From: Chryseobacterium arachidis | GTDB lineage: Bacteria > Bacteroidota > Bacteroidia > Flavobacteriales > Weeksellaceae | Length of the DNA stretch: 64,000 nucleotides | Assembly: GCF_900129245.1 (NCBI RefSeq) | Contig: NZ_FQUT01000007.1 | Location: 124,001 to 188,000 of the forward strand | Direction: 5' to 3' | In this document: in pieces, positions 1 through 64,000 of the stretch | Numbering within the stretch: the stretch's first letter is position 1 | How the letters are laid out: the number at the start of each line of letters is the position of its first letter | Translations under genes and position numbers: made by a program | The notes under the pieces: generated by a model | What the model saw: only the letters and a program-made list of their open reading frames with translations | Database searches by the model: none | What the model was told of the DNA's origin: nothing

Positions 1-942
1 GTTAATAAAAAACTGCAAATTCAGTCAAAATCATCCAATCCAATTAACGGAAAACTAACTGTTAATAGTTTAAATAAAACATTCAGCATTCAGAAAAATC
101 AAGATACATCGATTGAAATTCCTGCAAATTATTTAAGCAAAGGAACAAATTCTATCGAGCTTGAATATAATGGAATCAAACAAAATATTGAAATCACAGA
201 TTGGGAAATCGAAAACCAAGGTCAGTTCAACAACATTTCTTTAGCATCAAAATACAATGAAAAAGTAACGGAGATTTTCAACCAAAAATACCTTTCACCA
301 AGATTGAAAGTTCCTACTCTACAGCTTCCGTGGCAGGGAATCGGAAACTGGTGTTATCCATTAATTACGGCTCAAATTGATGATTCTGGATTGATGAATA
401 AAAGAAAAAATGACAAAGTTGATTTCCTTGGAATTCCTTTTTTAATTGATAAAACGGATAAAAACATTGCCTTTGCAAGTCAGTGGGACAATTATCCGGA
501 TTCGATTGAAATTCCCTTGAATGGAAAAGGAAAGAAAATCTATTTTCTGATGGCTGGTTCTACCAATCCGATGCAGTCGCAGATTGTAAATGGAACAATT
601 ACGGTTCAATATGTTGACGGTTCAACTTCTGAATTGGAATTGAAAAATCCAGTGAATTGGTGGCCGATTGAGCAGGATTTGTTTGATGATAACTTTGCAT
701 TTGAAATTCCTGATGATAAAATTCCGTACAGAGTTCAACTGAAAACGGGAGAATTATATAAAGGCGGAACTTTAAGTCAATATTTGAGCATTAAAGGGTT
801 TACAGACCGTCAGGTTGATGGCGGAGCTGCAACGATTCTTGATTTGCCGATTGACCAAAATAAAGAATTAAAATCAATAAAATTAACGGCAGTGAGCAAT
901 GATGTGGTGATTGGAATGATGAGTGCCACGGTTTTGAGATAA
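1..942 (+). CDS. Glycosidase-like protein, C-terminal part (5' end outside window)
   Basis: The reading frame is open from the first base to a TAA at 940-942, so this is the last ~313 residues of a longer protein. The in-frame TTG at 304 is internal and is not a credible start. What is visible looks like beta-rich C-terminal domains of a secreted carbohydrate-active protein: many Asn/Thr/Asp-rich strands and an NWWPIEQD motif. I suspect a DUF4450-type protein of polysaccharide utilisation loci, but this is from memory of the family and unconfirmed. The gene is followed by a repeat hairpin and by another glycosidase-like gene on the same strand, so both probably belong to the pectin/rhamnose locus. 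No catalytic residue can be assigned from this portion. Confidence 0.6.
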   Translation, partial: VNKKLQIQSKSSNPINGKLTVNSLNKTFSIQKNQDTSIEIPANYLSKGTNSIELEYNGIKQNIEITDWEIENQGQFNNISLASKYNEKVTEIFNQKYLSPRLKVPTLQLPWQGIGNWCYPLITAQIDDSGLMNKRKNDKVDFLGIPFLIDKTDKNIAFASQWDNYPDSIEIPLNGKGKKIYFLMAGSTNPMQSQIVNGTITVQYVDGSTSELELKNPVNWWPIEQDLFDDNFAFEIPDDKIPYRVQLKTGELYKGGTLSQYLSIKGFTDRQVDGGAATILDLPIDQNKELKSIKLTAVSNDVVIGMMSATVLR

Positions 943-965
943 TTATAAATAAAATATAGTTGACG

Positions 966-1045
966 GTTTGTCATTCCGAGGAACGAGGAATCTATTAGAA
1001 AATTGAGATTCTTCACTACACTTCGTTTCGTTCAGAATGACAAAC
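966..1045. repeat. Intergenic inverted repeat, GTCATTC family, copy A
   Basis: GTTTGTCATTC at the left edge is mirrored by GAATGACAAAC at the right edge. Inner arms GAGGAATCT and AGATTCTTC also pair. Related units lie at 21705-21792 and 24863-24942, and a half unit at 8690-8724. It fills the gap between two plus-strand genes and could fold in RNA. REP-like element by structure; function unknown. Confidence 0.7.
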
Positions 1046-1072
1046 GTAAAAACATAAAATAAAAATTTAAAA

Positions 1073-3208
1073 ATGAAGAAAATTGCAATATATCTGAGTC
1101 TTTTCTGTATCGGGTTTTCGTCCCTGAATGCCCAAAAAATCGACCGAAAGAAGGTCGTTCAGAGACATAATGTGGTCAACACCAAAGCCGATACATTATC
1201 GACTTTAACGGTTGGAAACGGAAAATTTGCTTACACGGTTGACATCACCGGAATGCAGTCGTTCCCTGAATATTACAAAAACGGAGTTTCTTTGGGAACG
1301 CAGTCGGAATGGGGCTGGAACAGTTTTCCGAATACCGAAAATTTCAAATTTGAGGAAACTTTAAAACCTTACGATTTCAATAATGACGGTCGAAAAGCCT
1401 TGTACAGTGTTCAAATCAAGGAACCAGAACGCAACAAAAAGGCAGTTGAATATTTCAGAGTCAATCAACATCGTCTGCAACTCGGAAATGTGGGAATTGA
1501 ACTGATTAAAAAGAACGGTCAGAAAGCGCAGGTTTCAGATTTACAAAACATCAATCAGAAAATTGATTTGTGGACGGGAATTATCACGAGTGAATTTACT
1601 TTAGAAGGAACTCTAGTAAAAGTTTGGACAGCTTCTTTCCAAAATTCAGACAAAATCGGGGTAAAAATTGAGTCTGATTTAATCAGTCAAAAAAGATTGA
1701 AAGTTTTCGCAAAATATCCTTATCCAAGCGGACAGTTTTTGGATGAAGCAGCTTTTTATGGAAATGAAAATCAGCATTCAACAAAATTGATTTCATCAAA
1801 TTCAACTCAGGGATTGATTGAGCATAAATTACAGACTGCAGATTATTTTACGCAACTGTATTTCACTGATGGAAAATTAAGCGAGGCTGGAAAACATTAT
1901 TTTGTATTCGAACCTTCTTCAAAAAGCAAAAATTTAGAATTGACAGTTGAGTTTTCAGAGAAAAATCAGAAAACTTCAAAAAGCTTATTCGCTGACGCTG
2001 AAAAAGAAAGTGTTTCAGGATGGAAGAACTTCTGGGAAAGCGGTGCAGCTGTTGATTTTGAAGGAAGCACGGATAAAAGAGCGAACGAATTAGAGCGCAG
2101 AATTGTTCTGTCTGAATATTTAACAAAAGTTCAGTGTGGAGGAAGCAATCCGCCGCAGGAAACAGGTTTGACATTCAACAGTTGGTATGGAAAACCACAC
2201 ACCGAAATGCATTGGTGGCACGGTGTTCACTTCGCATTGTGGGGAAGACCGGAAATTTTGGAAAAGCAATTGGATTATTATTTCAGGTCATTTGATAAAG
2301 CTAAAAAATTAGCGGAAAGGCAAGGCTACAAAGGCGTTCGATGGATAAAAATGTCCGACAACGAAGGAAATGAAAGCCCGTCTTCCGTAGCCGCATTTTT
2401 GATTTGGGAACAACCGCATTTAATTTATATGACTGAACTTTTGTACCGTCACAACAAAGACAAAAAAGTTTTAGAAAAATATAAGGATTTGGTGTACGAA
2501 ACAGCAGAATTTATGGCTGATTTTGCAACTTACGATAAAGAGAAAAACCGTTATAATCTTGGAAAAGGCGTCATTCCGGCTCAGGAAGTTTTCCCTGCGA
2601 AAGATACTTTTAACCCGACTTATGAAGTGGCATATTGGGACTGGGCGTTGAAAGTAGCGCAACAATGGAAAGAAAGATTGGGTGAATCAAGAGATAAAAA
2701 ATGGGATGATGTGATTAATAAATTAGCTCCGCTTCCTATTCAGGATGGCGTTTATTTATCGACAGAATCGGCGAAAGATTCTTTCACTTTTCCTAAATGG
2801 ATGACCGACCATCCCGCTGTTTTAGGGGCTTTAGGAATGGTTCCGGAATCTCCGAAACTAGATAAAAAGATTATGAAAAATACGCTGGATATCGTTTGGG
2901 AAAGATGGAACTGGGGCCACACCTGGGGTTGGGATTTCCCAATGACAGCGATGACTGCAGCAAGATTGGGACTTCCGAACAAAGCATTGGATGCGCTTTT
3001 TATGGATATCCAGACGAATACTTATCTCAAAAACGGGCATAATTTCCAGGATGGAAGATTGAGAATTTATCTTCCCGGAAATGGTGGAATTCTGACGACC
3101 GTTGCAATGATGTTGGAAGGTTGGGACAATTCTACAGGACAATATCCAGGTTTCCCGAAAGACGGTTCTTGGAAAATAAAAGCGGAAGGATTCAAAAAGA
3201 TGCCTTAA
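1073..3208 (+). CDS. Secreted six-hairpin glycosidase-like protein
   Basis: 711 residues with an N-terminal Sec signal peptide (about residues 1-20, ending LNAQ), so it is exported. An N-terminal beta-rich region (about 25-320) is followed by a helical region rich in Trp and acidic residues. That region includes SWYGKPHTEMHWWHGVHFALWG (around 370-392, written here in pieces: WYGKPHTEMHWW then HGVHFALWG) and WERWNWGHTWGWDFPM near 610-625. This layout of a beta-sandwich plus (alpha/alpha)6 barrel is that of GH65/GH95/GH63-like inverting glycosidases. I cannot place it in a numbered family or name the substrate; its place in a rhamnogalacturonan locus suggests a pectin side-chain or oligosaccharide. 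A terminator follows at 3234-3263. Confidence 0.65.
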   Translation: MKKIAIYLSLFCIGFSSLNAQKIDRKKVVQRHNVVNTKADTLSTLTVGNGKFAYTVDITGMQSFPEYYKNGVSLGTQSEWGWNSFPNTENFKFEETLKPYDFNNDGRKALYSVQIKEPERNKKAVEYFRVNQHRLQLGNVGIELIKKNGQKAQVSDLQNINQKIDLWTGIITSEFTLEGTLVKVWTASFQNSDKIGVKIESDLISQKRLKVFAKYPYPSGQFLDEAAFYGNENQHSTKLISSNSTQGLIEHKLQTADYFTQLYFTDGKLSEAGKHYFVFEPSSKSKNLELTVEFSEKNQKTSKSLFADAEKESVSGWKNFWESGAAVDFEGSTDKRANELERRIVLSEYLTKVQCGGSNPPQETGLTFNSWYGKPHTEMHWWHGVHFALWGRPEILEKQLDYYFRSFDKAKKLAERQGYKGVRWIKMSDNEGNESPSSVAAFLIWEQPHLIYMTELLYRHNKDKKVLEKYKDLVYETAEFMADFATYDKEKNRYNLGKGVIPAQEVFPAKDTFNPTYEVAYWDWALKVAQQWKERLGESRDKKWDDVINKLAPLPIQDGVYLSTESAKDSFTFPKWMTDHPAVLGALGMVPESPKLDKKIMKNTLDIVWERWNWGHTWGWDFPMTAMTAARLGLPNKALDALFMDIQTNTYLKNGHNFQDGRLRIYLPGNGGILTTVAMMLEGWDNSTGQYPGFPKDGSWKIKAEGFKKMP

Positions 3209-3233
3209 AAAAATTCACATTCATAATTACTGG

Positions 3234-3263
3234 AGTCTGTCCCGAAAGGGGCAGGCTTTTTTT
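3234..3263 (+). terminator. Rho-independent terminator after the glycosidase gene
   Basis: AGTCTGTCCC, a GAAA tetraloop and GGGGCAGGCT form a 10-bp stem with two G-U pairs in RNA, followed by a run of seven T. It lies 26 bp after the stop codon at 3208. The rest of the 3264-3534 gap is AT-rich leader of the next gene with no further structure that I can support. Confidence 0.8.
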
Positions 3264-3534
3264 ATTTAAATTCGGAATTTTAAGTTTCAGTCTGCTATGC
3301 ATTTATGACTCAAAAATATACAGATTTTAACTTTAGGGTAAGAAAATGGTGATTTTAAGAACCAAAACTTCAATAAATCATAAAACAACAATCATTTAAT
3401 AATCAAATATTTAAAGCCAATCTTATCATAAATACATGACGATTATCAGTTATTGTAAATTTTTGTATCTTGTCTTCAACCGTTTAGCAATTTTTAAATG
3501 AGTTATTAATTAATAATATCTCCTTCCTGAAGTC

Positions 3535-4581
3535 ATGGCAGAAACTTTTGAAATACATATCAACGAAAACTCCAGAGTTCCCAAATACAAACAGATCGTA
3601 GATTCTATTCTTAATGGAATCGACGGTGGAGAAATCAAAATCGGTGAAAAAATCCCATCTATCAATGAGTTGAGTGAATCCTGCTTCCTTTCGAGAGATA
3701 CGGTGGAAAAAGCCTATAAAGAACTTAGAAAAAGGCAGATCATAGAGTCGGTAAAAGGTAAAGGATATTATATTTCGCGCATCAATAAGAATGACAGCAT
3801 CAATATTTTCTTCCTGATCAATAAGCCGAGTACGTACAAAATGATGATCTACAATTATTTTGTGAATGCCATTGGTACCAAAGGCAATGTGGAGATGTAC
3901 ATTTACCACTGCGACGAAACACTTTTCATCAATGCTTTGAAGAAAAATATGGGCGGATTTGATTATTATGTGATCATGCCCCATTTCCGAGACGATCAGT
4001 CCAAACACACGAGTTCTACGCAGGAAGTTCTGGATATGATCGAAAAAATTCCAAAAAATAAATTGTTGATTTTGGATAATACAAAACCTAATATTTCAGG
4101 GGAATACGGTTCTATTTTTCAGGATTTTGAGCATGATATTTACAATGCTTTAAAGGAAGGTTTAGATAAAATCAAAAAGTACGAAAAGATCATCCTGGTT
4201 TATCCCGATAAATCGATTCACCCCTATCCTTTCAGAATTGTAAGAGGTTTTGAGCAATTTTGCAGAGATTTCAAGCTGGATTATGAAATTTTGGATGAAA
4301 TTTACCCCGACATGGAATTGCAGGACAAAGATATTTTCATCACGATTCGTGAGCGTGATTTGGTGAATTTGGTAAAACAAATCAGACAGAAAAATCTTAA
4401 ACTGGGTGAAGACATCGGCATTATTTCTTACAATGAAACGCCCTTGAAAGAATTGTTAGGAATTACCGTTATCACTACGGATTTCAAAGCGATGGGAGAA
4501 TCTGCGGCTTATATGATTTTGAAGAATAAAAAAGAGCAGGTGAATAATGTGTTTAAGTTTATTCAGAGAGATTCTTTATAA
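3535..4581 (+). CDS. GntR-type transcriptional regulator with sugar-binding domain, probable rhamnose regulator
   Basis: 348 residues. Residues about 12-80 form a GntR winged helix (VPKYKQIVDSIL ... LSRDTVEKAYKEL ... GKGYYIS). Residues about 85-340 resemble a LacI/periplasmic-binding-protein sensor domain (LGEDIGIISYNETPLKEL near the end), as in GntR regulators that sense sugars. It is the only DNA-binding regulator in the locus and sits next to the L-rhamnose genes. My inference is that it controls the four promoters that share the 19-bp motif (12880, 18314, 19719, 34810). Rhamnose regulators of the GntR class are known in Bacteroidota, while B. thetaiotaomicron uses an AraC-type RhaR. Effector unproven; rhamnose or rhamnulose is likeliest. 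Confidence 0.75.
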   Translation: MAETFEIHINENSRVPKYKQIVDSILNGIDGGEIKIGEKIPSINELSESCFLSRDTVEKAYKELRKRQIIESVKGKGYYISRINKNDSINIFFLINKPSTYKMMIYNYFVNAIGTKGNVEMYIYHCDETLFINALKKNMGGFDYYVIMPHFRDDQSKHTSSTQEVLDMIEKIPKNKLLILDNTKPNISGEYGSIFQDFEHDIYNALKEGLDKIKKYEKIILVYPDKSIHPYPFRIVRGFEQFCRDFKLDYEILDEIYPDMELQDKDIFITIRERDLVNLVKQIRQKNLKLGEDIGIISYNETPLKELLGITVITTDFKAMGESAAYMILKNKKEQVNNVFKFIQRDSL

Positions 4582-4676
4582 TCTTTTATAATTTTCAGAT
4601 TACAACAAGCGCAATCGATTACATAAATATATTTGTTCTTGATTTACTCAATAATTTTAATACAATTAATTTAAAT

Positions 4677-5111
4677 ATGATTAAAAAATTCATTTTTGCT
4701 GTAAGTTTTCTTATAGTAATTGCTGTTTCCGCACAAAAAAAGAATGATTCTGAATTGGTAACTGAGGTCTCAGAAAAACTCAGACTGGCAATGGTAAGCG
4801 GAGAAAAAACTGCTCTGGAATCTTTGATTTTACCTGAGCTGACTTACGGACATTCGGGAGGTCACATTGACGATGCAAAGGAATTTGTGGATAAATTGGT
4901 CAGTAAAAAGTCGGATTTTGTGACCATTGATATTACCAATCAAAATGTACAGGTTGTAGGGAATACAGCGATTGTTCGTCATCATTTATATGCAACGACT
5001 GCCGATGCTGGAAAAGCTCCTGGAGATGTGAGCCTGGATATTGTTTTAGTCTGGGTTAAAATGAAAAAGGATTGGAAATTGCTGGCGAGACAGGCGGTGA
5101 AGGCGAAGTAG
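4677..5111 (+). CDS. Secreted DUF4440/SnoaL-like (NTF2-fold) protein
   Basis: 144 residues with a signal peptide (about 1-19, ending VSAQ). The rest fits the NTF2-like DUF4440 fold: an N-terminal helix with VTEVSEKLRLAMVSGEKTALESL, a DDAKEFVDKL helix, then beta strands ending VLVWVKMKKDWKLLARQAVK. Such proteins are often small exported proteins of unknown substrate. It begins 95 bp after the regulator and may share its transcript, but nothing ties it directly to rhamnose use. Confidence 0.7.
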   Translation: MIKKFIFAVSFLIVIAVSAQKKNDSELVTEVSEKLRLAMVSGEKTALESLILPELTYGHSGGHIDDAKEFVDKLVSKKSDFVTIDITNQNVQVVGNTAIVRHHLYATTADAGKAPGDVSLDIVLVWVKMKKDWKLLARQAVKAK

Positions 5112-5299
5112 AGCTTGTAAAGTAAAAGAAAGGTAAAAACAAGTTATAAAATTGAATTGAGAAATTGATTTCTGACGTTAATTCAATCAGGTTTATAACT
5201 TGTTTTTTTTATAGAATTAATTTCAACATCTTGTCTAAATATTTTTCTTTATCATTTAATTTATTTTTTATATTTACCGCCAAATTAATAAATAAAACC

Positions 5300-5860
5300 A
5301 TGAAAAAAAATGACTCTTCTAAGAGTTTATTATTCAGTACTTTACTTTCATTTTCCTGTCTCTTATGTTTTTCTCAAAACTATCCTTTAAAATTCGGAGT
5401 TAAAGCAGGATGGAATTATTCTAATGTTAATGCAGTTGATAGGAATGGTGGGCCCTCAGGATATTTAAGTAACGGAGGCGAATTATATGGAGGTATAAAT
5501 TTGGAAAAACAATTGTCAGCAAAATCATTTGTCCAGACTAATGTATTGGTTTCATATACCGATAGAGTTACATTTTTAGAACTTGCTTTGTACTATAAAT
5601 ATAATTTTTACAAACGATTTTCTTTATTAGCAGGACCAAAATTAAACTATATTCCGGACAATGAAACAAGCCAGCCTTATCATTTTAACAGAAGATTTGG
5701 TTATAGTGGAGATTTAGGAATAGATTATAAGATATCCAATCATTTTACAGTAGAAGGCACATTTTCCAAAGGATTTACAAAACAATATGATGATATTATT
5801 TTAGGTTATTACGACTCTAAAAGAGATGTTTATAGAATTGGAGTAATATATTATTTTTAA
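5300..5860 (+). CDS. Outer-membrane beta-barrel protein, porin/PorT-like
   Basis: 186 residues from the ATG at 5300. The frame is open further upstream, but only this start is followed directly by a signal peptide (MKKNDSSKS, a hydrophobic core, then CFSQ). The mature part has the alternating pattern of small flavobacterial beta-barrels: LKFGVKAGWNYSNV at the start, strands of about 10 residues such as FYKRFSLLAGPKLNYI, and a C-terminal strand ending in an aromatic residue (YRIGVIYYF). This is typical of an outer-membrane-inserted protein. Role unknown. It ends just before a strong bidirectional terminator. Confidence 0.7.
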   Translation: MKKNDSSKSLLFSTLLSFSCLLCFSQNYPLKFGVKAGWNYSNVNAVDRNGGPSGYLSNGGELYGGINLEKQLSAKSFVQTNVLVSYTDRVTFLELALYYKYNFYKRFSLLAGPKLNYIPDNETSQPYHFNRRFGYSGDLGIDYKISNHFTVEGTFSKGFTKQYDDIILGYYDSKRDVYRIGVIYYF

Positions 5861-5903
5861 AAATTTTAAATTTCACAGTAATTATCTTAAAATCTTTATT
5901 AAT

Positions 5904-5946
5904 AAAAAAATGGATCCGTATCTGTTCTGATACGGATCCATTTTTT
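5904..5946. terminator. Bidirectional terminator between convergent genes
   Basis: Perfect 12-bp arms TGGATCCGTATC and GATACGGATCCA with a 6-nt loop, flanked by A7 on the left and T6 on the right. It can end transcripts from both the plus-strand barrel gene and the minus-strand rhamnose operon. Confidence 0.9.
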
Positions 5947-6011
5947 CAGATTTAATCTTCCTTTCGTTTTTATCATTTATATTCCGAGAATTATATTATT
6001 TAGTTAAAAAA

Positions 6012-7163
6012 CTATTTTACCCTGAAATTCTGTAACTGCTCCGGTTTATCACAGCAAACCTGTTCCATAACCTGTCTAAACTGCATTTTCAGCATTTCGA
6101 TAATGTGATCACCACCTTTATCGCCCAAAGCACCGACTGCATACATGAAAGTTCTTCCCATAAAGGTAAATTCGGCACCACAACTTAAAGCACGGGCAAC
6201 ATCCGGGCCGGTTCTTATCCCACTGTCCATCATGATTTTAATCTGACCTTTATATTTTTCGCTGATTTCTTTTACCACAGCGATCGTAGATTCTCCTGCA
6301 TCAAGCTGTCTTCCGCCATGATTGGAAATAATCATTCCGTCGAAGCCTAAACGTACTGCTTCTGCGGCATCTTCATCAGAAGCAACACCTTTGATGACCA
6401 GCTTTCCTTTCCATTTATCGCGGATGGCTTTGATTCTATCAGAATTTAATCTTCCTGAAAAAGTAGAATTCATGAACTGTCCCAATTGTTTTACGTTCAT
6501 GGTTTTATCCATGTATTTTTCCATGGTTTTAAAACTCGGAACGCCGTGTTTCAGCATTTCCAAACACCACTGAGGTTTTACCAAAGCCTGAGAAACATTT
6601 CTGAAATTTAGTTGTGGAGGCATTGCCAAACCGTTTCTGATTTCTTTTGCTCTGTACCCAAAAGTGGGAACATCCGATAAAACACAAAGTACATCGTAAC
6701 CGGAAGCTTCACAACGGTCGAGAATATCGTCTCTCAACCATTCTTCTTTCGGATGATATAACTGATACCAAGCTTTTCCTTCCGTTAATTCAGCAATTCT
6801 TTCGATGCTGCTTGTTGTTACGGTACTTAAAATGAAAGGAATATTATGTTTAAAAGCTGCTTTTGCCAAAATTTCAGGAGCATTCGGCCACATTAACCCC
6901 TGTAAACCCACCGGAGAAATTCCGAAAGGTGCAGAATAGGTTTTTCCGAATAATTCGGTTTCCATATTGGCTTCTGCGTAGTTGTTGTTCAGATATTGCG
7001 GACGAAGCAAAACTTCACGCAATTCGCTTGTATTTCGGTCGCGGTTGATGTTTTCATTACAGCCTCCGTCCAGATATTCAAAGGCAAAACGGGGCATTCT
7101 TTTTTGAGCTCTTTCAATTAAAAGTTCAAGCGATGCATATTTGGTATCAAATGGAAATGCCAT
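6012..7163 (-). CDS. lldD: FMN-dependent alpha-hydroxy-acid dehydrogenase, probable L-lactate dehydrogenase
   Basis: 383 residues, the usual length of LldD/glycolate oxidase proteins. Seen: YLDGG at 30-34, the catalytic SNHGGRQLD with His282 and Arg285, and DSGIR at 313-317 that closes the FMN site. The family oxidises L-2-hydroxy acids to 2-keto acids with FMN, passing electrons to quinone or oxygen. The upstream fused enzyme (10722-12824) is expected to yield L-lactate from lactaldehyde, so this gene would complete rhamnose catabolism by making pyruvate. It is the last gene of the minus-strand rhamnose operon, 124 bp after the kinase. Exact hydroxy-acid specificity cannot be read from sequence. 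Confidence 0.85.
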   Translation of the reverse strand: MAFPFDTKYASLELLIERAQKRMPRFAFEYLDGGCNENINRDRNTSELREVLLRPQYLNNNYAEANMETELFGKTYSAPFGISPVGLQGLMWPNAPEILAKAAFKHNIPFILSTVTTSSIERIAELTEGKAWYQLYHPKEEWLRDDILDRCEASGYDVLCVLSDVPTFGYRAKEIRNGLAMPPQLNFRNVSQALVKPQWCLEMLKHGVPSFKTMEKYMDKTMNVKQLGQFMNSTFSGRLNSDRIKAIRDKWKGKLVIKGVASDEDAAEAVRLGFDGMIISNHGGRQLDAGESTIAVVKEISEKYKGQIKIMMDSGIRTGPDVARALSCGAEFTFMGRTFMYAVGALGDKGGDHIIEMLKMQFRQVMEQVCCDKPEQLQNFRVK

Positions 7164-7287
7164 AGTTTGTTTGATGTTTGATGTTGGGTGATGGATGTTT
7201 GATAATTGATGATAGACGATACAAAATTAATTAATATGTATATTTTTATTTAACTTCCAGCATCTGACTTCCAGCTTCCAACAAAAT

Positions 7288-8673
7288 TTATAAATTAAAA
7301 ATTAAAGGTTGCAGCACTTTCATCTGATAATGCTGCTGTAAAAAAGTTTCGTCTATCTTTTTGTTGGAAATCACCATCGAAGCTCCTAATGCAGAACCCA
7401 GCGGAGAATGCGTAGACATCACATTGTAATGCTGAAAATGATGCGACATCAGTTTCATAAATACATCATTGTCTGTAAATCCGCCATCAATGTAAATGTT
7501 CTCAATCTCTGAATTTCCGATGGCATTTTTGATCGTGTGAATCTGTAAATCCATCAACTCAATCATCAGCTGATGATACGCTTCTTCAAATGTTGCAAAG
7601 GAGTTTAAATCTGTCTCGCTGATCATTTTTCTTTTTAAAATTATGCCTTCAAAACGGAAATACACCGCTTTATGCTTCATCAAACGCAGATACAAATCCT
7701 GATCGAACTGAACCTCTCTATGGAAACCATATTCTTTTCCATAATGAGCACACAGCTTTTCAACCTGAATTTTATATTCATTCCCCATGAAAAAACGGGA
7801 TGCTTTCACACGTTTTCCATCGATTCGCATATAATTCAGGCAGTTGTTTTCGATATCTTCATCCGTTAAACTTTCATCGTTAAAAGGATTCAGGGAAATA
7901 CTCCAGGTTCCTGTCGAAAGCAATAGAAAAGGTTCTTTTTTACTTAAAATATAAGGTAAAAGCGCTGAAGAACTGTCGTGAATTCCAACGCCTATTTTTA
8001 TTTTTTTATTTCTGTAAGATGTATTGATACTTGCAGAAGTTGGTACAATCGGAGGTAACAAAGCATCGATTTCCTCTTCGTAAACCCAGTCGTGATAATC
8101 ATTTTTATCGTAATCCCACAAATTGGTGTGGCAGCCTATCGAAGTAAATTCCGACACACAGATTCCGGTAAACAAATACGATAAATACTGAGGCAAATGT
8201 AAACTGTAGCGGATTTTTTTGAAGACTTCCGGATGCCTGTATTTTAACCAAAACAACTGCAATCCTGAATTGAGCATTCCTGCTTGTGGAGAAGCTGTTT
8301 CACGGGCAATTTTCAGTTTGCTTCCGTGTTTCTCATAGAATAAATCCAGTATTTCATCTTCCATCGGTTTGGTGTAATTGTACAAAGGCGTCAGAACATT
8401 TCCTTTCTGATCCAAGTGTACAAAACTCGCTCCGTAAGTAGAGAAATTGATGGCTTTTACTTCAAAGTTTTCATCGTCAAGAATGGCATTAAAATTATCT
8501 TTGATCCAGTTTTGCAAAGCGACCAGATCTTCCGTGGGATAACCGTCTTCATCGGTCGTAAGTGGCAATTCTGTATACTCACGAACAACTTCTTTGTAAT
8601 TTTTATCAAACAGAAAAAACTTTTTGTTGGTTTTTCCAATATCAAATACGATGGTTACCTTTTTTTTAGACAT
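7288..8673 (-). CDS. rhaB: FGGY-family carbohydrate kinase, probable L-rhamnulokinase
   Basis: 461 residues from the ATG at 8673. An in-frame ATG further upstream would read through a repeat element (8690-8724), so it was rejected. N-terminal phosphate-1 motif VFDIGKTNKKFFLFD and C-terminal NIYIDGGFTDNDVFMKL plus SPLGSALGASM are those of FGGY kinases with the ASKHA fold. With the isomerase upstream it would phosphorylate L-rhamnulose at O-1 using ATP. Substrate is assigned from the operon. Another FGGY substrate such as fuculose is possible in principle, but the neighbours all point to rhamnose. Confidence 0.85.
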   Translation of the reverse strand: MSKKKVTIVFDIGKTNKKFFLFDKNYKEVVREYTELPLTTDEDGYPTEDLVALQNWIKDNFNAILDDENFEVKAINFSTYGASFVHLDQKGNVLTPLYNYTKPMEDEILDLFYEKHGSKLKIARETASPQAGMLNSGLQLFWLKYRHPEVFKKIRYSLHLPQYLSYLFTGICVSEFTSIGCHTNLWDYDKNDYHDWVYEEEIDALLPPIVPTSASINTSYRNKKIKIGVGIHDSSSALLPYILSKKEPFLLLSTGTWSISLNPFNDESLTDEDIENNCLNYMRIDGKRVKASRFFMGNEYKIQVEKLCAHYGKEYGFHREVQFDQDLYLRLMKHKAVYFRFEGIILKRKMISETDLNSFATFEEAYHQLMIELMDLQIHTIKNAIGNSEIENIYIDGGFTDNDVFMKLMSHHFQHYNVMSTHSPLGSALGASMVISNKKIDETFLQQHYQMKVLQPLIFNL

Positions 8674-8689
8674 TCTTGGGATGAATTTT

Positions 8690-8724
8690 TTGTCATTGCG
8701 AGGAGCGAAGCGACGAAGCAATCT
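8690..8724. repeat. Half copy of a GTCATTGCGAGG-type intergenic repeat
   Basis: TTGTCATTGCGAGGAGCGAAGC followed by GACGAAGCAATCT (quoted in two parts). Only one arm is present; the mirrored arm found in copies A-C is missing. It lies in the leader of the kinase gene. Confidence 0.5.
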
Positions 8725-8905
8725 TTTATTTAAACACAAATAGCATTAACATTCACAGTAATTTGTCTGTTTCTATTTTATTTTAACGCAAAGTCCGCAA
8801 AGATTTTCTTGGTTACTATGCATTTTTAAGTTCGCAAAGGTGTTCACTCAGCAAATGATAATTATATTTATTGAATATTCAATTTAAATTTAGTTATTTT
8901 AACAC

Positions 8906-9009
8906 CATTAAGGAGTGTTTAGACGGTAAGATGCATTAAGAAAAAATCCACTTATTTCTTAAGCAGCAACGCTTACATCCTAACAATCTAAACACTTTCA
9001 ACCTTAATG
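8906..9009. repeat. About 104-bp inverted-repeat element, CATTAAG family, copy 1
   Basis: Arms CATTAAGGAGTGTTTAGA and TCTAAACAC plus CCTTAATG mirror each other at the edges. Two related units of similar size lie at 13017-13119 and 29044-29150. This element, the half repeat at 8690 and an AT-rich stretch are what the 8674-9085 gap holds. Confidence 0.65.
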
Positions 9010-9085
9010 ATAAAAATATAAGGATACATATAATTAAAAACTTTCGATTGCACCTGAAAGTTTAAATTATCAAATTAAAACAAGC

Positions 9086-10366
9086 TTATAATCCTGTTGC
9101 TTTTACATTCAGACCTCTTTCAGAGATTAATGTTTCTCTTACTTTAAGATTTCTGTACGCTGAAATCGGATCTAATGCCGCACCTGTCTGCAATCTCGCT
9201 GCTTTTAATAATGGACGCACGTCTGTTCTGTACGCATTCTGCAAAATTTCCTGTGCACGAACTACGTCATTGTTCAACTGAGCATCTTTCAATGCTTTTT
9301 GGTCGACCAAAAGAGCCTGTGCATAAGCAATTAGAATCGCTTCCAAAGACTGAATTAAATCTTCCAAAGGATCTTTGATGTTGTGACTTGCATCAATCAT
9401 CCAAGCCGGATAAGGGTTATTCGGATTGTTCTCGATTCCGTACACCAGTTCGTTGAAAATCAGGAATAATGCATAAGGTTTGATTGAACCTACCGTTAAA
9501 TCATCATCTCCATATTTGCTGTCGTTGAAGTGGAAACCTCCTAATTTACCTTTATACATCAAGGTTGCAACGATTTGTTCGATGTTTGAATTCGGTAAGT
9601 GGTGACCTAAATCTACCAAAGTATAGGCTCTATCTCCGCAAGCATTTGCCAGCATAAAAGATGTTCCCCAATCCTGGATGGTTGTTGAATAGAAATTCGG
9701 TTCGTATGGTTTATATTCGATGAATAATTTCCAGTCTTCCGGCATTTCTGCGTAGATTTCTTTTAAACTCTGTTCAGTTTTTGACAAAGCGGTCTGGAAA
9801 TTTAATTGTCCAGGGAAACTTGCTCCATCGGCCAACCAAACGGTTAAGCTTTTTGAGTCTAATTCTTTCCCGATTCTGATGACTTCTTTGTTATGCTCTA
9901 CTGCGTAAGCTCTTGCATCTTCATTTACCGCATTTAACGAACCAAATTTGTACGATTGTTTTGCGTTCGGCTGATCCTGGAATGTGTTTGAATTCATCGC
10001 ATCGAAAATCAATCCGTGAGAGGCTGCTTTTTCTTTAATCGCTGCAACATCACTCGGAATATCCCAAGGAATATGAAGAGAAACTGCTCCTGCAGAATGT
10101 GTTAAAGCGTGAATTAATCCTACATCATCTAATTTTTGTTCTAAAGAAGAGGGTTCGCCGCCGTAAGAAAACCTTCCGAAACGAGTTCCGCCTGCTCCCA
10201 AAGCCCAGCTTGGAATTGCCACTTGGAAGTCAGCAATTTTGTTGACAATTTCAGAAACGTTTGCTCCTGATTTTGTTAATTTATCTGATAAATATGCGAA
10301 GTCTGAATTGAAATTTTCAACCTCGCTTTTATTATTTTGTTCTATGATATCTTTTCCTATAATCAT
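9086..10366 (-). CDS. rhaI: L-rhamnose isomerase, RhaI (Pseudomonas stutzeri) type
   Basis: 426 residues, the length of the RhaI type rather than of E. coli RhaA. A TIM-barrel isomerase with metal ligands visible at Glu217 (FIEYKP), Asp252 (LVDLGHH), His279 (GGFHFND) and Asp325 (WMIDASH). It converts L-rhamnose to L-rhamnulose in the cytoplasm, the first catabolic step; the family is also known to act on other aldoses. It stands between the aldolase/dehydrogenase and the kinase. No copy of the 19-bp operator motif was found in front of it, so it is probably transcribed from the rhaEW promoter, although a hairpin at 10669-10707 may reduce read-through. Confidence 0.92.
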   Translation of the reverse strand: MIIGKDIIEQNNKSEVENFNSDFAYLSDKLTKSGANVSEIVNKIADFQVAIPSWALGAGGTRFGRFSYGGEPSSLEQKLDDVGLIHALTHSAGAVSLHIPWDIPSDVAAIKEKAASHGLIFDAMNSNTFQDQPNAKQSYKFGSLNAVNEDARAYAVEHNKEVIRIGKELDSKSLTVWLADGASFPGQLNFQTALSKTEQSLKEIYAEMPEDWKLFIEYKPYEPNFYSTTIQDWGTSFMLANACGDRAYTLVDLGHHLPNSNIEQIVATLMYKGKLGGFHFNDSKYGDDDLTVGSIKPYALFLIFNELVYGIENNPNNPYPAWMIDASHNIKDPLEDLIQSLEAILIAYAQALLVDQKALKDAQLNNDVVRAQEILQNAYRTDVRPLLKAARLQTGAALDPISAYRNLKVRETLISERGLNVKATGL

Positions 10367-10380
10367 ATTTTGATTTTTGA

Positions 10381-10551
10381 TTTTACCACAAAAGTCACAA
10401 AAGACCTTTTTTATTTTTAAAGTTTAAAATTATTGAAAATAAAAGTTCAAAAAAGCTTTGCTATATTGAAAATAACTTTCATAATCCTTTTTTGATCTTA
10501 TCAGAATTTTAATAATATCTCTAAGAAACTTTTGTGTCTTTTGTGGTTAAA
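10381..10551. repeat. 171-bp MITE-like element with terminal inverted repeats
   Basis: Left edge TTTTACCACAAAAGTCACAA and right edge TTGTGTCTTTTGTGGTTAAA are inverted copies with few mismatches. There is no open frame inside. The same edge sequences recur singly or in pairs near 22660-22891, 28932-29030 and 61018-61200, always between genes. Confidence 0.65.
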
Positions 10552-10557
10552 TTATTA

Positions 10558-10605
10558 TTATCTTGGGAACGCATTTGTCATTCCGCCATCTACATTGATG
10601 ATATT
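10558..10605 (-). pseudogene. Remnant of a second rhaEW 3' end
   Basis: Read on the minus strand this stretch encodes NIINVDGGMTNAFPR and a stop codon. It matches the true C-terminus of the aldolase/dehydrogenase (NIINVDGGMANAFPR) with about 42 of 46 bases the same. It lies 117 bp past the real stop codon and has no start. It is the scar of a duplication, or of a lost paralogue, of the aldolase/dehydrogenase gene. Confidence 0.75.
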
Positions 10606-10668
10606 TCTTTTCCATAGGGCTTCACCCTATGCTGTTTTATGTCGCCACTTTGTGGCTTGGAGAGAAAA

Positions 10669-10707
10669 CAATTGATTAAACTAACACAAATGCGGTTTAA
10701 TCAATTG
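10669..10707 (-). terminator. Perfect 13-bp stem-loop after rhaEW, possible terminator or mRNA-end structure
   Basis: CAATTGATTAAAC and GTTTAATCAATTG are perfect inverted copies with a 13-nt loop, 15 bp after the rhaEW stop; on the minus strand TTTTCTCTCC follows. A second hairpin, CATAGGG-CTTCA-CCCTATG, lies at 10613-10631. Both sit between rhaEW and rhaI and may set unequal expression or stabilise the mRNA end. Confidence 0.55.
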
Positions 10708-10721
10708 CTTATTCTATAGTT

Positions 10722-12824
10722 TTATCTCGGGAACGCATTTGCCATTCCACCGTCTACATTGATGATATTCCCTGTAGATTTATCTAAAATCGCAACACAC
10801 GCAAACACTCCGTTGGCGATATCTTCCGGAAGAATAATTTCGTTTAAAAGGTTTCTTTTTGCGTAGAATGCAGGCAATTCTTCAACGGTGATTCCGTTGG
10901 CTTTTGCACGGCCTTCTGCCCAAGAACCTTCCCATATTTTGCTTCCAACGATTACGCCGTCAGGATTTACAACATTCACACGGATTTTATCTGTTGCCAA
11001 TTCTGCTGCCAATAACCTCGTCATATGCTGTTGCGCTGCTTTTGCTGTTCCGTAAGCTACGTTATTTGGGCCTGCAACCAAACCATTTTTACTTGCAATA
11101 TTTACGATGTCGCCACCTAAATTTTGCTTTTTCATAATTTCTACACCGCTTTTTGACATCAGGAACTGACCTTTTACCAAAACATTTTCCAGCAAATCCC
11201 AGTCTTTGGTGGTCGTATCTTCCAATGATTTAGAAATCGCCAAACCAGCTGAATGAACGATAATATCTACTCCACCGAAAGCCAAAACTGTTTCTTTGAA
11301 AGCATTGGCAATCGCTTCTTCGCTCGTTACATCACACTGAACAGCAACCGCCTGATCTTTGTTGTATTTTGAAGTTGCAGATTCTACCGCTTCTGTATTT
11401 AAATCGGTATAAACGACAACTGCCCCTTCAGCAACCATTTTATCAGCAATTGCCTGTCCGATTCCGCCTCCGGCTCCGGTTACGATAGCAATTTTTCTTG
11501 ACAATGGCTTTTCTTTCGGCATTCTCTGAAGTTTTGCTTCTTCCAATAACCAATATTCGATGTCGAATGCTTCCTGTCTTGGTAATGAAGTGTATTCAGA
11601 AATGGCTTCTGCACCTCTCATTACGTTAATTGCGTTCACATAAAACTCGCTTGCAACACGTGTTGTCTGCTTATCTTTTGAGAAACTGAACATTCCCACT
11701 CCCGGATAAATGATGATCACCGGATTCGGATCACGCATTGCAGGGCTGTTTGGATGCTTACAAGTTTCGTAATAGTCTTTGTATTCCTGTCTGTATTGCT
11801 CGAAAAGTGGATTTAATTTTTCTAAAATCGCTTTAGAATCTGTTAAATCTTCATTTTTATCTAAAGTTAAAACTAAAGGTTGAATTTTAGTTCTCAGGAA
11901 GTGATCCGGGCAAGAAGTTCCAAGCGGAGCCAATCTTTCCAAGTCATTACTGTTGATGTATTCCAACACGACATCGCTGTCTGTGAAATGACCTACCATT
12001 CTGTTTTCAGAAGAAGCCAAACCTCTTAGTAAAGGCATAATCTGAGCTGCTTTTTCTTTACGCTCTTCAGCTGGAAGGGATTCTACTTTTTGTCCGCCAA
12101 AAACCTGACCTTTTTCTTCGATTTTTTTAGCGATATATTCAGAAGCCATTTCGATCACTTCCAAACTGTTGATGTAAGATTCGTAAGAAGTATCTCCCCA
12201 AGTAAATAAACCGTGGCTTCCTAACACAATCCCTCTGATTCCAGGATTATCGTTTAAACATTTTTCTAACTGTAAACCTAAGTCAAACCCTGGTTTTTGC
12301 CAAGGCACCCACCCCATTGTATCGCCCCAGATTTCTTTAGTTACCGCCTGACTATCTTTTGCTGCAGCAACTGCAATAAGAGCATCCGGGTGAAGGTGGT
12401 CGATATGTTTAAATGGAAGAAGTCCGTGAAGTGGCGTATCAATAGAAGGCGCTTTGCTGTCTAAATCGTAAATACAGTGATTGAAAAGCCCAACCATTCT
12501 GTCTTCGTCTGCCAAACCTTCGTATACATTTTTAAGATTTCTTAATCTTTCTGTGTACAAACCAGCAATCCCTTTTCTCGTCAGCGTTCCGATGTCACCA
12601 CCTGAACCTTTTACCCACATTACCTCAACTTCTTCATTCGTTAAAGGGTCTTTCTCGATGGTTTTACAGCTTGTGTTTCCGCCTCCATAATTGGTGATTC
12701 TAAGGTCTGCTCCCAAAATGTTTGAACGGTATAAAAATAAAGCAACCTGGTCATCTCCGAAAGATGCTGCTTTTTCATCATCCCACAAATAGTCTACGTA
12801 TTTGAATGTTTTTACTTTTTCCAT
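10722..12824 (-). CDS. rhaEW: Bifunctional L-rhamnulose-1-phosphate aldolase / L-lactaldehyde dehydrogenase
   Basis: 700 residues with two domains. Residues about 15-430 are a class II aldolase with zinc ligands in HLH (His143, His145) and GSHG (His204). Residues about 443-700 are a short-chain dehydrogenase with TGAGGGIG at 449-456, Ser578 and the YGTAK motif (Tyr591, Lys595). Fused RhaEW enzymes are known to split rhamnulose-1-phosphate to DHAP and L-lactaldehyde and then oxidise the aldehyde to L-lactate with NAD+. It is the first gene of the rhamnose operon and has a motif-plus-promoter block at 12853-12898. A fragment of a second 3' end lies downstream. Confidence 0.92.
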   Translation of the reverse strand: MEKVKTFKYVDYLWDDEKAASFGDDQVALFLYRSNILGADLRITNYGGGNTSCKTIEKDPLTNEEVEVMWVKGSGGDIGTLTRKGIAGLYTERLRNLKNVYEGLADEDRMVGLFNHCIYDLDSKAPSIDTPLHGLLPFKHIDHLHPDALIAVAAAKDSQAVTKEIWGDTMGWVPWQKPGFDLGLQLEKCLNDNPGIRGIVLGSHGLFTWGDTSYESYINSLEVIEMASEYIAKKIEEKGQVFGGQKVESLPAEERKEKAAQIMPLLRGLASSENRMVGHFTDSDVVLEYINSNDLERLAPLGTSCPDHFLRTKIQPLVLTLDKNEDLTDSKAILEKLNPLFEQYRQEYKDYYETCKHPNSPAMRDPNPVIIIYPGVGMFSFSKDKQTTRVASEFYVNAINVMRGAEAISEYTSLPRQEAFDIEYWLLEEAKLQRMPKEKPLSRKIAIVTGAGGGIGQAIADKMVAEGAVVVYTDLNTEAVESATSKYNKDQAVAVQCDVTSEEAIANAFKETVLAFGGVDIIVHSAGLAISKSLEDTTTKDWDLLENVLVKGQFLMSKSGVEIMKKQNLGGDIVNIASKNGLVAGPNNVAYGTAKAAQQHMTRLLAAELATDKIRVNVVNPDGVIVGSKIWEGSWAEGRAKANGITVEELPAFYAKRNLLNEIILPEDIANGVFACVAILDKSTGNIINVDGGMANAFPR

Positions 12825-12852
12825 TGTTTGTCTTATATTTCTAAATCTTACC

Positions 12853-12898
12853 CAAAATTAGACTGTAATATTTTTTACCGCATCCCGTACTATACTGC
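12853..12898 (-). promoter_or_regulatory. rhaEW promoter with regulon operator motif
   Basis: On the minus strand a full-match -7 box TAATTTTG (12853-12860) lies 19 bp downstream of the operator-like sequence GCATCCCGTACTATACTGC (12880-12898, given on the plus strand). The same motif and exact spacing are found before susC, rhaT and the GH28 gene. An operator covering the -33 region at a fixed distance suggests activation by a bound regulator. Confidence 0.65.
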
Positions 12899-13016
12899 TA
12901 AATGCTTTATTTAAAGATAAATTAATGTTTTCTTTTTTTAATTCACCTTTTAACGACTTACTCCAATCTGATTGGGTTATAATGATTAATATTTTGTGAT
13001 TATATACTTAAAAAAA

Positions 13017-13119
13017 TTAAACATTAAGAAATTTGAAGCTTAAAAGTTTCGGTAGAATCATAACATATTGTATATCTTATTCCTGACCTCTTAATTAAAA
13101 CTTCAATTCCTTAATGTTT
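13017..13119. repeat. 103-bp inverted-repeat element, CATTAAG family, copy 2
   Basis: TTAAACATTAAGAAATTTGAAG at the left (quoted as TTAAACATTAAG then AAATTTGAAG) is mirrored by CTTCAATTCCTTAATG plus TTTAA at the right, about 20 of 22 positions matching. With the promoter at 12853-12898 it fills the gap 12825-13145. Confidence 0.7.
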
Positions 13120-13145
13120 AAAATTTAATGAATTATTACTTCTGA

Positions 13146-15206
13146 TTAATATCCAGGTAACTGACTCAGATTAGGGTTATCAACTAATGGATGACCCGCT
13201 GATTGAGCAGCAAAAGGAAGTAGCTCTGTTTTATTCGGTACAAATCCGTAGAACAAACCATCTCCACCACCTTCGATCCAGTTTGGATAAGTTCCTCCGT
13301 TTTCCGCAGAACCCGTTGGTTTTGTGTAAATGATATTTCCGATTTGAAGAGTATTAAATCCTCCTGTAAACCCTACCGCTTTCCTTGCATTACCATTAAA
13401 TGTACTTGTATACGCCTGGAACATATTGGCAGGATACCATTTGTCCTCAGCCGTTGAAGTTTGTCCGTTTGCTAATGCAATAGCCTTCAAAGTTGTCTGA
13501 TAAGCTGCATAACCTGATGAACTTGTAGGAACGGCCTGAACTTGCGCAATCTGTGCAGGATCTGTTAAATCGATGTAAGTAACCGCTAAAAACGGATCTC
13601 CGTAAACCTGTGCATTTTTGTGATATTTATAAAGACGATAAATCGGTGTTGAAGCAAACTGACCTGTACGGTTCGACAAGTTTTTCATTGCCTGTTTCGT
13701 AGCATTGATTTCACTGGCAATACGATTCATCCTTATTAAATCTGTACGAAGCATAAATTCATCCGAAAATTCCCACTTCCGTTCCTGAACCAAAGCATCT
13801 TCAAATGCTTGCTGACCACTCGGAATTGCCATAGACCCGATTCCTGCACGATTTCTTACTTGTTGTAAAGCAGCAATTCCTGCTGCTGTAGGTCCTCCGT
13901 TTAAATAATTCTGAGTTTCTGCATACATCAATAATACGTCAGCATATCGAATGATAGGAATATTCAGGTTACGTGCATCTGCAGCCTGCGGCTCCACACA
14001 CCAGCTGATTCTGAATTTACCCGGCATAATACAAGAATAGGTAGTCCCTACATCTACCCAAGTATCACTTGCTGCCCCTGTATTTAAGAAATAGATACTG
14101 TAAGAAGTACAGGCCACGTCTCTACGTTTATCTAACTGATTGAAAGAAAGATAGTAACTTGGAAGTATAAACTGTAATGCCTTACGAGAACCGTAAGTTC
14201 CCCCTCTTGAACCCGGATGTGCATATACTCCAAATGCTGAGTTGGTGTTAGGTCCATATTCAGCGATATGCCAAAGCATCTCCTGATTTACAGCCGCAAA
14301 ATTTCTTCTGTCAAAATTAAACCATAGTGCTTCAAAACCACTTTTTCCTCCCTGAGCCTGAACTAAGCTGTTAGTACCTCCATTAATTACCGAAGCTGCT
14401 GCAGCATCTGCAATCTGATACAGTTGCTGAACTCTTGCATTATCCGGACGGCGAGACATTGTACCTGGTGCTCCAGTATTCAGATCCCAACGCAGAGAAT
14501 ATCCTGCTGCATACAAAGCAATTCTTGCCAACAATGCATTGGTTGATTGTTTGTTTAATCTTTCCGGTGACCCGTTCGATGTCGGTAAATTATTTATTGA
14601 TTCCTGAATATCAGCAATAATACGGTCGTATATTCCGTCTCGTGGAGAACGTTTAGGATACAGCGTGCTTGGATCACTAGGATCTGCTTCTTCCAAAGGA
14701 ATCCAGATTGCTGGTACGTCACCATACACACGGATTAAGTTATAGTAACAGAATGCACGAATAGCCTTTGCCTCCGCTAACAGAGCATCACGTTTCGGAC
14801 TAGCCGGCATTGTTGGCAACCTGCTGATTGCAATATTAGATCGTTCTATCACCGCATACATTGCCGCATAAATACCTGTAATCGTATTAGGAGTATAGGC
14901 ATCATATTGATAGTTACATATATTGTATTTGGAATTATTGGTAGATCCGTCTTCTGCAGAATGAGTTACCGTATCTCCTGCTCCTAATTGGTAAAACATT
15001 TCTGTCGGAACCAAACCTCTGTAAAGCCCCTGAACGAAAGCATCTGCAGTCTCTATATTGGTAAATACCGATTCGGTATCAGATGAATTATAAGCGGGTT
15101 GATTTAAAAAATCATCGCTACAGGAACTAATGCTTAAACCAGCAACCAAAATCGTTGGAACGATTATAAGTGCTTTTATAAGGTTTTTGTTAAATATATT
15201 TTTCAT
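13146..15206 (-). CDS. SusD/RagB-family outer-membrane glycan-binding lipoprotein
   Basis: 686 residues with a lipoprotein signal peptide whose lipobox Cys is near residue 29 (ISSC), followed by SDDFLNQPAYNSSD, the usual SusD start. The N-terminal helical TPR region carries EAKAIRAFCYYNLIRVYGDVP and the C-terminal part has RYADVLLMYAETQNYLN, both diagnostic. It would cap the SusC channel on the cell surface and bind the incoming glycan. It follows susC with 17 bp between them, so the two form one unit. Longer than a typical SusD (about 500-600), which may mean extra surface loops. The ligand is inferred from the locus to be rhamnogalacturonan fragments. Confidence 0.93.
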   Translation of the reverse strand: MKNIFNKNLIKALIIVPTILVAGLSISSCSDDFLNQPAYNSSDTESVFTNIETADAFVQGLYRGLVPTEMFYQLGAGDTVTHSAEDGSTNNSKYNICNYQYDAYTPNTITGIYAAMYAVIERSNIAISRLPTMPASPKRDALLAEAKAIRAFCYYNLIRVYGDVPAIWIPLEEADPSDPSTLYPKRSPRDGIYDRIIADIQESINNLPTSNGSPERLNKQSTNALLARIALYAAGYSLRWDLNTGAPGTMSRRPDNARVQQLYQIADAAAASVINGGTNSLVQAQGGKSGFEALWFNFDRRNFAAVNQEMLWHIAEYGPNTNSAFGVYAHPGSRGGTYGSRKALQFILPSYYLSFNQLDKRRDVACTSYSIYFLNTGAASDTWVDVGTTYSCIMPGKFRISWCVEPQAADARNLNIPIIRYADVLLMYAETQNYLNGGPTAAGIAALQQVRNRAGIGSMAIPSGQQAFEDALVQERKWEFSDEFMLRTDLIRMNRIASEINATKQAMKNLSNRTGQFASTPIYRLYKYHKNAQVYGDPFLAVTYIDLTDPAQIAQVQAVPTSSSGYAAYQTTLKAIALANGQTSTAEDKWYPANMFQAYTSTFNGNARKAVGFTGGFNTLQIGNIIYTKPTGSAENGGTYPNWIEGGGDGLFYGFVPNKTELLPFAAQSAGHPLVDNPNLSQLPGY

Positions 15207-15223
15207 GATGAAAACATTAAATA

Positions 15224-18200
15224 TTAAAAAGTTAAATTGATACCCAGAACATAGCTTCTGGATCTTGGGAATGAAGAACTATCATATCCAGGTGTAACCG
15301 TAACCCCACTTGCCGCTGAAACTTCCGGGTCAAAACCTGAATATCCTGTAATGGTTGCCAAATTATTAACGGTAGCATAAATACGTGCATTCGTCAATTT
15401 AATATGACTCAAAAATTCTTTCGGAAACGAGTACCCCAAAGTTACCATGGAAATTCTTAAATAAGAACCATCTTCTACATAATATGAGGAAGGATAAGTA
15501 ATATAACTTGAGTTTGTCGTGCTTAGGCTCCAAAGACGTGAATTTTCATCAGGGTTAAGTTCCTTTAATCTCGCCAGATTTGTTGTTGCCTGTCCTGTAT
15601 TCGGGTCAATCACACGATAATAATTATCCCCAAATTCTGAAGGTACATTTTGGAACATCGCATAAGGACTCATACTATGCTTTGTCGCATTATAAACATC
15701 TCCTCCAACGCTGAACTTTAAAAATACTGCCAGATCAAAGCCTTTGTAAGAGAAGTTATTGCTGATTCCCCCGATAAAATCCGGAGTACCATTTCCTATC
15801 TTTACCATCTTTCTTGTAAACTGATCTCCGGCAGCATTATCCGCCGCAAACTTAATATCACCCGGTTTTGGTGTTCCTGATGCAGGTTTTACTACCCCTG
15901 GTTTTAAAGTTAATGTTCCGTTGGCCGCCTGGGTAAAGTCATCAGTCGTATAAATTCCCTGATAAACATATCCATACATATCCCCTAATTCTTCTCCTAC
16001 TGTAGCATAATAGGTTACCATGCCCGCTCTGTTGCTTCCTGCTCCGAAAGTTTTAGAAGTTATTCCGTCTTCTAATGACAATACTTTTGACTTATTAAAT
16101 CCAATGTTTGCATCCGTAGACCATCTGAAGTTTTCAGATTTTAAGTTGATAGAGTTTAAAGTGAATTCCATACCGGTATTTTTCATGGAACCAATATTCT
16201 TAAATGTGGTTTTATATCCTGTAGAAGCGGGAAGTATAGTTTCAAGCAACATTTTGCTTACATTATTATTATACCACTCGGAAGTCAACTTAATTCTATT
16301 ATTAAAAAAAGCCAAATCTACTCCTATGTTGGTAGATCTCATCTCTTCCCATTGTACCCAACGATTCCCTAAAACAGAGCTGGTAACTAATGCTAAATTC
16401 CCCACTGTATTATTCATAGGGTAATCTGTTCCTACCACATTGGTTCTAAATACGTTGTTAGGTAAACTATTGTTACCCACAATTCCATATTCAAATCTGA
16501 ACTTTACATCATTGATATATTTATCAATTTTAGAACCTTTCCAGAAGCCTTCTTCAGAAACTCTCCATGCAGCCGCCACAGACGGAAATACCCCATATTT
16601 ATTACCTGGTCCAAATTTTGAAGAACCGTCACGACGGATGGTTCCTGTTAGTAAATAACGATTATCATAATTGTAATTTACACGCGCGAAATATGAAATT
16701 AAGCTATATGATGATCTGTCTGCATCCTTATCAGCAACTGTAGCATTACTAATGTCATCTAATCCGTAATTTAGAATAGAAGGGAATTTTATTAGCCTCA
16801 TGCTATTGCTTTCACTTTCCTGGTAGAGAATTTCATTTCCAATTAGTCCGGTGATTTTATGTTTTTCACCTAACGTTTTATTATAAGTCAATGTATTTGT
16901 TACCTGATATCTGTACGCTTCAGAATTTCCAATACTCCCGTTGATTCCCGTGTTAATAGGATCCGTAAGATATGCACGAGAATTTTTATCTGAAAAAGCC
17001 ATTGATTTACTGTTCGTCCAATTGTAAGACCCTGCTGTTCTGAATGTGAAATCTTTTAACAAATCAAATTCTAACCCAACATTTGCTAAAAATGTTCTGG
17101 CTCTTCTGTTTTGAGTTGAGGCTCTGGTTTCTACATATGGGTTTTCTGTATCAAAACTTGAATCTAGAGCGGAGAAATCAGGGAAAGTCTGCGTTTCAAA
17201 AAGTTGATCCTGTGTAAATAGTGTTCCTCCGGTAATAGGCTGAAGCAATATTTTCTTCATTCCCGAATATGCTCCACCACCGTTTGTAGAATTGGAAGTA
17301 AACATTGAGCTGAAATCCAAACGAATTCCTTTAGCCAATTCTGAGTTGATATTAGCACGTAACGAGTTTCTTGTCTCGCTAAAATTTTGCAATAAACCGT
17401 CCTGCTTATTGTAATTATAACTGATAAAGGTCTGTGTTTTATCTGTCCCTGCCGAAACGCTCACATTATGGTTTTGTGTTAAACCTGTACCACCCAACAT
17501 TTTTTCCTGCCAGTCTAATGCAGACGCTGATGCGTAACGATTATTTATTCTGTTATAGACGCCAGTATAAAATCCAGGAGAATCTACCCCTAAGCTGTTA
17601 TCGAAAACATTACTCCACTGGGTTGTTTTTCCCTGAAGCTGAGCCATCTCATATTGATATTTTACATACTGCTCAGAATTGGAAACCATATCCAATTTTT
17701 TTGAAAGCATATCAAATGACATGAAAGAGTTGTAGTTGATGGTCACCCTTCCTTTTTTACCTGTCTTCGTTTTAATAACAATAATACCATTAGAACCACG
17801 AGCTCCATAAATAGCAATCGCCGAAGCACCTTTCAAAACATCGATACTTTCAATATCATTTGGATTAATAATATTTAATGCATTGTCCAGCTGAAAACCA
17901 TCTACAATATAAAGTGGTTCCGTACCCTGAGTAATAGATGCACCACCACGAACGGTGACGTTGGCAGTAGCTCCGGGGGCACCACCTGCCGTAACAATAT
18001 TCAAACCGGCCGCTCTTCCCTGTAATGCCTGTAAAGCATTCATTGCGGGCGTTGCCGCCAAATCTTTTGCCGAAACTGAAGATACCGATCCCGTTAAGTC
18101 TGATTTCTTAACTTTACCATAACCGATAACTACCACTTCTTCAATATCTTTAGTCTTGTCTTTCACAGTATCACTTACTGTCTTTTGCCCGAACATAAAG

Positions 18201-18268
18201 CCAGACGCAAGCAAAAATAGCGGTGCGATAAGTGGCTTAAAATTCTTCTGTTTGATTTTAATAGACAT
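15224..18268 (-). CDS. SusC/RagA-family TonB-dependent outer-membrane transporter
   Basis: 1014 residues. A signal peptide (1 to about 27, ending FMFGQ) is followed almost at once by a TonB-box-like segment (DIEEVVVIGYG) and the plug domain (LQGRAAGLNIV ... PLYIVDGFQLD ... IDVLKGASAIAIYGARGSNGIIVIKT). The rest is a 22-strand barrel ending in FPRSRSYVLGINLTF. The N-terminal carboxypeptidase-regulatory-like domain found in many SusC proteins is absent. Works with the SusD protein just downstream to import oligosaccharides into the periplasm using TonB energy. The promoter block is at 18287-18332. Confidence 0.94.
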   Translation of the reverse strand: MSIKIKQKNFKPLIAPLFLLASGFMFGQKTVSDTVKDKTKDIEEVVVIGYGKVKKSDLTGSVSSVSAKDLAATPAMNALQALQGRAAGLNIVTAGGAPGATANVTVRGGASITQGTEPLYIVDGFQLDNALNIINPNDIESIDVLKGASAIAIYGARGSNGIIVIKTKTGKKGRVTINYNSFMSFDMLSKKLDMVSNSEQYVKYQYEMAQLQGKTTQWSNVFDNSLGVDSPGFYTGVYNRINNRYASASALDWQEKMLGGTGLTQNHNVSVSAGTDKTQTFISYNYNKQDGLLQNFSETRNSLRANINSELAKGIRLDFSSMFTSNSTNGGGAYSGMKKILLQPITGGTLFTQDQLFETQTFPDFSALDSSFDTENPYVETRASTQNRRARTFLANVGLEFDLLKDFTFRTAGSYNWTNSKSMAFSDKNSRAYLTDPINTGINGSIGNSEAYRYQVTNTLTYNKTLGEKHKITGLIGNEILYQESESNSMRLIKFPSILNYGLDDISNATVADKDADRSSYSLISYFARVNYNYDNRYLLTGTIRRDGSSKFGPGNKYGVFPSVAAAWRVSEEGFWKGSKIDKYINDVKFRFEYGIVGNNSLPNNVFRTNVVGTDYPMNNTVGNLALVTSSVLGNRWVQWEEMRSTNIGVDLAFFNNRIKLTSEWYNNNVSKMLLETILPASTGYKTTFKNIGSMKNTGMEFTLNSINLKSENFRWSTDANIGFNKSKVLSLEDGITSKTFGAGSNRAGMVTYYATVGEELGDMYGYVYQGIYTTDDFTQAANGTLTLKPGVVKPASGTPKPGDIKFAADNAAGDQFTRKMVKIGNGTPDFIGGISNNFSYKGFDLAVFLKFSVGGDVYNATKHSMSPYAMFQNVPSEFGDNYYRVIDPNTGQATTNLARLKELNPDENSRLWSLSTTNSSYITYPSSYYVEDGSYLRISMVTLGYSFPKEFLSHIKLTNARIYATVNNLATITGYSGFDPEVSAASGVTVTPGYDSSSFPRSRSYVLGINLTF

Positions 18269-18286
18269 ATATTAATTTTTACATTA

Positions 18287-18332
18287 CCAAAATACACCGT
18301 TACAGAAATTCTGGCATCCTGCAATATCCTGC
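18287..18332 (-). promoter_or_regulatory. susC promoter with regulon operator motif
   Basis: Operator-like GCATCCTGCAATATCCTGC (18314-18332, plus strand) is 19 bp upstream, in transcription sense, of the -7-like box TATTTTGG (18287-18294). Here the motif is also a direct repeat of ATCCTGC with a 10-bp period. Confidence 0.65.
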
Positions 18333-18497
18333 ATCGAAATATTCATAATTTAACTTAAATAAATGTAAACATTCTAAGCAATAAACAAAAACCTTAAAAA
18401 TTTAATCACAATATATGGAATTAAATTTAAAATCCGCAATATTTTGATTATCAAAAAGTTTTATCGTGCTTTCGAAAAATACATTTTCTAATATAAA

Positions 18498-18522
18498 AAG
18501 GTGCTGAAAAGATCAGCACCTT
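18498..18522 (-). terminator. Terminator after rhaT
   Basis: AAGGTGCTGA and TCAGCACCTT are perfect arms with a 5-nt loop; on the minus strand TTTATATT follows. It separates rhaT from susC, so the two have separate transcripts. Confidence 0.85.
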
Positions 18523-18578
18523 CGAGAAATTAAACTATATTATCCGATATGAAATAATAAACTTGGTTAAAAAAAATT

Positions 18579-19667
18579 TTATCTCAACGAGTTCCCGTAC
18601 CCAACAATTAAGATAGAAACAAACATTACCAGCATTCCTACTACAATCGTAGAGATTGTTTTCCTGGAAACCCCTTTCCATTCTTTGATGATAACGCCCC
18701 AAAGATTGGCAATTAAAATGATGAATGCCATGTGTAAAATCCATGAGCTTGGGCCGTTCCCCATTTTGCTTTCTCCCATTCCGTAGAAGAAAAACTGTAA
18801 AAACCACATCGTTCCTGCCAAAGCGCAGAAGAGAATATTTTTTACTGCAGGAACATTCTTTTTAGTATAATCTGTATAAGATTTATTTTTAAATGAAAGA
18901 TAAAGACAACCGATAAGGTTTGAAGCCATTCCGCCCCAAAGTACCACAACATACGTCACATTATTCTGAAAAAGAAACTCTCCCTGATTCGGATTTGCCA
19001 GCTTCCAGGCTTCATTGGCAACATTGGCCATCGGTTTTCCTGCTTCCAAACCAAAATTGAAACACGCACTTAAAACTCCTGAAATAATGGCAACAATTAA
19101 TCCTAAACCAAATTTATATTCCGTTTTCACCTCTACCCCGTGAGGATCAACAGCGTCTGTCTGAAGTTCTTTGTCTTTCATCACTCCCGCTTTTCCGCTG
19201 ATAATGATCCCGATAACGCAAACCAAAAGCCCCAAGAGAACCATTTTTCCCCACTCACTGGAAAGCATTAAGCCGATATTATCTTTTCCGTCCTGCGGAT
19301 TAAATTCATAATAAATAGAAGGAAGAAGCGACCCGATCACCATCGTTAAGCCCAGCATAATACTGCTTCCTAAAGCAACACCTAAATAACGAACACCCAA
19401 ACCATACATAAAACCACCGATTCCCCAAAGTGCTCCAAACAAGAATGTGAAACCTATGATAGATGAAGATTCACTCTGAATAATGCCCCAAAAATTCGGA
19501 ATTGTAAGAAATGCTGCCAAAGGCGGAACAATGATCCACGAAAACAAGCCCCCGATCAACCAAAAAGTTTCCCATTGCCAACCTTTTACTTTTTTGTAGG
19601 GCATATAAAAACTGCCCGAAGCAAAGCCTCCTAAAAAATGGAAAATTACTCCTAATAATGCATTCAT
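18579..19667 (-). CDS. rhaT: L-rhamnose/proton symporter
   Basis: 362 residues, about ten hydrophobic segments, typical of the RhaT family. Characteristic parts are ALLGVIFHFLGGFASGSFYMPYKKV at the N-terminus (shown as ALLGVIFHFLGG then FASGSFYMPYKKV), GALWGIGGFMYGLGVRYLG and GTMWFLQFFFYGMG. It moves L-rhamnose across the inner membrane with a proton, feeding the isomerase. It has its own promoter block (19692-19737) and terminator (18498-18522), so it is a one-gene unit of the rhamnose regulon. Confidence 0.93.
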   Translation of the reverse strand: MNALLGVIFHFLGGFASGSFYMPYKKVKGWQWETFWLIGGLFSWIIVPPLAAFLTIPNFWGIIQSESSSIIGFTFLFGALWGIGGFMYGLGVRYLGVALGSSIMLGLTMVIGSLLPSIYYEFNPQDGKDNIGLMLSSEWGKMVLLGLLVCVIGIIISGKAGVMKDKELQTDAVDPHGVEVKTEYKFGLGLIVAIISGVLSACFNFGLEAGKPMANVANEAWKLANPNQGEFLFQNNVTYVVVLWGGMASNLIGCLYLSFKNKSYTDYTKKNVPAVKNILFCALAGTMWFLQFFFYGMGESKMGNGPSSWILHMAFIILIANLWGVIIKEWKGVSRKTISTIVVGMLVMFVSILIVGYGNSLR

Positions 19668-19691
19668 AATTTATTCTAATTGATTGATGTT

Positions 19692-19737
19692 GAAAATTAC
19701 CAAGATGAAACCGATTGCGCATCTTGTAGTGTCATGC
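19692..19737 (-). promoter_or_regulatory. rhaT promoter with regulon operator motif
   Basis: Operator-like GCATCTTGTAGTGTCATGC (19719-19737, plus strand) has GCAT/ATGC ends in dyad and lies 19 bp upstream of the -7-like box TAATTTTC (19692-19699 on the minus strand). Same layout as rhaEW, susC and GH28. Confidence 0.62.
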
Positions 19738-20111
19738 TTAAAGTGTCGATAAAATAAGAATTTTCGCCATGTTTTAAAAAAAATGTTTAAACCATTATTT
19801 TATTGACAGTTATAATGATTTTAGATTTAATTTACTGCTAAAATATTTCCCGAAACATACAGCCATGTTTATGATTTCAGCTTATTATCCAAAAAATGTT
19901 ATGAAATTGAGTTGACCAAAAAGAAATGATGGGAAAAGTATTTTTAACGCTATGTTCGCAAAGCTAATATTTTGAGTGCTTTATTTTTCTTCGTTCGCAA
20001 AGGTGCTCTGCTCAGCAAATGACAGCTGAAATTATAGCTAATTTGATATAACACTTCAAAAACCTCACAGATTTTAAAAGGTTTAATTGTATATCCGAAA
20101 CTTTGTTCCTA

Positions 20112-20265
20112 AGGTGCGACAAACTTTCGGACATCTCCGAAAACCTCATGCATGGGTTCGACAAGCTTTCGGAACTTCCGAAACGTTCTTACGAGGGTAC
20201 AACAAGCTTTCGGACTTCTGAGAAAAGCTGTTACAAGGGTGAGACTAACTTTCGGGAAACCTCAT
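20112..20265. repeat. Degenerate 42-bp tandem repeat, about 3.7 copies
   Basis: The phrase GACAARCTTTCGG recurs at 20117, 20159, 20200 and 20242, a period of 41-42 bp, with CTTCCGAAA-type inner arms that can pair with TTTCGGA. No spacers, so not a CRISPR. The rest of the 19668-20381 gap holds the rhaT promoter, a short stretch like the 'cgcaaag' repeats (19950-20025) and a terminator. Confidence 0.7.
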
Positions 20266-20296
20266 CACTTATTTCTTCTTTGAATTGAGCAATAAA

Positions 20297-20325
20297 AACC
20301 TGATGAATCATAAATCCATCAGGTT
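20297..20325 (-). terminator. Terminator at the end of the rhamnogalacturonan enzyme cluster
   Basis: AACCTGATG and CATCAGGTT pair with an 11-nt loop, followed on the minus strand by TTTTATTG. It lies 57 bp beyond the GH105 stop codon. Confidence 0.75.
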
Positions 20326-20381
20326 AAATTATTTCAGAAACATGTATTAAACTTGGCTCTTTTTACTTGGCTATTAAAATC

Positions 20382-21539
20382 TTACTTTAATTTATAAACT
20401 TCACTCGCTGCCAAAAGGAAACATCCCAATCCGTAATCTTCAAAATCCGGAACTTTGTCTACGGCTAAAGGTTGCCCATCTTTAGGCTCTTTTCCTGTTC
20501 CCTGAACCCATCCTAAAAATCCGTTGGGCTGAACAGAATCTTTCACCATCGCATTCCAGGCTTTAACCAAAACCGGTAAATAGGTTTTCTTATCAATTAA
20601 TCCTTTGTTGATTCCATAGGCCATTCCGTACACGAAAAGTGCAGTACCTGTAGTTTCTTTGCCGCCAAAATTATTGGGATCGTGCAAACTTACATTCCAG
20701 AATCCGTCCTGTCTTTGAAGCGGAACTAAAGCTGCCAACATATCTTTGTAGTCCTTAAGATATTCTTTATAGTGGGCATCAGATTTTGGGGTATCATCTA
20801 ATGTTTTTGCCAGAGCCGCCACTACCCAACCGTTTCCACGGCTCCAATAGCAATCTTCACCATTCGGCTCTTTGTAAGGCGGAACAAAATCTTTATCTCT
20901 CCACCAAAGCTGATCTTTTGGATTGTATAAACCATTTCCACCATGCTTGTATTTTGTGTAAGCGTACATTTCATAGTTTCTGTCGAAATATTTTTGCTCA
21001 CCTGTAATTCTCCCTAATTTTGTAAAAATCGGCATCGACATTTGAAGCGCATCAATCCACCACCAATCGTCTACTTTTTTTGTGGCAATCATGCTGTCCA
21101 TCGCAGCTTTTACATTCTTAATCCTTTCTGGATTTTTTCTGCCATCAATTTCATAGAGATCAAGGTAGGTTTGTCCGCAAGCCTGATGATCGGCATTTCT
21201 TGTATACGTTCCACGCTGTAAATTCCAATTGTGGTTATTTGCCCATGACATGGCATAATCGTAATATTCTTTTTTAGGATCTACTTTATATAATGCGATT
21301 AAACCCTCGTAATAAACAGCTCTTGTCCACAAATTACTTGGCCAAACCTTCTTACCAACAATATCTTTTTTGGTATCGGGCCATTTGTTCATAAAATATT
21401 GATTCGTTCGCTGAGCAACTTCCAAAACTTCCTTCTTGTTGGGAAGAACAACCTTAGCATTTTTCTGTTTTTGAGCCGTACAAGAGGAAAATCCCCCAAT
21501 GATTACGGCAAAAAAACCTGCTGTTAATAGTTTTTTCAT
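20382..21539 (-). CDS. GH105 unsaturated rhamnogalacturonyl hydrolase, lipoprotein
   Basis: 385 residues with a lipobox (GFSSC, Cys20), so probably membrane-anchored in the periplasm or on the surface. The (alpha/alpha)6 core has WPSNLWTRAVYYEGL, NADHQACGQTYLDLY with Asp117 in the position of the YteR general acid, WWWIDALQMSMP, and CYWSRGNGWVVAAL, all typical of GH105. These enzymes remove the 4,5-unsaturated galacturonate left at the non-reducing end by lyases, so it acts after the PL11 lyase encoded upstream. It is the last gene of the depolymerisation cluster. Confidence 0.92.
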   Translation of the reverse strand: MKKLLTAGFFAVIIGGFSSCTAQKQKNAKVVLPNKKEVLEVAQRTNQYFMNKWPDTKKDIVGKKVWPSNLWTRAVYYEGLIALYKVDPKKEYYDYAMSWANNHNWNLQRGTYTRNADHQACGQTYLDLYEIDGRKNPERIKNVKAAMDSMIATKKVDDWWWIDALQMSMPIFTKLGRITGEQKYFDRNYEMYAYTKYKHGGNGLYNPKDQLWWRDKDFVPPYKEPNGEDCYWSRGNGWVVAALAKTLDDTPKSDAHYKEYLKDYKDMLAALVPLQRQDGFWNVSLHDPNNFGGKETTGTALFVYGMAYGINKGLIDKKTYLPVLVKAWNAMVKDSVQPNGFLGWVQGTGKEPKDGQPLAVDKVPDFEDYGLGCFLLAASEVYKLK

Positions 21540-21589
21540 AAGTATATATTTATTTTTCTATTTTCTTTTTAATCATAAATTTTTATTTG

Positions 21590-21792
21590 AAGCTTTTCCC
21601 GCTTTCCACTATATCTTTTGCTCCGCTTCGCTACACAAAAGGATGTCGTTGCAATCGGGGCTATGGCTCTTGTCCTCGATTTAAGCATTAGGACATATTT
21701 ACAGAGTTTGTCATTCCGGTAGGAATCTGGACTCGAATCTTTCCATTTTATTTTCTAATACTTTGCCTAGATTCCTACGGGAATGACAAACT
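21590..21792. repeat. Two intergenic repeats: palindromic block and GTCATTC family copy C
   Basis: 21705-21792 is bounded by AGTTTGTCATTCC and GGAATGACAAACT, with inner arms GGAATCT and AGATTCC. In front of it, 21590-21680 is a GC-richer block (CTTTTGCTCCGCTTCGCTAC and similar) of the sort that recurs between genes in Bacteroidota. Together they fill the gap 21540-21857. Confidence 0.6.
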
Positions 21793-21857
21793 TTGAAAAT
21801 AAAAAGTTTAATCAGTTTTCATATTTATTCAAACATCAAAAACGAATTCACAATACG

Positions 21858-22634
21858 TTATTTAATGTATTTTTTCAGGTCACAACCTTTTAATTGTTTA
21901 ATACCTTTTGTTACCAATTCTGCATTTACAATGGCACCTTCTTTATTGGTATGTGTATGATCTTTTGGGAAATAAACCTTCACTTTTTCGGCACCCATTT
22001 TTTCATATTTTTCGATAACCATCGTATTTAAATCTAAAAAATAAGCTCCGGTCTGTTGTGCCACTTCTTTAGCCCAAACTCCATATTGATCTTTTTCAAT
22101 TTTCCCTTCTGCATTAAATTTATTTCTAGGAATTGGCGAAACGATAATTGGAATTGCTCCCTTAAATTTCGCTTCATTTGCATATTTTCTCATGTAATGT
22201 CCGAAAGTATACACTGTTTCATTTACTTTTCTGATTGGGTTATAAATATCTTTAGATTCATCTCCAATTCCTTTAATTGTTCCTCTAGCTCTCAAAGTAT
22301 CTGCCAACTCTCCACCATCGTTATGCCCAAACTGCATCAAAACATAATCACCTTTCTTTATGGTTTTCATAATGGAATCCCATCTTCCTTCGGTCACAAA
22401 AGTTCTGCTGCTTCGTCCACCTTTTGCATGATTCTGAATTTCAATTTTATCCGTATTTAAAAACAAATCCATAAAACTTCCCCATCCCCAAAGTGAATCT
22501 GCTCCTTTTCCTGAACCATTCTGGACGGTCGAATCTCCGATGATGTATAAAACCGGTTTGTTCTGATTTTTTTGAAATGAAGCTGTAATAAGTACAACTA
22601 AAGCTATAATGGGAATGATTATTTTGATTTTCAT
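21858..22634 (-). CDS. Rhamnogalacturonan acetylesterase, CE12-type SGNH hydrolase (short form)
   Basis: 258 residues with an N-terminal signal anchor (about 1-20). The four SGNH blocks are present: GDST at 33-36 with nucleophile Ser35, the Gly block in GGRSSRTF, FGHND, and the catalytic Asp/His in KDHTHTNKEG near the C-terminus. CE12 esterases remove acetyl groups from galacturonate in rhamnogalacturonan, opening the backbone to lyases. It lies between the GH105 and PL11 genes on the same strand. A second, longer CE12-type enzyme is encoded at 29199-30521; the two may prefer different acetyl positions, which cannot be decided here. Confidence 0.88.
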   Translation of the reverse strand: MKIKIIIPIIALVVLITASFQKNQNKPVLYIIGDSTVQNGSGKGADSLWGWGSFMDLFLNTDKIEIQNHAKGGRSSRTFVTEGRWDSIMKTIKKGDYVLMQFGHNDGGELADTLRARGTIKGIGDESKDIYNPIRKVNETVYTFGHYMRKYANEAKFKGAIPIIVSPIPRNKFNAEGKIEKDQYGVWAKEVAQQTGAYFLDLNTMVIEKYEKMGAEKVKVYFPKDHTHTNKEGAIVNAELVTKGIKQLKGCDLKKYIK

Positions 22635-22659
22635 AATTTTTTTATTTTTATGATTGTAT

Positions 22660-22891
22660 TTTGAACACTAAGATCACTAAGTTTTTTATTCAATTTTTTT
22701 TAGTTTCACAAAGCCGCTAACGCTTATAAAAGCTAGCTATGAAAATCTTTGATTTTCAAAATTTCTGTGCTCTTTTCAAAAGCCGAATCATAAACTTAAA
22801 TAACTTATATGTTTAAAATCTTTTGTGACTTTTGATTTCGTCGAAATAATATTCATCGACTGAAAGGAGATAATCTTCGATTTGTGGTTAA
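22660..22891. repeat. Rearranged MITE-like 'cacaaaag/tttgtggtt' repeat
   Basis: AACACTAAGATCACTAAG at the left, CTTTTGTGACTTTTG at 22822 and TTTGTGGTTAAA at 22880 match the edges of the 10381-10551 element, with a different interior. No open frame. Edges are approximate. Confidence 0.45.
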
Positions 22892-22919
22892 AAAAGTACA
22901 GTCTTTTTTAATTAATTGT

Positions 22920-24794
22920 TTATTTCTTTTTCACAAAAATATTCGGTTTCGGAACTCCCTTCACCGATTCATCCAAGTAATAATCGGTGTGCGGCGGTTG
23001 ATTATACCCTACATTTTGCCAGACGATGCTTAATCGGTATTGTGGATTGTGCATCAAAGTATATAATCGATGTTTCGTCGGAATCGTGGTACTAAAAATT
23101 CTCAATTCCTGATTATCGGCAGATCTGTACATCACTTCTTCCCTCCAATCTCCGAATAAATCGGCAACCAGACCCGGGTTTTTCTTTGTTCCGTTATTCG
23201 ATTCGCATTGGAAATTTTTAGCATCAAACATCACATTTGATTTCTCTTTTTTCCAGTCCCATTTTGAAACAACCGTTCCATCTAAGATTTCGCTCAAAAA
23301 ATCACCATCCCAATAAATCCCCATATTTGCAGGTGGATTTTTATCGCTAATTTTTTTTCCTTTTGAGCTATAAACTCCTTTCAATCCGGCTCCTGCTGCC
23401 CAACATTCCGAACCATCATAACGAGGGTCGACATTCAGCGACAAACCTCTTCCGGGTCCCTGAAATTTACTCGCCTGGCTGTAAACTGTAGAAGGTAATT
23501 TCCACAAAACCTTTCCAGTTTTTCCGTCTCTGAAATGTGCTCCTGCATCATCAAACCTCTCCTGAATATCAAAGATTTCCAATCCCGGATTCGAAGGATC
23601 TAAATCGCCAACGTGCAACGCATCACCGTGACCATAACCTGTGCTGTTCAATACTTTTCCGTCGTCATCAACCGTCATTGCACCAAAAACAATTTCATCT
23701 TTTCCGTCATTATCAACATCGGCAATGCTCAGATTATGATTCCCCTGCCCGCGATATTGTTTATTTTCTTCTGAACTTTCGGTATCAAAAAGCCAGCGAA
23801 GATTTAGTTTTTTATCTTTAAAATCCCACGCCGCAATCGCTGTTCTGGTATAATAACCTCTCGACATAATCACGCTCGGCATTTTTCCGTCGAGGTAAGC
23901 AACAGCTCCCAAAAACCGGTCGATACGGTTTCCTTTGGCATCGCCCCAAGTTTCGGTCATTTCTTCACTGGTAGGATTTAAACTGCCTGCAAATCTGGGA
24001 ACCTGATAATTGACTGTGTTTATTTCTTCACCTGTTTCTCCATTAAAAACCGTTAGAAATTCCGGTCCGGAAAGAATCATTCCGTTTTCGTTGACGTAAT
24101 TTTTGGTTGGATCTCCAATAAATTTTCCTTTTCCGTCTTTGCTTCCGTCGGCGGTTTTCATAACGATTTCCGCTTTTCCGTCCTGGTCTAAATCATACAC
24201 CAAAAACTGCGTATAATGCGCTCCTTCCCTGATATTTTTGCCTAAATTAATTTCCCACAAAAACTGTCCATTAAGTTTATAAGCCTGAATAATCGGCGGA
24301 TCTGTTTCTCCTTTCTGACTGTTGTCGTGAGATCTTCCGGTTTGATGAAGGATGATTTCGTATTCTCCGTCTCCATCCAAATCAGCAACTGAAACGTCAT
24401 TTGGCGTGTAACCTTGAGGTGTTTTCAATGGAATTGAAAAATAAGGTTTTTGATTTGCTGTGTACTTTGCAAAATCTTGGTCAACGTCCTGATGTTGTGT
24501 ATTTGATTTTACGAAGTAGGTATAATTTTTTCCTTTATCAGCGGTTTTATCTAAAAAATTAGTTTCATTGAACAACGGTTTCTCATTCAGTTTTTTGGTC
24601 TGATTATTTTCTGTGCGGTACACATCAAAATGAGTATTCTGAGCTTCCGTTCCCAGCAAACGCCAACTCACAAAAACGCCTGATTCTGCAGGAATGGCAA
24701 CGATTCCTCTTTTCAGATATTCCATTTGTCTTTGGGCAAAGAATGTTTGCGAAAGAAATAGAGAGGATGTAATGAATATGTATTTGATTTTCAT
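22920..24794 (-). CDS. PL11 rhamnogalacturonan endolyase
   Basis: 624 residues, usual for PL11, with a signal peptide (about 1-20, ending TFFAQ). QMEYLKRGIVAIPAESGVFVSWRLLG is the standard start of the mature enzyme (read as QMEYLKRGIVAIPA then ESGVFVSWRLLG). It is followed by an eight-bladed propeller with calcium-type DxDxDGxxE loops (VADLDGDGEYEI, YDLDQDGKAEIV, IADVDNDGKDEIV) and by GDWREEVMYRS and HNPQYRLSIVWQNVGYNQPPHT. It cleaves the rhamnose-alpha-1,4-galacturonate bond of rhamnogalacturonan I by beta-elimination, leaving the unsaturated ends that GH105 removes. The best single proof that the target of the locus is rhamnogalacturonan. Confidence 0.95.
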   Translation of the reverse strand: MKIKYIFITSSLFLSQTFFAQRQMEYLKRGIVAIPAESGVFVSWRLLGTEAQNTHFDVYRTENNQTKKLNEKPLFNETNFLDKTADKGKNYTYFVKSNTQHQDVDQDFAKYTANQKPYFSIPLKTPQGYTPNDVSVADLDGDGEYEIILHQTGRSHDNSQKGETDPPIIQAYKLNGQFLWEINLGKNIREGAHYTQFLVYDLDQDGKAEIVMKTADGSKDGKGKFIGDPTKNYVNENGMILSGPEFLTVFNGETGEEINTVNYQVPRFAGSLNPTSEEMTETWGDAKGNRIDRFLGAVAYLDGKMPSVIMSRGYYTRTAIAAWDFKDKKLNLRWLFDTESSEENKQYRGQGNHNLSIADVDNDGKDEIVFGAMTVDDDGKVLNSTGYGHGDALHVGDLDPSNPGLEIFDIQERFDDAGAHFRDGKTGKVLWKLPSTVYSQASKFQGPGRGLSLNVDPRYDGSECWAAGAGLKGVYSSKGKKISDKNPPANMGIYWDGDFLSEILDGTVVSKWDWKKEKSNVMFDAKNFQCESNNGTKKNPGLVADLFGDWREEVMYRSADNQELRIFSTTIPTKHRLYTLMHNPQYRLSIVWQNVGYNQPPHTDYYLDESVKGVPKPNIFVKKK

Positions 24795-24862
24795 AAATCT
24801 ATATCAATATCTGATTATTTTTATGTTTTGGCTAAATGCTTTTATAAACTAATATTTTCACA

Positions 24863-24942
24863 ATGTCATTCTGACGAAGGAAGAATCTCCTTAGTTTATT
24901 TGAGATTCTTCACTACATTTCATTTTGTTCAGAATGACAAAC
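24863..24942. repeat. Intergenic inverted repeat, GTCATTC family, copy B
   Basis: ATGTCATTCTG and AGAATGACA edges, with AGAATCT and AGATTCT inner arms, closely like copy A at 966-1045. The rest of the 24795-25185 gap is repeat-like sequence without a credible gene. Confidence 0.65.
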
Positions 24943-25185
24943 ACTTTATCAATAATATCTGAAACGTTGAATCGCTCGCAGCCCGACTTGAGCGGAAACA
25001 CTTTTTGCGTATTAGACTGAAATTTCTTTGCAAAAAAGATTGACTTCGTCTAACCACTCCGTTAGGTTTGGGAGCGGAAGGCACAAATGAGAAAAAGCGA
25101 AGGCTTTTATCGAAATTTACGAACGAAGTTCATAGCTGCCCAAATAATTCTAATTACACAACTTCAATCGATTGCACAAATCCAA

Positions 25186-25989
25186 TTATTTTTTAGAAAC
25201 CTGCTTCAGCAACCACTTTACCCATTCTTCAGTTCCCTGATAATTGGTAAAATCTATCGGAAGTTTTTTGCCGTCGATATACTCGTTGTAGCACCACGGA
25301 TCTCCCAATGCGAAAACGGTTCCTTTGCCAACTTTTGCAACCGCTCCAATATTCTTCCCTTCTGCCGTCAAAATGGCTTTGGCAGGAGCTTTTACGTCCA
25401 TCGAACTTACTTCTTTCATATATAATTTTTGCTCGGAGAAAATCTCGTTTCCGGCCGGAACCATCACTTTTCCCTGCTCAAATTCCCTTTTCTGAACGCG
25501 GTTGTAACTGTCATCATTAAAATGAATCCCGAATTCTCCCGCCAATTTGTTGAAATGTTCAAACTCAGAATTGCCGTTGTCGTTGCTCATCAAAACCAAA
25601 ACACCGCCTTTTTTCACCCATTCTGTAAGGTTTTTGATGGAATTGACATCAATAAGATTCGCTTTTCCTCCGTACGCTTCTTTGTCGATATCGGGATCAA
25701 CAATGATGTAAATATTAGCGTTTTTCAAGTCTTTTTTGGAAGGTGCAGTCGTCAAAGTACTGATTTCTGCGCCTTGTTTCTGGAAAATTTCGCCCAGCAA
25801 AGAAAATCCTCCGTTGGAAGTATCGTTCCACGTGTAATGCCAAGATTCAAGGACTTTGGTTTCTTTATTTTCCTTTTTTTCGTTATTGAAAAAGTTGTCT
25901 AAAACGACTTTCGGTTTGTTTTGAGCATTGGAAAATCCGAATGTGAGGAGCGTTCCTAATGCTAATGTTTTTACTATGACTTGTTTCAT
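25186..25989 (-). CDS. Secreted DUF4350-like protein (GATase-like fold)
   Basis: 267 residues with a signal peptide (about 1-22, ending SNAQ). The mature protein opens KPKVVLDNFFNNEKKE, then has ESWHYTWNDTSNGGFSLLG and blocks typical of the DUF4350/class I glutamine-amidotransferase-like fold: IYIIVDPDI, LTEWVKKGGVLVLMSND, GKGTVFALGDPWCYNEY. No catalytic Cys-His pair is evident. Proteins of this type often sit beside or are fused to GH105 enzymes in rhamnogalacturonan loci, so a binding or accessory role on pectin fragments is likely. It lies between the PL11 and the GH106-like genes. Biochemical function unknown to me. Confidence 0.7.
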   Translation of the reverse strand: MKQVIVKTLALGTLLTFGFSNAQNKPKVVLDNFFNNEKKENKETKVLESWHYTWNDTSNGGFSLLGEIFQKQGAEISTLTTAPSKKDLKNANIYIIVDPDIDKEAYGGKANLIDVNSIKNLTEWVKKGGVLVLMSNDNGNSEFEHFNKLAGEFGIHFNDDSYNRVQKREFEQGKVMVPAGNEIFSEQKLYMKEVSSMDVKAPAKAILTAEGKNIGAVAKVGKGTVFALGDPWCYNEYIDGKKLPIDFTNYQGTEEWVKWLLKQVSKK

Positions 25990-26142
25990 AAATTTATTAT
26001 ACTATTTAATTTAGCCTGTTTCTCTATAATTTTTAACGCAAAGTCCGCAAAGTTTTTTTAACTACTAACTGTTTTTTAATTCGCAAATGCGTAAACTTAG
26101 CTAAGAACACAAAGATTGTTTCATTTGCTGGACTTTTTAAAA

Positions 26143-28914
26143 TTATTTTGAGAAATATACAGGAATTAATTGAATTTCACCATCCAAACCTGAAGGTTGT
26201 ACTTTCCAGTTGGAAGCGTCGAACGGCTTATAATCGATGTTGACAAAATTAATTTCGTGGTAATTCCGCCACTGGATTTTATTCTGGTCCATATAACGGA
26301 TTTTGTTTGCCATCAGGTTGGAAACCTCAATCTGAATGGTATTTTTTCCTTTTTTCAAGTATTTTCCGACATTTATTTCAAACGGAAGACTCCAGACAAT
26401 TCCCGCATCTTGACCGTTGATGATGACTTTTGCACTTTCATATAATTTGTCGAATTTCAGTACAAAATCATCAGCTTTTTTATTTAATTTAAATGAAGTT
26501 GTGTAAACTCCTGTTCCGGAAAAACTCTGTGTTGAAGAGTCTTCCGTGAAATTTGTCCAAGGTTGAAGTTTGTTTAAAGTTTTTGATTTCGGAAGTTCGG
26601 GACCGCCATCTTTGAAAGTAAGCTGCCAAGGCTGGTTTAAAACAATTGGAGCTTCCGTTTTTTCAATATATTTCCATTTTGAAATCGAATTATCCGGAGT
26701 TTCTGAAGCTTTTATAATTAATGATTCTCCTGATTTCAGTTGAACTTTTACCGAATTATTCTGTGCTTCAGCAACACCAAAATCTCCGTTTTCAGGATTC
26801 ATTAAAGCAACCTGTTTTCCGATAAAATTCAATGGAATATTTTGATTGATTTCTTTGGAAGTATGATTGACAATGTAATAATACTTTCCACCGTCAAACT
26901 TTCTTCTGACGAATTTCAATCCTGTGTCTGTCAGCTTTTCTCTTTCAATTTTTAAATATTCCAACGCTTTTTCAACATCAGAACTCAACACAATTCTTCC
27001 TTTTCCGAATGTTGCAGATTTTAAATTTCCGTCTTGCTGAAAAGGAATTTTTGCCCATAAAGATTGTAATTCGTTTCTTCTTTTTTCAAATTCAAAAAAT
27101 CCCGGAACGTCTTTTGGTTCACTCTGGAAAATCACAGAAGCGCCATTTTGAGCTAAATTTAAAATATTTTTTAAAGTTAATTCTGAGAAATAATTCAGTT
27201 GAGGAATAATTAAAACCTTGTAAGAACCGCCATTTTTTGAAACCTGAATATTCTGATTTTCAAACTTCGCTTCACCAATCATTTTATCCGAAATCATATC
27301 CAAAGAATAACCGGATTTCCCCAATTTTTCAAGGTTTTCATAAAATACAGTCGGATGCAGCCACTTTTCAATATTATGAATTTTGAACGCCATATCCTTT
27401 CCTTTCGCACTTGCCCATTGGTCATAAATTGGCCAGTACATCAGGATTTCATTATCTGATTTTCCGCTTTGCAGAACAGATTGCGTTCTTTCGACGTAAG
27501 AATTCAAACCTTTAATATTTGGCCATAAGGAATTTTCAGGAACGAAATTCGTCGAAGCATAAAACAACCAGCCTGGAAACTGAACATCCGCAGGAGTATA
27601 CGTCGTTCCGTGATAAAAAATATGATTGATTCCGGATAAAAAAATCTGTTCAGCTTCCGGTTTTACCTGTGACCAGGATGTTTTGAAATGTTCTGTCAAC
27701 CAAGTAAAAGATTCATTGGAAATCAAAGTTTTTCCGGTAATGTTTGCCGCCGAAGATGCGAATTTCAGCATATTGATGTCGGGAATTTCCTTTGTATTGA
27801 TGTCTTCCAGATTTCTTCTTAAACCCTGAATATCGAATTTTGTACTTCCGAAAGTTTCAGATTCAGGAATATCGACTGCCGCATACAAGTCCAGCAAATT
27901 TCCTGGTGAACCGTGTGCCTGATTGGTATTTTTTGAGTTTTTGGAATGTGCCCAATTCGTAAAATTTTCTGTGAAATTATGCAAAATCAGTTCGCTCATC
28001 GTTTCACGATAATCTGACTTTATTCTTCCGGCTATTTCACTTTCATCATCGCTCACCAAATATTTGATATACTGACTTAAATCGTAACCTCTTCTTTTCT
28101 TAAATTGTTCTTTAAAATCGGCAGTCCAGTCGGCACCGTAAACCTCATAACTGTCATTGAAAAACGAACGGATTCCATAGTTTGAATTTCCAAAAGCTTT
28201 GTCAAATGTTTTCAGATAATCTTTCGTTGCATCGGGAGAAAAATGATCTAAAGTATAGCCATCACCACCCGGAGCGGCACGTTTTACTTTTTGCAAGGTT
28301 TTACCCACAAAAACTGCGTAGATTGTCCATTTTCCAGAGGTTGGTTTCCAATTTAAAGTTCCGTCTTGAGTCACTTTATCTGTTAAAACAACCGCTTCAT
28401 TTTTTTCATTGTAAGCGGTAACGATGTCTAGTTTTGTGGCCTTTAAATTCTTCTGTTTCTCGTCTTTTAAAACAATCTTCTCAGAAAATTTTTCATTGGG
28501 CTGAATGCTGTAAGTCTGAACAATCATTTTGGTTGCAGCATCCTGTTCATCAACTTGAGGTCCGCCAATTGGCCAGCCTGTTCCGACTGCCATATCAACG
28601 CCCATTTTCAGACTTTTAGCTTTATCTGTCGTGAACTGCAGCATCTTCATCCATTCCGGAGAAAGATAATTGATGTATTTATTTTCAAACCCTTTTGCGC
28701 CATAAATCGGGACAATTTCTACTCCTCCGAAACCCGCTTTTGAAAGGGTTGTCAATTGTTTGTCCAGACCTTTTTCGTCAACAGCACTTCCCATCCACCA
28801 CCAACGCGTCCAAGGTTGAGCGGTGTTGGTCGCTTTTGGCCACGGATTTTGTGCGGAGAGATTTCCGAAGGCAAAACAGAGAACGCTGAGTTTTATGATA
28901 TTTTTAAATTTCAT
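26143..28914 (-). CDS. GH106-like alpha-L-rhamnosidase
   Basis: 923 residues with a signal peptide (about 1-21, ending LSAQ). The mature start NPWPKATNTAQPWTRWWWMG, the segment LSKAGFGGVEIVPIYGAKGFEN and GVDMAVGTGWPIGGP are hallmarks of the GH106 and related rhamnosidase group. The C-terminal part has a galactose-binding-like beta-sandwich (SGTGVYTTSFKLNKKADDF ... IWSLPFEINVGKYLKKGKNTI). GH106 enzymes release alpha-linked L-rhamnose by inversion, giving the sugar that RhaT imports. It could act on unsaturated rhamnogalacturonan oligosaccharides from the lyase or on other rhamnosides. Confidence 0.85.
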   Translation of the reverse strand: MKFKNIIKLSVLCFAFGNLSAQNPWPKATNTAQPWTRWWWMGSAVDEKGLDKQLTTLSKAGFGGVEIVPIYGAKGFENKYINYLSPEWMKMLQFTTDKAKSLKMGVDMAVGTGWPIGGPQVDEQDAATKMIVQTYSIQPNEKFSEKIVLKDEKQKNLKATKLDIVTAYNEKNEAVVLTDKVTQDGTLNWKPTSGKWTIYAVFVGKTLQKVKRAAPGGDGYTLDHFSPDATKDYLKTFDKAFGNSNYGIRSFFNDSYEVYGADWTADFKEQFKKRRGYDLSQYIKYLVSDDESEIAGRIKSDYRETMSELILHNFTENFTNWAHSKNSKNTNQAHGSPGNLLDLYAAVDIPESETFGSTKFDIQGLRRNLEDINTKEIPDINMLKFASSAANITGKTLISNESFTWLTEHFKTSWSQVKPEAEQIFLSGINHIFYHGTTYTPADVQFPGWLFYASTNFVPENSLWPNIKGLNSYVERTQSVLQSGKSDNEILMYWPIYDQWASAKGKDMAFKIHNIEKWLHPTVFYENLEKLGKSGYSLDMISDKMIGEAKFENQNIQVSKNGGSYKVLIIPQLNYFSELTLKNILNLAQNGASVIFQSEPKDVPGFFEFEKRRNELQSLWAKIPFQQDGNLKSATFGKGRIVLSSDVEKALEYLKIEREKLTDTGLKFVRRKFDGGKYYYIVNHTSKEINQNIPLNFIGKQVALMNPENGDFGVAEAQNNSVKVQLKSGESLIIKASETPDNSISKWKYIEKTEAPIVLNQPWQLTFKDGGPELPKSKTLNKLQPWTNFTEDSSTQSFSGTGVYTTSFKLNKKADDFVLKFDKLYESAKVIINGQDAGIVWSLPFEINVGKYLKKGKNTIQIEVSNLMANKIRYMDQNKIQWRNYHEINFVNIDYKPFDASNWKVQPSGLDGEIQLIPVYFSK

Positions 28915-28931
28915 TTTTTAACTTTTATTTT

Positions 28932-29150
28932 TTAACCACAAAAGGCACAAAAGTTTGACACTTTAGTTATTTTTAAGTTTGTGATTCGACTTTTGAAAAG
29001 AACACATAAGTTTTAAAAATTCAAAGATTTTTTTCTTTATTTCAACATTAAGAAATTAAGATTTTAAGATTCTTCTTAATGATTCTTATCTAAATCAATT
29101 TATTAGTTCTTAATTTTAATATTTATGTCAATTCTTAAATCCTTAATGTT
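28932..29150. repeat. MITE-like half unit followed by CATTAAG-family element, copy 3
   Basis: 28932-29030 starts AACCACAAAAGGCACAAAAG and contains GAAAAGAACACATAAG, shared with the 61018-61200 unit. 29044-29150 is bounded by AACATTAAG and CTTAATGTT, the third CATTAAG element of the window. Confidence 0.6.
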
Positions 29151-29198
29151 AAAAAGAATAAACTTTGTTTATTTAATTAAGCTTATTAAGTTCAAACT

Positions 29199-30521
29199 TT
29201 AATTTCCATCAGGTTTTAAAGATTCCATAAAAACAGATTCCGGCCAATGGAATTTTTCAACATCATCGGGTTTATTGGGGTTAAAATTTTTCTCATTATT
29301 TGAAATGTATTTCTTCAACGGTAAATTTTGGTCAACGATGGATTTTACGACACATTTCGCCAATTCGTAAGCTCCGTAAGGATTGAAATGCGTATCGTCT
29401 GCCAAAGCATTCGGTTGATTGGGATAAGCGTTTGCGGGATAATAGACAAATGCTTTCTTCGCCGCTTCTGGTCCCATCGCTTCGAACAATATTTTGCTTA
29501 ATGCATTCAAATCAATCAAATCCACTTTTTCTTCTTTTGCAATTTCTCTCATTGCGTCAGGAAAATCGTCTAAAGTGTTGACAATTTTATTGTTTTCATC
29601 AAAAACTCTGCGGTTCATTGAAGTGACCAAAACCGGAATTGCGACTAATTGTCTGGCTTTTTGAATCCATTCTTTTAATCTTTTTCGATAACCTGATTTT
29701 GTACTGTTTCCTGATTTTTGGTCGTTGTGTCCAAACTGAATGAATAAAAAATCTCCAGGTTGTATTTTATTCCAGATTTTATCGATTCGATGGCGGTCTT
29801 CAAAGGCTTTTAAAGTTTCTCCACTTTCGGCATAATTGGCAATTACGACTTCATTCGGAACGAAAAAATACGGTAACATCTGTCCCCAAGAAGCCCACGG
29901 CTCATATTGTGCATCAACAACCGTTGAATCTCCTGTCAAATAAATAGTTTTCGCCGTTTTGTTAGGTTGAATAATTATTGAGCATACTTTCGGAGCTTTA
30001 TCATTGAATTCAATCGTCAGCAAATTATCCCAATGCAAATATTTTGTTTCTCTTGGTTTTAATTTTACAATTCCGATTTTTTCGCCGTTTTGATTTCTGA
30101 TAATGCTGTCTTTTGCGTGAACTGAAATTTGTTTTTCAACAATTTCGCCCTGTTTTGTTTTGATATCATTCAACATCAATCGGCGGTTTTCTACACGGAC
30201 TGTTGTTTCCGAACTTCCTTTTGTATCACCTAAATTCAGTCGAATATCATAATTTCCTTCCGGAATTGCGACCGAAAAATAGAAAGGTTTGTCACTTGTG
30301 ATAAAATCTCCCGTCAAAGCATTTCCGCCATTGTCAACAGATTTTAAACCCGAAATATCCATAAAACCATAGCCGATTTTCCTGTCGAATTTTGAAGTCG
30401 AATGAATTGGAATAAAACCTTTTTCTACTCTTTCTCCGCCAAAATCAAACTTGAAACTAGTTTGCTGTCCAAAATATAATGAACAGATGCATAACACTAA
30501 AAATGAAACTATTTTACTCAT
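29199..30521 (-). CDS. Rhamnogalacturonan acetylesterase, CE12-type, with N-terminal binding domain
   Basis: 440 residues with a signal peptide (about 1-19). Residues about 21-185 form a beta-sandwich like a galactose-binding/malectin domain (FKFDFGGERVEKGFIPI, IPEGNYDIRLNLGD). Residues about 190-410 are an SGNH hydrolase: TGDST with Ser199, ANYAESGETLKAF, QFGHNDQKSG, and DDTHFNPYGA with the catalytic Asp-His. This two-domain layout is that of many bacterial CE12 rhamnogalacturonan acetylesterases. It starts 3 bp after the GH2 stop codon, so GH28, GH2 and this gene form one operon. Confidence 0.88.
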   Translation of the reverse strand: MSKIVSFLVLCICSLYFGQQTSFKFDFGGERVEKGFIPIHSTSKFDRKIGYGFMDISGLKSVDNGGNALTGDFITSDKPFYFSVAIPEGNYDIRLNLGDTKGSSETTVRVENRRLMLNDIKTKQGEIVEKQISVHAKDSIIRNQNGEKIGIVKLKPRETKYLHWDNLLTIEFNDKAPKVCSIIIQPNKTAKTIYLTGDSTVVDAQYEPWASWGQMLPYFFVPNEVVIANYAESGETLKAFEDRHRIDKIWNKIQPGDFLFIQFGHNDQKSGNSTKSGYRKRLKEWIQKARQLVAIPVLVTSMNRRVFDENNKIVNTLDDFPDAMREIAKEEKVDLIDLNALSKILFEAMGPEAAKKAFVYYPANAYPNQPNALADDTHFNPYGAYELAKCVVKSIVDQNLPLKKYISNNEKNFNPNKPDDVEKFHWPESVFMESLKPDGN

Positions 30522-30523
30522 TA

Positions 30524-33379
30524 TTAATCTGTCAAAATATTTTCTTTTGGCATTGTGAATTGTTTATTTTCATCACCCAAATCCGGCAAACCAAAATAGA
30601 AATATAAGGTTCTTTTAAACGTTCCATTCAAATGATTCGGTTCGCTTTCCGGTCCTAACGATTTGGTTTTATCGTTAATGTTAAACGCCAAAACAGTTCC
30701 CAACGGTGGAATCGCATCGAGGAAAGAAATATTCCCGCTTGGCAATTTCGGATAACCTTCCGCTCCATAAATTCCGTAAAAATCAAAAAGTCTGACGAAC
30801 ATTTTTTCTTCTTTGGTTCCGACCGTCATTTTCCCTTCCGCAGTATCGAATTGCAACAAAGAAACATCATCAAAATAGCCTTTAAATTCAGGGTAAATCC
30901 ACGGCGATTGTCCGGTTCTTGTTGAGTTTTTTAAATTCTGCCAAACATTGTAAGTCTGTCCTTGTAAACGGTTTTTCCAAACGTGATAAGGTCCTTTTCC
31001 GAGCCATTTTGCGTTGATGACATAATTTTCAGGATAATCGAAACTTACGCCCGAAAACTGATAATCTCCGGACAAAGAATATTCATAATTTAATTCTAAA
31101 ATTCCGTTTGGATTGAGTTTCCAAATGATTTTATTTCCGTTTTTGTAATTGACTTCAATCAGTTGATTTTCTCCTTCTGCAAAAGATTTTATGGACGATA
31201 ATTCCATTGCTCCGTTTACAAAAACAGGACCGTTTTTGAAGGTCATTTTTTTGCCTTTTTTATCGACAATGACTGATTTTAACAAGCCGTCTTTTTTTCC
31301 GATGGCAAATTCTTTTTCGTCTGATTTTAAGATAAATTCAGCATCATTTTCTGCCACAGAAACCGGAAATTCTTTAATTAAAGATTTAGAAAATTGCTTC
31401 GAAATTTCTTCATTAGACTTCAATTTCCAAGTCCAGGTATAAATTTCTTTTCCGGCAGCATCGGTTACTGTTAATATTAAACCTTCATTATCTTTCCAGT
31501 TTGCTGGAAGATTTAAATTAATAGTTCCTTTTTCTGTCGGTTGAATATTTGGAGATTCTGTTTTTCCTGTTTTAATAATATCAAAACCTGATTCAGAAGA
31601 AAATGGAGTTTTAAACTTAATTAATTTCCATTCAAACTGACAATCCTTTAAATTCATAAAATGATAACGGTTTTCTACGGGAATATTTCCGTTAAAATCA
31701 TTGGGCAAGATTTTCAAATCAATTTTTACCGGACTGTAAATTTCCCGAATCGCATAAAAACTGCCTTCCTTTTCACGATGTGGCCCTAAAACTCCGTCGG
31801 GAGCGTTGATTGCGTTCACATCAATCTGATTATTGAAATCCGTTCGCACCAAACCTTCATCCACAAAAGCCCAAAGGAAACCTCCTGCCCCTTTTTTGGA
31901 ATTCCAGTGAAGTTCCCAATAATCGGCTAGAGAAGTTCCGCCACCGCCGTCGTCTTGTGCGTGTAAAAACTCGGTCGGCATATAAATATTTTCGCCTTCG
32001 AGGATATTTTTTGTGCTATAAAAATCTTCGTAATGATTGCAGTCGATTCCGTTGAAAGCGTTTCCTGGTTTGTGATGTGCGTGAATGACAGGTCGATTTG
32101 ACAGGTCATATTTTGCAAACTCGGCATCCAAATCAAAATTATGTCCGCCTTCGTTTCCGTTGCTCCAGAAAATAATCGATGGATGATTGGCATCTCTCAC
32201 AACCATTTCTTTCACAAGCTTTTTCCCGACTTCCGTGCTGTATTTTTTTTGCCAACCCGCCAATTCATCCAAAACGTATAAACCGAGCGAATCGCAAATT
32301 TTCAGAAACGATTTATTCGGCGGATAATGAGAGCAACGAACGGCATTCATATTCATTTCTTTGATGAGTTGGACGTCCATTAAATCGATACTTTCCGTAA
32401 CAGCACGACCCGTTTCCGGCCACCAAACGTGACGGTTGATGCCTTTCATTTTCACCTTGGTTCCATTGATGAAAATTCCGTCGCCTTTTCGGATTTCTAT
32501 GGTTCTGAAACCGAATTTTTCTTCGGTTTGGCTTATTGTTTTTTTGTTTTTATTTAATGTAAATTTTGCTTTGTATAAATTTGGTGTTTCGGCCGTCCAA
32601 AGTTTTGGATTTTTAACAGAGAATTGAATCTGTTTTAAAGTATCTCCTTTTTGAATCTGAACCTGAGATTCCCCAACCAAATTATTTTTAACATCAAAAA
32701 TTTCAACTTTCAAATTATTTGTGGAATTAATTCCTTTCAAGCTAATATTCGAACGGAAAGTTCCGTCTGCTTTAGCATCAATTACCGTTGATGAAATATG
32801 TTCTTTCGAAGTTGCTTCCAAATAAACAGGTCGAAAAATTCCGCCTAAAATCCAGTAATCTGCTAATCTTTCTGCATTGTTGACCGATTTATCAGCCGAC
32901 ATTTTGGAAACTTTTACTTCGAGAATATTTTCTTTTCCGAAGTGAATTTTATCGGTAATATCATATTTAAATTCATAAAAAGCTCCCTCATGAATTACTC
33001 CGGCTGATTTTCCATTGATTTTCACTTCGGTGTCGGTCATTGAACCTTCAAAAACGATGTTGACGGTTTTTCCTTTCCAGGAATTGGGAACGGCAAATTT
33101 GTGTTTGTACAAACCTGTTTCGTCATGAAACTTGAAGTTTTTGCCATACGTCACATAATCTCGGCCGTAATTGTAAGAACCGAAACCTTGTTGTTCCCAA
33201 TGAGAAGGCACATTGATTTTGCTCCAACTTCCAGATTTTCTGCCGGAGTTTATCCAAAAATCCCATTCTTTGGTGTGCTCAGCATCTTTCCCAGTTAAGA
33301 ATTGAATTTCTTTTGACTGAGAAAACAAAAACTGTGAACAGACACATAACAGAGCTAATATTTTGAAAGAAAAACTCAT
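30524..33379 (-). CDS. GH2 beta-galactosidase-like enzyme
   Basis: 951 residues with a signal peptide (about 1-20). Jelly-roll domain with WINSGRKSGSWSKINVPSHW, Ig-like domain, TIM barrel (RGD..KVKMKGINRHVWWPETGRAV) and C-terminal beta domains follow the LacZ order. Acid/base Glu410 is in SNGNEGGHN and the likely nucleophile is Glu470 in MPTEFLHAQDDGGGG. In a rhamnogalacturonan locus such an enzyme most likely removes beta-galactosyl side chains. The start codon overlaps the GH28 stop by one base (TAATG), so the two are translationally coupled. Other GH2 specificities (beta-galacturonidase, beta-glucuronidase) cannot be excluded. Confidence 0.85.
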   Translation of the reverse strand: MSFSFKILALLCVCSQFLFSQSKEIQFLTGKDAEHTKEWDFWINSGRKSGSWSKINVPSHWEQQGFGSYNYGRDYVTYGKNFKFHDETGLYKHKFAVPNSWKGKTVNIVFEGSMTDTEVKINGKSAGVIHEGAFYEFKYDITDKIHFGKENILEVKVSKMSADKSVNNAERLADYWILGGIFRPVYLEATSKEHISSTVIDAKADGTFRSNISLKGINSTNNLKVEIFDVKNNLVGESQVQIQKGDTLKQIQFSVKNPKLWTAETPNLYKAKFTLNKNKKTISQTEEKFGFRTIEIRKGDGIFINGTKVKMKGINRHVWWPETGRAVTESIDLMDVQLIKEMNMNAVRCSHYPPNKSFLKICDSLGLYVLDELAGWQKKYSTEVGKKLVKEMVVRDANHPSIIFWSNGNEGGHNFDLDAEFAKYDLSNRPVIHAHHKPGNAFNGIDCNHYEDFYSTKNILEGENIYMPTEFLHAQDDGGGGTSLADYWELHWNSKKGAGGFLWAFVDEGLVRTDFNNQIDVNAINAPDGVLGPHREKEGSFYAIREIYSPVKIDLKILPNDFNGNIPVENRYHFMNLKDCQFEWKLIKFKTPFSSESGFDIIKTGKTESPNIQPTEKGTINLNLPANWKDNEGLILTVTDAAGKEIYTWTWKLKSNEEISKQFSKSLIKEFPVSVAENDAEFILKSDEKEFAIGKKDGLLKSVIVDKKGKKMTFKNGPVFVNGAMELSSIKSFAEGENQLIEVNYKNGNKIIWKLNPNGILELNYEYSLSGDYQFSGVSFDYPENYVINAKWLGKGPYHVWKNRLQGQTYNVWQNLKNSTRTGQSPWIYPEFKGYFDDVSLLQFDTAEGKMTVGTKEEKMFVRLFDFYGIYGAEGYPKLPSGNISFLDAIPPLGTVLAFNINDKTKSLGPESEPNHLNGTFKRTLYFYFGLPDLGDENKQFTMPKENILTD

Positions 33380-34752
33380 TATTTTGTAGCGATGTCGGAG
33401 TCGTCTTTTTTATCGTAAGATTGTGTAAGAGAAGCTACTTTCGTAACATTGACCTTAGTTTGCTTTAAATTTTGAATGTTATTCAAGTTTTCCATTTCGG
33501 GCTTTAAAGCTTTGATTTTTAAATTTTCAAAAGTGAAATCTTTTAAATCAAACAAATCCGATTTTTCAATAGAAAACGCTGTTTCGCAACTTAAATCAAT
33601 ATTTTTTATGCTAATGTTATTTGCCAATCCTTTTCTCGGTTTTTCTTCACCTTTCAAATCAAAAAACTGATTCCAGCCTTTTGCGTAAATAAAAGTTTTT
33701 ACGTTTCCTTTAATGTTATCTAAAGTGATGTATTCGTAATGTTGAGGCGTGTCGGGACGCATTTTCAGGTGCAACAATCTTGAAGCATCTTTCACCGTTG
33801 AATTTCTGAAAATAATGTTGTAGTTGTGAATCGATTCGCTTCCGCAAGTGAGCGCAGAATGGCAGAATCCGAAAGTATTGTCTTCGATGATGATGTTTCT
33901 GTTTTCACCGTTATTCGGGTCTGTATCCGCTTTTGGACCTTTTCCACCTTTCAAAGCAATAGCATCGTCATTGACCGACATATAACAGTTTTTTACCAGG
34001 AAATTTGAACAGGCATCGATGTCGATTGCGTCTGTACTTGGCGCTTTTACAGGTTCTTTCGGAGCTAAAATCGTTAAGTTTAATAATTTCACGAATTGAG
34101 ACTTATAATAATGCGTGCTCCAGAACGGTGAATTTTTCACTGTAATTCCTTCAATCTGAATATTTTTTGAATTGGAAACATAGATAATTCTCGGTCTCAT
34201 TTCATCCATATTGGTGCATTTAGGATTCCATTCTCTTCTTTTCCAGAATGATTTCCAAAAGCGAAGTCCGTTTCCATCTAATGTTCCTTTTCCTGAAATT
34301 GTGAAACCATCTAAACCGTCTGCATTAATTAAAGCCGGAAAATATTTCACAGTCTGACCTTCCATTCTTGTAGTCACGACAGGAAAATCGTTAATATCAT
34401 CGCTTCCTTTTAATTTTGCTCCGTTTTCTAAATATAAGTGTGTTCCCTGTTTAAAGAAAAGAGAACTGATGAGGAAGGTTCCTTTTGGTACGACAATGAC
34501 ACCTCCGTTTTTTGAAGCTTCATCAATGATATTTTGAACCTGTTTTGTCTGAAGAATTGTGCTATCGTTCTTTACTCCAAAATCTGTGATGATGTATTTC
34601 TTGCCTAATTTATTGATATCTGTTGGCTTGTTTTCTTTGAACCATTTCGGAATGGCTGTTCCGTCTGGGAATTTGTCCTGACTTTTTAATCCTGAAAAAG
34701 AAAAAAGAAGTGAAAAAGTTAAGCAAAGCTTTGATATATTTTGAAATGTCAT
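33379..34752 (-). CDS. GH28 polygalacturonase/rhamnogalacturonan-type hydrolase
   Basis: 457 residues with a signal peptide (about 1-24). A parallel beta-helix with GH28 catalytic features: STDAIDID (Asp241), VNDDAIALKGG (Asp262-Asp263) and CHSALTCGSES (His298). The common NTD is STD and the GHG block is CHSA, variations seen in exo-acting or rhamnogalacturonan-active members. It would hydrolyse alpha-galacturonate links in the pectin backbone. First gene of the GH28-GH2-CE12 operon; its operator and -7 box (34783-34828) survive intact beside the inserted Mu-type element. Confidence 0.9.
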   Translation of the reverse strand: MTFQNISKLCLTFSLLFSFSGLKSQDKFPDGTAIPKWFKENKPTDINKLGKKYIITDFGVKNDSTILQTKQVQNIIDEASKNGGVIVVPKGTFLISSLFFKQGTHLYLENGAKLKGSDDINDFPVVTTRMEGQTVKYFPALINADGLDGFTISGKGTLDGNGLRFWKSFWKRREWNPKCTNMDEMRPRIIYVSNSKNIQIEGITVKNSPFWSTHYYKSQFVKLLNLTILAPKEPVKAPSTDAIDIDACSNFLVKNCYMSVNDDAIALKGGKGPKADTDPNNGENRNIIIEDNTFGFCHSALTCGSESIHNYNIIFRNSTVKDASRLLHLKMRPDTPQHYEYITLDNIKGNVKTFIYAKGWNQFFDLKGEEKPRKGLANNISIKNIDLSCETAFSIEKSDLFDLKDFTFENLKIKALKPEMENLNNIQNLKQTKVNVTKVASLTQSYDKKDDSDIATK

Positions 34753-34782
34753 AATCGATTTTGTATAGCTAATAAACGAAAA

Positions 34783-34828
34783 TAAAAGTATAGTTTTTAG
34801 AAGTTTGGAGCATCCTGCCCTTTCATGT
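34783..34828 (-). promoter_or_regulatory. GH28 operon promoter with regulon operator motif
   Basis: Operator-like GCATCCTGCCCTTTCATGT (34810-34828, plus strand) lies 19 bp upstream of the -7-like box TACTTTTA (34783-34790, minus strand), the same spacing as at the other three sites. The end of the Mu-type element is only about 70-85 bp further upstream, so the insertion spared the promoter. Confidence 0.62.
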
Positions 34829-34911
34829 TTTATACTTAGTACTTTTAAAATATTATTAGAAAATAGATCTGTTTAAACTCTTATTTTATAAATTCAAATA
34901 TAATCCCCAAA

Positions 34912-34950
34912 TCCAAATGCCAAAATTGTTTTTCCAAACGTCAATTTTTC
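34912..34950. promoter_or_regulatory. Right-end candidate transposase-binding sites
   Basis: TCCAAATGCCA (34912-34922) begins a 22-bp stretch that matches, inverted, 58293-58314 at 19 positions. A second site TTTTTCCAAACGTCA (34929-34943) matches the flanks of the left-end site (CTTTTTCCAAATGTCA inverted) in 14 of 15 positions. The shared core is TCCAAAYGYCA. Two same-orientation sites at one end and an inverted partner at the other is how Mu-type ends are built. Confidence 0.6.
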
Positions 34951-34969
34951 TATACTATAAACAAAAAAA

Positions 34970-34989
34970 AACACCTTTAATCAGGTGTT
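34970..34989 (-). terminator. Terminator of the tail operon at the right end
   Basis: AACACCT and AGGTGTT pair around a 6-nt loop, followed on the minus strand by a run of nine T. It is the last structure before the end sites and would shield the GH28 promoter from element transcripts. Confidence 0.8.
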
Positions 34990-35004
34990 AAATTATTTAA
35001 GTCT

Positions 35005-35346
35005 TTAATTCTCTTTTAACTTTGCTTTTAGCATTGCATTTTCTGCTTTTAATTGATCATTTATACGTTTTTGTATATTTATCTCCTCTTCTAAAAGTCT
35101 AATTTTTCTTTCTGAGATATCAGCGAATTCTTTAAATTTTGCCTCATAGCGATTTCCTAAATCATCCAAAGTATCTTTATAAAGATTTACTAATTTCTCA
35201 TCATTTTCAAGTTTCTTCGCTTCATTATCAGCATCCATACCTTGTACTTCAGCATTTAATTTTTTTCTCCCAAAAAGCCATCCTGCCAAACCTGAAATTA
35301 TTAGGCTGAGAAAAGTTTCTATATGTTCCTTGAATAATTCAGTCAT
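35005..35346 (-). CDS. Small membrane-anchored coiled-coil protein
   Basis: 113 residues. One hydrophobic segment (about 12-27, FLSLIISGLAGWLFG) is followed by a long charged helix (about 35-113) with coiled-coil character (KLENDEKLVNLYKDTLDDLGNRYEAKF, EEEINIQKRINDQLKAENAMLKAKL). Last gene of the tail operon, 18 bp after the second fibre gene. One transmembrane helix plus a cytoplasmic coil could be a holin-like or host-envelope protein; no family is recognised and the lysis role is only a guess from its place in a phage-derived operon. Confidence 0.6.
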   Translation of the reverse strand: MTELFKEHIETFLSLIISGLAGWLFGRKKLNAEVQGMDADNEAKKLENDEKLVNLYKDTLDDLGNRYEAKFKEFADISERKIRLLEEEINIQKRINDQLKAENAMLKAKLKEN

Positions 35347-35364
35347 TTTTAATTTTTCTCTTTT

Positions 35365-37596
35365 TTAATTGTAGATATAGATTTCGATAATTCCGATTTC
35401 AGTTTCAAAATCGAGCGGAGATTTACTATCCATATCAAAAACATTAACGTAAACAGAATCATCCGTTGCTCTCGCGGCATGACAATCCGGATACACTCCA
35501 TTTAAAGTTGTGTTGATTTTACTATTAATCCAAACTTTGTCTCCTTGAAATGCACCTTGTAAATTTCCTACAAATTGCCCTACGCCAGCACGACTCCATT
35601 GAATATCTCCTAACGTATTTTCAAGCTCTACAAATAATGGTTCAAAAGTTCCTCTTATACCCTTTAATAAAGCCCTATAAATTTTATAGTTTCTACCTGA
35701 ATCTTGCAGTTTTTCTTCAACCCATCTTTTTTGCACAAAGGAATTATCTACATAATGATCTCCATGATAATATTGCCCTACCATACCTGGTCCTTCAGAA
35801 GGAGCCCCGACATCTATACTATCCAACCATTGTGTAAGATTGATATGCTTATTCAATCCTTGAGATAATGAAACCTGCAATGGGCTAACTAAGACTTCAG
35901 CTCTTTCACCGACAGGATCGCCAGATAAGATGGTTGTATATCCATCTGCAACTGAAATTTTTGCAACACCACTCTTTATAGCGCCACCCCCTTCAGTAGA
36001 AAACTCTATTTCTCCTGTGACTGGTTTTCCTGCTGTTGTTCCGGATAAAGGAATGTAATCCACTTTATTTTCTAATCCGAAAGTTCCGTCTGGTTTTGCA
36101 ACAACATTTTTTGTAAATGAAGCATCTGCAACTGGAAGTCTTAATACTTGCAAACTTGTGTCAAATCTTAACCATCGATCTGCAAAATTTCCTTCAATAA
36201 AATGCGTTTTATAAAAGTTATTATCTTTTGCCAAAAAGTTATTGATAATGAATTTATTGCTCTGTGCACCAATTAATTCAATATTGGATCCTATGATAAG
36301 ATTATTCTCTCCCCAGATTCCATTTGGATGCCCCGAAGTACCTCCGCCAATTACAATATTTGAAGACCATAATCCGCTTCCTCCGCTTCCCCAATATTGC
36401 CCAGCTTGATAGCCTAAAAAGGTATTGTTACTTCCTGCAATGAAACATCCTGTCCATTTCCCCAACATTGAGTTTCCTGTACCTCCTTTAAGATTATAAC
36501 CAGCAGACACTCCAATTAGGGTATTATCGTTACCAGTAGTTACACCAGTTCCCGACTCATATCCCATTATCGTATTTGCGCCTCCCGTAGTCAGGTCTTT
36601 TCCTGCATAATGTCCAATAACACTATTTATTTGACCCGAAGTGACTGAAGGTAAACTACTGTACCCTATGGCAATATTATAAACTCCGGTATGAGCAGCG
36701 TTCATGTTTCCAAAAAAGAAAGAATATGTAGTTTTATTTGCTCCTAAAACTCCATTAGCGCCCGGAATTCCTGTACCATTAGTTTCCTCAAGAAAAGCAA
36801 TTCCTTTGGGTGAATAATTATTTCTATTAACGACCGTCGCAAGAGTTTCATTAGCTAATAATTCTGTTGTAGTAACTCCAGACTCTCTTTTGATATAGAA
36901 TTTCCCGTCCGATGTAGGTTTATCAACTTTATTATTCAAAGAAGCCTGTAGCCCCTCTACCATTCCGATGGTAACATTGGAAATTCCTGTGGGCAGATAA
37001 TTATTTTTATCAGTCTTTTCTCCCCCTTTGAACATATAAAGAGAATAATTTTCACCATTTACCGGAATGGCGATAAAATCATTGTCTTCAAAAGTGTAGG
37101 CAGAATTATTTGTAGCAAAATCAACAATATTGGTTTCAACAGCTTCAATTAAATTTGTTAGCCCCAATGCCTCAATCCTTTCAGCAAGAATTTCACCTTC
37201 ATCATTGAGAAAATCCTCAGAAAACATATATTTTGAATCACTCTGACTTTTGGTATAGACATTCCCAATATTGTTCGCATCATCAACAGTGGCAATATTT
37301 TCCGGCAATTCTCCAACTCCTAAAGCTGATTTCCAAGCCTGAATATTATCATTATTTAAATTTGATGCATCTTTTTTTGCTAAATAATTAGCATGAGAAT
37401 CTGGATTTGAAACATGAGTTTCAAAAATATTTTTATCGGCTTTATTTTGTAAAAGGTTATCTAACCCCGCAATTTTATTTGTGGGAATAGATTCATCTTT
37501 ATGCCAGAATGAAGACCATGAAGCCTGAAACTGTTCCTGTGTGGGAAAATCTCCGGTTTCGAAGTAGCTGTATATGGTATTTAATGGTATTGACAT
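35365..37596 (-). CDS. Tail fibre protein 2, with YadA-head-like repeats
   Basis: 743 residues. Residues 1 to about 105 are almost identical to the upstream fibre (37623-39635), and the DNFIAIPVNGENYSLY / LPTGISNVTIGMVEGLQASLNNK block (about 170-225) is also shared. The middle (about 285-440) is built of repeats such as NIAIGYSS, NSVIGHYAG, NTIMGYESG, NTLIGVSAG, NSMLGKWTG, NTFLGYQAG and NIVIGGG, the NxxxGxxAG pattern of trimeric-autotransporter (YadA) head domains. The C-terminal part differs fully from fibre 1. The shared N-terminus would attach to the baseplate and the divergent part would bind the target cell. Confidence 0.8.
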   Translation of the reverse strand: MSIPLNTIYSYFETGDFPTQEQFQASWSSFWHKDESIPTNKIAGLDNLLQNKADKNIFETHVSNPDSHANYLAKKDASNLNNDNIQAWKSALGVGELPENIATVDDANNIGNVYTKSQSDSKYMFSEDFLNDEGEILAERIEALGLTNLIEAVETNIVDFATNNSAYTFEDNDFIAIPVNGENYSLYMFKGGEKTDKNNYLPTGISNVTIGMVEGLQASLNNKVDKPTSDGKFYIKRESGVTTTELLANETLATVVNRNNYSPKGIAFLEETNGTGIPGANGVLGANKTTYSFFFGNMNAAHTGVYNIAIGYSSLPSVTSGQINSVIGHYAGKDLTTGGANTIMGYESGTGVTTGNDNTLIGVSAGYNLKGGTGNSMLGKWTGCFIAGSNNTFLGYQAGQYWGSGGSGLWSSNIVIGGGTSGHPNGIWGENNLIIGSNIELIGAQSNKFIINNFLAKDNNFYKTHFIEGNFADRWLRFDTSLQVLRLPVADASFTKNVVAKPDGTFGLENKVDYIPLSGTTAGKPVTGEIEFSTEGGGAIKSGVAKISVADGYTTILSGDPVGERAEVLVSPLQVSLSQGLNKHINLTQWLDSIDVGAPSEGPGMVGQYYHGDHYVDNSFVQKRWVEEKLQDSGRNYKIYRALLKGIRGTFEPLFVELENTLGDIQWSRAGVGQFVGNLQGAFQGDKVWINSKINTTLNGVYPDCHAARATDDSVYVNVFDMDSKSPLDFETEIGIIEIYIYN

Positions 37597-37622
37597 GATA
37601 TCTAAATACTATTTGTGTTTAA

Positions 37623-39635
37623 TTAAAAGATGTATTTTTCTAAAAGACTAAAACTTGCTGTTGTAGCTGTCGGAGCATTGCTGATTGCCCCAAATAAACT
37701 CAAAGGAATTGATGGAGCCGATTTTGTATAAATGCTTGTACTATTATTTATTGTAACTATAATTGTAAATAATCCGTTATTTCTCATAATTGTAGTTTCT
37801 CCAACATAATTTGCCCAAACGCTAACTGCACTTGTTCCTAAATCAGGATATAAAGCTATTCCTCCATTTCTATAATTGATATTTCCTCTTGCTTTTACAA
37901 TTGACAGATCATTTAATGAAATTAAATCTGATGAGTTACATAATCCGACAGAAAATGGATTTCCATTATCAAAGCCTGCACTTATAGTAGTAATATCAAT
38001 CCCTATTCTTAGATAAAAGTTATCAGTCGCAGAAAATAGCTGTGATGACTTACCCGCTGACACTATACCAAAATCTCCTCCTGCATAAGACTTATTTGAT
38101 GGTTTACTTTGGTAACTTAACGTAGAATTTGTTCCCGTCATAGTATTAGCCCCGGAAGTATATTCCGCAAATTCCCAAGTTAAGTTAGGAATGAAAGATG
38201 TAATTGTATCTACTACCTTTATCATAGTATTTGCACCGGTAAGGTAATAAGCAACTCCATTCCAAAGGCGAATCTTATATTTACCTACAGGAATAGTTGA
38301 AAAATTAAACCAGAAAGAAAGATCTATTCCGTTTGTATATAATTGAACTTGCGCCCCTGGTATTTCTGCAACAACAACTGTATTTAATGATGTACTATCT
38401 TCCGTACATAATTCTATCTTGAAATTAGTTGGTGACAAATTGAGATTTGATCCTTTCAACGTTATCCAAGAAGGCTTATTAACCCTGTCCACAATTGGCG
38501 GAGATATTACAGCGACACTCATAGTTCCTGTACTCCATCCTCCGTTCATTTTCGTTTTCCAATCTGTTTTATTTGCATCGGAAAGTTGCTCAGGTATTAG
38601 TAAAAATTCAGAAGCTAAATCTTCTTTCATCAAGATTTTTTTTCTTAATCCTGTACTATCCGTTCCATAAAAGCTCCTATTATAACAAGTAATCTGATTT
38701 TTTAGAATTTCCTCATTCTCATCCAAAACGATACCTTTTGAACGCAATCTTCCCGTTAAATGAAGTTGTTCAGCAGGAGCTGCTGTGCCAACACCTAATT
38801 TACCAACATTGCTATATACATTAGACTCTTTAAAATCATTTCCATCCCATTGAAGCAGATAATTCGAAGCTGGAGATATTGAAGCATAAATTGGCCCAGG
38901 TCCCAAACCACGGATAAAAAAGCTTCCATTTCCGGAAGGTTTATCCATTTTATTATTCAAAGAAGCCTGTAGCCCCTCTACCATTCCGATGGTAACATTG
39001 GAAATTCCTGTGGGCAGATAATTATTTTTATCAGTCTTTTCTCCCCCTTTGAATATATAAAGAGAATAATTTTCACCATTTACCGGAATGGCGATAAAAT
39101 CATTGTCTTCAAATTCGTAAGCATCTGAATGATCCGCAAACTCAGAAATACTTGTCTCGACAGATTCAATAAGTGTTGTAATACCTAATGCTTCTATTTT
39201 TTCTGCTAAGATATTTCCGTTACTATCTGTATAATCTCCGTAAGACATAAACATATCATTACTTTGACCTTTGTTATATGCATTTCCAAATTCAGAAATA
39301 TTTCCAAACTCATCAAACTTATCAACAGTGGCAATATTTTCAGGTAATTCTCCAACTCCTAAAGCAGTTTTCCAAGACTGAACATTATCATTATTTAAAT
39401 TTGATGCATCTTTTTTCGCTAAATAATTCGTATGAGAATCCGGATTTGAAACATGAGTTTCAAAAATGTTTTTATCAGCTTTATTTTGTAAAAGATTATC
39501 TAATCCTGCAACTTTATTTGTGGGAATAGACTCATCTTTGTGCCAGAATGAAGACCATGAAGCCTGAAACTGCTCCTGTGTAGGGAAATCTCCGGTTTCG
39601 AAGTAGCTGTATATGGTATTTAATGGTATTGACAT
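37623..39635 (-). CDS. Tail fibre protein 1
   Basis: 670 residues with the same attachment region (1 to about 105, MSIPLNTIYSYFETGDFPTQ onward) and linker as fibre 2. A segment around 290-310 (YSNVGKLGVGTAAPAEQLHLTG) is of the kind found in trimeric fibre shafts. Residues about 375-670 are unrelated to fibre 2 and are rich in Ser, Thr and Gly, as expected of a receptor-binding tip. Spaced 26 bp from fibre 2. No fibre-assembly chaperone or DNA invertase is seen nearby. Confidence 0.8.
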   Translation of the reverse strand: MSIPLNTIYSYFETGDFPTQEQFQASWSSFWHKDESIPTNKVAGLDNLLQNKADKNIFETHVSNPDSHTNYLAKKDASNLNNDNVQSWKTALGVGELPENIATVDKFDEFGNISEFGNAYNKGQSNDMFMSYGDYTDSNGNILAEKIEALGITTLIESVETSISEFADHSDAYEFEDNDFIAIPVNGENYSLYIFKGGEKTDKNNYLPTGISNVTIGMVEGLQASLNNKMDKPSGNGSFFIRGLGPGPIYASISPASNYLLQWDGNDFKESNVYSNVGKLGVGTAAPAEQLHLTGRLRSKGIVLDENEEILKNQITCYNRSFYGTDSTGLRKKILMKEDLASEFLLIPEQLSDANKTDWKTKMNGGWSTGTMSVAVISPPIVDRVNKPSWITLKGSNLNLSPTNFKIELCTEDSTSLNTVVVAEIPGAQVQLYTNGIDLSFWFNFSTIPVGKYKIRLWNGVAYYLTGANTMIKVVDTITSFIPNLTWEFAEYTSGANTMTGTNSTLSYQSKPSNKSYAGGDFGIVSAGKSSQLFSATDNFYLRIGIDITTISAGFDNGNPFSVGLCNSSDLISLNDLSIVKARGNINYRNGGIALYPDLGTSAVSVWANYVGETTIMRNNGLFTIIVTINNSTSIYTKSAPSIPLSLFGAISNAPTATTASFSLLEKYIF

Positions 39636-39636
39636 G

Positions 39637-40485
39637 TTATTGGAAATTTGGTTCGATGAAATTAACTATTCGCCCTGGATTAAGAATATCCATTGCAACT
39701 CCTTTACCGCCCGAATTAATTTGATAATAATGATCATAATAACCATCACCACCTTTGCCGTTGGGCTTAATTATAGATAGGTCATTACCCACGCCAGTAC
39801 TACCAGAGTTAGTAGCAGCCCAAAGTTCAAGTCCATAATCAGGAATATTATCTTTACTAATTGTTTTCGTTTTACTACCAACTATGTTACCTAGCTCTTG
39901 GAATGTTGTATCATTTGGATCTCTTCCGAAAACAGTTTTACCCCTAAAATCCGTACATTCTTTCCATCCTACTGGAATTTCTGATAGTGGTTTTTTCCAA
40001 ACCCAAACTATACCGCCATTCATAATTGGTCCCGTTTTAAGTTCTAACATAGCCACTCTTTGCGCCAAAGCATTCACATCTGGTTGAGTTGCTGTGTTGT
40101 TTACCTTTATTTGAATTTCTTTTAATGTTTCTAGTTTTACAAAATCTGCCCAGTTGTAATCTATAGATCCTGAACCAAATTTTACTACCCTTTCCTCGAT
40201 CAGTACTTTATCCTCTTGGCTTTCAAAAGTCTTTTCGATAGGCTTTACATTAATATATACAGTAGAATAAAGCGTGCCTCCTTCAAAATAATAAAGTTGC
40301 CCGTCAATAGCTACAATTCCGGGATTAACAAAAGATCCTACGGTTTCGCAACCCTTTAAAATTGTTTTATTTCCGGCAAGATCTCCAAGAACTTCAAAAA
40401 TCTCGTATGCTTCCTCTACCAAAGCCATAAGATCATTTGTAAGAGGAACTCCACCTGTTTGTAAAAATTTGAAATTATACTTCAT
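39637..40485 (-). CDS. Tail-collar/fibre-associated structural protein
   Basis: 282 residues. The N-terminal half is beta-rich with FLQTGGVPLTNDLMALVEEAYEIFEVLG. After a short coil (TQPDVNALAQRVAMLELKTG) comes a collar-like region: GIVWVWKKPLSEIPVGWKECTDFRGKTVFGRDPNDTTFQELGN. The IPxGWxxC...RGKTxxGxDPND pattern is that of phage tail-collar domains, which end short fibres. Its start lies between the I-like protein and the fibres, so it may be a third receptor-facing protein or the hinge that carries them. Confidence 0.72.
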   Translation of the reverse strand: MKYNFKFLQTGGVPLTNDLMALVEEAYEIFEVLGDLAGNKTILKGCETVGSFVNPGIVAIDGQLYYFEGGTLYSTVYINVKPIEKTFESQEDKVLIEERVVKFGSGSIDYNWADFVKLETLKEIQIKVNNTATQPDVNALAQRVAMLELKTGPIMNGGIVWVWKKPLSEIPVGWKECTDFRGKTVFGRDPNDTTFQELGNIVGSKTKTISKDNIPDYGLELWAATNSGSTGVGNDLSIIKPNGKGGDGYYDHYYQINSGGKGVAMDILNPGRIVNFIEPNFQ

Positions 40486-40486
40486 A

Positions 40487-41032
40487 TTAATATTCTTTTG
40501 TTTGTATTTGATACCTTTTTGAAGGTAGTTTATAAAAATCTATATCCGCCTTTAGCTGATCTATATTTATTAATGAATTATTGGGATTATTAGCATCCAC
40601 AGGGATTTGTACAATAAAATCATACTCGCTAAAAAGCTCGGCTTCCGTTCTTAGATATAATGGATTTTCATCCCCGAAAAGCCATCTTATTTTTGGTGTA
40701 TATTGTCCACCTGAGTTTGTAGGATTGGAGGGATCATTTTCTGCTTCCGTATACAAATAAACCCCATCATATAAAACAGCTTTTATAATTTTGATTCGTT
40801 TTTCTACCCTATCGTATTTATAGTTTAGAATTTTTTCAAGAGAAAATTTCTGATAATTGTAATTCATTTTCAGCAAATTCACTTTTCTTTCTTCCATAAA
40901 GCTTTTGTAAAGATCTTCTATACAAAAAATCAAAACAGAAATTAAATTCATTACTGATCTTGTTCTCCAGAATGTAAATAGCCACCAGTTGGCGAGTTTT
41001 TTAAAGTCAATTGAAAATAACTTATCATCCAT
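40487..41032 (-). CDS. Baseplate wedge protein, gpI-like
   Basis: 181 residues from the ATG at 41032, two bases after the J-like stop codon; an earlier in-frame ATG (41074) would overlap the J-like gene and is less likely. It begins MDDKLFSIDFKKLANWWLFTFWRTR and has two aromatic or hydrophobic helices before a beta-rich C-terminus. By position directly after a J-like protein and before fibres, it corresponds to gpI, the wedge protein that links baseplate and fibres. Sequence similarity to gpI itself is not obvious by eye. Confidence 0.6.
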   Translation of the reverse strand: MDDKLFSIDFKKLANWWLFTFWRTRSVMNLISVLIFCIEDLYKSFMEERKVNLLKMNYNYQKFSLEKILNYKYDRVEKRIKIIKAVLYDGVYLYTEAENDPSNPTNSGGQYTPKIRWLFGDENPLYLRTEAELFSEYDFIVQIPVDANNPNNSLINIDQLKADIDFYKLPSKRYQIQTKEY

Positions 41033-41034
41033 AA

Positions 41035-41949
41035 TTACTGTGCTTGATAGTTGGTGTATGTAATCCCGCTCCAATCTTCCTCATATTCAGGAGTATTGGG
41101 ATCGCTCGATTGTCTTAATGTAAAACTTCCAGAACTTGGAATTCTACTAATTTCAATGGGCTGAAATTGACCATATCCTGTAGATCCAGCTTCAATCCAT
41201 TTAGTAGAAACCTCAATATTTAATAAATCTGTAACTCCTTCTACAGCCAAGATTGCAGCTTCCAGCTTTTGAACACTCAATTCTCCGTTAAAAGGAAGAT
41301 TTTTTAAAAACCTTTTTATAGCATCCTGTACGGGATATCTCGTGGTTCTTATACTTCTGCCATCTGCGAAAAGAACTCCTGGATTATAACATACTTTAAA
41401 TTTTAATCTTAAAATATCTGGCCTGTAATTTACAATTGTGATGTTGTCACCTGCAGCCTGAATTTCTTCTATGTATGCTCTAAATGCTTGCCCTACGTCG
41501 TCACTCACAGGTACAATTTCATCGTTTTCTTCTGTTGAAATTTTCATAGAGATTTTAGATGTACTGGCAGCTTTTGTAACCGCCACATATTTAATTACTT
41601 TGGATTTTTCAATATCTTCCAAAGTAGCGTCTACCATTTCGCCATCTTCATTTTCGTATTGTGGTGAAAACTGATCACTTTCCGGAAGTAAGCTAAAACC
41701 ATATTGAAATCTAAGAGCCTGATTTCTGTACCATCTTAATGTAGGGACTTTTTGCTCTTGAATCTTTGTTTCAATTTCCTTTAAATGAAGTTTACAAGCT
41801 TCCTGAAAATTCCAGATTACGAAAGCCACTGTCTCAAATATTTTTTTCCAGAATGAAGTTTTGGATGATGTATTGAGACTTTGCAGATCCGGATTTTCAT
41901 TTTTTAAATCAAGGATCTGATTAATTATTTCCTGAAGCGTTTTATTCAT
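41035..41949 (-). CDS. Baseplate J-like protein
   Basis: 304 residues. The N-terminal helix is followed by TSFWKKIFETVAFVIWNFQEACKLHLKEIETKI, then the central block KVIKYVAVTKAASTSKISMKIST and the C-terminal segment LKFKVCYNPGVLFADGRSIRTTRYPVQDAIKRFLKNLPFNGELSVQKLEAAILAVEGVTDL. This latter part is the usual signature of baseplate J/gp47-like wedges (pieces quoted are split here: VCYNPGVLFADG, IKRFLKNLPFNGELSVQKLE). It forms the baseplate wedge around the hub and triggers sheath contraction. Gene order W(gp25)-LysM-like-J-I is as in P2/Mu-type tails. Confidence 0.82.
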   Translation of the reverse strand: MNKTLQEIINQILDLKNENPDLQSLNTSSKTSFWKKIFETVAFVIWNFQEACKLHLKEIETKIQEQKVPTLRWYRNQALRFQYGFSLLPESDQFSPQYENEDGEMVDATLEDIEKSKVIKYVAVTKAASTSKISMKISTEENDEIVPVSDDVGQAFRAYIEEIQAAGDNITIVNYRPDILRLKFKVCYNPGVLFADGRSIRTTRYPVQDAIKRFLKNLPFNGELSVQKLEAAILAVEGVTDLLNIEVSTKWIEAGSTGYGQFQPIEISRIPSSGSFTLRQSSDPNTPEYEEDWSGITYTNYQAQ

Positions 41950-41950
41950 C

Positions 41951-42250
41951 TTAACTTACTTTAAAAGTATTTCCTATTTGCATATATCCAATACCTTTTA
42001 ATGTTGGCAATTGGTTTTCTTGTTCTAATGTTGCACCCGTTGCGGGTTTTATTTTTTTTGATGCATAATAATTTATGACATCTATATTTTTTTCTAATTC
42101 ATCTGGTATTGTTAGTGTTAATCCCGATGAAAGAAAGTCTGAGACCGACATTCCATTCGCAATGGCAATAGCAAAACAGTTTTGAACATCGCCCGTGTAT
42201 TGTATTGAGATATCTAAAATTGATTGCCTATTTAATACTTTAATCTCCAT
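41951..42250 (-). CDS. LysM-like tail protein (gpX-like)
   Basis: 99 residues. MEIKVLNRQSILDISIQYTGDVQNCFAIAIANGMSVSD with LSSGLTLTIPDE resembles a LysM-type beta-alpha-alpha-beta unit (start: ILDISIQYTGDV; IANGMSVSDFLSSG; LTIP). Small LysM proteins of this sort sit in contractile-tail operons, where they are thought to bind between baseplate and tube. It overlaps the start of the gp25-like stop by 11 bases, so expression is coupled. Confidence 0.6.
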   Translation of the reverse strand: MEIKVLNRQSILDISIQYTGDVQNCFAIAIANGMSVSDFLSSGLTLTIPDELEKNIDVINYYASKKIKPATGATLEQENQLPTLKGIGYMQIGNTFKVS

Positions 42251-42533
42251 AATCTGCGTCTATGTTTATTTCAAGGTCTTCCCCAATTTTAATCTCATTT
42301 ACCGTCATTCCGTCGGCATAAAATTCCTGACGGATCTCTCTTGCAAGTTCGTCGGGAGCTTCATGCTCCAGATATCTTCTTACCCCTACACCGTTTTTGG
42401 GAAAAAGTTTAATCTCACCTTTATCTGCTAAAAGCAAAGTTCGTTGATGCTCATATGTACTTTCCCCAGATACAAAGTCTCCTTCTGCAATCTGCAGTTC
42501 AAAATTTTCGTTTAAAAGAATATCTATAGGCAT
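42240..42533 (-). CDS. Baseplate wedge protein, gp25/gpW-like
   Basis: 97 residues. The pattern LQIAEGDFVSGESTYEHQRTLLLADKGEIKLFPKNGVGVRRYLEHEAPDELAREIRQEF is that of gp25-like wedges in Bacteroidota phages and T6SS TssE (quoted pieces: GEIKLFPKNGVGV, ELAREIRQEF). Such proteins link the first sheath ring to the wedge and are needed for sheath polymerisation. Located between a short hypothetical gene and the LysM-like gene. Confidence 0.78.
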   Translation of the reverse strand: MPIDILLNENFELQIAEGDFVSGESTYEHQRTLLLADKGEIKLFPKNGVGVRRYLEHEAPDELAREIRQEFYADGMTVNEIKIGEDLEINIDADYGD

Positions 42534-42534
42534 A

Positions 42535-42759
42535 TTATGTTATTATTCCGGTTCCTGTACCTGCTTGTGCAGTTGCTGTACCTGTTGTATTTACTGTTAC
42601 TGTTACCTTACCTGCTTTTATAAATTTCTTTATAGCAGAGGCCATTTTCTCGGCAATTCTTTGCCTTGAGATCTGTGCATCATTCTCTTCCTGAGATTCA
42701 GCATCCATAATCTGTGTTAGTTCACTGATAAACAATTGTTCTGCTGCGTCTAAACTCAT
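42535..42759 (-). CDS. Small tail-operon protein of unknown function
   Basis: 74 residues. The N-terminal half is helical and acidic (AAEQLFISELTQIMDAESQEEND); RIAEKMASAIKKFIKAGKVTV is followed by a Thr/Gly-rich tail (NTTGTATAQAGTGTGIIT). The start overlaps the stop of the spike-like gene by 4 bases. Small proteins with a C-terminal Gly/Thr repeat are often found after phage spike genes, perhaps as tip or PAAR-like partners, but no metal-binding residues are seen. Confidence 0.6.
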   Translation of the reverse strand: MSLDAAEQLFISELTQIMDAESQEENDAQISRQRIAEKMASAIKKFIKAGKVTVTVNTTGTATAQAGTGTGIIT

Positions 42760-43247
42760 TTTAAAAGCGATTTAAATTCATTTTTAAGATTACTAAAATC
42801 TATACTGTTAATGAGGTTGATCGTAGGTCCGTAATTGGTAGTGAATTTCATATTTAAAATTGCTTCAAATAGTTTATCAATCAATTCCGCAAGGTTTTTT
42901 CCATTGGCTTCAAGATGAACTTTATCACTCAATTCTAGATTCGTATTTCCTGCTTGCCAGTAAAATTTTTCGACAACATCGCAAGCAATAACCATCCAAT
43001 CGTCGTCATCTTCTACTCTTACTGCCAAAACATAGCTTCCAATCTTCGGAATTTGAATAAAACTTTCGTTTCCTGTAAGTACAGGTCTTAGTCTTACATC
43101 AAAATACTCCTGATCGTCTTCATCAACTAAAACACAAATTGCTTTTCCTTCATCTACAGATTTTACTTTTGCGATATTGCTCACTGCCGGAGCATGGGAA
43201 CTTGCAATTTGCCTTAATCCTTCTCTTATATACTCTGGTGTTGCCAT
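42756..43247 (-). CDS. Baseplate spike/hub protein, gpV/gp5 OB-fold-like
   Basis: 163 residues. The N-terminal part (AIVSNIAKVKSVDEGKAICVLVDEDDQEYFDVRLRPVLTGNESFIQIPKIGSYVLAVRVEDDDDWMVIACDVVEKF, quoted only to show the beta pattern; key pieces VKSVDEGKAICVLV and IPKIGSYVLAV) fits the OB fold of gpV-type spike proteins. A short helical C-terminus ends the protein. It would form the trimeric puncturing spike under the tube. No lysozyme domain. Confidence 0.65.
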   Translation of the reverse strand: MATPEYIREGLRQIASSHAPAVSNIAKVKSVDEGKAICVLVDEDDQEYFDVRLRPVLTGNESFIQIPKIGSYVLAVRVEDDDDWMVIACDVVEKFYWQAGNTNLELSDKVHLEANGKNLAELIDKLFEAILNMKFTTNYGPTINLINSIDFSNLKNEFKSLLK

Positions 43248-44257
43248 TATTTTTGCATTAAAAATCCTAATGTTACGGTCTGTCTTCCTCCTGAAGCTCC
43301 AAATTCGCCGCTCACACTTTCTATGAAATACTCTCCGGTTTTGTCTGGATACATCCCACCATCAAGCTTTAAAACCATTCCTTTAGTTGCATATGGTTCT
43401 AAAAATAAGGTGATGTTGCCTTCGTAGCCTTTGTAATTTTCTTTAGTTTGTAAACGATTGGCTATTTGTTTTAAAAATGGAGCCGGAATTCCCGCTTTTA
43501 TTTTTAAATCTTTTTCTGTGGAGGATTTTGCCTGATCAGATTTTGTTTTATTAACCTCACCTTTATCATTTTTTTCTTTAATGACAATTTTAACGCTCTT
43601 ATCAACTTCTTTCTGATTAAACTCGTCATCCTTTACCGTATTCCAGCCAATTTTTACTTTTACACTGTCTTGCGTTTTTCCGAAAAGAGTTCCAACATAA
43701 ATTTCATTCATATTGAAGTAAACTGCTAGCTTACATTCATCTTTCAGCCATTCTAAAACCTTGATTCCGCTTACATTCTTGAATCTTACATTCTTTAAAG
43801 GAATCTCTGGAATTTCTCCTGAAAGCTTGATATCTGTATCTTTCACAAGATCCTCAAGCAATTTTCTTACGGTAACTGAAGTATAGCTTCCTTTGAAAAT
43901 AATATCGTAAAGTTGATAACCGTAACCTTCACATTCAATCTTTACAGGAACTCCCATATTGACTCTTTTTATGAAGCCTTTGAAACGTAACTTATTATCA
44001 TTATTATATCCCAAAGAAACACTCACTTTATCCCCTTCTTTAAAAGCATAACCTTTTCTTTCGCTGCTTGTACGTTCTTTATTAAGATCTTGAGTCTGCA
44101 CTTTATCTGTTTTCAGGTAACTGATTCTAGGCAACTCGATGGTACAAGAATCAATGAAAGATCCAACCTCGCTTTTCCAAGTAACTTTACTGGCTTTTAT
44201 ATTTTCTACAGTTTTTTCTTTATCTTCAATTGAGATATTACTTGTTAGTATTAGCAT
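43247..44257 (-). CDS. Baseplate hub protein, gpD/late-control-like
   Basis: 336 residues with the two beta-barrel layout of gpD/gp27-type hubs. The first part carries SFIDSCTIELP and FKEGDKVSVSLGYNNDNKLRFKGFIKRV; the central part has SVTVRKLLEDLVKDTDIKL, the VRKLLEDL motif common to hub proteins; the C-terminal part has GMVLKLDGGMYPDKTGEYFIESVSGEFGASGGRQTVTLGF (last pieces GEYFIESV, GGRQTVTLGF). It connects spike and tube. Overlaps the previous gene by 20 bases and abuts the spike start. Confidence 0.78.
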   Translation of the reverse strand: MLILTSNISIEDKEKTVENIKASKVTWKSEVGSFIDSCTIELPRISYLKTDKVQTQDLNKERTSSERKGYAFKEGDKVSVSLGYNNDNKLRFKGFIKRVNMGVPVKIECEGYGYQLYDIIFKGSYTSVTVRKLLEDLVKDTDIKLSGEIPEIPLKNVRFKNVSGIKVLEWLKDECKLAVYFNMNEIYVGTLFGKTQDSVKVKIGWNTVKDDEFNQKEVDKSVKIVIKEKNDKGEVNKTKSDQAKSSTEKDLKIKAGIPAPFLKQIANRLQTKENYKGYEGNITLFLEPYATKGMVLKLDGGMYPDKTGEYFIESVSGEFGASGGRQTVTLGFLMQK

Positions 44258-44852
44258 TATTTGGTACTTCTAAATCTTTAACATCCGCAATAAAATCACT
44301 CTCACACGTCAAACTAAATGGTCTTATCCAATGGGCTTTCCCTTGTACTTCCGGGAATTCTAATGAGGTAATTGCCACTCTGTTACTTTCTTCCAAAAAC
44401 ATTTCGGGATATCCTCCGTTAAGAGAAACCGGCTCCCCTGTTTCGAAAATCTTCTTGAGTTTTAAAATATCTCCTTCAGGAACTTTTCTTTCTTTACCAA
44501 TAAGAAAACCTCTGATCGTAAACTTGTAGTCATCGATATTGAACATTTCTTTTACAGTTCCTTTTCTCTCACTTACTGCCGTTCTTATGATAGTTTTACT
44601 AAGATTAACTGCAATTGTACAAGCATCAATTATCAGGGAGTCTTCAACATTTCCATTGATTCTAAACTCCGCAGGAAACCATACATCGTGACCGTAGGCT
44701 CCAATTTTATTGAAGGAAATTTGTTTACTACTATCTTTATCTTTCTTATTGCTATAAAGAGTTTTATCTGTAGAATACGTCTTATCAATATAATAAGGTT
44801 CTTTTGAAAAATATGTTTTATATAAATTTCCTAAATCAAAACTTGTCTGCAT
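44238..44852 (-). CDS. DUF6046-like tail protein
   Basis: 204 residues. WFPAEFRINGNVEDSLIID, then TIIRTAVSERKGTVKEMFNIDDYKFTIRGFLIGKERKVPEGDILKLKKIFETGEPVSLNGGYPEMFLEESNRVAITSLEFPEVQGK follow the DUF6046 pattern as I remember it (pieces: RKGTVKEMFNIDDYKFTIRG; VAITSLEFPEVQG). Proteins of this type lie between tape measure and hub in Bacteroidota contractile tails, the place of the gpU/gp53-like tube-base protein. Exact role unknown. Confidence 0.65.
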   Translation of the reverse strand: MQTSFDLGNLYKTYFSKEPYYIDKTYSTDKTLYSNKKDKDSSKQISFNKIGAYGHDVWFPAEFRINGNVEDSLIIDACTIAVNLSKTIIRTAVSERKGTVKEMFNIDDYKFTIRGFLIGKERKVPEGDILKLKKIFETGEPVSLNGGYPEMFLEESNRVAITSLEFPEVQGKAHWIRPFSLTCESDFIADVKDLEVPNNANTNK

Positions 44853-44853
44853 A

Positions 44854-46818
44854 TTACATTACTTTTGCTCCGTTATATAGAACACGCCCTAAGCATTCCA
44901 TTACTATACTTTCTAACTGATCTGATGTTTCTCCGGAATTCAGCGTATTAAACTGAATGGTATCAAAGAATTTCCCTAAGGTGATGTTGATTGTTTTTTG
45001 TCCCCCACCAGAAACTGTACTTCCTGTTTCCTGGGACTTTGCGGCATTACTTCTTCTGGTATCCTCGGATCTGTTGATTGTTGGTTTTCCTCCTCCGGTA
45101 AGATCAGCTTTTGGTGGTCCTTTAGATTGCCCCAACGCTTTTACTTGTGCATCTTGAGCTTTTATTCCAGATAAAAGATCCGCATTAGCTTTAACTTCAG
45201 TAGTTTTGGTAACCTTAATCTCTTCTCCCGTTATAAGCTCTTTTGCCCATCGATAAGCACTTTCTATACCATTCAAAATAGGCATCAAAATATTATTCCA
45301 AACCCATTTTAGTCCATCTGCAACCCAGCCTACAGCCTTTAATACAATTCCTAAAATCCAGTAAACTCCTGCAAAAACATCTTTTATAAATTCACTATTA
45401 GCAATCCAGGTTACAAGTCCCGAAACAATACTCCAAACCGCATCAAAGACACCTCCTAAAGTTTCCCAAACTGTTGAAAGAAAACCTTGAGCAATTTCTA
45501 CATATCCGGACCAAGTACTTGTTCCTTCTCCTAATCCTGAAATAAATTCAACAGCCTGCCCGAGAGCATTTGCAACAATATCGATATAAGGTTGTACAGC
45601 TTGTAAAGCCGGTGCAAAACCTTCAGTAAATTTCAATCCAATATCTAAAACTTGCGAAATAATAGGAGTAAAAGCCGAACCGATCTCTGTAAGAGCTCCC
45701 ATTCCTCTTTCCTTAATATTATCCCATTTTCCTGTTACAGTATTGTTTGCTTTTTCTGTGGCACCTTCGTATAATCCTCCTTTTCCTTTAGCATCTTCAA
45801 ATGATTTTGACAAAGTAGCATAATCTACACCGCCTTTGAATTGGTCTGCGCCTTTTCCTGTAGAAGCCGACAACATTCCATAGACATCAATTCCGGATGC
45901 TTCTAACTGCTTAAGCTGATCACTGGATGCTTTTCCGCTGCTTTTAATGTCCTTCATTTGCTCAGATAACTTTGTAAGTTCAGAAGCCCCTCCTCCGGTA
46001 GCAGTAACTGCATTTGCCAAATTCATCACTTCTTCTCTTGCTTTTTGGGCATCTCCACCCACAGAAAGTAAAGCTTTATTGGCTTCTAGTAACTCTGGAA
46101 GTTGGAAAGGTGAATTCCCTGCATCGGTTGCGATATTTTTGTAGATCGCATTAGCGTCCTGCCCTTTTCCTATTACATTTGATAAGCTCAAAACATCCTG
46201 TTCCTTTTGGATACCTCCGGAAAGAGCGGCCATAGCACCATCTTTTAAAAGTCCTACAGCCATAGTGCCAATTCCTGCAAGGGGAGCGAGCATTCCTGCT
46301 AATGAGAAACCACTGCCGCCTTTTCTTGATATGTCTGCCGCGTTTTGAGTTGCGACAGAAGGATGATTGTCTGCTTGCCCTTGAAGTTCTGCCAAACGAG
46401 ATCTAAATTCTCCTATTTTACTAATATCTGTCTCTCGGTTTAAGCTCCTCTGAGTTTTTTCAATATCACTTTGGATATTCCTGTAGCTTCTCACAGATGT
46501 AGGTGGAGGAGCTGGAGCTTCTAAACTTGCTTTTACATGATCTTTAAGCTTATTATAACTCGATTTAATCGAGTCTCTAACTTTTCCATATGTCTCTTTG
46601 ATTCCGTCAAGTATGTTAAAATTTGATATTTTAGTAAAAGCACTATTTACCCTTTCCTTTATTTTACTAATGCCAGCACCAATATCATTGGTAACAGTTA
46701 CGATAGCTTTTCCTAAATCTGCTCTTGCAAAAAAAGTTCGTGCGAAACTGCTTAACTCTGACCCTAAAAAGGTATTTATAGTATCAATAAAATTTGATAA
46801 ACTAGTAAGATTGTCCAT
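44854..46818 (-). CDS. Tail tape measure protein
   Basis: 654 residues. Long helical N-terminus with repeated KERVNSAFTKISN and KVRDSIKSSYNKLKDHVK units; a hydrophobic middle (GSGFSLAGMLAPLAGIGTMAVGLLKDGAM, then AVQPYIDIVANALGQAVEFI, FLSTVWETLGGVFDAVWSIVSGLV and VYWILGIVLKAVGWVADGLKWVWNNILMPILNG in short hydrophobic runs); and a Gly/Ser-rich C-terminal tail. It runs through the tube and sets its length; at about 0.15 nm per helical residue it would allow a tail of at most about 98 nm. It starts 3 bp after the frameshifted chaperone frame. Confidence 0.88.
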   Translation of the reverse strand: MDNLTSLSNFIDTINTFLGSELSSFARTFFARADLGKAIVTVTNDIGAGISKIKERVNSAFTKISNFNILDGIKETYGKVRDSIKSSYNKLKDHVKASLEAPAPPPTSVRSYRNIQSDIEKTQRSLNRETDISKIGEFRSRLAELQGQADNHPSVATQNAADISRKGGSGFSLAGMLAPLAGIGTMAVGLLKDGAMAALSGGIQKEQDVLSLSNVIGKGQDANAIYKNIATDAGNSPFQLPELLEANKALLSVGGDAQKAREEVMNLANAVTATGGGASELTKLSEQMKDIKSSGKASSDQLKQLEASGIDVYGMLSASTGKGADQFKGGVDYATLSKSFEDAKGKGGLYEGATEKANNTVTGKWDNIKERGMGALTEIGSAFTPIISQVLDIGLKFTEGFAPALQAVQPYIDIVANALGQAVEFISGLGEGTSTWSGYVEIAQGFLSTVWETLGGVFDAVWSIVSGLVTWIANSEFIKDVFAGVYWILGIVLKAVGWVADGLKWVWNNILMPILNGIESAYRWAKELITGEEIKVTKTTEVKANADLLSGIKAQDAQVKALGQSKGPPKADLTGGGKPTINRSEDTRRSNAAKSQETGSTVSGGGQKTINITLGKFFDTIQFNTLNSGETSDQLESIVMECLGRVLYNGAKVM

Positions 46819-46821
46819 AAT

Positions 46822-47007
46822 TTAAAATTTTCTTTCGCCCTGTTTTTTCCAAATTTCCAAGGCTATTCCGGTGCGATAGAAAAATTTTTCATCACCCCAA
46901 TTCTTTAAAGCATCGGCTCCAAACTGCATACTTCCAAAAACAATCAAGAACTCTATTCCTTCGGTCTGTTTATCGGAGAAAGACCTGCTCCCGCTTTCGC
47001 TAAGCGC
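46822..47007 (-). CDS. Tail assembly chaperone, frameshifted C-terminal part (GT-like)
   Basis: 61 codons ALSESGSRSFSDKQ ... FGADALKNWGDEKFFYRT ... LEIWKKQGERKF, ending TAA at 46822. The frame is open only from 47031 and has no early start codon; the first ATG lies midway. It is +1 relative to the 47407-47000 gene, which equals a -2 slip. At 47014-47008 the upstream gene carries the slippery run TTTTTTC, just before its own stop. A weak hairpin (CGCTT-AGCGA-AAGCG) covers the stop. Mu itself makes its extended chaperone by a -2 slip. Fusion length would be about 195 residues. Confidence 0.75.
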   Translation of the reverse strand, partial: ALSESGSRSFSDKQTEGIEFLIVFGSMQFGADALKNWGDEKFFYRTGIALEIWKKQGERKF

Positions 47008-47407
47008 GAAAAAAGTCGGCCTTCTTGCTTTCTAAGATGTTATTCATCTGTAAGAATACTGCAATAAAGCAATCTTCATCCTCAATTAACTGATAATCTC
47101 CTTCGATCCAAAGCTGCTCTACAATCATGGCAACGGCTTTACTCATTCCGTTTGAGCCAATAGCTGTAAGATAATCTCCCAAATCGTCTGCTTTTGGTGG
47201 ACGGAGTACAGCAAGGAAGTCATCCACCTTCAAATAAATAAGGTCTCTGTTGCCGTACTCTTTCTTCCACTCATCCAATTTTTTTGCAGTATATCTTTCC
47301 TCAAATGGAGTAAGATCTTTTACTGTATCTTTTTTGGATTCCTTAGTTTTCTTTTCTTCCTTAGATTTTCTATTATTAAAAACCTGCTGTAACTTTTCGT
47401 TTGCCAT
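47000..47407 (-). CDS. Tail assembly chaperone, zero-frame product (G-like)
   Basis: 135 residues with a Lys-rich N-terminus (KSKEEKKTKESKKDTVKD) and a folded part from TPFEERYTAKKLDEWKKEYGNRDLIYLKVDDFLAVLRPPKADDLGDYL to ILESKKADFFRA. It lies between tube and tape measure, where the tail chaperone always lies, and is followed by the open frame in the shifted phase (46822-47007). It would coat the tape measure before tube assembly. The DFLAVLRPP and acidic context are as in chaperones of Bacteroidota phages. Confidence 0.78.
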   Translation of the reverse strand: MANEKLQQVFNNRKSKEEKKTKESKKDTVKDLTPFEERYTAKKLDEWKKEYGNRDLIYLKVDDFLAVLRPPKADDLGDYLTAIGSNGMSKAVAMIVEQLWIEGDYQLIEDEDCFIAVFLQMNNILESKKADFFRA

Positions 47408-47436
47408 CTTATTTTTTGTTTTATTGTTTTGTATTA

Positions 47437-47874
47437 TTATTTAAATTCTCTGTTCATTGCGATGTACGGAAGAGAAACTTCTCTGTTTTTAGCTCCCTGT
47501 TCCATTTCGAAACCATCTTCTGTAAACTGTACACCAGACATTGTAACCGTTGTTAATACGTCTGCAGGATTTTTTTTGTATGAGATAAGAATTGTAATAA
47601 ATTCATGAGGAACGTCGGTAATATCCTCAAAGCCAGCCGCTTTTGCCGCTCTGTTCAATGCATCAGCTTCAAAACCTAATACTTTGATACTCCCTTCGTA
47701 TTTTTTGTTTCCTCTCATGATATCAATAGGCTGATCTCCAGCCCCATAGATATGTTCCGATTCTACAGTTTTCTTTACAGAGAAGCCTCTAAGCCCCTTG
47801 ACAGTCTTTGATAGTACTTTTACCTCAAAATTAGACCATGCGCATTCTGATGATGTAATATTAATATTAGCCAT
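47437..47874 (-). CDS. Tail tube protein
   Basis: 145 residues, a usual tube length. Mostly beta: SECAWSNFEVKVLSKTVKGLRGFSVKKTVESEHIYGAGDQPIDIMRGNKKYEGSIKVLGFEADAL (pieces: VKGLRGFSVKKTVES, YGAGDQPIDI, RGNKKYEGSIKVLGFE) and GVQFTEDGFEMEQGAKNREVSLPYIAM. The GxxxPxxxxRGxxxYxGxI pattern and place after the sheath mark the inner-tube subunit. Only one tube gene is present, unlike eCIS clusters, which have several. Confidence 0.85.
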   Translation of the reverse strand: MANINITSSECAWSNFEVKVLSKTVKGLRGFSVKKTVESEHIYGAGDQPIDIMRGNKKYEGSIKVLGFEADALNRAAKAAGFEDITDVPHEFITILISYKKNPADVLTTVTMSGVQFTEDGFEMEQGAKNREVSLPYIAMNREFK

Positions 47875-47882
47875 GTTTTAAA

Positions 47883-49043
47883 TTAAAGTGTTTGTGTTAA
47901 TCCCATGTTCAATACAATCCAAGTCATATAGCCTAATGGCTGGATCTGAATTTGTTTTTCAAGGGTATTTGTGTTGATTAAATCTTGTTCTACAGGAACT
48001 AATACCTGCGCTCCGCTGATCTGTCCTGACATGTTTGCTAAAAGCTGAGTTCTTGTAACCTCTTCTAAGTAAGCTGCATCAGCATCATTTAGTTTTCCAT
48101 CTGCAGTCATTCTTACAGAAGATTCTAAGAATGGAGTGTCTGTAGCCGTAGAAATTCTTTGTGCTTTGTCGATCAATCTTCCATGAACCAAAGTTCTGAA
48201 GTCATCCGTTCCCGCCATTTTATCTACACTGAAATAATAACCTGCCGCACCTTCTCTTGTATGTAAGGTGATAAAACCATCATCTGTAAACTTATCTAAT
48301 TTTTCAACTAAAATTTCCTCTACTTTATCATCTCCGATATAAGCTTCTGTAATACTTAGCGCTCCGTTTTGTCCGTCTCCGATTTTTACATGAGCAGGAT
48401 ATTTACAAGCTCTTGCTAAAACCAACGCTACAGATGCAGAACCATCATTTCTTGAACCTCCAAGAACTACTCCTGCAAAAGTGTTTTCGGCAGATTTTGG
48501 TTCAAAAGAAGGAGCTACAGCAGCATCTTTTATTCTACCTTCGATTAAGAATCTTACCGGTTTGTTGATAGACTGCTGATATTGCCCTAATGCCTTTGAA
48601 GCTAATACAGCATCCTGAACATCCTTATCCAAAAATCCTGCAGGAGAAACATAGGTTGCATCTGGCTTTCTGCAAACTCCCACCAAGTTTACTCTACCGT
48701 TTGAAACATTAAGAAGTTTTTTTACTCCTTCTTCGTTCGTACTTGTAAGAGCATCCTTCATAGTCATTGTATCTTCTGTTCCTAAGATCCAAAGCTCCTG
48801 GCTGCCTCCAAGCTCCTGATAAAATTCGTTAATTGCATAAAACAAAAACGGTTCTGCCGCCTCTGTGTACCCTTTCGCTTTAGCATCTGCTGGTGAATAA
48901 ACTGTCTGTACCTTACCAATAAGATCTTCTGTATAAGCAGTTCCCACGATTCCTGCAACGCCGTCGATTACCTGAATCTGACGAAGTAAGTTGCCTGAAG
49001 CCACGTTCGCTTTTACTTTTGGTGTTCCATTTCCTTGTGACAT
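47883..49043 (-). CDS. Contractile tail sheath protein
   Basis: 386 residues, at the short end for sheaths, as in DUF2586-type Bacteroidota sheaths. Seen: DGVAGIVGTAYTEDLIGKVQTVYSPADAKAKG (start region), LGGSQELWILGTED, an alpha/beta middle with VLGGSRNDGSASVALVLARACKYPAHVKIGDGQNGAL (short pieces GGSRNDGSASVALVLARA), and the C-terminal domain GYYFSVDKMAGTDDFRTLVHGRLIDKAQRI (DDFRTLVHGRLIDKAQRI is the typical 'R..D' helix) with VPVEQDLINTNTLEKQIQIQPLGYMTWIVLNMGL. It forms the contracting outer layer. First structural gene after the lysis pair; no head gene precedes it. Confidence 0.87.
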   Translation of the reverse strand: MSQGNGTPKVKANVASGNLLRQIQVIDGVAGIVGTAYTEDLIGKVQTVYSPADAKAKGYTEAAEPFLFYAINEFYQELGGSQELWILGTEDTMTMKDALTSTNEEGVKKLLNVSNGRVNLVGVCRKPDATYVSPAGFLDKDVQDAVLASKALGQYQQSINKPVRFLIEGRIKDAAVAPSFEPKSAENTFAGVVLGGSRNDGSASVALVLARACKYPAHVKIGDGQNGALSITEAYIGDDKVEEILVEKLDKFTDDGFITLHTREGAAGYYFSVDKMAGTDDFRTLVHGRLIDKAQRISTATDTPFLESSVRMTADGKLNDADAAYLEEVTRTQLLANMSGQISGAQVLVPVEQDLINTNTLEKQIQIQPLGYMTWIVLNMGLTQTL

Positions 49044-49126
49044 TTTTTAATTATTTTTTAAAAAGTTGTTGTATTTTTTGATCAGAAGTCTATTTTCTGT
49101 TCTTTTTTATTGCATTTAAATTTTAT

Positions 49127-49645
49127 TTAAACAATCCTTTTCCATCTTATAATAAGAACAAGAGTGAACAAGGCGAGTAATGCGAGAAAGATTCTTCCGA
49201 GCCATAATTGTGTTTGCTGAAACCATGACAAAGGCTGCGCTTTGTATATCGGCTTTTCAATGTAAATTGGTGTTTGCTCGTGTTCTTTGGTGTACGTTTC
49301 CCGCCATGTTTTGAAAGACTCTTGTGCCTTTTTGTAGCATTCTACCGATAGTTTTCCGTCGACAATCGAAACTTTCGGTGCCAATAAACTCATTTCAGAT
49401 TTATAAGCTTTCGTTCTAAAATTTTCATTCATTTCAGAGTTTAAAACAGGTTTTCCGTTTACACATTCTATAAATGCATTGTAATAGGTACTATCTGCTT
49501 CGATCTTGAAAATCGTGTCTTTAACAATTGTAAAAACTTCTTTCGTTTTCTCGATGGTCACCGGTTCCGAAGGCTTCCTATGTATGCAGGAAACCTGAAC
49601 CAGCGAAACAAAAAATAGCGATATGAAGAAAATAAATTGTTTCAT
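49127..49645 (-). CDS. Spanin-like protein: lipobox N-terminus and C-terminal membrane helix (u-spanin layout)
   Basis: 172 residues. Signal peptide with a lipobox-like VQVSC (Cys20) at the N-terminus, a periplasmic part of about 125 residues, and one C-terminal transmembrane helix (about 148-166, WLGRIFLALLALFTLVLII) followed by RWKRIV. A protein lipid-anchored in the outer membrane and held by a C-terminal inner-membrane helix is the unimolecular spanin design known from phage T1. It lies 1 bp after the endolysin gene, the place of spanins. Position -3 of the lipobox is Gln, which is unusual, so the lipid anchor is likely but not sure. Confidence 0.65.
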   Translation of the reverse strand: MKQFIFFISLFFVSLVQVSCIHRKPSEPVTIEKTKEVFTIVKDTIFKIEADSTYYNAFIECVNGKPVLNSEMNENFRTKAYKSEMSLLAPKVSIVDGKLSVECYKKAQESFKTWRETYTKEHEQTPIYIEKPIYKAQPLSWFQQTQLWLGRIFLALLALFTLVLIIRWKRIV

Positions 49646-49646
49646 T

Positions 49647-50105
49647 TTAATATTTTATATAACCTTTAATAGATGTTAAGGCTCTTTTTCTACGGCAAAC
49701 CTCGATACCTTCTCGGCTTCCGTTATCGTTCGTATTTCCTTCCACTGTGTAGATATATTGAGCATCAAATTTTTCTACAAAACCTGTATGACCAAGACCT
49801 TTTCCAAAATCCATGATGAATACAGATCCCACAGAAGGTTTTAAAGATTTCTTTTCCTTAGGAGCATTATTCCAAGCGTATAGAACACCGCCCGTTTTAA
49901 TGGCTGTATTGGTAATCTTATTTTGTTTTGAAGCTTCATTAAAACACCAATACACAAAAGCCATACACCAGCTTGCCGGAAAGTTGATTCCTACAGATGC
50001 CAAATAATTTTTAACAGGAATTCCCCAATTTGAACCGTGAGGTTTCTCCTCCTGTCCTATTTGAGTAATTGCTACTTGTAATGCCGTTGCAGATAGTGAA
50101 TCCAT
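49647..50105 (-). CDS. CHAP-domain endolysin
   Basis: 152 residues from the ATG at 50105; longer in-frame starts would reach into the promoter region and add a Cys-rich stretch with no domain. It has the CHAP/NlpC fold order: Cys47 in ASWCMAFVYWCF, His106 in GLGHTGFVE, and Asn/Glu in VEGNTNDNGS (122-126). Such enzymes cut amide bonds in peptidoglycan. No signal peptide, so release to the periplasm would need a holin or an alternative path. First gene of the late operon, followed by the spanin gene and the sheath. Confidence 0.82.
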   Translation of the reverse strand: MDSLSATALQVAITQIGQEEKPHGSNWGIPVKNYLASVGINFPASWCMAFVYWCFNEASKQNKITNTAIKTGGVLYAWNNAPKEKKSLKPSVGSVFIMDFGKGLGHTGFVEKFDAQYIYTVEGNTNDNGSREGIEVCRRKRALTSIKGYIKY

Positions 50106-50334
50106 ATTAATATTTAATTGTTGTGTTTGTTTTGTGAGTACAAATTTCCAGAATCCCACAACGGTTTGAAAATAACAGCGCAAGGATTGCACACCTTTTT
50201 TAAAATGCCCTCTTTTAAGCTCAATTTTGTATCATGAAATAGTGTATAGTATAAATGGGAAGTAATAGTAAGCCTGTTTTTAATAAGAGCTATTCAGAAA
50301 CAGAAAGTAATTTGAGAAACTATATTTAATACTT
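50106..50334. promoter_or_regulatory. Divergent late control region
   Basis: 229 bp between the minus-strand endolysin and the plus-strand tail-terminator-like gene. On the minus strand GAAATTTG (50141-50148) resembles a -7 box (5 of 6 fixed positions), with TTTTCAAACC and GGTGTGCAATCCTTGCGCTG upstream as possible activator-binding sequence. No Mor/C-type activator gene is recognised in the element. Which promoter serves which gene is inferred. Confidence 0.4.
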
Positions 50335-50886
50335 ATGGAAGAATATTTTTATGTACAATTATTATTAGACCTTCAGGAAAGAATCGCAGAAGAAGTTCCT
50401 GAAATTCAATACATCGATCAGCAATTGGGGCAACTACAAAATCCATCTGGATTGCAAACTTCTGTTATTTATCCGGCCTTATTTATTGATTTTCCGGAAG
50501 CAATGTATGATGTTAATTTTCCGGAAGCCAGCTATTCCGAAATGTCAAACAACGGGCAATTGGGAAATATCCCGGTATCTTTTCAGTTGGTGTCCGATGA
50601 TGAAACTCCAACTTGGCATCAAATACCCGTTGAAGAAAGAAAACAGGGTTTGGAATTTTTAAGAATTGAGCAGAAATTATACAAAGCTCTTCAAGGATGG
50701 AGTAAAGAATATTTTTCACCCTTTTCTAGAATTATGGCGAAAAGTACAAGCAGAAATCATATCGGCTTTAAGGTAAGAGAATTTATCTTTACTACCCAGT
50801 ACGAAGATTTGTCTGCAAGCTCTGAAGAAAATTTAGCTGAAGTAACGGAGTTTAAATTTACAATTAAAGAAAATAGTTTAGAATAA
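50335..50886 (+). CDS. Tail terminator/completion-like protein, on the opposite strand
   Basis: 183 residues. FYVQLLLDLQERIAEEVPEIQYIDQQLGQL, then YPALFIDFPEAMYDVNF, IPVSFQLVSDDET, EQKLYKALQGWSKEYFSPFSR and GFKVREFIFTTQYEDLS (short pieces of a helix-sheet fold). This pattern recurs in Bacteroidota Mu-like phages in the neck region and resembles the tail terminator/neck family; my assignment rests on that and is not proven. It is the only structural-type gene of the element on the plus strand, has its own promoter region, and its 3' end overlaps the convergent small gene (50878-51081) by 9 bases. A tail-capping protein is what a headless particle would still need. Confidence 0.6.
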   Translation: MEEYFYVQLLLDLQERIAEEVPEIQYIDQQLGQLQNPSGLQTSVIYPALFIDFPEAMYDVNFPEASYSEMSNNGQLGNIPVSFQLVSDDETPTWHQIPVEERKQGLEFLRIEQKLYKALQGWSKEYFSPFSRIMAKSTSRNHIGFKVREFIFTTQYEDLSASSEENLAEVTEFKFTIKENSLE

Positions 50887-51081
50887 AGTAAGCTGTGTTT
50901 CTTCCTTCGGAATCACCATTCCTTTGATGTTCATCCACTGTCTGTAAGATAGGTGAATGTTATATTTTGGGAAGGTATGTCTTACAATTTTGGTGTCCGG
51001 AACATCTGCATGCTTGTGTGCATTATAAACACTTATAATGTATCGGGCACGTTTGATATAATTTTTATTGTTGTAAGACAT
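50878..51081 (-). CDS. Small basic protein of Bacteroidota Mu-like elements
   Basis: 67 residues from the ATG at 51081 (MSYNNKNYIKRARYIIS). An earlier ATG at 51135 would lie inside the early terminator and is rejected. It has YNAHKHADVPDTKIVRHTFPKYNIHLSYRQWMNIKGM, a helix-turn-helix-like layout, and ends QLTLF. The fold may bind DNA (SYRQWMNIKGM resembles a recognition helix), so a late-gene activator is a possibility; this is inference. It stands alone after the early-operon terminator and next to the late control region, which fits a regulator. Confidence 0.55.
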   Translation of the reverse strand: MSYNNKNYIKRARYIISVYNAHKHADVPDTKIVRHTFPKYNIHLSYRQWMNIKGMVIPKEETQLTLF

Positions 51082-51137
51082 TAAAGCAAAATTACTGGGT
51101 CTTTTTGTACAAGTCAAGTCGATTTTCAGGCACAAAA

Positions 51138-51162
51138 AAAGCTATGGAACATCCATAGCTTT
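51138..51162 (-). terminator. Terminator of the early operon
   Basis: AAAGCTATGG and CCATAGCTTT pair perfectly around AACAT; the minus strand continues with a T run. It ends the operon that runs from 57123 to 51168 and separates early from late genes. Confidence 0.88.
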
Positions 51163-51167
51163 TGTCT

Positions 51168-51386
51168 TTATAATAAAGGCGGTTTTCGTTGAAACTCTTT
51201 GATGGCAATTGTTTTCAGAAGATTCAATACATTTGGTTCTTGCTGATTTTTGAGAGCGTAGGTTTCGTACAACGGATAGTCTCTAGGCTCAGTGCTTACT
51301 TCTAACGTGAGAATGATGTATCCCTTTTTCTCCAGTGCTTCTTTTATCTCTTCATTGCTGTACCAATGGTTATTTATTTTAATCAT
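51168..51386 (-). CDS. Early-operon hypothetical protein
   Basis: 72 residues, MIKINNHWYSNEEIKEALEKKGYIILTLEV ... FQRKPPLL. WYSNEEIKEALEKKGY is a short helix-turn unit of a kind common in small phage proteins of Bacteroidota. Last gene of the early operon, directly before its terminator. Function unknown. Confidence 0.55.
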   Translation of the reverse strand: MIKINNHWYSNEEIKEALEKKGYIILTLEVSTEPRDYPLYETYALKNQQEPNVLNLLKTIAIKEFQRKPPLL

Positions 51387-51410
51387 GTTCTAAGCTTATA
51401 TAATTGTTAT

Positions 51411-51740
51411 TTAAAGCAGCTGTTTATGCAATTCGCTTTTCATTAAAAGAATAGCATTTGTTTCATAGCTTCCGAAATCATCCGGGAAATAAATCTCAAA
51501 CTCTTTTAGAAAATGCCACAATGCATCTGCTTTGTAATAAGGTAGTTTCAAAATAAATGATCTATCCTTTTGTCTTGTTTTAATGGCCTTTTGCAACAAT
51601 TGGGTTCTGAGTTCCATGCAAATAGAAACACTGCTTTTCAGTGGCCTTGGCTGAGTATGCAGATTCAGCATATCCAAAATCTGCATACTGTTGTTGAGAA
51701 CGGTAAGTTTGCCGTTGTCGAGGGGTAAAAGTATTTTCAT
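51411..51740 (-). CDS. Early-operon hypothetical protein
   Basis: 109 residues, mostly helical with Leu-rich segments (LLPLDNGKLTVLNNSMQILDMLNLH, YYKADALWHFLKEFEIYF). No domain recognised. Lies between the GemA-like gene and the 72-residue gene, ten bases after the former, so it belongs to the same transcript. Confidence 0.55.
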   Translation of the reverse strand: MKILLPLDNGKLTVLNNSMQILDMLNLHTQPRPLKSSVSICMELRTQLLQKAIKTRQKDRSFILKLPYYKADALWHFLKEFEIYFPDDFGSYETNAILLMKSELHKQLL

Positions 51741-51750
51741 TGTGACTGTT

Positions 51751-52215
51751 TTAGTTTAATGCTTTTCTTTTCCCCTCTTTGTACCACCATGCTTTTGTGA
51801 ATGGTTTTCCGGCACTTTTTGTATTGCTTTTCTCAACAGCTTTCAATTGCTTGTAAACTTCCTTTAATTCCTCGACTGAATGTGCATTTAAATGTTTTTT
51901 AAACTTGCCGGATTGTATCATCCATTTATTGAAATCATAGAAATCATTAGCTTTTTTTATTCCTGTTTTTTCTGCTAAAACCAAGATGTTTGAAATTAAT
52001 TTTTTTCTAAATATTTCAGATTTCAATTGCTCGCATTCACTTTCTAATTCTGAGGGAATTGGGCAGTGTATTTTTAGTAATTTTAAAACTTCCTCTTCGG
52101 TTAACTCATCTATAATTGTTGTTCTTTGTCCTGTAAAGCCAAAGATTTCCATGGCAACATCTATATTTTTTCGATGTATAAAAATTGATTTTAATTCTTC
52201 ATGTGCTTTCATCAT
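51751..52215 (-). CDS. GemA-like (DUF1018-type) early regulator, tentative
   Basis: 154 residues. The C-terminal half, ILVLAEKTGIKKANDFYDFNKWMIQSGKFKKHLNAHSVEELKEVYKQLKAV, matches the layout of Mu gp16/GemA proteins (helix, 'DFYDFNKWM', then SVEELKEVYKQL). The N-terminal half is not like them. In Mu GemA modulates early gene expression. Position after DUF3164 in the early operon is as in other Mu-like elements. The assignment is by pattern only. Confidence 0.5.
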   Translation of the reverse strand: MMKAHEELKSIFIHRKNIDVAMEIFGFTGQRTTIIDELTEEEVLKLLKIHCPIPSELESECEQLKSEIFRKKLISNILVLAEKTGIKKANDFYDFNKWMIQSGKFKKHLNAHSVEELKEVYKQLKAVEKSNTKSAGKPFTKAWWYKEGKRKALN

Positions 52216-52225
52216 TCGTTTTTAT

Positions 52226-52855
52226 TTAATAAGAAAAATTTAGATTAATTCCGATCCATTCATTATTTTCATCCTTCTTGAAAAAGGAAATATAATCTTT
52301 GCTTAAAGAAAATTTGTAGCTTTCTTTTAATAAACGAATTCCTTCTCTCCAGTTTTCATCATCAAAACGATCTTCCATACTGTATAATTTTTGAACTAAA
52401 AGGATATCCAATGCTCCATTTTTACGTTCCAAAAGAGACATGATGAGATCTTTGGTATCCCGATCACCTTGATATTTTGAGGTTAAAAAATCAATAATAT
52501 GTTTTTCAGCCTGGTGAGACCGTTCATCAAATGTTCCTTTTCCTTGTCTTTTAAACTGTATTTTATAATTCTCGTCTTCAATTTTAAAGTTTCCTTTTCC
52601 ATCCTGATGTCTTTTGCTATAATCTTTCAATAAGTCAAAAAGCGAACCTAATTCTGAAAATGCCTTGGCTTTGAAATTTTGAATTTCATCCGATAGTTTA
52701 TCTGCAGCAGGCACTAAATCATTGATGACCGATTTTTTTAAACTTTCGTACTGATTACGTTTTTCTTCACGTTTTTGGGCTTCCTTCTGCTTTCTTGCGT
52801 TGAGTTCGGTTTCTAACTCTTCGATTGATAAGATTTTTAATGTTTCTGTGATCAT
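52226..52855 (-). CDS. DUF3164-like early protein
   Basis: 209 residues, highly charged and helical: LEAELNARKQKEAQKREEKRNQYESLKKSVINDLVPAADKL, then FKAKAFSELGSLFDLLKDYSKRHQDGKGNFKIEDENYKIQFKRQGKGTFDERSHQAEKHIIDFL (pieces: GNFKIEDENYKIQF, FDERSHQAEKHIIDFL). This is the pattern of DUF3164, a protein found after MuB in Mu-like phages. Function is not known; a role with DNA ends, replacing Gam, has been a common idea for this place. Confidence 0.7.
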   Translation of the reverse strand: MITETLKILSIEELETELNARKQKEAQKREEKRNQYESLKKSVINDLVPAADKLSDEIQNFKAKAFSELGSLFDLLKDYSKRHQDGKGNFKIEDENYKIQFKRQGKGTFDERSHQAEKHIIDFLTSKYQGDRDTKDLIMSLLERKNGALDILLVQKLYSMEDRFDDENWREGIRLLKESYKFSLSKDYISFFKKDENNEWIGINLNFSY

Positions 52856-52895
52856 AATATTTTGTTTTTTGTTTGTTTAGATTTGGTTTAAAATT

Positions 52896-53105
52896 TTAAT
52901 ATGGAGATTCCCATTGAAGTTGGTTAATGATTCTCATTTTTACCTGGATTTTGTTTTCTACCTCTTCGGGAATTACGTAGCTTGTTTCGTTCCAGATGGA
53001 GCTTAGCTCTTTATGGATAAACATTCTATCGAAGTCTGTAAGGTATTTTTCTCCGTAGCTGTCGTATTGTAATGCGATGGTAAGTATGTTTTCTCTTGTA
53101 TTCAT
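52896..53105 (-). CDS. Small early protein
   Basis: 69 residues from the ATG at 53105 (MNTRENILTIALQYDSYGEKYLTD), two bases after the stop of the ATPase gene; an upstream ATG would overlap that gene by 76 bases. Content: DFDRMFIHKELSSIWNETSYVIPEEVENKIQVKMRIINQLQW. Not recognised. It lies between two early genes with no gap for its own promoter. Confidence 0.5.
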   Translation of the reverse strand: MNTRENILTIALQYDSYGEKYLTDFDRMFIHKELSSIWNETSYVIPEEVENKIQVKMRIINQLQWESPY

Positions 53106-53107
53106 TA

Positions 53108-53734
53108 TTATTGATTTTCTGTGATTGTTCCCCAATAGAGGTTTGCTTTTTCTTCGTTGATATTTAATGTTCCGCCCGGGCATCTTCCTGAAATAATGGC
53201 TCGTAAACCTTCCGCCTGGACAATAATTTTTGATAATTTTCGCCAGACCGTCCCTAGGGCACTGTCTGGAAGCCCCTTTTCTTCGTGGCTTACGAAAATG
53301 ATAAGTTTATTTTTATGCTTCTCTTTAAGCTCGAGTACCATTTTTCTTGTAATTTCGTCACGGTAAACAGTAGTATTGTCGATAAATATGATTTTAGGAC
53401 ACTTTCTGGATTCAAATTTTTGCACCAGCTCCTCCCAAGGCATATAGTCCAGAAGCTTAAAGTTTTTTTCGGTATCAGAAAGTCCGGCGAACACCATTGC
53501 TGAAATGATATCTTTTGAGAAACCTTCTTCTGCAGATACATACAATACTTTTCCGAAAGAAGCAAGATACTTTGCAAGCATCATGGCAAAAGTTGTCTTC
53601 CCATTTTTTTCAGCACCTCCTAAATACCAAAATCCTGTTGTTTCAGGTTGCCCGAAGGCTTTAAGCCATAAATCTTTAAATTCAAACTGTTTAAAGACAA
53701 TTGATAGTGCTTGTTTTACTGATATTGATTTCAT
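53108..53734 (-). CDS. P-loop ATPase of the early operon
   Basis: 208 residues with Walker A GGAEKNGKTT (39-48, Lys46) and a Walker B KIIFIDN (about 119-125), a RecA/KaiC-like layout with VLYVSAEEGF and KLIIFVSHEEKG. The start overlaps the MuB-like stop as ATGA, so translation is coupled. A second ATPase after MuB is usual in Bacteroidota Mu-like elements; it might help target capture or replication, but its role is not known. Confidence 0.68.
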   Translation of the reverse strand: MKSISVKQALSIVFKQFEFKDLWLKAFGQPETTGFWYLGGAEKNGKTTFAMMLAKYLASFGKVLYVSAEEGFSKDIISAMVFAGLSDTEKNFKLLDYMPWEELVQKFESRKCPKIIFIDNTTVYRDEITRKMVLELKEKHKNKLIIFVSHEEKGLPDSALGTVWRKLSKIIVQAEGLRAIISGRCPGGTLNINEEKANLYWGTITENQ

Positions 53735-54657
53735 GATTTATTAATATTAACTAAGGTTTTCAGATATCTCAATGATTTTATTTTTCCGTCTTCATATCCT
53801 TTTTTTATCTTATACTGAGAGTCTACTCTTACCATACAGCTTCTAATAACTTCATTGATAGAAGATTTATCTTCAAGGTTAACATACGCTACATCGCCAA
53901 TTAATTTGGTATAAAACTTTTTACGGTCTTCCGTACCTTTTGGTACCAATGTGACAAAATCATCTGAAAAGCGGCTGAATATTTCTGCAAAGCCTACTTT
54001 ATGATTATTGATCCCCTTCGTAATTTTTGCCCTTAAACCGTCTGCTCCAATCATAAACCAAGCACAACTGTCGACTGTATCATTCATTATTCCCTTCAGT
54101 TCCAGATAGGCACTATACTCTAAATCTCCTGCCTCATCGATGCATATAAAAGGATTTTCAAGGATATTTAAAGCGTATTTAACATTTTCAAGAACCTCAT
54201 GATATTTTCCTTTTGTATCACAACCTAAAACCAATGCAATTTGTTTGATGAATCTTACCTTCGTGTGCGTTTGTGAAGCATCCACATAAAAAGCATTTTT
54301 CATTTGTGAAATAATGGCTTTTGCACATTCGGTTTTTCCTATTCCACAGTCATCCACAAGAATCATGGAACTTTTGGTTTTCTGACAAAACATAAAGCTT
54401 TCATACATTTGATCATACACTTCAGTTCTCGCAAATTTCCAATCGTTTTTATTGATATTTACCTGAAATTTTTTTCCTATTCCAAGCCATTCGCCAGCGG
54501 ATAATACTTTTTCTGTTTCGCCTTTTTTTATTCTGCTGTATATTGAGCTGCTTATATTTAATTTTTTTGCAAAAGCAGCATCAGAACCTCCGAAATTTTT
54601 CCGGCCATTGAGCATCGCTTCGCGGATTTGTTGTTTTAATTCTTTATTGATTTCCAT
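53731..54657 (-). CDS. MuB-like AAA+ target-capture ATPase
   Basis: 308 residues, as for MuB (312). An N-terminal helix-turn-helix (about 20-50, GGSDAAFAKKLNISSSIYSRIKKG) precedes the AAA+ core with Walker A VDDCGIGKT (101-109, first Gly replaced by Asp) and Walker B FICIDEAGD (170-178). Sensor and C-terminal helices follow. MuB binds target DNA as a filament, directs insertion away from its own element and activates MuA. Follows the transposase by 15 bp. Loss of the first P-loop Gly is common in variant P-loops but should be noted. Confidence 0.85.
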   Translation of the reverse strand: MEINKELKQQIREAMLNGRKNFGGSDAAFAKKLNISSSIYSRIKKGETEKVLSAGEWLGIGKKFQVNINKNDWKFARTEVYDQMYESFMFCQKTKSSMILVDDCGIGKTECAKAIISQMKNAFYVDASQTHTKVRFIKQIALVLGCDTKGKYHEVLENVKYALNILENPFICIDEAGDLEYSAYLELKGIMNDTVDSCAWFMIGADGLRAKITKGINNHKVGFAEIFSRFSDDFVTLVPKGTEDRKKFYTKLIGDVAYVNLEDKSSINEVIRSCMVRVDSQYKIKKGYEDGKIKSLRYLKTLVNINKS

Positions 54658-54672
54658 ATTTTTTTTATTTGG

Positions 54673-56727
54673 TTATTTAAAATTCGATTTCCAGCTTCTT
54701 GCTGTTCCTTCTATTTTTTCGTAATTGTATTCCGGATTTTCTTCGAAAAAAATCTCCTGAGGAATAGATTCTGTTTGGTTGTACCGTTTTCTACCAGAAA
54801 TCTGAAATTTATTGTTAAGTGTTTTTTTACGATGATCGATAATCGTGATCTGTTCTATTTCTCTTTTTTGTTGTGCCATAAAAGAATTCACCGTGTTTTC
54901 ATAGGCCGACATTAGCTTTCTATTAATCTCACCTTGTTCGCTTCTCTCATGTCTTGATTTCGAATATTCTGGATGAGGAACCAAATCGCAAAGCATCATA
55001 TCATCATAATAAATCATTGCCTTTAATGTTTCTCCATTATTTCCGTCTAGCCAGAAAATTCTAAACTCTTTTCCTTCTACATATCTCATTAGCCTTATTA
55101 ATTCTTCACCCAAAACAAGCTCTCCATCTAATCCCAGTACATAAGTTGTATTTCTAAAATTGATGATTCCCGCTTTACAGCTTGATATTGTTTCTTTTCC
55201 CAGATATGGTAAAAATGCACTCCAATTGGTCGGCTGAGTATTTTTGTTTTGCATTTCGCAAAAAACTTCCCAACGAGTTTTATCTGTATAGACCGAATGA
55301 GGCGAATTGTTCCATGTTTCAATATCATTCAAAGAATTATCTACAATGTCATCATAAGGAATAAAAACCTCATCTTCAGCACTTTTTTGGTTTTCCTCTT
55401 TTCTTGCGTGTGGTCTTGCCATCCATCCAAGCCTGCTTTTTTCATGTCTATACCTAAGTTCTTCAAACTTTCTTTCGATTGCTTTTGATCTTGCTCGGTT
55501 GGCATAAATATTCACATTGTCGAACATAGCTCCGTTTCGTAAAAAAGTATCTTTAAAACTACTGTTTAATGAGCTCTCACATTCTAAACCTAAAGGAAGA
55601 TTAAATCCCCATTCCGAATAATTCCTTATCATTTGGCGATAAAACTCTTTGATGATTCCTTCCTTTGTTTTTCCGTGAACCCAGCAGGTCCAAGCTTCCG
55701 AACCAAGATCAATCCCCATATAAAACCAAACCCTATTCCTATTTTTATCGTACATAAAGGGAGGTTGTCTGTCATCAATAGAAATAAGCGTTCCTGCTTC
55801 CTTAATTTTTGTCAGTTTATGCCAAGGAATAAATTCTTGCATTAACTTCTGTCTGTCTCCGGATCTTTTTGCATAAGTCCCAATTCTATTTTCCCATTTT
55901 CCGAGCCAAGCAATAATGGAACTTTCTGATATCTCCTTGAATTTTACCTGATCTTTATAATTGTATACTTCTCCTGTATCGTGTGAAATGATTTCCAATT
56001 CTCCATTTAAAAAAGCTTTGTACTGATTGGCAACCTGGGTTTTGGATGGTTTGTATTCTTGGCCAGCAAAAATATCATTCAGTAACGAAACCATTTCATC
56101 TGTCATTAATTTTCTGTTTTGATTTTTTAACTTCCCAGAGATAAGACTATTATAATTATATCCGTGTTCAAACGTATTAAAATAAGGTTTCCAGATCCTG
56201 TCAAATGCCCTGTAAGAAGAAGGTATCGTATGACTTACATTAAAAAGCTTTGGTAAATATTCATTAAAAGTTACAATATCAGTACAGATTGATGGCAGTA
56301 AGCCTCTTCCTGATGATTTCTTTAACTTTTTCCATTCTTCAAGACGTGCGATTCTTAATCTTTCTGCAGCTAAAAGCACACTTGCATTTACTATATATTC
56401 TTGTTTAAAATTCTCCTTTAAAGGTGTTCCATCTTCAAATCTAAAATCTGTAAAATATCTTACTGCTGAAGGATCAAACTGAAAAAAGGAAATCATAGGA
56501 TGCTGCATTTTTCTGGGATCTCCAATACTGTCTTGCATTTCTTTTGGTAGCGAATCGAAATCTATCAACATTTGACGCCCATTACCACCTTTTCTAACCT
56601 GCTTTATACCAAATGGAACATTTCTATATCTTTGAATTTTCTTTTGTAAAGAATCTAAAGTGTTAAAATAGGCAGGTATAAGCTCGTCTTTGGTTACTAC
56701 CAATATATTTCCCCACTGAAATGGCAT
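54673..56727 (-). CDS. MuA-like DDE transposase
   Basis: 684 residues, as for MuA (663). A DNA-binding start (PFQWGNILVVTKDELIPAYF; FNTLDSLQKKIQRYRNVPFGIKQVRKGG) is followed by the RNase-H core: first acid Asp318 (LISIDDRQPPF), second site at 381-387 (LECESSL; Glu382 or Glu384 where MuA has Asp336), and Glu418 in SKAIERKFEELRYRHE, the counterpart of MuA Glu392. A beta-barrel and C-terminal basic region follow. It would cut and join the element ends. A Glu at the second place makes this D-E-E by eye and needs alignment to settle. Confidence 0.9.
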   Translation of the reverse strand: MPFQWGNILVVTKDELIPAYFNTLDSLQKKIQRYRNVPFGIKQVRKGGNGRQMLIDFDSLPKEMQDSIGDPRKMQHPMISFFQFDPSAVRYFTDFRFEDGTPLKENFKQEYIVNASVLLAAERLRIARLEEWKKLKKSSGRGLLPSICTDIVTFNEYLPKLFNVSHTIPSSYRAFDRIWKPYFNTFEHGYNYNSLISGKLKNQNRKLMTDEMVSLLNDIFAGQEYKPSKTQVANQYKAFLNGELEIISHDTGEVYNYKDQVKFKEISESSIIAWLGKWENRIGTYAKRSGDRQKLMQEFIPWHKLTKIKEAGTLISIDDRQPPFMYDKNRNRVWFYMGIDLGSEAWTCWVHGKTKEGIIKEFYRQMIRNYSEWGFNLPLGLECESSLNSSFKDTFLRNGAMFDNVNIYANRARSKAIERKFEELRYRHEKSRLGWMARPHARKEENQKSAEDEVFIPYDDIVDNSLNDIETWNNSPHSVYTDKTRWEVFCEMQNKNTQPTNWSAFLPYLGKETISSCKAGIINFRNTTYVLGLDGELVLGEELIRLMRYVEGKEFRIFWLDGNNGETLKAMIYYDDMMLCDLVPHPEYSKSRHERSEQGEINRKLMSAYENTVNSFMAQQKREIEQITIIDHRKKTLNNKFQISGRKRYNQTESIPQEIFFEENPEYNYEKIEGTARSWKSNFK

Positions 56728-56770
56728 AATCTTCTTCGCTATTTTTTATTTTATGATTTGGCTGATGATC

Positions 56771-56905
56771 TTAAGAGTCTCTATAACTGATCCGAAAAAA
56801 AACGCCTAAAATGATTTGGTAATTAGCTATTTCTTTTTTGCCTGTTTTAGGATCGATTACTTTTATTTCTTTGTGACAAAATAGTATCTGTAAAATTTTC
56901 TTCAT
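56771..56905 (-). CDS. 44-residue early protein
   Basis: ATG at 56905 overlaps the previous stop as ATGA; reads MKKILQILFCHKEIKVIDPKTGKKEIANYQIILGVFFRISYRDS (44 residues; shown as MKKILQILFCHKEIKVID and PKTGKKEIANYQIILGVFF). Below the usual size limit, yet it has coupled translation and sits between two early genes. A basic central turn (DPKTGKKE) is all that is notable. Confidence 0.5.
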   Translation of the reverse strand: MKKILQILFCHKEIKVIDPKTGKKEIANYQIILGVFFRISYRDS

Positions 56906-57123
56906 GGTATTTTATTATTTAAGTGTTTTACCTCATTATTGATGGCTTCTTCGGCTTTTCTCAAAAAGAATTTATATTCTTTACACAATACATCAGATTT
57001 TTCACCTACTCTATCTCCCCGTAAAGATTTTCGAATGTAATCTAAAGAACAACTGTGCCTTTCCTTTAGAATATTTAGAATCTCCGCATTGTAGTACGTT
57101 CTTTTTTTAGTAGTTTTGTTCAT
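56902..57123 (-). CDS. Small early DNA-binding-like protein (Ner-position)
   Basis: 73 residues: TKKRTYYNAEILNILKERHSCSLDYIRKSLRGDRVGEKSDVLCKEYKFFLRKAEEAIN. A helical protein with a likely helix-turn-helix (SLDYIRKSLRGDRVG). It is the first gene of the leftward early operon, divergent from the repressor, which is the place of Ner in Mu. Ner represses early genes after the switch; the same role here is inferred from place and helices only. Confidence 0.55.
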   Translation of the reverse strand: MNKTTKKRTYYNAEILNILKERHSCSLDYIRKSLRGDRVGEKSDVLCKEYKFFLRKAEEAINNEVKHLNNKIP

Positions 57124-57148
57124 TATGGTGTTTGTATTTTGTACAGGA

Positions 57149-57204
57149 CAAATATCGTAAAGTTTTACGAATAACCAAATGAAAATTCGAAAAATTTATC
57201 GAAT
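57149..57204. promoter_or_regulatory. Early promoter and paired repressor operators
   Basis: On the minus strand TTTG (57176-57179), 19 bp, then GATATTTG (57149-57156) fits the Bacteroidota -33/-7 promoter. Operator O1, TCGTAAAGTTTTACGA (57155-57170), overlaps the -7 box. Operator O2, TCGAAAAATTTATCGA (57187-57202), lies toward the repressor gene. Both are 16-bp near-palindromes with half-site TCGWAAA, centred 32 bp apart. The repressor would shut early transcription at O1 and may limit its own at O2. Confidence 0.7.
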
Positions 57205-57224
57205 TAAATATTAATTTATTGATT

Positions 57225-58019
57225 ATGAATGGAATAAATTTTCGTATCAAACAACTAGTAGACCATTTTGCAAACGGTAACAACTCTGTATTTGCTAATA
57301 TAATAGGGGTAAATGAAGCTAATATAAGAAGCTATATCAATGGAACTGAGCCAAAATTCAATGTGATCGAAAAAATATGCAAAACCCTCGAAATAAATTT
57401 CGAATGGCTGATTTTAGAGAGGGGCAAAATGCTTGCTGAAAATAAAAGTGAGCAAATCGCGTTACAATCAGACTTTTATCATCGAGTTCCGCAGGTAATT
57501 ACCGTTGATGCACACAATAAAGATAATATTGCATTAGTTCCAAACAAACTAAAGGCAGGATATTTACAAGGTTATAACGATCCAAATTTCATTAAAACAC
57601 TTCCCACATTCAGATTACCCAACCTAAATAATGGTGTATTTAGAATGTTTGAAATAGAAGGAAACTCTATGTTTCCTACTCTTCCTGACAGAACTTATGT
57701 TATCGGGCAGTTCGTAGACGATTGGATACATGATATCAAAGACAACATGCTATATGCAATAATTTCTAATGAAATTGAAGACGGACTCATAAAAAGATGC
57801 CTGAACAGGATAAAAAAATACGATAATTTAATATGCAAATCAGACAATAGAAGAAATTTCCCAACCCAAAACATCCATCCAAATACTATAAAAGAAGTTT
57901 GGGAAATAAAATTACACCTTAACTTTAATCTACCAGACCCTGCAGATTTTTATGAAAGATTAAATGATCTGGAAGCAGAAATACAAAACTTAAAAGTAAG
58001 AAAAAACATAAACAATTGA
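57225..58019 (+). CDS. S24-type (LexA/CI-like) self-cleaving repressor
   Basis: 264 residues from the ATG at 57225 (a TTG two codons earlier is possible). Helix-turn-helix about 20-60 (VFANIIGVNEANIRSYINGTEPKF), then the S24 peptidase domain: likely cleavage site Ala111-Gly112 in LKAGYLQGY, nucleophile Ser148 in EIEGNSMFP, and Lys190 in EDGLIKRCLNRI. Repressors of this class cut themselves when RecA is activated by DNA damage. Divergent from the early operon with two operators between. SOS induction of the element is the natural inference. The C-terminus has a short coiled coil (FYERLNDLEAEIQNLKV). Confidence 0.85.
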   Translation: MNGINFRIKQLVDHFANGNNSVFANIIGVNEANIRSYINGTEPKFNVIEKICKTLEINFEWLILERGKMLAENKSEQIALQSDFYHRVPQVITVDAHNKDNIALVPNKLKAGYLQGYNDPNFIKTLPTFRLPNLNNGVFRMFEIEGNSMFPTLPDRTYVIGQFVDDWIHDIKDNMLYAIISNEIEDGLIKRCLNRIKKYDNLICKSDNRRNFPTQNIHPNTIKEVWEIKLHLNFNLPDPADFYERLNDLEAEIQNLKVRKNINN

Positions 58020-58144
58020 TTATCAGACAAAATAAATAAAAAGTAAATACCCCTATATATATCTGAATAATAGAAAAATGACCAGTTTTCACCAAATGCG
58101 TAATCATTTTAGCAACGAAAATGCTTAATATTACACAACATTTT

Positions 58145-58180
58145 CCATCCAAGTGTCCATCCAAGTGTCTATCCAAAATA
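58145..58180. repeat. Three tandem 12-bp iterons near the left end
   Basis: CCATCCAAGTGT (58145-58156), an exact second copy (58157-58168) and a diverged third CTATCCAAAATA (58169-58180). The TCCAA core recalls the end sites (TCCAAAYG). They could be internal transposase sites, an enhancer-like site or repressor sites. Confidence 0.65.
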
Positions 58181-58292
58181 AATTTTAGTATTTTTCATGA
58201 GAACCTTAAAAAATAAAATTATTGTAAACACAAATATATCAACACTTAGGAGATAACAACCCGAACTAAATAATTAAGATAGAAGAAAATTA

Positions 58293-58314
58293 AATAACAA
58301 TTATGACATTTGGA
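58293..58314. promoter_or_regulatory. Left-end candidate transposase-binding site
   Basis: On the minus strand TCCAAATGTCATAATTG followed by TTATT matches the right-end stretch 34912-34933 in 19 of 22 positions, in inverted orientation. The match continues outward on the other side as CTTTTT. It lies 274 bp beyond the repressor, as expected for a Mu left end. Confidence 0.6.
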
Positions 58315-58322
58315 AAAAGTCA

Positions 58323-58785
58323 AATATTATATAAAAACATCTCTATATGATTAAATAACAACAAATTACCAACTCATATAGCTATTCTTTTTATAGACAT
58401 TTTATTTTAATAATTGTAAGGATAAAATTATTTTAGTTAAGCAAGAATATTTTTCCCTCATTTTATAGCTGGTATAGAATTAAAAATCTTAAGAGTCGGT
58501 TAAAATTTTATTCAAGCATTTTATTATTTATTCTCAGATGATTTAAGATATATCGAAATTCAATATATCTATGAAAACTACCTTTTTTAATAAAAACATC
58601 AAAAATATAATCATTAAATAGGCACTCGTATATTATGCAAAATAAATTAAGAAGTTTGAACAGTCTCTAATAATTTTTGAAAAATTATCATGTAACTTTT
58701 AATACCAATTCTTCTCAATTTAAGTTCAAATATGGTCAAATTTCAATTTAAAGAATTCATAAAACAAATCTCCAATAAAGAAAAA
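58323..58785. other. Host-side gap between element and dnaK, no gene seen
   Basis: About 460 bp, very AT-rich, with no credible open frame, RNA gene or repeat family member. CAAATAT occurs at both element edges (34895-34901 and 58321-58327) and might include the target duplication, but in such AT-rich DNA this may be chance. The other part of the 58020-58849 gap holds the iterons and the left-end site. Confidence 0.5.
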
Positions 58786-58813
58786 GCCGCTACAAACAAA
58801 AGTTTATAGCGGC
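58786..58813 (-). terminator. dnaK terminator
   Basis: GCCGCTA and TAGCGGC pair, the inner CAAAC/GTTTA adds mostly paired bases around AAAA; the minus strand continues with CTTTTTCTTT. It lies 37 bp after the dnaK stop. Confidence 0.85.
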
Positions 58814-58849
58814 CTTTATATATAATGATTAATTTATAATCAAAAATAA

Positions 58850-60733
58850 TTATTTCACTTCTTCGAAGTCTGCATCCTGTACATCTTCTGCACCTCCCGC
58901 ATTTCCAGCGCTTGCATCAGCTCCAGGTTGTTGACCAGCTGCATACAATTCTTCTGAAGCTGCCATCCAAGCCGCATCTAAAGCTTCTGTTTTAGCTTTT
59001 ACGTCGTCTACATTTTTAGCTTCGAAAGCAGTTTTCAATTCTGCGTGAGCTGCTTCGATTGCTGCTTTTTTGTCAGCAGAAAGTTTTTCACCGAATTCTT
59101 TCAATTGCTTTTCAGTCTGGAAGATCAATCCGTCTGCTTTGTTGAAGATTTCAACTTCTTCTTTTCTCTTAGCATCCGCCGCAGAGTTTTCCTGAGCTTC
59201 TTTTTTCATTCTTTCGATTTCTTCATCAGAAAGACCTGAAGAAGCCTGGATTTTGATAGACTGCTCTTTACCTGTTCCCTTATCTTTAGCAGAAACACTT
59301 AGAATACCGTTTGCATCGATATCGAAAGTAACTTCGATTTGAGGAACTCCTCTTGGTGCTGGTGGAATATCTGTAAGGTCAAATCTACCGATTTCTTTAT
59401 TATCGTTGAACATTGATCTTTCTCCTTGTCCTACTCTGATGCTTACAGCTGGCTGGTTGTCAGAAGCTGTAGAGAATACTTCAGATTTTTTAGTTGGGAT
59501 CGTAGTGTTTGCTTCAATCAATTTAGTGAAAACAGAACCCATAGTTTCGATACCTAAAGAAAGTGGCGTAACATCCAATAAAAGAACGTCTTTTACATCA
59601 CCTGTCAATACACCTCCCTGGATTGCTGCACCAATGGCTACAACCTCATCCGGGTTAACTCCTTTAGATGGTTTTTTACCGAAGAATTTTTCAACTTCTT
59701 CCTGGATAATTGGGATTCTTGTAGAACCACCCACCAAGATTACTTCGTCGATATCTGAAGTTGATAAACCTGCATCTTTTAATGCTTTAGCAACCGGCTC
59801 CATAGATCTTCTTACTAAGTCTGCAGATAATTGCTCGAATTTAGCTTTAGTTAAAGTCTTAACTAAGTGTTTTGGACCTGTAGCTGTAGCTGTAATATAT
59901 GGAAGGTTGATTTCAGTTTGAGGAGAAGAAGATAACTCGATTTTTGCTTTTTCAGCAGCTTCTTTCAATCTTTGTAATGCAATGGCATCAGATTTTAAGT
60001 CAACACCTTCTTCAGCTTTGAATTCATCTGCCATCCAGTTGATGATCACATCATCAAAATCGTCACCTCCTAAGTGTGTATCACCGTTTGTAGACAATAC
60101 TTCGAATACGCCGTCCCCTAAATCAAGGATAGAGATATCGAAAGTACCACCACCAAGGTCATATACAGCGATTTTTTGATCTTTATGGTTTTTATCTAAA
60201 CCGTAAGCTAACGCTGCAGCAGTAGGTTCGTTGATAATTCTTTCTACTTTAAGACCAGCGATTTCACCAGCTTCTTTGGTAGCCTGTCTTTGAGCATCAT
60301 TAAAGTATGCAGGAACAGTGATTACCGCTCTTGTTACTTCCTGACCAAGATAATCTTCAGCAGTTTTCTTCATTTTCTGAAGCGTCATTGCAGAAATTTC
60401 CTGTGGCGTATATTCTCTGTCGTCGATTTTTACTTTTACAGTATCATTTGGACCAGATACTACTTTATAAGGTACTCTTGAGATTTCAGAAGCATCATCT
60501 TTAAAGTGAGTTCCGATAAATCTTTTGATAGAATAAACAGTTTTTGTAGGGTTTGTTACCGCCTGTCTTTTTGCAGGATCACCTACTTTTCTTTCACCAT
60601 CTTCAGTAAATGCTACGATAGACGGAGTCGTTCTTTTACCTTCTGCGTTAGGGATAACAACAGGGTCTTTCCCCTCCATTACAGCAACACACGAGTTGGT
60701 TGTACCTAAGTCAATTCCAATTATTTTACTCAT
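58850..60733 (-). CDS. dnaK: Hsp70 chaperone DnaK
   Basis: 627 residues, normal length. ATPase domain with [17 protein letters not shown] at the start, [32 protein letters not shown] and [13 protein letters not shown]; substrate domain with [17 protein letters not shown]-terminal lid with a Gly/Ala-rich tail and the [12 protein letters not shown] end that binds co-chaperones. It folds and protects cytoplasmic proteins. Alone here: no grpE, dnaJ or CIRCE element is seen beside it. The Mu-type element ends about 530 bp beyond its stop. Confidence 0.98.
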
Positions 60734-61017
60734 AATATTTTATTTTTTCTAATTTTTAAAATTAATTTACACTCAGTATTTCTCAATATTTATACCATTC
60801 AAATTTTTATGACAAATTGACATATTTGATATTAAAAATTGAAATATCATAATACTTTTAGGACTAAAAAAACATAAAATCTTGTTTAAAATAAGGTTAA
60901 ACTTTCTTTTTCAATTCATTGAAATTTTGTCATTAATTTTAAATAATTAAAAAAGATTTTATCAATTTTGTCACTTTCAGATTTGAAAATAATCTTCTTG
61001 AAGTATATAAATTTATG

Positions 61018-61200
61018 TTCACAAAGTTTTTAAGTAGCTACAAAAGACACCAAAGATTTAGATAATGTGTTTTAAGTTTATCATTAAACTGGCGAAAAGA
61101 ACACATAAAGTTTTAAAAAAATCTTTGATTTTTATCCTTTTGAGAGATTTTATTAACTAATTATAGCTGGAAGAATATCTTGTGACTTTTGTGGTTAAAT
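61018..61200. repeat. MITE-like unit, second well-preserved copy
   Basis: Begins near CACAAAGTTTTTAAGTAGC and CAAAAGACACCAAAG, has GCGAAAAGAACACATAAAG inside (shared with 28932-29030) and ends CTTGTGACTTTTGTGGTTAAA, the mirror of the left edge of the 10381 element. No open frame. The rest of the 60734-61459 gap is the AT-rich leaders of dnaK and ppk1. Confidence 0.6.
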
Positions 61201-61459
61201 TTAAAATTGGTCTAAACAAACTTATATCTCCCCAATCTTTACAAATAATTTCAAATTGAATTCAAAACATTCATTAAAAATTTTCATTGAACACCTTTCT
61301 TTTCCGTTTGTTTTTAATAACTTTAATCGATTACAACGAATAACCAAAATTCATCCGAATAAGTGCAATTTAACCTCTTAAAATTTAAACAAACCTTAAT
61401 GTTAGAAAGTACTTTTACCACCGATGAATCATTATTTTTACCAAATTATAAACTAAGGA

Positions 61460-63532
61460 ATGTCATTACATTTTAATCCGAGAGATATTACCTGGCTGGC
61501 CTTCAACGAAAGGGTTTTACAGGAAGCAATGGACGAGAAGGTCCCTTTACATTTAAGAATCCGTTTTTTAGGAATTTTCTCCAACAATTTAGATGAATTT
61601 TTCCGGGTACGCGTTGCCGGATTAAAGCGTGCGATGGATTTTAAGGAAAAAGTAATCGCAGAATCATTCTATCAGCCGCCTTCAAAAATCCTTCAGAAGA
61701 TCAATGACATTGTAATGAGGCAGCAGCAAAATTTCGATAAAACCTGGAAAAAAATCCAAGTTGAAATGGCTGATCAGCATGTTTTCATTAAAACTCCCAA
61801 AAACCTGTCCGCAAATCAGAAAGAGTTTGTAAGAAAATATTTTGATGAAGTAGTAGAATCCAATGTGATCCCAATTCTGCTTCACGAAAACACGCCCATG
61901 CCTTATATGAGAGACAAAAGTCTTTATCTGGGTGTGGCAATGCGAAAAAAAGACTGGCAATATTCCAGCAATTATGCCATTATCGAGATTCCTTCCCGAT
62001 TTGTGGGACGATTTGTACTTCTTCCTTCAGAAGATGTTGAAGAAAAAAATGTAATGCTTTTGGAAGATGTGATTGCCTTCAATTTACCGCATATTTTCTC
62101 TTACTTCGGATACGATGAATTCTCTGCCAATGCTTTTAAAGTAACCAAAGATGCTGAACTTGATCTGGATAATGATATCCGCACCAACTTTGCAGAGAAA
62201 ATCGAAAAAGGCTTAAAAAACAGACGAAAAGGAAAGCCTACCCGTTTTGTTTTCGATAAAGATATGGACAAGGCACTTCTTGAAATGCTGATCCGAAAAT
62301 TAAACTTAACAAAGAAAGACAGCATCATTCCGGGAGGAAAGATTCATAATTTCAAACATTTCATGGATTTCCCTGATGTTTTTGAAAGATATGAGAGACC
62401 TGTCGAAAGAACTTCTTTCACGCATCCTGCTTTTGAACAGGGCGAAAGAGTAACGGATGTCATTTTAAAGCATGACGTTCTTCTGACTTTCCCTTATCAT
62501 AAATACAATCCGGTGATCGATCTTCTCCGCGAGGCAGCTATGGATCCGGATGTAAAATCAATTCAGATTACTGCCTACCGTTTGGCGAGCAGTTCAAAAA
62601 TTATTAATGCTTTAATTTATGCCGCAAGAAACGGTAAGGAAGTTACGGTAATGCTTGAGCTTCAGGCAAGATTCGACGAAGAATCCAATCTGGAATGGAA
62701 AGAAATGCTGGAGCCCGAAGGAATTACTGTCTTGATAGGGCTTCCTGAGAAAAAAGTGCATGCTAAATTGTGTGTCATTAAAAAAAGAGCACACAACAAA
62801 ACCATACAGTACGGTTTCATCAGCACAGGAAATTTTAATGAAAAAACAGCCAGAATTTATGGAGACCATTTGCTGATGACTTCCGATCGTGGGGTAATGG
62901 CAGATATTAATAAAGTTTTCAATGTCTTAAAGAAACCTAAAGAAGATTATTTACCGGTTTTAAAGACGTGTAAAAATCTATTGGTTTGCCCTCAGTTTAT
63001 GCGTGAAAAAATTGTTCACCATATCGACAAGGAAATTGAGGAGGCTAAAGCCGGAAGAAAAGCCGAAATGATTATTAAAGCCAACTCGGTAAGCGACCGT
63101 TCTTTAATTGAAAAATTATATGAAGCGGCAATGGCAGGAGTTCAAATCAGAATGATTGTGCGTGGAATTTACTGTGCTGTCAATCAGAAAGAATTTAAAG
63201 AAAAAATTAAGGCAATCAGTATTGTGGACGAATATCTGGAACACGCCCGCGTGATGTATTTCTATAATAAAGGCGCAGAAGATATGTATATTTCTTCCGC
63301 TGACTGGATGACAAGGAATTTGGATTACAGAATAGAAGCCGCAGCCAAAATAACCGATAAAAATTTAAAGAAAGAATTAAAAGATATTCTCGACATACAG
63401 TTGAAAGATAACGTAAAAGCTCGTATTTTAGACAAAAAATTGGGTAATGAGTATATTCATAACGACAAGGAAGAATGCCGTTCCCAAATTGAAACCTATC
63501 GATATTTAAAAGCTAAAACGAATAAAAAATGA
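61460..63532 (+). CDS. ppk1: Polyphosphate kinase 1
   Basis: 690 residues, normal for PPK1. Four-domain layout: N domain from HFNPRDITWLAFNERVLQEA with FLGIFSNNLDEFFRVRVAGLKRA; C1 with VIDLLREAAMDPDVKSIQITAYRLASSSKIINALIYAARNGKEVTVMLELQARFDEESNLEW (short pieces ITAYRLASSSKI, ELQARFDEESN); the phospho-acceptor His in KVHAKLCVIKK; and C2 with GGRKAEMIIKANSVSDRSLIEKLYEAAMAGVQIRMIVRGIC-like segment. It makes polyphosphate from ATP at the membrane. It overlaps the next gene as ATGA, so ppk1 and ppx are one operon. Confidence 0.97.
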   Translation: MSLHFNPRDITWLAFNERVLQEAMDEKVPLHLRIRFLGIFSNNLDEFFRVRVAGLKRAMDFKEKVIAESFYQPPSKILQKINDIVMRQQQNFDKTWKKIQVEMADQHVFIKTPKNLSANQKEFVRKYFDEVVESNVIPILLHENTPMPYMRDKSLYLGVAMRKKDWQYSSNYAIIEIPSRFVGRFVLLPSEDVEEKNVMLLEDVIAFNLPHIFSYFGYDEFSANAFKVTKDAELDLDNDIRTNFAEKIEKGLKNRRKGKPTRFVFDKDMDKALLEMLIRKLNLTKKDSIIPGGKIHNFKHFMDFPDVFERYERPVERTSFTHPAFEQGERVTDVILKHDVLLTFPYHKYNPVIDLLREAAMDPDVKSIQITAYRLASSSKIINALIYAARNGKEVTVMLELQARFDEESNLEWKEMLEPEGITVLIGLPEKKVHAKLCVIKKRAHNKTIQYGFISTGNFNEKTARIYGDHLLMTSDRGVMADINKVFNVLKKPKEDYLPVLKTCKNLLVCPQFMREKIVHHIDKEIEEAKAGRKAEMIIKANSVSDRSLIEKLYEAAMAGVQIRMIVRGIYCAVNQKEFKEKIKAISIVDEYLEHARVMYFYNKGAEDMYISSADWMTRNLDYRIEAAAKITDKNLKKELKDILDIQLKDNVKARILDKKLGNEYIHNDKEECRSQIETYRYLKAKTNKK

Positions 63533-64000
63533 AGATTGCAGCCATAGATATAGGAAGTAATGCAGCCAGACTGTTGATTAATGAAGTAAAAATCAATAAT
63601 AAGCAGCCTGAATTCATTAAACTAAATCTTTTGAGAATCCCGTTAAGATTAGGAATGGATGTTTTCACCCTCGGAAAAATCGGGGAAGAAAGAGAAAAGA
63701 TGGTGATTGATTCGATGAAAATTTTCAGCGACCTGATGAAGATCTACAATGTTGAACATTACAGAGCGTGTGCTACAAGCGCGATGCGTGACGCTGCAAA
63801 CGGACAAGAAATAATTGAAGAGGTTAAAAAAACATCGGGAATCAATATTGAAATTATCTCTGGTGACGAAGAAGCAACTCTGGTTTTTGAAAACCATGTA
63901 GCAGAAGGTCTTGACAAAGAATTTGCCTATTTATATATTGACGTGGGTGGTGGTTCTACTGAGCTCACTTTCTACGAAAACGGAAAAATGATCTATGAAA
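63529..64000 (+). CDS. ppx: Ppx/GppA-type exopolyphosphatase, N-terminal part
   Basis: Starts with the ATG at 63529 inside the ppk1 stop and is open to the window edge (157 codons). It has the ASKHA start AAIDIGSNAARLLI, then ACATSAMRDAANG and EIISGDEEATLVFENHV, and YIDVGGGSTEL, the second phosphate motif. These enzymes remove phosphate from polyphosphate or pppGpp. Coupling with ppk1 supports the polyphosphate role. Confidence 0.93.
   Translation, partial: MKIAAIDIGSNAARLLINEVKINNKQPEFIKLNLLRIPLRLGMDVFTLGKIGEEREKMVIDSMKIFSDLMKIYNVEHYRACATSAMRDAANGQEIIEEVKKTSGINIEIISGDEEATLVFENHVAEGLDKEFAYLYIDVGGGSTELTFYENGKMIYE

Follow-up and report, generated by a model that had tools for sequence, protein, structure and literature searches.

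Between the tail tube and tape measure genes of a prophage in Chryseobacterium arachidis, a reading frame coding for a well-formed C-terminus lies open behind a complete gene and has no start codon of its own, which raises two questions: whether the two frames are joined by ribosomal frameshifting and, if so, whether the ribosome moves one base forward or two bases back. The DNA analyzed here, referred to as the window, is the 64,000-nucleotide stretch from positions 124,001 to 188,000 of contig NZ_FQUT01000007.1 (assembly GCF_900129245.1), and all coordinates below are positions within it. From the sequence we predict, with good confidence, that in this Mu-like Chryseobacterium prophage with a contractile tail the gene pair uses a programmed +1 frameshift to yield a short and a long tail assembly chaperone. 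The genes concerned are the following.

47883..49043, minus strand: tail sheath (DUF2586), 386 aa; PHROG tail sheath E 8e-15, Pfam DUF2586 E 1e-25
47437..47874, minus strand: tail tube, 145 aa, assigned by position together with a tail PHROG
47407..47000, minus strand: ORF1, predicted short tail assembly chaperone, 135 aa; stop TAG at 47002-47000
46822..47007, minus strand: ORF2, predicted C-terminal extension of 61 residues (ALSESG...ERKF) in the +1/−2 phase; stop TAA at 46824-46822
44854..46818, minus strand: tape measure, 654 aa; PHROG tail length tape measure E 4.5e-13

The minus-strand module runs in the order sheath, tube, ORF1, second frame, tape measure, and baseplate genes, so that ORF1 occupies the place of a G/GT-type chaperone, downstream of the tube and upstream of the tape measure. 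Against Pfam, the tape measure matches TMP_3 at E 6e-10, slightly below the cut-off. The tube has two PHROG matches, the better one to PHROG 9206 (“major head protein”, E 4e-18) and the other to PHROG 4579 (“tail protein”, E 5e-9). A transposase (PHROG 310, E 8.5e-35) is found together with an AAA ATPase at 56727..53731, and the element is therefore assigned to the Mu-like transposable prophages. Just upstream of the sheath, at 49127-50192 on the minus strand, lie a CHAP-domain gene of lysis type and then one for a 172-aa protein that is hydrophobic over a stretch at its N-terminus.

The identity of ORF1 as a chaperone rests mainly on this gene order, which is a stronger argument than any fold match. 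ORF1 falls into PHROG 19076, a family of unknown function, at E 6e-14; neither ORF1 nor ORF2 matched a Pfam family above the cut-off, ORF2 had no PHROG match at E 0.001, and a PDB sequence search with the profile returned 0 matches. An AlphaFold2 model of ORF1, built from a 42-row alignment (A7), reached pLDDT 81.3 and pTM 0.67. Foldseek with this model found no match at E <= 0.001 in PDB or BFVD, and tail assembly chaperone is the name of 8 among the best 50 BFVD matches listed, none of them at E <= 0.001. With VIA-align against PDB, the top row is 3fgx_A (Z 8.0, 88 aligned, rmsd 3.4 Å) and the second, a weak one, is the HK97 tail assembly chaperone 2ob9_B (Z 3.7, 76 aligned, rmsd 4.1 Å). A weak resemblance of the model to known chaperones is thus suggestive.

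On the minus strand, ORF1 ends with GAC TTT TTT CGC GCT TAG. The second frame is open from 47031 to 46825 and closes at 46824..46822, in the +1/−2 phase relative to ORF1, and the tape measure ATG at 46818 follows its stop after a gap of 3 bp. A preliminary description of this DNA had given the TTT TTT CGC GCT TAG end, the start-less frame from 47031 with its 61-residue C-terminus, and the 3-bp spacing before the tape measure ATG, all of which proved exact. Its reading of the phase change as −2 or +1, and not −1, was likewise confirmed: the −1 frame in the window closes 47 nt beyond the ORF1 stop. The bases at issue are the following.

47006..47011, minus strand: candidate shift site UUU_CGC, with P-site TTT at 47011-47009 and A-site CGC at 47008-47006
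47012..47014, minus strand: codon preceding the shift codon (E site), TTT in the window

A +1 move at this site would re-pair tRNA-Phe on TTC (47010-47008), and reading would resume with GCG at 47007.

Searches for ORF1 and ORF2 covered species genomes and viral contigs. Of 320 genomes of the family, 36 had a match to ORF1, and ORF2 was matched in 5 of 395 genomes of the order and 3 of 395 genomes of the class. Two of these three class-level matches (L116 and L117) are weak, carry internal stops, and come without ORF1; they were excluded from all counts. Plasmids gave no match to ORF1 and phages none to ORF2; ORF1 matched a single phage record, the unannotated MT835775, which is of the −1 type described below. 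ORF1 is present in 115 of 117 loci, accompanied by ORF2 in the +1/−2 phase in 101, while in 14 the ORF2 profile was not found. Many of the 101 loci are repeats of one place, and they reduce to 42 distinct junctions including the window, or 28 clusters at 90% ORF1 identity. Some counts below are made on 43 rows, which include L086, a duplicate of L076 truncated where its contig ends; the distinct number is 42. In one relative (L023/L049/L201; G314:C12, about 172040), ORF1 seems to switch frame near its N-terminus, with the expected start in another frame; a pseudogene, an assembly error, or a different start are options for what is described here.

All 42 distinct junctions, which come from separate assemblies, have the second frame in the +1/−2 phase, and the ORF2 frame is under purifying selection. 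Pooled over 43 rows, its pS is 0.74 and its pN 0.22, whereas two control frames show the reverse order (pS 0.27 and 0.23, pN 0.32 and 0.33); the median pairwise dN/dS is 0.17, from the 295 of 903 pairs with pS in the usable range. Homopolymer runs are prone to sequencing error, and the preliminary description had considered that an error in the T run might be what separates the frames. The phase shared among the distinct junctions and the purifying selection on both sides of the junction rule this out, and with it a decayed gene, a reading to which we attach next to no probability. That ORF2 might instead be an independently started gene coupled to the end of ORF1 is a little less improbable, if still very much so. 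ORF2 does begin where ORF1 ends, coupling is frequent in phages, and there is a conserved internal ATG, which encodes the Met of FGSMQFG; yet strong conservation (GIEFLIVFG) extends upstream of that ATG, and in 40 of 43 rows the first 20 ORF2 codons, counted from the slip site, contain no ATG, GTG, or TTG (in 3 rows the third codon is GTG), for which reason an independent start was rejected. Such a start would also leave the invariant TTT_CGY unexplained. The earlier proposal that a frameshift extends the tail chaperone is supported by the conserved phase, and a programmed frameshift at the ORF1/ORF2 junction is very probable.

The direction of the shift can be approached through the bases that each kind of re-pairing needs. 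In all 42 distinct junctions the P-site codon is TTT, followed by CGC (39) or CGT (3), so that every junction has the UUU_Y arrangement of a P-site UUU before a pyrimidine, always as UUU_C, and the +1 target is UUC in every row. The preceding codon is TTT in 32 junctions, TAC in 9, and TTC in 1; TAC TTT CGC accounts for 5 of the 28 clusters. On the ORF1 tree, within its 29 +1 rows, this preceding codon changed at least 4 times and the shift codon never. Every one of the 43 rows has the ORF2 frame open over 29 nt or more ahead of the ORF1 stop, and each zero-frame codon of this shared overlap was scored for tRNA re-pairing one base forward or two bases back. Only the TTT at −9 allows +1 re-pairing in 43 of 43 rows. 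Re-pairing by −2 is not possible at any single codon throughout; the highest count, 32 of 43, is again that of the TTT at −9.

Other slip sites were considered and rejected. Lys codons of an upstream A-run allow +1 re-pairing in at most 33 of 43 rows and −2 in 19, and in the window this run reads AAG AAG GCC, which permits neither. A classical −1 heptamer of the form X_XXY_YYZ was discarded as well, given that the conserved frame is the +1/−2 one and that across the 43 rows the −1 frame closes 4 to 30 codons beyond the ORF1 stop. A second potential +1 site, UUU_UAG, is seen in L078, L079, L080, L083, L084, and L085, which read TAC TTT CGC TTT TAG; the codon before the ORF1 stop is thus TTT in 6 of the 9 TAC junctions. 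That codon is GCT in L074, L076, and L081 and GGC in L113, so that, among the junctions that have lost −2 pairing, only these have no second +1 site nearby.

The preliminary description had preferred a −2 slip “as in Mu” and listed +1 as the alternative; it is the alternative that is now favored. In a −2 slip, tRNA-Phe would move back two bases within TTTTTT and an extra Phe would precede ALSES. Such pairing is physically possible on the TTTTTTC of the window and in 32 of the 42 distinct junctions, and Mu, a phage of the same lifestyle, has a chaperone record that carries the note “verified −2 translational frameshift” and a site, CGG GGG CGA, with the same layout of a homotriplet before CGN. 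In the remaining 10 junctions, however, phase and C-terminus are the same while a −2 move would put tRNA-Phe on ACU (9) or UCU (1), neither of which it can read. Furthermore, what +1 needs, the TTT and the C that follows it, is invariant, whereas the codon that −2 needs is the one that kept changing. The Mu chaperone also has no significant sequence match to this family: the best match of a profile search of the Mu stretch (AF083977 22500-27500) is the gp41 frame at E 1.6. Because −2 pairing is lost in these junctions while +1 yields UUC everywhere, +1 at UUU_CGY is most likely the mechanism of the family and, by parsimony, of the window, and a −2 slip is unlikely. Slippage of RNA polymerase on the T run, which would join the frames in mRNAs with one U fewer or two more, could draw on the same T6, present in 32 of 42 junctions including that of the window, but six T is short for efficient polymerase slippage and the other 10 junctions keep the phase with TACTTTC or TTCTTTC, that is, with three T only; we regard it as very improbable. 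These junctions also bear on the T6C that had been put forward as the slip element. With T6 in only 32 of 42, T6C is not invariant among relatives; the invariant element is TTT_CG followed by C or T, which is kept in 42 of 42 together with the second frame.

Codon choice at the shift site is narrower than elsewhere in ORF1. Over 43 rows, the shift columns have TTT/TTC at 43/0 and CGC/CGT at 40/3, while the other conserved Phe columns of ORF1 have TTT/TTC at 37/4, 20/20, and 11/32, and between four and six Arg codons occur in each of three further conserved Arg columns. Host usage was sampled from 298 mechanical ORFs (113,746 codons) in 30 stretches (L118-L147) of the same genome outside the window. 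In this sample CGC is the second-rarest sense codon, at 1.43 per 1000, and TTT_CGC was observed 0 times against 5.7 expected, TTT_CGT 6 times against 17.4. TTT before AGA is also under-used (26 observed, 75 expected), and the avoidance of TTT_CGC is therefore not specific to CGC. Before CGC, CGT, and AGA together, the sample has 32 TTT and 125 TTC, though TTT makes up 65% of its Phe codons. One gene for tRNA-Arg(ACG) was found in the stretches scanned. The rarity of CGC may be a by-product, because in most rows CGC is part of the new frame's overlapping codon GCN (Ala), which is GTG (Val) in 3; the codon may thus be kept by the overlapping +1 frame instead of for pausing. Excerpts of PMC3498833 voice the same caution about the CGU of PA-X.

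A weak hairpin after the slip site, reported in the preliminary description, did not hold up. Applied to 30 sequences over 130 columns, beginning 15 nt ahead of the ORF1 stop region, RNAalifold found zero conserved pairs, and the hairpin stretch of the window has z = −0.22, with 75 of 200 shuffles folding at least as well; a stimulatory hairpin is therefore not supported. The first stem of the window hairpin uses four T of the slip run itself. By eye, a Shine-Dalgarno-like candidate can be picked out as AAAGGNGAG in some rows and AAAGCNGA in others.

In the mechanism that we propose, most ribosomes would end at TAG and give the 135-aa short form. In some ribosomes, peptidyl-tRNA-Phe (anticodon GAA) would sit on UUU with the rare CGC waiting in the A site, a wait that may act as a pause. 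A move of one base forward would let tRNA-Phe re-pair perfectly on UUC, and reading would resume with GCG CUU AGC and onward, adding the 61-residue C-terminus to give a 194-residue long form. We infer that the shift occurs, as well as its size in this phage and its rate. If the two proteins work as lambda G and GT do, coating the tape measure would fall to the short form and recruiting tube subunits to the long form.

The +1 arrangement is one of two found among relatives of ORF1. A further 20 distinct distant homologues match the ORF1 profile and have their extension in the −1 frame. In 14 of them a zero-phase X_XXY_YYZ heptamer is present (A_AAA_AAG in 11, T_TTT_TTG in 2, A_AAT_TTT in 1), and 6 are without a strict heptamer. 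The 13 of the 20 that were used in the tree share 21-31% identity with the window ORF1, and a single branch with support 100/99 splits 29 +1 rows from these 13 −1 rows in an unrooted tree that includes one very long branch (L207). Having no root, this tree shows one change between two groups and is compatible with either order of −1 and +1. Between the +1 and −1 extensions, hhalign detected no homology (probability 0.1%). An isolated phage, Flavobacterium phage fF4 (Winoviridae; MN850656 23388-23920, L211), has the −1 site CAG GGA AAG (G_GGA_AAG), and in its record each of the two frames is entered as a hypothetical protein of its own. Some −1 relatives (L025, L027, L030, L034, L035, and L037) have a longer ORF1, its frame measuring about 185 to 208 aa; between the matched stretch and the slip site A_AAA_AAG lies additional sequence, perhaps a second copy of the domain. 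On balance, we favor the view that a clade of transposable prophages in Flavobacteriales makes its long chaperone by an unaided +1 slip at UUU_CGY, with the same P- and A-site codons as PA-X, and that the direction has switched between −1 and +1 within the family while the extension came to differ too, which would make frameshift direction an evolvable trait.

Shifts with a net +1 phase are usually ambiguous between +1 and −2, and natural relatives without −2 pairing supply a test. If the proposal is true, the site would work with neither a stop codon beside the slip nor a conserved RNA structure, and the UUU-pyrimidine error site known from test constructs would have a natural, conserved, programmed use in bacteria. 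The family would be a direct system in which to follow how frameshift direction changes while both chaperone forms stay balanced. For annotation, second frames such as ORF2 are easily missed or called separate genes, as in phage fF4.

A +1 shift in a tail chaperone is of an already known kind. According to excerpts of PMC5009743, shifts of −1, −2, and +1 all occur in this gene among tailed phages, Mu using −2 and HSTV-2 very likely +1; the excerpts also describe UUU_Ynn as especially +1-prone in bacteria. Lambda-type G/GT and the −1 homologues resemble the present locus in that a pair of overlapping frames, the second start-less, separates tube from tape measure. Both differ from it in shifting by −1; the −1 homologues of this family do so mostly at a heptamer and have an extension without detectable homology. 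Mu is likewise a transposable phage with the same gene place, the same net phase, and a homotriplet codon before CGN, but its shift is recorded as −2, a pairing lost here in the junctions described above. In excerpts of PMC3498833, Mu, with a rate of about 2.2%, is described as the sole −2 case known from nature. The Mu site itself (L212, AF083977 22500-27500, 1455-1475) allows +1 pairing, from GGG to GGC, besides −2, and the analogy in layout therefore cuts both ways.

Shifts by +1 in tailed phages, as excerpts of PMC3498833, PMC5009743, and PMC10885494 report them, include Tsh of Listeria phages and SPP1, the HSTV-2 chaperone, and SEA-PHAGES annotations. The gene is the one considered here in HSTV-2 and, as PRFect frames them, in many SEA-PHAGES cases, whereas the Listeria site is CCC_UGA and lies in the tail shaft gene. 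For the SEA-PHAGES data, PRFect counts 350 forward and 2368 backward positive candidate cases, with codons not named in the excerpts of PMC10885494. UUU_CGY in a tail chaperone was not found in the open-access literature searched, as far as its excerpts extend, and within that literature three things appear to be new: UUU_CGY in this gene, natural mutants by which +1 can be told from −2, and a change of direction inside one family. In E. coli, the UUU-CGU and UUU-CGG pairs reportedly served Schwartz and Curran in 1997 as a test case for +1 slippage. The leaky UUU_Y sites of E. coli are errors or test constructs, in contrast to the conserved use at this junction.

The closest likeness in codons is influenza A PA-X, for which excerpts of PMC3498833 describe a +1 shift at UCC_UUU_CGU with slippage on UUU_C before CGU. 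In both cases, as far as those excerpts go, tRNA-Phe in the P site passes from UUU to UUC, a low-use CGY Arg codon stands in the A site, and no stem-loop is involved. PA-X differs in being made by eukaryotic ribosomes from an unrelated gene, with UCC in the E site and not UUU, UAC, or UUC as here. The likeness is one of convergence, not of kinship, and if the +1 mechanism is true, UUU-CGY would be a solution common to a bacterial virus and influenza virus.
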